Of a stretch of 22,971 bases of DNA, positions 1 through 22,971 are shown in pieces (positions within the stretch are counted from its first letter, which is position 1; the number at the start of each line of letters is the position of its first letter). The notes below the pieces were generated by a model. The model was not told where the DNA came from. It saw nothing but the letters and a program-made list of their open reading frames with translations, and did no database searches. The DNA is from a virus, in the IMG/VR virus record IMGVR_UViG_3300049737_000306, positions 1-22,971 of that record. One strand, written 5' to 3'. The position numbers and the translations under genes were made by a program.

Positions 1-81
1 CTACGCATCGTTGACTTCATCGACGTTGATGAGGCATGCGATTGGTTCCATGAAGAGGTAACCGAGGGGGCCGCCGCATGA
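1..81 (+). CDS. C-terminal end of an unidentified early protein (5' cut by window)
   Basis: An open frame runs from the first base to a TGA at 79-81 and gives the last 26 residues of a protein rich in acidic residues, ending in EEVTEGAAA. Its stop overlaps the next ATG as ATGA, the same coupling used by most genes downstream, which supports it being real. Too little is visible to name a family. Confidence 0.6.
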   Translation, partial: LRIVDFIDVDEACDWFHEEVTEGAAA

Positions 82-269
82 GCGCCCCCGAGTGTGCTTA
101 CTGCAATGAACTCATCTGGCATAGCCGTGTCTGGTCACCGGACTGCCTGCCTGATGACATCCCTCTTAACTGGTGGGGCAAGGATGAAACCTCATACCAC
201 CCTTCCTGCTGGGAAACCATCATCCATGAGGCGAGGCAGGAGCTGGCCCTCAAGCATGGTGATGGCTGA
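78..269 (+). CDS. small putative zinc-binding protein
   Basis: This 63-residue protein has Cys6-x2-Cys9 near the N-terminus and His41-x2-Cys44 in the second half, a spacing that could hold one zinc ion. Four tryptophans and an acidic-to-basic helical tail complete it. The start ATG overlaps the stop of the upstream gene (ATGA), and its own stop shares a base with the next start (TGATG), so it is translationally coupled on both sides. I do not recognise a named family. Small Cys-pair proteins of this kind are frequent in phage early regions and often have no known role. Confidence 0.6.
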   Translation: MSAPECAYCNELIWHSRVWSPDCLPDDIPLNWWGKDETSYHPSCWETIIHEARQELALKHGDG

Positions 270-469
270 TGCGCTGGACCTATCGCAAGGCACTCAACAA
301 GGGCTTTACCCCCTGCTGGTACGCAACTGACCACGGCTCCCGCATTGCGTGGGTCGAGAAGACAGGAAGCAAGTGGATGTGGATTCGCTTTGCTTCCGAC
401 AATATCCGTAAGCGCCTGCCCCTTAGCGAGCAACGCTACATGACTCCCCTTAAATCCAAGCGAGGCTGA
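269..469 (+). CDS. small basic protein, unknown function
   Basis: The 66-residue product is strongly basic and aromatic, with several Trp and a Lys/Arg-rich C-terminus (PLKSKRG). The ATG overlaps the previous stop in TGATG, and the next gene begins one base after its stop. The C-terminal half (KWMWIRFASDNIRKRLPLSEQRYM) suggests a small beta-rich fold followed by a helix. No family is recognised. Coupling to the neighbours on both sides is the main evidence that it is a gene. Confidence 0.6.
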   Translation: MRWTYRKALNKGFTPCWYATDHGSRIAWVEKTGSKWMWIRFASDNIRKRLPLSEQRYMTPLKSKRG

Positions 470-470
470 G

Positions 471-740
471 ATGTACACGATTGAGAAAGACATTCCCTAC
501 AAGCAGACCATATCTGCCTGCAAGTACCCAGAGCTACGTCAGCTCTGCAATGAGATGCAGGTCGGTGACTCCGTTGTTGTTGCCACTGTCAAAGAGGCCA
601 CTGCCCTTCAGATGTACATGCACCGGAGGCACATTCGCACCTGTGCTGACGGAGAGTACGGCCTTCAGATCAGCAGGCGCAAGCGTGTTGCTGATGACAT
701 GGGTAACACCCAAGGCTACCGGGTCTGGAGACTCGCATGA
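471..740 (+). CDS. small phage protein, DUF7303-like, copy 1
   Basis: The 89-residue product contains the pattern M-x-VGDS, then an EA pair about eight residues later, then an Arg-rich strand and a closing RVWRL. I associate this layout with a widespread small phage protein family (DUF7303-like, from memory), whose role is unknown. A second diverged member lies at 1012-1281 and shares the MxVGDS core, the EA pair and the terminal RVW. The stop overlaps the next small gene as ATGA. The ATG follows the upstream stop by one base, so ribosome re-entry is likely. The family assignment is inference; the shared pattern with the second copy is seen directly. Confidence 0.7.
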   Translation: MYTIEKDIPYKQTISACKYPELRQLCNEMQVGDSVVVATVKEATALQMYMHRRHIRTCADGEYGLQISRRKRVADDMGNTQGYRVWRLA

Positions 741-913
741 AACGCGAGACTGTTGACCAGTATCTTGCCCGTGGTGGACAGATCACAGTCATTGAGACTG
801 GTCTGTCTGGCAAAGACATGTCCTCCCGCTATGACAGGAAGAAAGGGAGAGGCGTGAACATCACACTCAAAAAGGAGAGGCGGCATGCAGTTAATAACCC
901 TGCCAACTCTTGA
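737..913 (+). CDS. 58-codon basic protein, unknown
   Basis: The frame opens at ATG 737, which overlaps the stop of the previous gene as ATGA, and closes at TGA 911-913. The product begins MKRETVDQYLARGGQITVIE and is basic, with a helix-turn start and a Lys/Arg-rich second half (RYDRKKGRGVNITLKKERRH). A short starter helix followed by GGxITVIE is common in small phage proteins, but no function is known to me. Its 3' end overlaps the next small gene by 29 bases. Confidence 0.5.
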   Translation: MKRETVDQYLARGGQITVIETGLSGKDMSSRYDRKKGRGVNITLKKERRHAVNNPANS

Positions 914-1019
914 GGAGTACTACTCACACGCTGGTGCTTTATTAGCCAGCAACGTGAGATTCATCGGCACTACTGCCAACTTAACCCTAGTTATCTACAA
1001 GGAGATTGACCATGGATAA
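885..1019 (+). CDS. 44-codon protein with strong ribosome binding site, unknown
   Basis: ATG 885 is preceded by AAAGGAGAGG at 871-880, a near-perfect Shine-Dalgarno sequence at suitable spacing. The frame runs to TAA 1017-1019. The product begins MQLITLPTLEEYYSHAGALL and has a hydrophobic C-terminal strand. It overlaps the previous frame by 29 bases and the next gene's start by 8. The ribosome binding site is the strongest argument for it. There is no recognisable family. Confidence 0.5.
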   Translation: MQLITLPTLEEYYSHAGALLASNVRFIGTTANLTLVIYKEIDHG

Positions 1020-1281
1020 CCTATCAAATACCGACACTCATTCTGACCGTTACTTGGATGCCATTGAGCGTCACGTTCCTATCCCCTCAGCTCAGCGGGA
1101 TCGTGCTTCGTGGTCCAAGGTAGTTAATGCCATGGCTGTTGGTGATTCGATCATGTTCCCCAACCAGCGTGAGGCTCAAAACTTTGCCGCTGCCCTTCGT
1201 AATTACGGATACCGCAGTGTCATCCGCACCCAGAAATCAAGTGCGGTCAGAGTCTGGAAGATGGATAAGCGTCCATGCTGA
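1012..1281 (+). CDS. small phage protein, DUF7303-like, copy 2
   Basis: I chose ATG 1012 because AAGGAG at 999-1004 lies seven bases upstream. A TTG at 1006 is in frame but sits almost on that site. The 89-residue product has MAVGDSIMF, an EAQNF segment, an Arg-containing strand (YRSVIRTQKSS) and a closing VRVWKM. This matches the pattern of the 471-740 product and suggests an old duplication or two family members acquired together. It has an extra polar N-terminal extension of about 30 residues. It is the last gene before a 264-base non-coding stretch. Confidence 0.7.
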   Translation: MDNLSNTDTHSDRYLDAIERHVPIPSAQRDRASWSKVVNAMAVGDSIMFPNQREAQNFAAALRNYGYRSVIRTQKSSAVRVWKMDKRPC

Positions 1282-1287
1282 TATAAT
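1279..1287 (+). promoter_or_regulatory. extended -10 promoter (TGATATAAT)
   Basis: TG-A-TATAAT at 1279-1287 is a perfect extended -10 element for a sigma70-type RNA polymerase. No convincing -35 hexamer is present 16-18 bases upstream, which extended -10 promoters can tolerate. It overlaps the stop codon of the upstream gene and would start a transcript near 1294, giving a leader of about 250 bases before the recombination genes. Confidence 0.5.
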
Positions 1288-1545
1288 CTCTCCGCCCAAC
1301 GCTTCTTTGTAGGCGTGTGACCCGGTTGCCAGCGTCCCGGGGGGCAAATCGCTGGACCCACTACTCTTGTCGGATGGCACACAGTCGCTATCCCCAACAC
1401 CCTACTCCCTATTCAGCCTAGCTCCCCCTGCCGCAACCACCTACCCGGCAGAATGTTAGCACCCAACTAACCTACAATATTACCTTGTACTCTCCAGTAC
1501 TCGGTGATAACGTAGCCTATGCAGTACTACAACAAGGAGTGAGTA
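1282..1545 (+). other. 264-base non-coding leader with consecutive hairpins
   Basis: No convincing gene lies here. Inverted repeats follow one another. They are 1329-1334 with 1350-1355 (CCAGCG/CGCTGG), 1372-1378 with 1387-1393 (GGATGGC/GCTATCC, one G-U pair), 1428-1433 with 1446-1451 (CTGCCG/CGGCAG), 1455-1459 with 1467-1471 (GTTAG/CTAAC), and 1473-1477 with 1485-1489 (TACAA/TTGTA). A rival pairing TTGCC/GGCAA (1326-1330 with 1343-1347) competes with the first. CAGTACT occurs at 1495-1501 and again at 1522-1528. The last three loops contain no G. The stretch could be a structured mRNA leader, a small RNA or a replication-initiation region. No tRNA cloverleaf or U-tract terminator was found. 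Confidence 0.45.
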
Positions 1546-2166
1546 ATGAGCAAGAAAGACGATGGCGTAGTCAACATTCACGGTAAGACTTACCTGACTG
1601 TAGCTCGCCGCATTAATGATTTCCGTGCCGCACACGCTGACTACGGTGTACACACTGAGATCCTATCCATTGATGAGAACACGGTGGTATGCCGTGCCAT
1701 CATCACTGATGCTGACGGACGCCAACTGTCCTCCGGCATTGCTGAGGAGCATCGCCGTGCTTCTAAGATCAACCAGACCAGTGCCACAGAAAACTGTGAA
1801 ACCTCTGCTGTTGGCAGGGCGCTCGCCTTCCTTGGCATGGCTGGTACTGAGATCGCTAGTGCCGATGAGGTAGCTGGTGCTATCGCTCAACAGAATGGCG
1901 GCGGTGAGGAGATGGACTTCCTTGTGTCACACGCGAACGCTGTGCGTGAGAACCTTGAGGAGATTTACCAGATCAAAGCCGCTATCGCTAACGATGACAT
2001 CATGACTGCCGCTGGTTACTACGCAGACATGGACAGGGATACCGTCACCGCCCTGTGGAGAGCGCCCTCTAAGGGTGGGATCTGGACTACTGCTGAGCGC
2101 AAGCTCATGCAGGCAGATGGTGACTTAGCCAAGTGTATTAAGAAGATGAAGGAGGACGCCGCATGA
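1546..2166 (+). CDS. erf: ERF-family single-strand annealing recombinase
   Basis: The 206-residue product is an ERF-superfamily protein, which anneals complementary single strands during phage recombination and genome circularisation. The N-terminal half has GKTYLTVARRINDFR followed by a beta-hairpin region (VHTEILSIDENTVVCRAII). The most telling segment is the middle block ENCETSAVGRALAFLG with SADEVAGA after it, typical of ERF-type proteins (roughly residues 84-114). The C-terminal third is helical and variable. AAGGAG at 1534-1539 precedes the ATG. The stop overlaps the next gene as ATGA, so it is co-translated with the SSB-like protein. Family recognition is from motifs only. Confidence 0.8.
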   Translation: MSKKDDGVVNIHGKTYLTVARRINDFRAAHADYGVHTEILSIDENTVVCRAIITDADGRQLSSGIAEEHRRASKINQTSATENCETSAVGRALAFLGMAGTEIASADEVAGAIAQQNGGGEEMDFLVSHANAVRENLEEIYQIKAAIANDDIMTAAGYYADMDRDTVTALWRAPSKGGIWTTAERKLMQADGDLAKCIKKMKEDAA

Positions 2167-2468
2167 GCGACAACAACCAGTACGACAACACGCTCGTTCT
2201 GTTTAAGAATGAGAAATACGAGCAGGGAGGCAAGCACCCCATGTACAAGGGGAACGCTACCTTCCAAGGCACCAAGCTGAACTGCTCTGTCTGGCTCAAG
2301 GAAGCCAACGGTGAGGGCAAGCTAGAGAAAGGCACCAAGTTTTTCTCTGGTACCTTTGACGATTGGAAGCCAGAGGGTTCGTATCAAAACAACAAGGGTT
2401 CGGGGAAAGCGGACGAAGCTCCGTGGTCGGGCGATCAATCTAAAGGCGACGACGACATCCCCTTCTAA
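2163..2468 (+). CDS. SSB-like single-stranded DNA-binding protein (DUF736-like body, SSB tip)
   Basis: The 101-residue product resembles the DUF736 group in residues 5-65: YDNTLVLFKNEK, then HPMYKGNATFQG, then VWLKEANGEG and a KFFSG strand. The remainder is a Gly/Ser/Asp-rich tail ending in DDDIPF, which is also how I remember the E. coli SSB C-terminus ending. That SSB tip recruits replication and repair partners. The gene overlaps the ERF gene as ATGA, and annealing protein plus SSB is a common functional pair in phages. The body is shorter than a typical SSB OB-fold domain, so direct DNA binding is inferred. An intrinsic terminator follows 31 bases after its stop. Confidence 0.7.
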   Translation: MSDNNQYDNTLVLFKNEKYEQGGKHPMYKGNATFQGTKLNCSVWLKEANGEGKLEKGTKFFSGTFDDWKPEGSYQNNKGSGKADEAPWSGDQSKGDDDIPF

Positions 2469-2499
2469 GCACTCACTCCTAAGAAGTGCGTTTGATTTT

Positions 2500-2525
2500 G
2501 CGGGGTTCCGGCCCCGCCTTTTTTT
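2500..2525 (+). terminator. intrinsic terminator after the recombination genes
   Basis: GCGGGG (2500-2505), a six-base loop and CCCCGC (2512-2517) form a perfect GC stem, followed after one C by seven T at 2519-2525. This is a textbook rho-independent terminator. The next gene starts only 14 bases later and has no clear promoter of its own, so the downstream genes must depend on read-through or antitermination. Confidence 0.85.
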
Positions 2526-2538
2526 ATGAGGAGTACCC

Positions 2539-2769
2539 ATGTCCATCACGGAAAAGTTTGTACCACATGAGGAACTGCTGGAGCTGTTTGGTGTAGAGCG
2601 CAATGCTACGCTGATGAGGATGCTTGACCGCAACAACATTAGCTACATGACTAACTATAAGAAGCGCCCCCTCGTTCTCCGCAGTGACATCGAAGCCTTC
2701 AACCAGAAGACACCTGAATCAGAGGATGCCCCAACTACCACCGGGCCTATCCTTGAGTGGGAGGATTGA
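2539..2769 (+). CDS. small helix-turn-helix-like protein (DUF4224-like)
   Basis: The 76-residue product has the layout of small phage DNA-binding proteins of the DUF4224/excisionase-like type: an N-terminal segment FVPHEELLELFGVERNATLM resembling a helix-turn-helix, then LDRNNISYMTNYKKRPLVLR as a wing-like hairpin, then an acidic tail ending EWED. GAGGAG at 2527-2532 precedes the ATG. It is the first gene after the terminator. The class is inferred from the pattern and no target site was identified. No integrase is visible nearby, so an excisionase role is not supported. Confidence 0.55.
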   Translation: MSITEKFVPHEELLELFGVERNATLMRMLDRNNISYMTNYKKRPLVLRSDIEAFNQKTPESEDAPTTTGPILEWED

Positions 2770-2771
2770 TC

Positions 2772-2954
2772 ATGCCACTAGACGCTACCGAACTCACATG
2801 CCTACAAGCTGTCCTCAAACACCAGATGGATGAGCTTGAGCGCGACCCCGATCTCTATAAGAACTTCTCTGCCCTATTCACCTTTGAGACTTTGCGCTGT
2901 ATTGAGTCCAAGCTGAACGGCTACATCGTGTCGGGGGACTGGCTCAATGGATAA
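2772..2954 (+). CDS. 60-residue helical protein, unknown
   Basis: The start is taken at ATG 2772, preceded by GGGAGGA at 2759-2765. An in-frame GTG at 2757 overlaps that ribosome binding site and is unlikely. The product begins MPLDATELTCLQAVLKHQMD and is mostly helical and acidic, with two cysteines. It overlaps the next gene by eight bases. No family is recognised. Its position just before a probable helicase loader suggests a role linked to replication, but that is only context. Confidence 0.6.
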   Translation: MPLDATELTCLQAVLKHQMDELERDPDLYKNFSALFTFETLRCIESKLNGYIVSGDWLNG

Positions 2955-3423
2955 TGTCGGCAGAGATGATGTCCTCCACGCCCTGAAATACTGCTATGAG
3001 TTTTACCGCAAACCCTTTGAGGACATAGACAAGCAGGTATGGGGCGGCATGATCCGTGACCACAACTACTCCTCCTTTCAGTGGAAGGAAGAGATCAGGA
3101 ACTACATGGGCCGTGGCACCTTCTGCCCCAAGCCCAAAGAAATCCTTGGTGCGCTGGCTGAGAACCACGAACGCAAGGTCCACAAGGAGAGTCTCCAGAT
3201 TGAGGAGATGGTTGATGACTGCCCACCTGAGATTCGCAAGGCGTGGTCCCATTGGATTCCTGTCTTCCACGGTCAAGCCCTACCCTTTGACAGCACCAAT
3301 GAAGAAGCTGATGAGGGGCTGATTGAAGCATGGCTACTGCTGGTTAATGAGGAAGCCAAGCGGGTTAACTCCCCTGAGTCCATACCAGATGACTTCAAGA
3401 TGAAGGAGATATGGGGTGCCTGA
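2947..3423 (+). CDS. probable replicative helicase loader-like protein
   Basis: The 158-residue product has an N-terminal segment (about 1-65) of the type seen in phage helicase loaders and the G39P/replisome-organiser group. It reads YCYEFYRKPF, then a W in QVWGGMIRDHNYSSFQW, then a helix with the ending FCPKPKEILGAL. The W...L/I..Y...F.P...EI spacing is the recognisable element. The rest is acidic and helical, ending MKEIWGA. It overlaps the genes on both sides by eight bases and sits in a recombination/replication cluster. No P-loop is visible, so it is not an ATPase loader of the DnaC type. The role is inferred from pattern and context. Confidence 0.45.
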   Translation: MDNVGRDDVLHALKYCYEFYRKPFEDIDKQVWGGMIRDHNYSSFQWKEEIRNYMGRGTFCPKPKEILGALAENHERKVHKESLQIEEMVDDCPPEIRKAWSHWIPVFHGQALPFDSTNEEADEGLIEAWLLLVNEEAKRVNSPESIPDDFKMKEIWGA

Positions 3424-3826
3424 AGGACAAACGTGGACAGTCAGCGACAAGAACACCCAAGACTTCTTCATTGCCTACATCAAAGATCAGGTGGAGCAGG
3501 GTGTTGTTCGCGTGTACACCATTCAGAAAGCAGATAGGACGTTCAAGCAGAACAATGCACTGCACCTGTTGTTTACTCGTTTAGCTGATGGCCTTAACGA
3601 TGCTGGATTTGGCATACCACATCCTATGAACAGCGAGATGGAGATGCCCTATTCGCAAGAGAGCGTAAAGACACTGCTGTGGACACCCATCATTCAGTCT
3701 ATCTACAGCACCACACGCTCATCCCACCTAGATACTGAGCAACTAAGCCACGCCGCCGAAGTAATGATCGACGCTGTGAACCTATCCACCGGGGTTTATA
3801 TCCCCTTCCCATCCCATAGCCTCTAG
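3416..3826 (+). CDS. ninB: NinB-like recombination protein
   Basis: The start is GTG 3416, with AAGGAG at 3403-3408 seven bases upstream. The 136-residue product carries the NinB pattern: KADRTFKQNNALHLLFTRLADGLNDAGF in the first half, a SVKTLLWTPIIQSIY segment in which lambda NinB-type proteins have W-x-P-x-Q, a STTRSSHLDTEQL segment and a closing GVYIPFPS. Lambda NinB (Orf) is a recombination mediator that loads annealing protein on SSB-coated DNA. That fits the ERF and SSB-like genes upstream. Length is close to that of lambda NinB. Confidence 0.8.
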   Translation: MPEGQTWTVSDKNTQDFFIAYIKDQVEQGVVRVYTIQKADRTFKQNNALHLLFTRLADGLNDAGFGIPHPMNSEMEMPYSQESVKTLLWTPIIQSIYSTTRSSHLDTEQLSHAAEVMIDAVNLSTGVYIPFPSHSL

Positions 3827-3836
3827 GAGTCCCTGT

Positions 3837-3962
3837 ATGGCCCGTCAGCGAAAGAAGTGGATTGACCTATACCCTGAGTTGGCAAAGGACTCAGAGGCTC
3901 TCATCAGCATTGTGCTGGTCATGCTGGCTGTGGTGCTACTGGAGTGCAGTACCTATGTATGA
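3837..3962 (+). CDS. 41-residue single-pass membrane protein
   Basis: AGGAG at 3825-3829 precedes ATG 3837, and the frame ends at TGA 3960-3962. The N-terminus is basic (MARQRKKWIDLYPELAK) and is followed by one strongly hydrophobic segment, ALISIVLVMLAVVLLE, near residues 21-36. This is a good transmembrane helix with its basic end predicted inside. Its last codons overlap the start of a second tiny membrane protein. A holin-like or superinfection-exclusion role is possible but not shown. Confidence 0.6.
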   Translation: MARQRKKWIDLYPELAKDSEALISIVLVMLAVVLLECSTYV

Positions 3963-4062
3963 GCTGGAGTGGGCCATCTTCATGACCGTCTTCCAGTTTG
4001 TGTTTGTTGGCTGGTGGCTGAGACATCAATGGATTAACAGGAGTAGTAACAATGGCCGTTAA
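3955..4062 (+). CDS. 35-residue membrane protein
   Basis: The likely start is ATG 3955, with GGAG at 3941-3944 about ten bases upstream. An in-frame upstream start at 3862 would put a protein across the other membrane gene and is rejected. The product begins MYELEWAIFMTVFQFVFVGW, a hydrophobic and aromatic helix, followed by a short basic tail (RHQWINRSSNNGR). It overlaps the preceding gene by eight bases and the HNH gene by eleven. Two adjacent overlapping membrane peptides could act as a pair, but no family is recognised. Confidence 0.5.
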   Translation: MYELEWAIFMTVFQFVFVGWWLRHQWINRSSNNGR

Positions 4063-4435
4063 ACGTGAGGCTTGTGACAACTGGTTCAGCAAGTGTGTGC
4101 GTCACAGAGATCAGCACCGCTGTCAGTATTGTTTTAACGAGGGTACAGATTGCGCGCACATATACGGGCGAGCAAAGAAGTCAGTCAGGTGGTCAATGGA
4201 TAACGCTGTGACCCTGTGCCGATACCACCACCAGTGGTTTGGTTCTAACCCGGTGGCCTTCACCGATTGGCTGACCAAGATTTATGGCGAGGGTCACATG
4301 GACATCCTCCGTGAGAAAGCCAACGCCACCCTCAAGACCAACAAGCTACTGCGGAAAGAGATCAGCGATCACTACCGGGCTGAGTTCCGCATGGCTGAAG
4401 CCGACCCCAAGTACGACATAGTGAGTTACAACTAA
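4052..4435 (+). CDS. HNH endonuclease, NinG/Rap-like
   Basis: The 127-residue product has CQYC near residues 24-27, DCAHIYGR near 33-40, then VRWSMDNAVTLCRYHHQWF with the last zinc or catalytic residues. This is the CxxC / AH / N...C..HH arrangement of phage HNH nucleases related to NinG/Rap, which cut recombination intermediates. The C-terminal half is a helical basic region. AGGAG at 4040-4044 supports ATG 4052. Its place after a NinB-like gene resembles the lambda nin region. The alternative is a generic HNH protein unrelated to Holliday junction cutting. Confidence 0.7.
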   Translation: MAVKREACDNWFSKCVRHRDQHRCQYCFNEGTDCAHIYGRAKKSVRWSMDNAVTLCRYHHQWFGSNPVAFTDWLTKIYGEGHMDILREKANATLKTNKLLRKEISDHYRAEFRMAEADPKYDIVSYN

Positions 4436-4773
4436 TGAACAGAAGCGAAGAGATTGCACAGCAGTGCGCCGATTACCACGCCAAACACCCCGAGGTATGG
4501 GATATGTTTGTGGACTTCACCCTACAGATGGTGAGGAGAGGCTTTCATAACTACAGTATCAAGGCCATCTTTGAGCGGATCAGGTGGGAGAAAGACGCAG
4601 GCGGTGATGGGGAAACCCAGTTCAAGATCAACAACAACTACGCCCCGTACTACGCTCGCCGCTTTATGAAGATGTACCCTGCACACGATGGGTTCTTTCG
4701 TACACGCAAGCTAACAACGGAGGACAAGCCAGCTACGCACCTACCAGAGCTGACGCCTGCCCACTTCAACTAA
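4435..4773 (+). CDS. conserved phage protein of unknown function
   Basis: The 112-residue product reads as a common but uncharacterised phage protein. It has HPEVWDMFVDFTLQMVRRGF, then a variable loop, then FERIRWEKDAGGDG, then FKINNNYAPYYARRFMKMYP and FFRTRKL. The W-D-x-F and IRWE / INNNYAPYYAR blocks recur, as I recall, in many phage genomes with no assigned function. The start shares a base with the HNH stop (TAATG), so they are coupled. It is the last + strand gene. Its stop at 4771-4773 abuts the palindrome at 4774-4789. Confidence 0.7.
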   Translation: MNRSEEIAQQCADYHAKHPEVWDMFVDFTLQMVRRGFHNYSIKAIFERIRWEKDAGGDGETQFKINNNYAPYYARRFMKMYPAHDGFFRTRKLTTEDKPATHLPELTPAHFN

Positions 4774-4789
4774 TGTTCCACGTGGAACG
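4774..4789. promoter_or_regulatory. parS-like 16-bp palindrome at the convergence point
   Basis: The sequence TGTTCCACGTGGAACG contains a perfect 14-bp palindrome (4775-4788) around CACGTG. It fills the whole gap between the stop codons of the converging genes. From memory, bacterial chromosomal parS is TGTTtCACGTGaAACa, with Pseudomonas-type sites reading TGTTCCACGTGGAACA. This copy differs from the latter only at the last base. Binding by a host ParB is inferred. There is no T-tract on either side, so it is not a standard terminator. Confidence 0.5.
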
Positions 4790-5014
4790 TCACTTGCGCT
4801 TGGGGCCGTAGCCTCTCCCCTTACCATAGCTAGACTTGGCCTTACTCTTACCGTCACGCCGGGTGGTATCCCATGCCCCACCCTTGGGTGGTGTGATGTT
4901 CCGGTGGGTTGCAACGATCTTATCCCCGCCCCGCTTCTTCTTGGCCCTTGCCTCAGACGCAGAGTTAGCAATGATCCCAGTGTTGCGGCCTTCAAAGAAG
5001 TACCTGTTAGCCAT
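4790..5014 (-). CDS. small basic protein, last gene of the late block
   Basis: The 74-residue product is highly basic, with KKKRGG in the middle and an RGYGPKRK end. It contains almost no hydrophobic core. The ATG overlaps the stop of the 1457-residue gene (TAATG on the minus strand), so it is coupled to the ejection-protein genes. A basic Gly/Lys-rich chain could bind nucleic acid or be packaged in the virion. No family is recognised. It ends one base from the parS-like palindrome. Confidence 0.65.
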   Translation of the reverse strand: MANRYFFEGRNTGIIANSASEARAKKKRGGDKIVATHRNITPPKGGAWDTTRRDGKSKAKSSYGKGRGYGPKRK

Positions 5015-8000
5015 TAGCGTTGTTCTCCCGGTCTGATGGTAGCCTCAAGGTTAGCCAGTGGGTCAGGTATGAGGCCAGTGTTCTCCTCTACGTTCTGCAA
5101 GGCGTTGAGTGGCTGACGCAGTGTTGGCACCTCATCAATGATCTCTGTCCTAAACTGCTTAGTGGGGTCAGTAGCTCCCTGATACATTGACTTGCCTATG
5201 TCCATGATCCTGCTAGCTGGTAGCGGGAACAGGGACTCAGCAATCACAGGGATAGGGCCGGACTCCATGAGCCTGCCATACTGGTAGTCATTCAAACCAA
5301 CCGTGTTCAGTGTCAGGGTAGACAGTACTTGGTCCGCCGCGCTCACTAGGAAGCCGGGGAAGGAAGCCTCACCGTCACCAAACACCCACTGCCTAGCCTC
5401 ATTCAGCAGGCCAAATGACCCTGCCGCCAGTGCTATGTACCGTGCGAAGTACTTGATTGCCTCATCTGTCCTGCCAGCCGCCATGTGAAACATGATCTCT
5501 CTGAGTATCAGAGCCTGCTGTTTGATAGCAAAGCCCCTGAGCGCCCACATAGGACGTAGGTTGGGGTGTCTAGCCCATGCCGCAGGTCGGCCCATACCAC
5601 TAATCAACTGCTGTTGACCCAGCCCGGCAAAGCCCAGCTCCTCCAGTAGCTCACCAGCCCTGCCGCTGTACTTAGTAAAGTCACCGCCGTGCTTCATCAG
5701 CTCCCGGTTAATGATGTCTAGCTCAGCACGGTTGAAGTAGAAGCCCCATGCCTTAGCCAGCTCACCCTTAACAAACTGATCGGACTTCTTCTTCCACTTC
5801 CGCTTGCTGTCCTTAGCCGCCAGCTCTGCGGCATTGTTCAGCACAGCCTTGATAGTCCCAGACTTACCCATGTTATCCATGGCGGCAAAGCCAGAGCCTT
5901 TCATCAGCCAGTCAGTGCCAGTACGCATAGCGTCAGCGATCATCTGCTCAAGGCCATTACGATCAGGTGAGTAAACATCGATCACCTTGTTCATAAATTC
6001 GCCCACGTTCTGGTCAATACCACGGGCGCGTACATCGTACCGGGGCTGGGTAACCCCCTTCAGTGTGTTGCGTAGCCCGTACTTAACGCTGGCAACCATA
6101 GGATCGTGCAGGTTTAGGAGCGCAGACATAGGGCCAGCCAGTGTGGAGGCATAGCCAAAGCTGTTTAGCGCCTGTATCCATGCGGCAGGAGAACGTATCT
6201 GGCCTACCAGATTCTCTTTGATGAACGCAGTGCCGCGCTTAGCAAGGTCAGGGTCAAGGCCCATGTCGATAACGTGCTGTTCCATGGTGGCAAAGTAGTC
6301 ATCAGCAGTCTTCATGTTCTTGACTTGGGGCATGTTCATCTTCCGGGCAATCTGAACCAACCGCTCGTTGTTCATAATGCGGCGGAAGTTAGTAGCCAGC
6401 ACCGGATCATAGTCAGCAGGGTCAACATCCCCGTCCTTGTAGTTACCACGACTGCGGCTCAACATGCCGGGATCGTCAGGCAGGTCCATGTCCCTGTCGA
6501 GATTGCCCTTCTCAGCCTTGGCCTTCTTGGATAGCTTGGTACTCAGGTAGCTAGGCAGGCTGTACTTGCGGCCCGTGATCTGCTCAATGTGTGATTGGTT
6601 CTTGATGTTGGCCCACTCAATGTGGCGGCGGGTAGCATCAGCCATATCCTGACCCAGCTCCTTCTGTACAAAGGCAACAACCTCATCAAGGCTAGACTCA
6701 CCCTTGGCGTAGTCCAGCAGTAGCCCGTGAAACTTCTGGTTACTCTCCTCTAGGTCCAGCACCTTAGCGACAGGATCAACGAACTCGGTTATCTCTCGGG
6801 AAAGGAGACGCAAGGCTGTCTCGTCGCCAACCTGAACACGCGCACCCCACTCCGGGCTGAAGTCCACCATCAGTCTGTCACTGATACCCAGCGCCAGATC
6901 CTTGTACTTCTCTACTGTCTTGTCCCAGACACCCAGCATTCCCTCTCTGGCCGGGCCTTTCTTAGCCAGCTTGGATTCATTGAAGGTATCTAGGTAGCTG
7001 AATGGAGCAGGGCCAGTAGGCATCTTCCCACCCAGCATGGCCTCCATGACCCCATCTTCTTCCGGTGCGAACTTGGCGTTCTGTGCTTCTTGTAGCGCCT
7101 TACCGGACTGCCGCCGTATCTCATTAACAACCTCGGCGTTCTCCATGCCAGAGATCATCAGGCTCTCATCAGCGGCAGAGCCTATCTGCATGTTGAAGTC
7201 AGGCTTGGCAAACCAATCAATGACCTTACCCATCGTCAGTCCAGCAAGGGTACCGACAACCACCTCGTCAATACGGGAGTCACCCTCCCCGGCACCAAAG
7301 CCCCAGAACCCACCCTCTATAGCACCAAGGGTCATGTTGCTGGCTGGTCCAACCTCTGCCTTTGTACTGCGCTCAGCCAATGTGGTCTTGTTAACCGGGA
7401 ACACCTTGCCGTTGGCATCCTTGATAATTACCTTGCCGTTACCCAGATCGTCAACAACACTGACGTACCGTGGCGTTTCATCGGTGTACTGTCTCAGCTT
7501 ACCGCTTTGATAGCGTAGCTTTGTCTTGGGAGCGGGCGTATACAAGACACGCTCAAGGGGATCGTCTTGCCCCTTGCGAAGTCTGACTGATTGACCCAGC
7601 TTATTAAGCCCCTTTGATCCAGCTTGTAGGGCTTTGTACCCCTGAATACCGGGGATAATTGAGGCCGCTAGCTCTGCTGTCAGAGAAGCATCAGGGTTCA
7701 TCTCTTTAAATTCGTTCTGCTCAGTGCGGTACTGGGTGCGAGCAAGGTCGTAAGGCATGCCAGTTGTTCTGGCTTTGAGCCTAGCATCTAGCTCGTCGTA
7801 CAGATTGAAGGTAGCGCCCTCCATTATGGACCGGGTGATCCCCTTGCGGAACTTCTGATCCCGCTCGCTCTTGATCCTCGCGCCCTCAAAGACCGCCTCC
7901 ATGTTCAGCGGCATATCCAGTTTAGGTATCTCTACGGGGGCGGATCTAACACCAGAGAATCCACCCCAGCCTTGGTTCTTCTCAGCCACAGGCTCAGGGT

Positions 8001-9387
8001 CTTCCTCAGTAACCTCAGTTGTAGGCTCCTCAACAAGAGCGTTAGGACCGGGGGTGTACTTCTCTACCTCTGGGAGCCTCTGCTCAGCATTAATGATGCT
8101 GTCCTGTATAGAGAACAGGGTGCTTTGGATGGCAGACTCTGACTCGTCCGGCGTGAGTTGAACAGTTTGGGCCGGTTCTTCCTCCTTCTTCTGTGGTATG
8201 GGGACTTGCCCACGCTGGGTAGGGATTATTTCCTCTAAGTCTGGCGCTGTCTCACGCTTAGGCTCCATTACGCCAGCCTGCATTGCCGCTAATTCAGACT
8301 CTATCCTTGGCTCAGATTCCGGCCTGACCCGTGGCTTTGGGGCCGGAGCTGGCTGTTTGGGCTGTGGTATAGGAACCTGACCACGCTGAGTAGGGATGAT
8401 CTCCGTCAGATCCGGGGCAGTTTCCTTGGGCTTAGGCTTGGGCTGGGGGTTAAGAATCCCGTCCTGTATAGCTTTCAGGGAGCTTTCAATACTTGTCTCT
8501 GACTGAGCTGGCTTCTTCTTATCAGTGAAACCAAAGGCAGTCCCCTTGAGGCTGGGCTGAGGAACGGTGACCTTCTCTCTCTTAGGGACGGAGACACCCA
8601 GACTAGCCAGCATCCCCTCTCTTTCAATCTCCTTGTTAGCCGTATCAAAGTCAAAGTCACTAGCACCAAGAGGGGTTGACTCGGGGGCATAGTCCTCAAT
8701 GTTTAGATTGCCTAACTGCTGGGCCTCTACACTGGGCTTGTCCTCTGGGTCATTGAGGTCGGTGTACTCCTCAACCACAGGCTCAGGCTCAGGCTCTTTG
8801 ACAGGATCTTCGTCAATAACCTTGACTACCTTGTCTGCGTTCTTCTTGAACTCACGGTTAACAACAAACCGGGTGATCAGGTCAGGAGCGCCAGCGTAGT
8901 GAACGTCATAGAACAGATCGACACCCGCATCCTCTAGGTCACCAGTCCAAGCGGGGACAATCTCCTCGTCCTTTCCCCTAGCGTGAGTGCCAACAACCAG
9001 CAGGATCTGTTGCTGTAGGTCAGTCAGCCTGCGAGGGTCACGGTCATCACCAGCTTTATACTCAGACTCAGCCCATACTGGTAGCTTCTGGTCAACATCC
9101 GCTAGCGCGTTCTTATAAGACTGTAGGTAGCTCTTATAAGTGGCGTCAGTGAACTGGTAGTTACCCTTAGCAGTGGTCCCATCCTCGTCACCAACGCGCT
9201 CTTTGTTGCTGGTTTGCGTCCCGCCGCTTGACTCAACGTTCTTGACCGAATCAATCCACAGCAGGATGTTGTCCTGTGTCAGGTGGGGGTCAAGTCCCAG
9301 CATCTCCAAGGCCCGTACAACAGCAGGGTCATTGAATAGTGGGTTGAGATCCTTTGCCCGTAGCTCGCTAGCCAGTATTTCACGCAT
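5014..9387 (-). CDS. internal virion (ejection) protein with lytic transglycosylase-like domain, T7 gp16-like
   Basis: The 1457-residue product is the last large gene of the late block. Residues about 40-160 resemble a transglycosylase of the lysozyme fold: VESSGG with likely catalytic Glu52, then a GNYQFTDATY segment at about 75-84. This fits T7 gp16, which has such a domain at its N-terminus and is ejected to open the cell wall. Residues about 190-470 are Pro/Glu-rich with a repeated unit. The rest (about 480-1457) is long and helical, with a Gly-rich hydrophobic stretch (GAIEGGFWGFGAG) near the middle, as in ejection proteins. Length is close to T7 gp16 (about 1318). The order after the two upstream genes matches T7 gp14-15-16. 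Confidence 0.7.
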   Translation of the reverse strand: MREILASELRAKDLNPLFNDPAVVRALEMLGLDPHLTQDNILLWIDSVKNVESSGGTQTSNKERVGDEDGTTAKGNYQFTDATYKSYLQSYKNALADVDQKLPVWAESEYKAGDDRDPRRLTDLQQQILLVVGTHARGKDEEIVPAWTGDLEDAGVDLFYDVHYAGAPDLITRFVVNREFKKNADKVVKVIDEDPVKEPEPEPVVEEYTDLNDPEDKPSVEAQQLGNLNIEDYAPESTPLGASDFDFDTANKEIEREGMLASLGVSVPKREKVTVPQPSLKGTAFGFTDKKKPAQSETSIESSLKAIQDGILNPQPKPKPKETAPDLTEIIPTQRGQVPIPQPKQPAPAPKPRVRPESEPRIESELAAMQAGVMEPKRETAPDLEEIIPTQRGQVPIPQKKEEEPAQTVQLTPDESESAIQSTLFSIQDSIINAEQRLPEVEKYTPGPNALVEEPTTEVTEEDPEPVAEKNQGWGGFSGVRSAPVEIPKLDMPLNMEAVFEGARIKSERDQKFRKGITRSIMEGATFNLYDELDARLKARTTGMPYDLARTQYRTEQNEFKEMNPDASLTAELAASIIPGIQGYKALQAGSKGLNKLGQSVRLRKGQDDPLERVLYTPAPKTKLRYQSGKLRQYTDETPRYVSVVDDLGNGKVIIKDANGKVFPVNKTTLAERSTKAEVGPASNMTLGAIEGGFWGFGAGEGDSRIDEVVVGTLAGLTMGKVIDWFAKPDFNMQIGSAADESLMISGMENAEVVNEIRRQSGKALQEAQNAKFAPEEDGVMEAMLGGKMPTGPAPFSYLDTFNESKLAKKGPAREGMLGVWDKTVEKYKDLALGISDRLMVDFSPEWGARVQVGDETALRLLSREITEFVDPVAKVLDLEESNQKFHGLLLDYAKGESSLDEVVAFVQKELGQDMADATRRHIEWANIKNQSHIEQITGRKYSLPSYLSTKLSKKAKAEKGNLDRDMDLPDDPGMLSRSRGNYKDGDVDPADYDPVLATNFRRIMNNERLVQIARKMNMPQVKNMKTADDYFATMEQHVIDMGLDPDLAKRGTAFIKENLVGQIRSPAAWIQALNSFGYASTLAGPMSALLNLHDPMVASVKYGLRNTLKGVTQPRYDVRARGIDQNVGEFMNKVIDVYSPDRNGLEQMIADAMRTGTDWLMKGSGFAAMDNMGKSGTIKAVLNNAAELAAKDSKRKWKKKSDQFVKGELAKAWGFYFNRAELDIINRELMKHGGDFTKYSGRAGELLEELGFAGLGQQQLISGMGRPAAWARHPNLRPMWALRGFAIKQQALILREIMFHMAAGRTDEAIKYFARYIALAAGSFGLLNEARQWVFGDGEASFPGFLVSAADQVLSTLTLNTVGLNDYQYGRLMESGPIPVIAESLFPLPASRIMDIGKSMYQGATDPTKQFRTEIIDEVPTLRQPLNALQNVEENTGLIPDPLANLEATIRPGEQR
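8089..8493 (-). repeat. protein-level repeats in the linker of the gp16-like protein
   Basis: Within residues 299-433, a block ending IIPTQRGQVPIPQ occurs twice (residues 322-342 and 379-399), each starting ETAPDL. A helical block of the type S(I/R)ES.LxAxQ.G occurs three times, near 299, 361 and 417. The units alternate helix and Pro-rich spacer. They look like a duplicated flexible linker or binding motif between the transglycosylase domain and the body. Confidence 0.8.
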
Positions 9388-9390
9388 GGA

Positions 9391-11304
9391 TTACTTCTTC
9401 TTCTCGCCTATGATTAAGTCTTCAAAGTTGAAAGGGATGCCAGCCATAACTCGCGCTTCGATGGTTGCGGCAATCTCATCGCCCACCATCTTCTTAACAG
9501 TATCCCACTCGCCGCCGTCCTGAGCGTTCATAATCATACGCATCTGAGGCGTAAGGCGTATGCCTGTCTCTGGATCGCGCTCTAGTCCGCCCTTGTTAGT
9601 CATCCACCAGCGGTTGTCAGTGGTAAAGAAATCATACACCTGAGTGAGCTTCTCGTCGTAAACCTCTCTAGCCTGATCCTCAATAACGTCCGTGAACTCC
9701 GCTCTGCCGGGATCATCTGCAATCTGCTCTGCCACATACGACTCAACAAACGCAGACTCTCGCTGGTTCATCTGACGGTTAAACTTCTGGATGCCCTGCT
9801 TGCGCCTGATGTCTAGGGTGTTGCTGGCCTTGCTCCAAGCGGGATCTGACAGGGTGGGGGCTATATCCTCCATAGCCGAATACAGCTCAGTCACGTTGTT
9901 GAAAGTCTCAATGCCGTTGTCAGCCATGTAGCCAGCCAACGCCTTCTGCATTTCAATGTAACGCTCCTGCCCCTTGAGGCTGTCATCCATGAGGCTGTGG
10001 AAGCTATTAGCCTCAAACAGACCCTTGGTGTCTTTCATGTTACGGAAGCCAGTGAGCGCCTTAGCCGATGGTATGTCGGTATTACCAATGGCCTTTAGCT
10101 GTATAGCGTCACGCTCTTTGATCGCGCCAACAATGCGGCCCGTGATCTCTGCCAGCTCGCCCGGCATCATGGTGTCGCCAGACATAATGCGGTCATACTC
10201 CTGTAGGAGCTGAGCTATCTTGGCGTTCTTGACCTCTGGCTCTTCAGCGGCAGGATCTACATACGCCGCCAGACTTGCCTGATTGTAGTAGTAAGGGGTC
10301 AGTACCCGCTTGGCATTGGTGGCGGCAAAGACATCTGCCTGCTCCTTTGCAGCTCTCTCTTTATCTAGGAAGCCCACAGCATAAGCCCTGATAGTAGGCT
10401 CAATGTTTTCGGGGATCTTAGCGGGGTCAAAGTAACCCCTTTGAACCATGCCCTGCACCAAGCTCTTAGCGTCCTGCTCATACTGCTTGTCCTGTGCAAC
10501 CCTCTGGGCGGTGTCAACGCTCATCATTGTCTCTTGCAGGCGGTACTCAGCAGTCGCTATCTGCAAAGACTCAACCCTCTCCGCGTAAGGACGCCGGGTT
10601 ATATCGTAAGCATTCTCCTCAAGCTGGTCTTCCTGTAGCTGGATGGCATTCTCGGCAGACTCTACAGACATCTTCTCTTTCTGAAGATCCCTGTATGCCG
10701 CCGCAGTTTCTGGGTCAGCCTCAAGGTAGGCCAGCGCCTTCTCCAGCTTTGGCTTGCGGGGGTCTTCCTCAGACATATCTGAGAGCCAGCCCCTGTACTT
10801 ATCAATGGCCTCGGCACCCTTCTTGGCCTTTGCAGATACTGCGGTAGGCATTGCTGTACTCAGGGCCGTCAGCTTTGCAGTGACATCCTGCACCAGACCA
10901 GAATCACCAGCCGCGATAGCCGCATCTAGCTGTTGCTCAAGAGACTTCCTGTTAAGAGTGAGTGCCGCTGTGTCGCCAGCCCCGGCCAAAGCGTTAGTAC
11001 TGCTAGAGATTTTGCCTGCCGCGCCTGCAATCTTGGCCCTGTTAGCTTCCTTCTTGTTAGCCGTTTCAGTCTCTCTCTGCTTGTAGCCGAGCGCCATGTA
11101 CTGCTTGGCCTCGTCATCATAGCCATTACGCTTGGCCCACTGAGAGTAGGCAAGGATGCTCTCAGAGTCATCCATGTCGATAGCTGGAGCCATAGACCGT
11201 TTGAAGTTATCGGTATAAATGCTCGCAGTCTTATCGCTAGCGATACCTTCATTGATCTGCTGAAACATCCCCGATAGGTTCGGGGCTACGTTACGTCCTG
11301 CCAT
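9391..11304 (-). CDS. internal virion (ejection) protein, T7 gp15-like by position
   Basis: The 637-residue product is helical almost throughout, with many Ala, Glu, Lys and Gln residues and long segments fit for coiled coils. It ends EDLIIGEKKK. There is no signal peptide or obvious catalytic motif. AAGGAG seven bases before the ATG gives a strong start, and the stop lies three bases before the transglycosylase gene. Its place between a gp14-position gene and the gp16-like gene, and its helical make-up, suggest the gp15 role in forming the tunnel that carries DNA into the cell. No sequence similarity to T7 gp15 can be claimed without a search. Confidence 0.55.
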   Translation of the reverse strand: MAGRNVAPNLSGMFQQINEGIASDKTASIYTDNFKRSMAPAIDMDDSESILAYSQWAKRNGYDDEAKQYMALGYKQRETETANKKEANRAKIAGAAGKISSSTNALAGAGDTAALTLNRKSLEQQLDAAIAAGDSGLVQDVTAKLTALSTAMPTAVSAKAKKGAEAIDKYRGWLSDMSEEDPRKPKLEKALAYLEADPETAAAYRDLQKEKMSVESAENAIQLQEDQLEENAYDITRRPYAERVESLQIATAEYRLQETMMSVDTAQRVAQDKQYEQDAKSLVQGMVQRGYFDPAKIPENIEPTIRAYAVGFLDKERAAKEQADVFAATNAKRVLTPYYYNQASLAAYVDPAAEEPEVKNAKIAQLLQEYDRIMSGDTMMPGELAEITGRIVGAIKERDAIQLKAIGNTDIPSAKALTGFRNMKDTKGLFEANSFHSLMDDSLKGQERYIEMQKALAGYMADNGIETFNNVTELYSAMEDIAPTLSDPAWSKASNTLDIRRKQGIQKFNRQMNQRESAFVESYVAEQIADDPGRAEFTDVIEDQAREVYDEKLTQVYDFFTTDNRWWMTNKGGLERDPETGIRLTPQMRMIMNAQDGGEWDTVKKMVGDEIAATIEARVMAGIPFNFEDLIIGEKKK

Positions 11305-11315
11305 TGTTTCGCTCC

Positions 11316-12653
11316 TTAAAGACTGTTGTAGTTAACAGTCAGATAGCCGTGCCTGTCAGTGCCAACAGCAGGGTGGTCGCCCAGCTCTTGAGCAATAACA
11401 CCCATGCGGACCTGATGGTCAACACCGATTTCTCTGGCCTTGTCATTCCAATCCCATGTGTACAGGCTCAGCCCGTTGTCCTCACCTACCTTCTGGACGT
11501 TCTCCTTGAGGCGGATATCAGAGGAGCTAGGATTAGACCAGCCTCCCCCGGTCAGCCCGGTGTACAGCCAATCAAGACCGCCTGCCGCACTGCTAAGCAC
11601 ACCGCCAAGGCCGCTTAGACCAGAGCCATCTGATCCCTGCGAGCCACCAAGGTTGTTTAGGATGGCGCTCATTAGCTGTGCGCGAGACTCGTTTGCTACC
11701 TTCTGAGCATTGACGTTGTTGCCCATGCCACCCAATACCATCTGGCTGAGGAAGCCTTTGCCTGTGAGCTGACCCTGCTGAGCCATCTCTGCACCAGTGT
11801 TGCCCTGCTGGAGGATCTGCAACTGCATATCCATAGGCAGATAGCTGAGCTTCTCCATGTCCATGCCAATGCCGTACTGGTTCTGGCCCAGCTCTGCGTA
11901 CTGCTGGCCTAGCTGACCCAAGCCCTGCGCTCTCTGGTTACCGAGCTGACCAAACTGGCTAGCCATCTCACCAAACATGCCGCGCTCTTCTCTAGCAAGG
12001 TCCATTGCACTGACGCCTGCCTCTCTGCTGGCCTGCGCTCTGGCCCTAGCCATTGCCGCATCCTCAGCAGTGCCGCCGTACTGTGTGCCTCTAACACCGC
12101 CGCGACCCATAGCATACTCTTGAGCCTGCTGATTTGCCTGCTGTCTGTTTAGCTCTGGATTCTGGAGAGCCATGAGTCGGTCATACATCTCCTGCTCACG
12201 ACCAGAGGGGTCAGCCATAGCTCGATTCATGGCCTGCTGTACATTGGTCCCGGTGTTGTAGTTGCCGTAGGCGCTAATAGCGTTACGGAATGTGTTATCA
12301 GCGTTGGTCAGAGTATTGGCACCATTCGTAAGCAGGCCATCACCACCGTTCTGATACAGGCTGTCAGGACCAACGCCAAACGCCATATTGAACTTGCCGT
12401 CTGCATTAGTAGAGCCTGTGGTAGAACCTAGCCCGGTGCTGATCCCGTAGCCCTTGAACTGGGAGCCGCTATCAAGGCCGGTGCCTTGCTGGAATGCCCA
12501 GTCATTAAGGTAGTTGCCCAGATTCTCCATCCGGTCAGCCGCCGCTAGGCTCTGGTCTATAGAGTAGGCAGAACCTGCCAACCCAAGGGCGTTGTTAATG
12601 GCGCTTCCGCCACCGTCATCAAGCCAATTTTGAATGCCGCCAAAAATGCTCAT
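11316..12653 (-). CDS. gp14-position virion protein with C-terminal S74-type chaperone-like domain
   Basis: The 445-residue product begins with a Gly/Asn-rich stretch (MSIFGGIQNWLDDGGG). It continues with Gln/Ala/Met-rich helices (about 120-330), typical of small internal virion proteins. The last 68 residues start SSSDIRLKENVQKVG and include MGVIAQELGDHPAVGTD and VNYNSL. This is the SSDIRLKEN...GVIAQEL pattern of the S74 intramolecular chaperone, usually found on tail fibres and spikes. AGGAG eight bases upstream supports the ATG. The position matches T7 gp14. The domain ends soon after the AQEL motif, without the long C-terminal helix of fibre chaperones, so it may be reduced. Confidence 0.65.
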   Translation of the reverse strand: MSIFGGIQNWLDDGGGSAINNALGLAGSAYSIDQSLAAADRMENLGNYLNDWAFQQGTGLDSGSQFKGYGISTGLGSTTGSTNADGKFNMAFGVGPDSLYQNGGDGLLTNGANTLTNADNTFRNAISAYGNYNTGTNVQQAMNRAMADPSGREQEMYDRLMALQNPELNRQQANQQAQEYAMGRGGVRGTQYGGTAEDAAMARARAQASREAGVSAMDLAREERGMFGEMASQFGQLGNQRAQGLGQLGQQYAELGQNQYGIGMDMEKLSYLPMDMQLQILQQGNTGAEMAQQGQLTGKGFLSQMVLGGMGNNVNAQKVANESRAQLMSAILNNLGGSQGSDGSGLSGLGGVLSSAAGGLDWLYTGLTGGGWSNPSSSDIRLKENVQKVGEDNGLSLYTWDWNDKAREIGVDHQVRMGVIAQELGDHPAVGTDRHGYLTVNYNSL

Positions 12654-12667
12654 GCTAAATGCTCCTA

Positions 12668-14443
12668 TTAAGCCGTTAATCTGCCGACAGCAGAATTGAT
12701 GTCAAATTCTTGTAGGGCGTAGCGCCCACCTTGCACCTTGATCTCCAGCCCAACCCTGAATAATTTGCCGGAGCCAAGTGTGTTGATTTTGTAGCCGTTG
12801 TAGAAAGAATCACCTTGGTAGTACCAGCCAGCTAGATCAGCATCGCCGTCCTCAGTGAATTGATGAATGTTGTAGCGGGACTCCCCGGTGACTTCGATGT
12901 TGAACTCACGGTTCGCCATCATCTTGTCTGAGAAACCCCAGAGCGCATTGGCCGCACCGACAACCTTTTCTCCCATGCAGACAAAGAAGATCGACTTGGG
13001 CATTACCGTCTGCATTGACTGACCACCCAGAGCCATAGCCTGACTCTCGTAACGGAATATGAACGGATTGATCTCACCGTCCTCATCATGCTCCGTATAG
13101 CCATCGTACTTGAGCAGGCCGCGACCCGGCTTACCGGCCAAGTAAACAACATCACCGCCTTCCATCTTGCATTCGGTGGTGTCGTTCCAGAAGCAGTTAG
13201 TCCAGCGGGTGACCTTGAAGCCCCCTGTCTTGGATGGCATGTTCAGGTGGAATACATAGGCCAGTCTTAGGCCACAGCAGAGCATAACTGCTATGGATTT
13301 AGACGGTATGTACTCCATCTTTATGCCTGACCAGCGGGGATCTAGCGCAATCTCTTGGGTGATTACCTCTTGGATCTCACGCCGGACGTTAAGGCTGGCT
13401 TCCTGTATGGGGTTGGACTTCTCTTGCACAACCCGGCCAATGGTCCTAACGCCAGACTCGTCCACAAACATAACGTCCGTGCCGATGTTGCATATTGCAT
13501 CCCGGCGAACTAAACCGACATTTGATATTGCGTCCTGTAGCTTAATGCCGTTCTCGCCAGCAGGATCACCGGAGTCAAAGCCAGTGTAAATAAGAATACT
13601 GTTGCGACCAAAGACCAGCAGAAGGCCATTGTGAGCGTGGATGTTAACAATGCTGTCAGCCTCGACAGGCCAGTACTCTCGTACATCAATGATTCCCCCG
13701 GTGTTGAATGTCTCGCTCTCTGTGTCTGAAGCGTCATACCACTGAGTCTCATCTAGCAGGCTAGAGTAGTGGATCTCATGGTAGTTGTTGTTAACACCAG
13801 TAACCCAGAGCCGACCATAGGCAGAGATAGCTATATCACCATCAATGGCGGTGACCTTATTGCCGTCTATATCCTTCACATCAGCATCTACAGGGACAAA
13901 CTCTTGGTCATTGTCTAGGCGACAGAAGGGCTTGCCCTTGGCGAATAGGAATGCGTTGTCCTTGAAGTCCACTATGTCTGCGGTCTGCAAGTCTTCTACA
14001 TACCCAACCGGGAGGGTTATATCCCTCAGCTCACCATCAATCTCCATGGCACAGCCGTATGTAGCCTGATCCGTGATCTCTAGGGATCTGCCCCTGTCTA
14101 CAGGTACGCTCTTTCTGTCACCTGTGGGGATCATGTTGAAGAACTGAACCTCTGTGGTTTGGCCTTCCCTGTACACAAAGATTGGCACCTCTCTGTTAGT
14201 GCCGTGTATAGGGTCTACAGAAAGGGCGTGAGTCTTTAACCGGATCAGCTCAGGGTTCAGCTTATCGCTCATGGTCAGGTAATCAGAGAAGGCCATCCTA
14301 GTAGTCAGCCTGCCTATCTGATCAACCACACAGTTATCAGCAACCAGAGCAAACTCAGGGTCACTATTGATTGGCGACTGCTCAGTATTCAGCCCCTGAT
14401 AGCCGGGACTTCTGATCGCCACTTGCTGTACAGGTTGCGCCAT
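12668..14443 (-). CDS. tail tube/nozzle protein, T7 gp12 (tubular B)-like
   Basis: The start is ATG 14443, which shares a base with the upstream stop (TAATG). A TTG at 14458 is in frame but less likely. The 591-residue product opens with AIRSPGYQGLNTEQSPINSDPEFALVADNCVVDQIGRLTTR, a pattern typical of phage tail nozzle proteins. Beta-rich repeats follow that could form propeller blades, for example INIHAHNGLLLVFGRNSILIYTG. T7 gp12 is longer (about 794). It lies directly after a tubular A-like gene, as in T7. Confidence 0.65.
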   Translation of the reverse strand: MAQPVQQVAIRSPGYQGLNTEQSPINSDPEFALVADNCVVDQIGRLTTRMAFSDYLTMSDKLNPELIRLKTHALSVDPIHGTNREVPIFVYREGQTTEVQFFNMIPTGDRKSVPVDRGRSLEITDQATYGCAMEIDGELRDITLPVGYVEDLQTADIVDFKDNAFLFAKGKPFCRLDNDQEFVPVDADVKDIDGNKVTAIDGDIAISAYGRLWVTGVNNNYHEIHYSSLLDETQWYDASDTESETFNTGGIIDVREYWPVEADSIVNIHAHNGLLLVFGRNSILIYTGFDSGDPAGENGIKLQDAISNVGLVRRDAICNIGTDVMFVDESGVRTIGRVVQEKSNPIQEASLNVRREIQEVITQEIALDPRWSGIKMEYIPSKSIAVMLCCGLRLAYVFHLNMPSKTGGFKVTRWTNCFWNDTTECKMEGGDVVYLAGKPGRGLLKYDGYTEHDEDGEINPFIFRYESQAMALGGQSMQTVMPKSIFFVCMGEKVVGAANALWGFSDKMMANREFNIEVTGESRYNIHQFTEDGDADLAGWYYQGDSFYNGYKINTLGSGKLFRVGLEIKVQGGRYALQEFDINSAVGRLTA

Positions 14444-15078
14444 TACACTACCGCCCAAGTAATTTCAGTGGGTGAGAGCCTTGCGTCTAAGGCTATTGCG
14501 TCAGATATGTACTGCTGAGCCATGTTAAACAGCTCCTGTGCCGTCTGGCCCCCTACCTCTCCACGCTCTCTAGCCGCTAAAGCCAGTGCGTAGTATATAA
14601 CTGGCTGGTCTGGGAGTCTTAGCTCATCTGTGTCTTGAGCCAGATCAGGAAGATTCCTATGACCCAGCACTGAAATGCCATATACCCCATCAGGTATGGG
14701 GTCAAAGCGGAGCATAATATTTCCAGCGTCATCGGTTCCTTCCCAAGCCCAGCGCCACGGTGATCCCTGCCTGCTCCCTATAACAGCCCTGAGATCCCAT
14801 TGCTCCATGTGTCTGATAGCATCATCCCTGCTGACCTCAGTAATACGCGCCCCATTCCTTGTCTCATCAAGGATATAACCAGCTCTGCCCTCTACCGTGC
14901 CAAACTGCCATACGTTCCGTGTGGCATTCCAGCTATGAGCGGACTCTACATGGCGCTTAGCATCGTTTACGAAGTGCTTTACTACGTTGACCACAGGGTC
15001 ATCCATCGTCCTCACAGTGACCGTCTGAGGCTCTCTGAGGCGGTCTAGCACCCCGTTTACTAGCTGTAAGTAATTCAT
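14443..15078 (-). CDS. tail tube protein A, T7 gp11-like
   Basis: The 211-residue product has the pattern of podovirus adaptor/tail tube A proteins. It begins MNYLQLVNGVLDRLREPQTV, then VNDAKRHVESAHSWNATRNVWQF, then ITEVSRDDAIRHMEQWD, a beta-rich middle and helices with YYALALAARERGEVGG near the C-terminus. Such proteins form the ring between portal and nozzle. Length is close to T7 gp11 (about 196). The ATG overlaps the upstream stop (ATGA), and the stop overlaps the nozzle gene start (TAATG), so the three genes are coupled. No search was run. Confidence 0.7.
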   Translation of the reverse strand: MNYLQLVNGVLDRLREPQTVTVRTMDDPVVNVVKHFVNDAKRHVESAHSWNATRNVWQFGTVEGRAGYILDETRNGARITEVSRDDAIRHMEQWDLRAVIGSRQGSPWRWAWEGTDDAGNIMLRFDPIPDGVYGISVLGHRNLPDLAQDTDELRLPDQPVIYYALALAARERGEVGGQTAQELFNMAQQYISDAIALDARLSPTEITWAVV

Positions 15079-18000
15079 CGCTTATTCATCTCCGTCCTAA
15101 TGCCGTCTAGGAATCCCCTGACAGGTCGATTTGTGGGTTTCTTGCCCTTATATCCGGGGCCGGGATCTACAGGAAAGAGGCCACCAAAGGTAGGGTTGTA
15201 ACCGCCGCCACCACTGCCAAGAAGGAAGCCACCAGCACTATTGCCACCACCGTTGCCATCTCCAATGCCATCTCCATCCCCATCTCCATCTCCATCACCG
15301 GTACCGTCACCATCTCCAGTACCGTCACCACCGCCAGTGTCTCCAGCAACACAGTTGCCAGTAGCGTCAATGGTTCCAGCCTGTCCGTTCTGAAGGGTGC
15401 AAGACCCGCCTACGCCCACAGCTATACAAGTGCCTGTCTCATCAACGACCCCTGACTCGCCATTCCTAAGCACACAGGCATCTCCGGGCTGGACGCCGCC
15501 ATTATCTACGTCATCGCCACCGTCATCATCACCGTCACTGTCATCGTCAGTATCGCCGTCATCGCTACTGCCGTCATCGTCATCGCCACCTCCGGTATCA
15601 TCACTGCCACCGCAGAACCTATCCCAAGCCTGAGTCTCAAATGTGTACTCACCATTAGGACCGAGAGGGCGCTCCATGTCGCAATAGCCTTCATCTCCGG
15701 GCTGAAGCGTGGTGTCAGTGCCATCATCGCCACCACCATCATCACCGCCACCGTCATCACCGCCGCCGCAGTATCTATCCCACGCTTGAGTTTCAAAGGT
15801 GTACTCACCGTTTGGCCCTGTCGGACGTTCCATGTCGCAGTAGCCTTCATCCCCCGGCTGTAGGGTGGTATCACCGCCGTTATCGTCGCCACCGTTACTG
15901 TCGCCACCACCTACGTCCTCAAACGCTACGCACACCCCATCGGGGTACTCAAACCCAGAGGGGCAGGAGAATGAAGGCATCTGTGTAGTGCGGTCAGGAG
16001 CAGTACATACGCCGTCCTTTATAGTCCCCGTAGAACCATCAGACAGAGTGCATTCATCGCCCTCGCTAGGCGTAGTACCAGTGTCCGTGGTGTCATCGCT
16101 ATCATCGCTATCATCATCGCTGTCATCATCATCATCGCTGTCCGAATCATCGTCATCATCGTCGCCTGCGGCTGAGGCATCAATAGATGGCGTGATGTCA
16201 CAGACAACAGCGCCAGAGGTGGGGCTTTCAACGTATACCCCATCGTATGAGCCTATAGCACAAGGATCACCAACGGCGGTGTCATTGAGATTGTCCTCAA
16301 TCTCATTGCGGCTTTCTAGGATGTCTTGATATATCTGTGAAGGTGAGTCACCCAGATCCAGCAGGCGCTCAGCAAATGCCCTCTCCTCATCTGTCAGGTC
16401 AGGGATCTCATCCATCCAAGCCTCAAACTCTTTGGCTGTGCCATCATAGTAATCCAGCTCATCCTCATACCGCTTGATCTCTTGGCCTGTGTCCTTGTTC
16501 CGCCAGACAAAGTAACGGCGGGGATTGGTGGGGTCAGAGCGATCCATGAACGTCCCGCCGTTCTCCCAGACACCGTTCTCATCAAGTAGTTTTACATCCC
16601 CGTTATAGATGACCAGCTCAGGGGCGCTCTCATACATGGTGTCGATAACGTCTTCACTGTAGATCCCGCTGTAGTCATCCCGCGCCTGAATGGTCTTCAA
16701 GTCTTCAAGGGTGTAACCCTTAGAGAGCCACTCATCCAGCATTGCCTGACTGTACTCAGAACCAGTTAGACCGCTATTCAGAGCGTTTTCCTTAGCTTCG
16801 TTCCATGCTTCCATAGCGGCGTCAGACTGACTAATAGCTGTAGAAGACAGGCCACCACTACCACCGCCCGGATTGTCGTAGGCGTTAAAGACGATCCAGT
16901 TAGCGCCAGCATTTGGATTAGGCTTGAGATCCTCACGCAAGTCACCATCACGAATGACAGTGCCGCTCTGTTCGTGAATGATGTTTCCGTACTGGTTCAG
17001 TATGTAGCCGGGAGGAAGGAAGTCCGCGTTGGTAATAACGTACTGACCGGGGTTTTCCTGATCTCCTAACGCCGTGTACCCGCCCTGATCTTGGTTAACG
17101 GCTTCGTTAATTAAATTGATAATCAGGTTGGGGTTGGCGTTAATGGCATCTTCGTATGCCTGTGCCGCTGGACCTGACCACGTTCCGCTACTTACGGCTG
17201 AGCTAATGCCTGCCGCCGTAGCCAGCCCGTTACTGGTAAGTACGGCCTCAAACACTCTCTCTAGCGCCGTGACAGTAGTTGAGTTAAGCAGGCCAAGATA
17301 GGTGGCCCCCTGACTGCCCAATCCAAGGGCCGCAGACCCGCTACCCAATGCCCTAATACCCTGACCAACAATGTCCCTAAATGCGTTCATGCCACTGTTA
17401 AGAGCGCCAGCAAGAGAGTTAGTGGCGGCGTATTGGCTGACAACACCACCAATCCCTGCTGTCAGGGCAGAGATCACTGCTGATTTAAGTACTGATTTAG
17501 CAAACGCGCTAAAGTCAAAGCCGTCATCAACCTTGGTGACTTTCTGATAGGCCGATCCGGTCCACTGGAACCTGTCCCCATCATTGTTGTAGATGGTGGG
17601 CTGTATGCCGTATAGCTGTAGCGTCTTCTCATGGCGCTTCAACCATTGCGTGTATGCGTATTTGCGAGCCTGCCCTTGGTCTGCGGCTATCTGCCTGCGT
17701 AACTCCTCCCTCTCTCCGGGCGCCCACGCAATGTCCTCATACTGCTGGGCAAGCCACTTCCTGCTCCCCGGCTGATAGGTCATCTCTGCATTCCACCAGT
17801 CAGCATCTTCCAGCATCGGGCGGGTTTCTACTAAGTAGCTCTTCCAAGCCTCAATGGTGCCAAACTGATCTTGTATCTGCCCTGAATCCCGCCACATCTG
17901 CTGTAGCTCAGAGGCCGTGACCTCTTCCGGGGGCTTCTGATTGCTGGTTATGCCAGACGCAAATGGATTCCTAGCCCCGCCCTTAGTGTTAAACGGCAGA

Positions 18001-18143
18001 ACCAGAAACGTATCAGGCTCCTCTGTATTGCTTGGCTCGTAGTCAGGCAGGCCACCGGGGAAATTAAAGTACGAGCTAGCGTCCGCTGTTAGCGGATTAG
18101 CAAAGTCCTCGGCTAAGAGGGGATTACCAAAGGGATCATTCAT
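15075..18143 (-). CDS. large virion-associated protein with seven cysteine-pair modules, unknown
   Basis: The 1022-residue product begins with a polar region (1-205), then a hydrophobic, Gly/Ala-rich stretch at about 211-325 that could insert in membranes. A mixed region follows, with a helical segment near 430-620. From about residue 626 to 931 the chain holds seven cysteine pairs: short modules such as CTLSDGSTGTIKDGVC and CTLQNGQAGTIDATGNC, and two copies of an LQPGDEGYC...WDR(Y/F)CG module. Linkers rich in Asp, Gly and Ser separate them. A GDGDG run lies near 933-967. It sits between the DUF4214-like gene and the tail tube genes. I do not recognise a family; a surface or calcium-binding role is inferred. 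Confidence 0.65.
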   Translation of the reverse strand: MNDPFGNPLLAEDFANPLTADASSYFNFPGGLPDYEPSNTEEPDTFLVLPFNTKGGARNPFASGITSNQKPPEEVTASELQQMWRDSGQIQDQFGTIEAWKSYLVETRPMLEDADWWNAEMTYQPGSRKWLAQQYEDIAWAPGEREELRRQIAADQGQARKYAYTQWLKRHEKTLQLYGIQPTIYNNDGDRFQWTGSAYQKVTKVDDGFDFSAFAKSVLKSAVISALTAGIGGVVSQYAATNSLAGALNSGMNAFRDIVGQGIRALGSGSAALGLGSQGATYLGLLNSTTVTALERVFEAVLTSNGLATAAGISSAVSSGTWSGPAAQAYEDAINANPNLIINLINEAVNQDQGGYTALGDQENPGQYVITNADFLPPGYILNQYGNIIHEQSGTVIRDGDLREDLKPNPNAGANWIVFNAYDNPGGGSGGLSSTAISQSDAAMEAWNEAKENALNSGLTGSEYSQAMLDEWLSKGYTLEDLKTIQARDDYSGIYSEDVIDTMYESAPELVIYNGDVKLLDENGVWENGGTFMDRSDPTNPRRYFVWRNKDTGQEIKRYEDELDYYDGTAKEFEAWMDEIPDLTDEERAFAERLLDLGDSPSQIYQDILESRNEIEDNLNDTAVGDPCAIGSYDGVYVESPTSGAVVCDITPSIDASAAGDDDDDDSDSDDDDDSDDDSDDSDDTTDTGTTPSEGDECTLSDGSTGTIKDGVCTAPDRTTQMPSFSCPSGFEYPDGVCVAFEDVGGGDSNGGDDNGGDTTLQPGDEGYCDMERPTGPNGEYTFETQAWDRYCGGGDDGGGDDGGGDDGTDTTLQPGDEGYCDMERPLGPNGEYTFETQAWDRFCGGSDDTGGGDDDDGSSDDGDTDDDSDGDDDGGDDVDNGGVQPGDACVLRNGESGVVDETGTCIAVGVGGSCTLQNGQAGTIDATGNCVAGDTGGGDGTGDGDGTGDGDGDGDGDGIGDGNGGGNSAGGFLLGSGGGGYNPTFGGLFPVDPGPGYKGKKPTNRPVRGFLDGIRTEMNKR
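15604..15871 (-). repeat. two copies of a 36-residue cysteine module
   Basis: Two near-identical coding copies lie within 15604-15871. Each begins TTLQPGDEGYC, passes through ME RP(T/L)GPNGEYTFETQ and ends WDR(Y/F)CGG. They are separated by an Asp/Gly-rich spacer. The protein copies differ at few positions, which points to a recent duplication. Confidence 0.8.
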
Positions 18144-19348
18144 CTGCCACCTAGCCCCATGCCTCTAACAAGAGCCAGATAGTCAGGGTTAAACAGGCCA
18201 TTGGCTGTTAGGCCCGGTGCGCCCTGCTGTGCCACCTGTATCTCTTGTTTAGTGTTTTGTGTCCTGCCATTTTCCGCCGCCTGTACAGCAAGCTGATCTA
18301 GCACGTTCTGCCTAGCGTTGCTGTAGTAGGGGCTTTGTATATCCCCGCCATCCCTGCCCAATATGTCCTGTGCAGTAAACATCCCGTTAAAGAACATGGA
18401 CTCATCGGGTGTGTACAGTGTCTCAGGCTCAGGCTCAGGGTCAGGGTTGCTGTTACCGTTAGGGTCAGTCCACCCAGAAGGTGGCCCTGTAGGTGAGTCG
18501 GCTGTGTTGCTTACATATCCAGCATTGGCTGGCGGACCCTCTCCCATATAGAAGGGGAACCACTGCCAGCCGCCTCCTGCATTGGCCCAATACCAGCCGA
18601 TAGGGGAGTCATTACCAGTGTCAGTGCCATCAGTATCAGTATCAGTATCAGTATCAGTGTCACCACTTCCGTCAGTATTGCCTAGTGCCTCTGGAGAGTT
18701 CTCAATGTTCCACCTGAGATCGGCAAGGCTCATGGTGGTGGCACGGGCCAGCCAGTAGTTAAGGCCGTCCGCTCTAGGATCTCTGCCTAGAATCTCGTTG
18801 TAGAGCGCGTAGACATCAGCCTCAGTAAAGTTAGCGCCACCAGCGGGGTCTTCGTTACCCGTAGTGTTTTGGGTCTGCCCCAGCGCCTCTGGACTGTTCT
18901 CAATGTTGTAGCGCAACTCGTCCATGGTCATGGTGCCAGAGCGTTCCATCCAGTAACTCAGTCCCTCAGCTCCGGGCTGTCTGCCAAGGATCTCTTGGTA
19001 CAGGTTTCTGACATCCTGCTCAGCAAAGTAGTTGTTATCTACTGTGTTAGTGCCAGCGGCATTAGCTTCAGGGGCAACAGAGCCGCCGCCAAAGTAGCTA
19101 CTACCAAGACCCCTGTTAACCCATGTGGTGTACTCTGTAAGGGAGTTATCCTTCTGCAATGGGTGGAAGAACGTCCAGCCATACATGCCAAGGTTGGTCC
19201 AGTACTCAGGATTGGCCTCCCGGCCCTCAGCCTTTATATCTCTCAGGATCTGATCTACCTCAAGAGAATAGGGGGTAGGTACAAACTCACCTGACTCCAC
19301 CGCTTCACGGTAGGGTCTAAATGACATTGGCCCTTCTGTGGTTGACAT
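18140..19348 (-). CDS. virion-associated protein with two DUF4214-like repeats
   Basis: The 402-residue product contains two copies of a unit of about 50 residues, near 108-160 and 172-225: (D)VRNLYQEILGRQPGAEGLSYW and VYALYNEILGRDPRADGLNYW, each continuing to NIENSPEALG. The LYxxILGRxPxxxGLxYW pattern is that of DUF4214, found in many secreted and phage proteins. A short Asp/Thr tract and a Trp/Pro-rich region follow, then a helical Gln-rich tail. Its ATG has AGGAG seven bases upstream, and its stop overlaps the next gene as ATGA. A structural or host-contact role is likely, but its exact job is unknown. Confidence 0.65.
   Translation of the reverse strand: MSTTEGPMSFRPYREAVESGEFVPTPYSLEVDQILRDIKAEGREANPEYWTNLGMYGWTFFHPLQKDNSLTEYTTWVNRGLGSSYFGGGSVAPEANAAGTNTVDNNYFAEQDVRNLYQEILGRQPGAEGLSYWMERSGTMTMDELRYNIENSPEALGQTQNTTGNEDPAGGANFTEADVYALYNEILGRDPRADGLNYWLARATTMSLADLRWNIENSPEALGNTDGSGDTDTDTDTDTDGTDTGNDSPIGWYWANAGGGWQWFPFYMGEGPPANAGYVSNTADSPTGPPSGWTDPNGNSNPDPEPEPETLYTPDESMFFNGMFTAQDILGRDGGDIQSPYYSNARQNVLDQLAVQAAENGRTQNTKQEIQVAQQGAPGLTANGLFNPDYLALVRGMGLGGR
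18631..18660 (-). repeat. hexamer repeat coding (Asp-Thr) units
   Basis: CAGTAT occurs four times in a row from 18631, followed by CAGTGT. On the coding strand this gives a run of alternating Thr and Asp in the DUF4214-like protein. Six-base units keep the frame, so slippage would change only linker length. Confidence 0.85.
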
Positions 19349-19358
19349 TGCTTAACTC

Positions 19359-20243
19359 CTATACACAGTCTGGATGGATGGGAGAGAACATTGGCACAGT
19401 GCAGTCAATCGTGACTGTATCCCCTGTACCCGTTGTGCTGGCCGCAATCACCTCACCGTCTAAAGTCAGCGAGTACGGCGATCCAAGCCCCTGCAAATAT
19501 TCAATGATCCCACCCAGCGTTGTCTCTGATCCGTCATAAGTGACGGTAGAATCGTACATTGGGTTGTAGTGATACGCACCGTTAACTAAGAATCCGTCTT
19601 CTGACGCGTCATAGCTGGTATCTTGACTGTACGTTGTAGTGGTCGAAGTTGTCGTAGTCGTGTCTTCAGACGTTGAGTTGTCAACATAAGCCTGATCTTG
19701 AAGATCATAATACGAACCGCCCACCGACATTCCTGAATTTTCAACGCCAGCAACACCGAGGCCCGCCACTGCTTCCACAATGCGGGCATTAGTTGCTTGA
19801 TCCCCCAGCATGATTTCTCTATTAGCGTCTTGGGCATTCTTGGTCACCGATGCGTTGATAGCGGCTACACCTAATCCGCTGACTAATGTTCCCACTGTGG
19901 GGGCTAATGCTTTGGTCCACTCCAGCGCATCATTAGACTGCTGTTGCAGGCCCATAATGGGAGCGTTCCCAGAAGCCGCTGTATCGCCCTTCACGCCAAT
20001 AACCGCTAATGCCACTGCCACACTAGGGGCGTGTTCGGGGTTCGCCTTAGCTACCTCTGCTAAAGCCTCAACAAGTGCTACCTGCTGGGCAGAAGCGGCC
20101 TGCCTTTCCTGAAGCTGAGCTTCTCTCTGAACAGCAACCATGCGGATCTGGTCCGAAGCATGCTGAGCTTGTCGCTCGTTCCCTTTTGAGGTGGCACAGC
20201 CAGCTAAAATCAAGGCTGAGGCAGTCATAGCTATTAATCTCAT
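19359..20243 (-). CDS. phage lipoprotein in the tail region, unknown function
   Basis: The start is ATG 20243, with GGAG seven bases upstream. A GTG at 20249 lies only one base from that site. The 294-residue product begins MRLIAMTASALILAGCATSK, a lipoprotein signal with lipobox LAGC. The residue after the lipid-bearing Cys is Ala, which in Gram-negative cells favours the outer membrane. Next is a Gln/Ala-rich helical region, then a mixed domain, a Thr/Ser-rich linker and a beta-rich C-terminal part with two cysteines near the end. It is coupled to the tail-assembly-like gene upstream. A role in superinfection exclusion or lysis is possible. Confidence 0.7.
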   Translation of the reverse strand: MRLIAMTASALILAGCATSKGNERQAQHASDQIRMVAVQREAQLQERQAASAQQVALVEALAEVAKANPEHAPSVAVALAVIGVKGDTAASGNAPIMGLQQQSNDALEWTKALAPTVGTLVSGLGVAAINASVTKNAQDANREIMLGDQATNARIVEAVAGLGVAGVENSGMSVGGSYYDLQDQAYVDNSTSEDTTTTTSTTTTYSQDTSYDASEDGFLVNGAYHYNPMYDSTVTYDGSETTLGGIIEYLQGLGSPYSLTLDGEVIAASTTGTGDTVTIDCTVPMFSPIHPDCV

Positions 20244-20245
20244 AC

Positions 20246-20851
20246 TCACTCTCCGGTGTAATCAGGTGGCACAGGCCAGTCTATTTCTTTAGGAAAGTCG
20301 GGCTGAGCAGGAAGGTCGCGGAGTGCTTGTCGATATACAAGCCACGCGTCCCTATCCACAGTCTCAACATCAGCGCAGAAGATATGATCGCTTGTTAATA
20401 GGAGCCAGTTTCTTTTGTCTCTCTCACCCGCCGCGTAGTTAGACAGGCGCTGTGCTTGCTCCTCTTCCGTCAGGTCGTAAACAACCCACGGGATGGTTTC
20501 TTGTGCAGGATCTGTAATATCGCCGGGGATCAAGTCTTGAGTCCACGGATCAATCACAGGCTCTTCCTCATACTGAGGATTAGGCTCAAAAGGGAGGTAC
20601 AGCTCTGGCTCAACACTCAATGTCCCCTCTTCAGGGATAGTAAGTTGGGCAGGATGATCCGGTATTCTTTCCCAAGACCCAGCAATACGGCTGGCTATTG
20701 CCGATATCTGCTCAATCAGCTTCTCTTTATGAAAGTCTGGGAACTCAAACTGCTTTACCCACTTCTCATCCGGTCGGTCAGGGTGAGTGAACTCCACAGC
20801 AATCCACTCCTGCTGGGGGAGATACTCCAATACTTTGTATTTAACTTTCAT
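20246..20851 (-). CDS. tail fibre assembly-like protein
   Basis: The 201-residue product has the C-terminal pattern of phage tail fibre assembly proteins: ERDKRNWLLLTSDHIFCADVETV, then a WLVYRQALRDLPAQPDFP block and a WPVPPDY end. The N-terminal half is beta-rich with a Trp-containing strand (EEWIAVEFTH-like), and an acidic middle region follows. AGGA six bases upstream supports the ATG. It lies directly after the polyglycine adhesin-like gene and near the fibre gene, the usual place for a fibre chaperone. The match is by motif, not by search. Confidence 0.65.
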   Translation of the reverse strand: MKVKYKVLEYLPQQEWIAVEFTHPDRPDEKWVKQFEFPDFHKEKLIEQISAIASRIAGSWERIPDHPAQLTIPEEGTLSVEPELYLPFEPNPQYEEEPVIDPWTQDLIPGDITDPAQETIPWVVYDLTEEEQAQRLSNYAAGERDKRNWLLLTSDHIFCADVETVDRDAWLVYRQALRDLPAQPDFPKEIDWPVPPDYTGE

Positions 20852-20859
20852 CCTGATTC

Positions 20860-21909
20860 CTAGATTGCGTGAGAGAATTTAATGATGCCGTGACCGCCAG
20901 CTTTGCCGCCCTCTGGACCGCTACCGCCACTAACAGAGCCGCCACCGCCACCACCACCGCCCTGCTTAGAGCCAGCAGTAGCATTGCCTTGTCCGCCAAC
21001 AGTCTTGCCGCCCTGACCACCACCGCCGTTACCGCCAGCGCCACCTGACCCAGATCCGACAGAAGCCCCGCCGCCACCAGCACCATAGACGCCAAAGGGG
21101 GAGTAGTTCTTGCCGCCACCACCAGCACCACCGAATCGCTGGGAGTCAGAGCCACCTGTTCTACCGCCACCGCCAGCACTGTTCATACCGCCACCGCCTG
21201 CGGCACCTCCTGAGTTTCCGTTACCGCCATTGTTGCCTTCCCAGCCAGTTCCGCCCGTGCCGATATTGGACGTTCCATATCGCCCGCCACCACCGCCGCC
21301 GTTACCACCCGCTTTTCCAACGTAGTTAGCGCCCTGACCGTGAGATCCACCGCCACCACCGCCGTTTACTGACACTGCGGCAATGCCGCTAGCGTTAATT
21401 GTGGTGTTGCCGCCATTGTTGCCCTGCGTCTTAGCCCCGCCTCCATTACCAGCCTTGCCGGGTTGACCGCAGTACGACTGTCCAGCCGCCGCATTACATC
21501 CCTTTGTGAAGACTCCGCCGCCACCTCCACCACCGCCAGAGATGGAGCCGTTGCTTTGATACTGGTGCGCTGGACCACCACCACCGCCTCCGCCACCAGC
21601 ACCCACAAACATCGTTTGAATAACGTTGCTATAAGACCCAACAGCGGGCGAAGTGATATTCATACAACCCTGCGCGTTGGTGTTGGTAAGCGTCACTATC
21701 TTGTTGCCGCCGCTGGTTGTGAATGCCCCACCCGTTACAGTTGAGACAATGGGGGAAGCGGCAGACTTACCAAGGAAGTCAGTTAGCTTCAGGTTCCCAC
21801 TCGTAGGAACGCCCGGAGCCGCACCAAGGTAGGCCCGCAGATTGTTGCCCTTATTAAACTCAGCCTTAACTTGAGACTGCCTAATAGGGACGCTTGATGG
21901 CAGTGCCAT
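20860..21909 (-). CDS. glycine-rich adhesin-like protein (receptor-binding candidate)
   Basis: The 349-residue product begins MALPSSVPIRQSQVKAEFNK, a polar segment with a short beta domain and MFVGAGGGG near residue 100. The remaining two-thirds are long runs of Gly broken by Asn, Ser and a few aromatic or charged residues. It ends with a short hydrophobic strand (GHGIIKFSHAI). Gly-rich chains with this layout are known in T-even gp38-type adhesins, where polyglycine helices display variable loops that bind host surface proteins. The gene overlaps the fibre stop (TAATG). The link to receptor binding is inferred. Confidence 0.6.
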   Translation of the reverse strand: MALPSSVPIRQSQVKAEFNKGNNLRAYLGAAPGVPTSGNLKLTDFLGKSAASPIVSTVTGGAFTTSGGNKIVTLTNTNAQGCMNITSPAVGSYSNVIQTMFVGAGGGGGGGGPAHQYQSNGSISGGGGGGGGVFTKGCNAAAGQSYCGQPGKAGNGGGAKTQGNNGGNTTINASGIAAVSVNGGGGGGSHGQGANYVGKAGGNGGGGGGRYGTSNIGTGGTGWEGNNGGNGNSGGAAGGGGMNSAGGGGRTGGSDSQRFGGAGGGGKNYSPFGVYGAGGGGASVGSGSGGAGGNGGGGQGGKTVGGQGNATAGSKQGGGGGGGGSVSGGSGPEGGKAGGHGIIKFSHAI

Positions 21910-22971
21910 TACTTGTTTTCCTCAATCATGCGCCGCAAGTCCTTGATCTCCTCAATGAGATAAGCAATCAAGCCCATGTAAGAAACAGACAGCCCATCCT
22001 CACCCTCATGGACAAGGTGGGGGAGTACCTTCTGGACCTCCTGCGCGATAACACCACTAGCCTGCTCGCCAGTGTCTGCCCACTCAAACTCAACACCGCG
22101 CAAACTGTCGATATAGCCCAGTTGAGCAGTGACAATATTCTTCTTTTTGTTTGCGTCAGACGAAGCAATGAAGTCGGTAGCAGTAAGGTTTCCGCTGTAG
22201 GAGCCAGACATAAGGAAGGTGTTACCGGATTTTGATAGGCCATTACCTGCCGTGTTGGGTGTAGCGGCGGTTCCTGCTGGACCTTGCGGACCCTGCGGAC
22301 CCGTTGGACCCGTACCACCCGCTGGTCCCTGCGGTCCTGTTGCTCCAGTACCACCGTTCGTACCGTTGGCACCATCATTGCCTTTTGGACCCTGCGGGCC
22401 TGTTCCGCCGTTGGCTCCGGTATCACCCTTCGGACCCTGCGGTCCCGCCACGGTTGAGTCCGCGCCAGTATTTCCTTTCTCACCCTGTGGGCCTTGTGCG
22501 CCTTCTGGCCCTGTTGGACCCGGAACCTGAGAGTCTTCTCCCTTCTCACCCTGCGGCCCCTGTGGTCCTACCCCGCCATCTGCACCACGCAAATCGGGGG
22601 TCTCAAAGCCAAGGCCATCGTCAGATAGGAATTTGATCTTGCCATCTGCGGCATCGTAGTAGCCGTCAGTCCAGCCTTTGCCATCAGTGCCTGCAATTCC
22701 CTGACCACCCCTTATGTCAGTGGTAGAGAATCCAAGGCCATCATCTGAGGTGAAAGTGACAAAGCCAGTGTTGGCATCATAGGTTCCACCTGTCCAGCCG
22801 GGGCCAGCAGGACCAGTAATGCTCTCACCGTCTATGCCATCTGTGCCGTCAGTGCCGTTAGTGCCTCTCAGGTCACCAGTGACAAAGCCAAGGCCGTCAT
22901 CTGAGGTGAATGTAACGACTCCATTGGACGCATTGTATGCACCAGAGGTCCATCCCTTGCCGTCTACGCCG
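21909..22971 (-). CDS. tail fibre with collagen-like region and S74-type chaperone domain (5' cut by window)
   Basis: The frame stays open to the right edge, giving at least 353 residues. Visible order, N to C: three modules of about 36 residues ending SDDGLGF.T.D(L/I)RG (22584-22970), then about 110 residues of Gly-x-y repeats rich in GPQGP and GPKG (about 22274-22590), then a short beta segment. The final chaperone domain begins SSDANKKKNI (about 22163 down to 21912), with GVIAQEVQKVLPHLV inside it. S74 domains guide trimer folding and cleave themselves off before the first Ser. A TTG at 22592 is inside the frame and not a start. The collagen-like part suggests a triple-helical shaft. Confidence 0.85.
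   Translation of the reverse strand, partial: GVDGKGWTSGAYNASNGVVTFTSDDGLGFVTGDLRGTNGTDGTDGIDGESITGPAGPGWTGGTYDANTGFVTFTSDDGLGFSTTDIRGGQGIAGTDGKGWTDGYYDAADGKIKFLSDDGLGFETPDLRGADGGVGPQGPQGEKGEDSQVPGPTGPEGAQGPQGEKGNTGADSTVAGPQGPKGDTGANGGTGPQGPKGNDGANGTNGGTGATGPQGPAGGTGPTGPQGPQGPAGTAATPNTAGNGLSKSGNTFLMSGSYSGNLTATDFIASSDANKKKNIVTAQLGYIDSLRGVEFEWADTGEQASGVIAQEVQKVLPHLVHEGEDGLSVSYMGLIAYLIEEIKDLRRMIEENK
22584..22970 (-). repeat. three tandem fibre modules
   Basis: Three copies of a module (W-T-x-G-x-Y-(D/N)-A then SDDGLGF-x-T-x-D-(L/I)-RG) are encoded at 22863-22970, 22707-22814 and 22584-22691. Short Gly-rich spacers of different lengths separate them. The first copy reaches the window edge, so more may lie beyond. 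Confidence 0.85.

Follow-up and report, generated by a model that had tools for sequence, protein, structure and literature searches.

The protein encoded at 15075-18143 on the minus strand of the window, by which we mean the whole stretch of 22,971 nucleotides from the virus record IMGVR_UViG_3300049737_000306, is a member of an undescribed family in uncultured phages, and none of the libraries searched describes that family. The family is widespread, belongs to the phage structural cluster, and combines a fixed N-terminal domain with an exchangeable, always acidic arm that is partly built from domain types normally working outside cells. In the window protein this arm bears seven successive cysteine pairs. 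We rate as about evenly balanced the reading that it is a tail-associated arm exposed on the virion, with its seven modules closed by disulfides after release and in contact with the host surface.

The 1022-residue product is made up of the conserved N-terminal domain, a helical region and the variable acidic arm. The gene overlaps its neighbours on both sides by the 4-bp sequence ATGA, and two more IMG/VR contigs, as well as a third fragment, encode an identical protein. The gene, its partner genes and the parts of the protein outside the cysteine-bearing stretch are as follows:

15075..18143 (-), whole gene, a single intact open reading frame with an ATG start, 1022 aa
18140..19348 (-), partner gene, DUF4214 protein (Pfam 1e-13)
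14443..15078 (-), partner gene, SU10-type tail adaptor (Pfam SU10_adaptor 6.4e-13)
17529..17936 (-), core of the conserved N-terminal domain, residues ~70-205, including NNDGDxFxWTGSxYxK; AlphaFold2 pLDDT 90-96; common to at least 179 viral contigs, with invariant alignment columns
17232..17513 (-), Gly/Ala-rich helical region, residues 211-304; AlphaFold2 helices of low confidence; top hydrophobic 19-mer 1.61 at residue 218
15078..15161 (-), C-terminal tail, residues 995-1022 (VDPGPGY...), alignable across close relatives

The whole protein gave nothing significant in Pfam, in PHROGs, in a PDB sequence search, or with Foldseek against PDB and BFVD. In Pfam no family was returned at E<=1, and PHROGs likewise held none for this protein, nor any PHROG common to more than 3 of 36 homologues. 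When 50,697 phage records were searched by tblastn, neither the window protein nor any of three divergent relatives nor the module doublet had a match, and no homologue turned up in a search for proviruses that covered 84,980 genomes of bacteria and archaea. Relatives were found through an alignment-based scan of IMG/VR, which at first yielded 60 contigs encoding the N-terminal domain and later at least 179. We propose that the family be recognized by this domain with NDGDxFxWxGSxYxK, a motif formed by invariant and near-invariant alignment columns, together with a gene placed directly before that of an SU10-type adaptor, and the window protein has both. The 1022-residue protein lacks the GMLT/GMFT tail motif that is frequent in the family, and it lacks the Peptidase_S74/collagen tail-fibre features, which belong to the neighbour at 21909-22970. 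No cultured phage has a homologue, and the virion location is read from synteny.

The source is an uncultured, short-tailed podovirus, probably marine. The same genes occur on a 37.8-kb contig that spans the window in a permuted arrangement, which suggests that the genome, of ~37 kb, is circular or circularly permuted; this contig encodes terminase, capsid protein, a scaffold-like protein, and a portal related to HMO-2011-type and Roseobacter podovirus portals. Along the minus strand, the genes run from a collagen/S74 fibre through a Gly-rich protein, a tail-assembly chaperone, a lipoprotein-like protein and the DUF4214 protein to the window protein, and onward through the SU10-type adaptor and a nozzle-like protein to gp14-like, gp15-like and gp16-like internal proteins, names given from position and general character, with no profile match. 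This order, with the window protein set between tail fibre and DUF4214 protein on one side and adaptor and nozzle on the other, makes its association with the virion plausible. The downstream adaptor and nozzle are of known kinds (SU10_adaptor; phrog_5107; cf. HMO-2011 gp45/gp44), as in the SU10-type, HMO-2011-like tail module, and neither HMO-2011 nor Roseobacter phage CRP-13 has an annotated counterpart of the window protein at that place. In relatives whose contigs reach far enough, the adaptor gene almost always follows immediately; one extra gene stands before it in L064, L065, L067, L068, L070, L071 and L073-L076. Matches to DUF4214 fall within the homologous reading frame itself in L025-L030, L039, L040, L043-L045 and L053, and this fusion to the N-terminus in several relatives points to the DUF4214 protein and the window protein as likely physical partners.

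The cysteines are confined to a small part of the protein. Residues 1-627 contain none, and all 14 fall within residues 628-931; 14 residues placed at random would all lie among the last 395 of 1022 with a probability of ~1e-6. The modules span 15351-16262 of the window, and the span 15075-18143, under which the sequence-only reading had described them, is that of the whole gene. The pairs, and the linkers between and behind them, are these:

16200..16262 (-), cysteine pair 1 (C628/C648), GDPC...GAVVC type, kept as first module in L020, L021 and L022
16077..16190 (-), poly-Asp/Ser linker, residues 652-689; AlphaFold2 pLDDT <50; tandem repeats
16005..16052 (-), cysteine pair 2 (C698/C713), class A, GDxCxLxDGxxGxIxxGxC; AlphaFold2 pLDDT ~87, strands 697-699/705-709/712-714
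15930..15965 (-), cysteine pair 3 (C727/C738), CPSGFEYPDGVC, of the type of the cEGF-matching modules of L077
15768..15839 (-), cysteine pair 4 (C769/C792), duplicated module copy 1
15612..15683 (-), cysteine pair 5 (C821/C844), duplicated module copy 2, from a 156-bp tandem duplication
15489..15611 (-), Asp/Gly/Ser linker, residues 845-885; AlphaFold2 pLDDT mostly <50
15426..15476 (-), cysteine pair 6 (C890/C906), class A, first member of the conserved doublet
15351..15401 (-), cysteine pair 7 (C915/C931), class A, second member of the conserved doublet
15240..15335 (-), GDGDG repeat, residues 937-968, hexamer tandem repeats

The seven pairs, the two near-identical copies and the Asp/Gly linkers (24% Asp and 22% Gly over residues 650-960) had all been described from the letters of the window, and all three descriptions hold. 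Between the two copies, which lie at residues 759-795 and 811-847, 34 of 37 amino acids are the same and 22 of 111 nucleotides differ; at the DNA level, the duplication occupies 15598-15893. The differing codons comprise 17 synonymous and 3 non-synonymous changes, a ratio that indicates purifying selection on the amino-acid sequence of the module, so that the modules are real coding units, in use. An antisense reading frame at 15865-16329 (+) was dismissed as a by-product of low-complexity sequence.

Relatives differ greatly in their cysteines. The intact cysteine-bearing homologues have 2, 6, 8, 10, 12, 14, 16, 28, 34 or 38 of them, always an even number, compared with an odd count in 71 of the 135 other reading frames of at least 200 residues in the same loci. 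Across ~17-18 distinct layouts, evenness throughout would arise by chance at ~2^-17, a count that omits L024 (whose ninth cysteine comes from a false upstream start, the homologous N-terminus beginning at Met 41) and L114 (four cysteines in a record that looks frameshifted). The N-terminal 400 residues of the family hold 10 cysteines in 30,347 residues, most or all of which can be traced to a false start, to a record with a frameshift and to records truncated at the 5' end. Within a pair, the spacing is mostly 10-17 residues, and L077 has, relative to L076, a single exact insertion of 22 residues with two cysteines. A vicinal CC and a CxxxxC spacing in L036 and L037 do not fit a simple one-pair bead, and the pairing there may differ from one pair per module. 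The number of modules, as had been proposed for checking, does vary between relatives, from 0 to 19 pairs. Absence of the modules in relatives had been named as grounds for refutation; 49 of the 76 distinct homologues, at lengths of 600-1700 residues, are indeed free of cysteine, but the pattern of presence and absence is one of swapping, not of lack of function.

AlphaFold2 predicts the class A module (GxxCxLxxGxxGxxxxxGxCV) as a meander of three short strands, the first and third of which carry the cysteines (pLDDT 73-88), and gives the same meander for the isolated doublet. For every linker and for the remaining module types, confidence in the model is low, mostly below pLDDT 50-60. Class A modules gave nothing significant in Pfam, a PDB sequence search or Foldseek against PDB, and their profiles match solely this gene among all loci fetched; a search for the module with a degenerate DNA pattern had zero matches, the pattern being too strict. 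The pairing of the cysteines is, at the level of sequence, well supported, and the proposal of disulfide-closed mini-domains draws on the even counts, the step of two cysteines from L076 to L077, and the predicted class A meander. The disulfide bonds as such are what we infer from these, and cysteines might also pair across modules or across chains.

Disulfides had seemed odd for a protein made in the reducing cytoplasm. Precedents for such bonds in virions are known from the sheath and baseplate network of Agrobacterium phage Milano (PMC10811340) and the capsid network of phage 7-7-1 (PMC12796354). As in these two, a cysteine-bearing protein belongs here to a phage assembled in the cytoplasm, with putative disulfides and a probable place in the virion in our case. 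The bonds of Milano and 7-7-1 lock subunits or the capsid lattice, whereas the pairs of the window protein form short serial modules on a flexible arm, in variable copy number. If the arm is on the virion, the use of disulfides in phages would extend from the locking of lattices to serial beads on an arm.

Behind the shared N-terminal domain, the C-terminal arms are wholly different. Those with cysteine modules have linkers of Asp/Gly, Thr/Asn, Ser or Gly/Thr. The arm of L027 consists of RTX repeats (Pfam PF00353, 2.3e-19), and those of L025 and L028 have an RTX-like GGNGNDTL motif, without the Pfam confirmation of L027. L077 carries serial CPDGF...GxGC modules of cEGF type above the Pfam cut-off (PF12662, 2.5e-10), a match found in no other member, and the remaining arms are Thr- or Gly-rich spacers and coiled-coil-like stretches. 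RTX and cEGF are extracellular domain types, and an EGF domain has six cysteines in three disulfides. The window protein differs from both: it has none of the true RTX repeats that L027 has in the arm position, its modules depending on cysteine and not on GGxGxD, and, although its third pair is of the L077 type, it has two cysteines per module and no Pfam match to EGF or cEGF. No known receptor-binding domain was found in its arm. On a tree of the N-terminal domain, the cysteine trait changes at least 7 times, with 4 changes forced by well-supported branches; some branches are long and the details unsure, so the count is to be read as a range of at least 4-7. The best reading of these sequences is that the arm is an exchangeable cassette, which may hold disulfide modules, RTX repeats, low-complexity spacers or coiled coils. 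Its repeated replacement by other arm types in relatives suggests that the arm works outside the cell and evolves fast.

What is conserved across arms is a net negative charge and not the Asp/Gly sequence. All 56 distinct arms are net acidic, with a median of -0.13 charge per residue; 207 other reading frames of the same loci have -0.05, and the 56 arms are non-independent samples. Close relatives keep the modules while their linkers turn to TNTN (Thr/Asn), Ser or GTGT runs. Calcium binding, as suggested in the sequence-only reading, found no support for the window protein, which has no Pfam match and no GGxGxD and whose Asp/Gly linker sequence is not conserved; calcium-binding linkers were rejected on the ground that the linker sequence varies while charge and modules are kept, and a metal site was judged unlikely with two cysteines per module. 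It is very improbable, in our estimate, that the arm folds on binding metal, with the cysteine pairs as zinc or copper sites or the GDGDG and poly-Asp linkers as calcium sites. The Asp/Gly-rich linkers, the RTX calcium repeats at the same arm position in some relatives, and the doublet's weak resemblance to CopK, a copper protein (Foldseek, E 0.2), would fit such folding; two cysteines per module with no conserved His or Cys are too few for a zinc site, the RTX motif is missing from the window protein, and the retention of modules between Thr/Asn, Ser or Gly/Thr linkers in close relatives argues against it.

If the protein is an exposed, tail-associated arm, the N-terminal domain, probably with the adjacent DUF4214 protein, would fix it beside the SU10-type adaptor and nozzle, and the C-terminal ~400 residues would project from the particle as a long and acidic arm, disordered for the most part. 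No hydrophobic N-terminal or signal-like segment is visible in the 1022-residue sequence, and for this reason the protein is expected to stay reduced in the cytoplasm and to leave with the virion or at lysis. Its cysteines would be reduced during cytoplasmic synthesis and oxidised after lysis, each of the seven modules being closed by one intramodule disulfide. The oxidised modules would then be compact beads, resistant to proteases and shear, touching the host surface on flexible linkers. Virion location, exposure of the arm and host contact are what we infer here, the last from the position and the variability of the arm.

The Gly/Ala-rich region at residues 211-304 is possibly membrane-active, and it opens another course, which we hold to be unlikely: an internal virion protein of the ejection type, whose helices insert into or cross the host envelope and whose modules oxidise in the periplasm of the next host, building or bracing a conduit for DNA translocation. 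These hydrophobic helices, the gene cluster shared with the gp14-, gp15- and gp16-like internal proteins, and a lipoprotein gene two genes upstream all agree with ejection. The gene, however, is found on the same side of the adaptor as the fibre, apart from the genes of the internal proteins, which themselves lack any cysteine, and a hypervariable, recombining arm is commoner in exposed parts; position, variability and the cysteine-free internal proteins speak mildly against an ejection role. Less probable still is a function away from the particle, either as an assembly factor or as a protein that is set free when the cell lyses and then acts extracellularly, for instance on nearby cells or on debris. 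Many distant relatives have holin-like genes immediately upstream, which would suit release at lysis, and the virion location rests on synteny; against this, the near-invariant place before the adaptor with its ATGA overlap, and the fusion or adjacency to DUF4214, indicate co-expression with tail parts.

The exposed arm may also be one case of a more general principle, which we put forward tentatively and with considerable doubt. The arms of the family would be unable to fold in the cytoplasm and would fold outside, by oxidation where they carry cysteine modules or by calcium where they carry RTX, depending on lineage; this would amount to a maturation of the tail after release, with arm types exchanged for each other through recombination. 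If the arm is on the virion, the relatives provide a natural series, from 0 to 19 disulfide modules and on to RTX, coiled coil and low complexity, for testing its role. The even-cysteine rule, in turn, is a simple computational sign by which similar proteins could be found.

The short motif GM[LF]T, or G[ML][LF][TNSGA], was found within the final 60 residues of 29 of the 56 distinct tails in the family, where shuffling gives a chance expectation of 2.4. In distant family members it is also placed close to the N-termini. The tail of the window protein itself is devoid of the motif, and the DUF4214 protein of the window carries it twice, at residues 322 and 384. The motif may represent a docking peptide for a common partner.

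Further genes of note are the following:
11316-12653, minus strand: gp14-position protein with a Peptidase_S74 match
18140-19348, minus strand: DUF4214 domain gene, separate from and adjoining the window protein gene
19359-20249, minus strand: lipoprotein-like protein, lipobox LAGC
L033 (a relative's locus in IMG/VR), 4552-4932, and equivalents: holin-like gene of 125-132 aa, phrog_2524 (unknown function)

The arrangement of DUF4214 varies among the relatives' loci, being fused onto the N-terminus of the homologue in L025-L030, L039, L040, L043-L045 and L053, and encoded downstream of the homologue gene in L068-L075. In many distant relatives, the holin-like gene lies immediately upstream of the homologue. 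The lipoprotein-like protein contains, besides its lipobox, two more cysteines close to the C-terminus; most of its homologues in near relatives (L020, L021, L022, L047 and L055) have three cysteines, comprising one in the lipobox and one pair. The endosialidase chaperone domain, Peptidase_S74, is located close to the C-terminus of the gp14-position protein (Pfam, 2.7e-07), which is unusual at an internal-protein position.

The window, 1-22971, runs across the ends of contig IMGVR_UViG_3300048504_000257, which is 37.8 kb long; this suggests a genome of about 37 kb that is either circular or permuted.

The arms of relatives L036, L037 and L089 are much denser in cysteine than that of the window protein, with counts of 28, 34 and 38, and in L036 and L037 they contain vicinal CC as well as repeats of a DCTLVECDSPRPEG...AWDECC unit.
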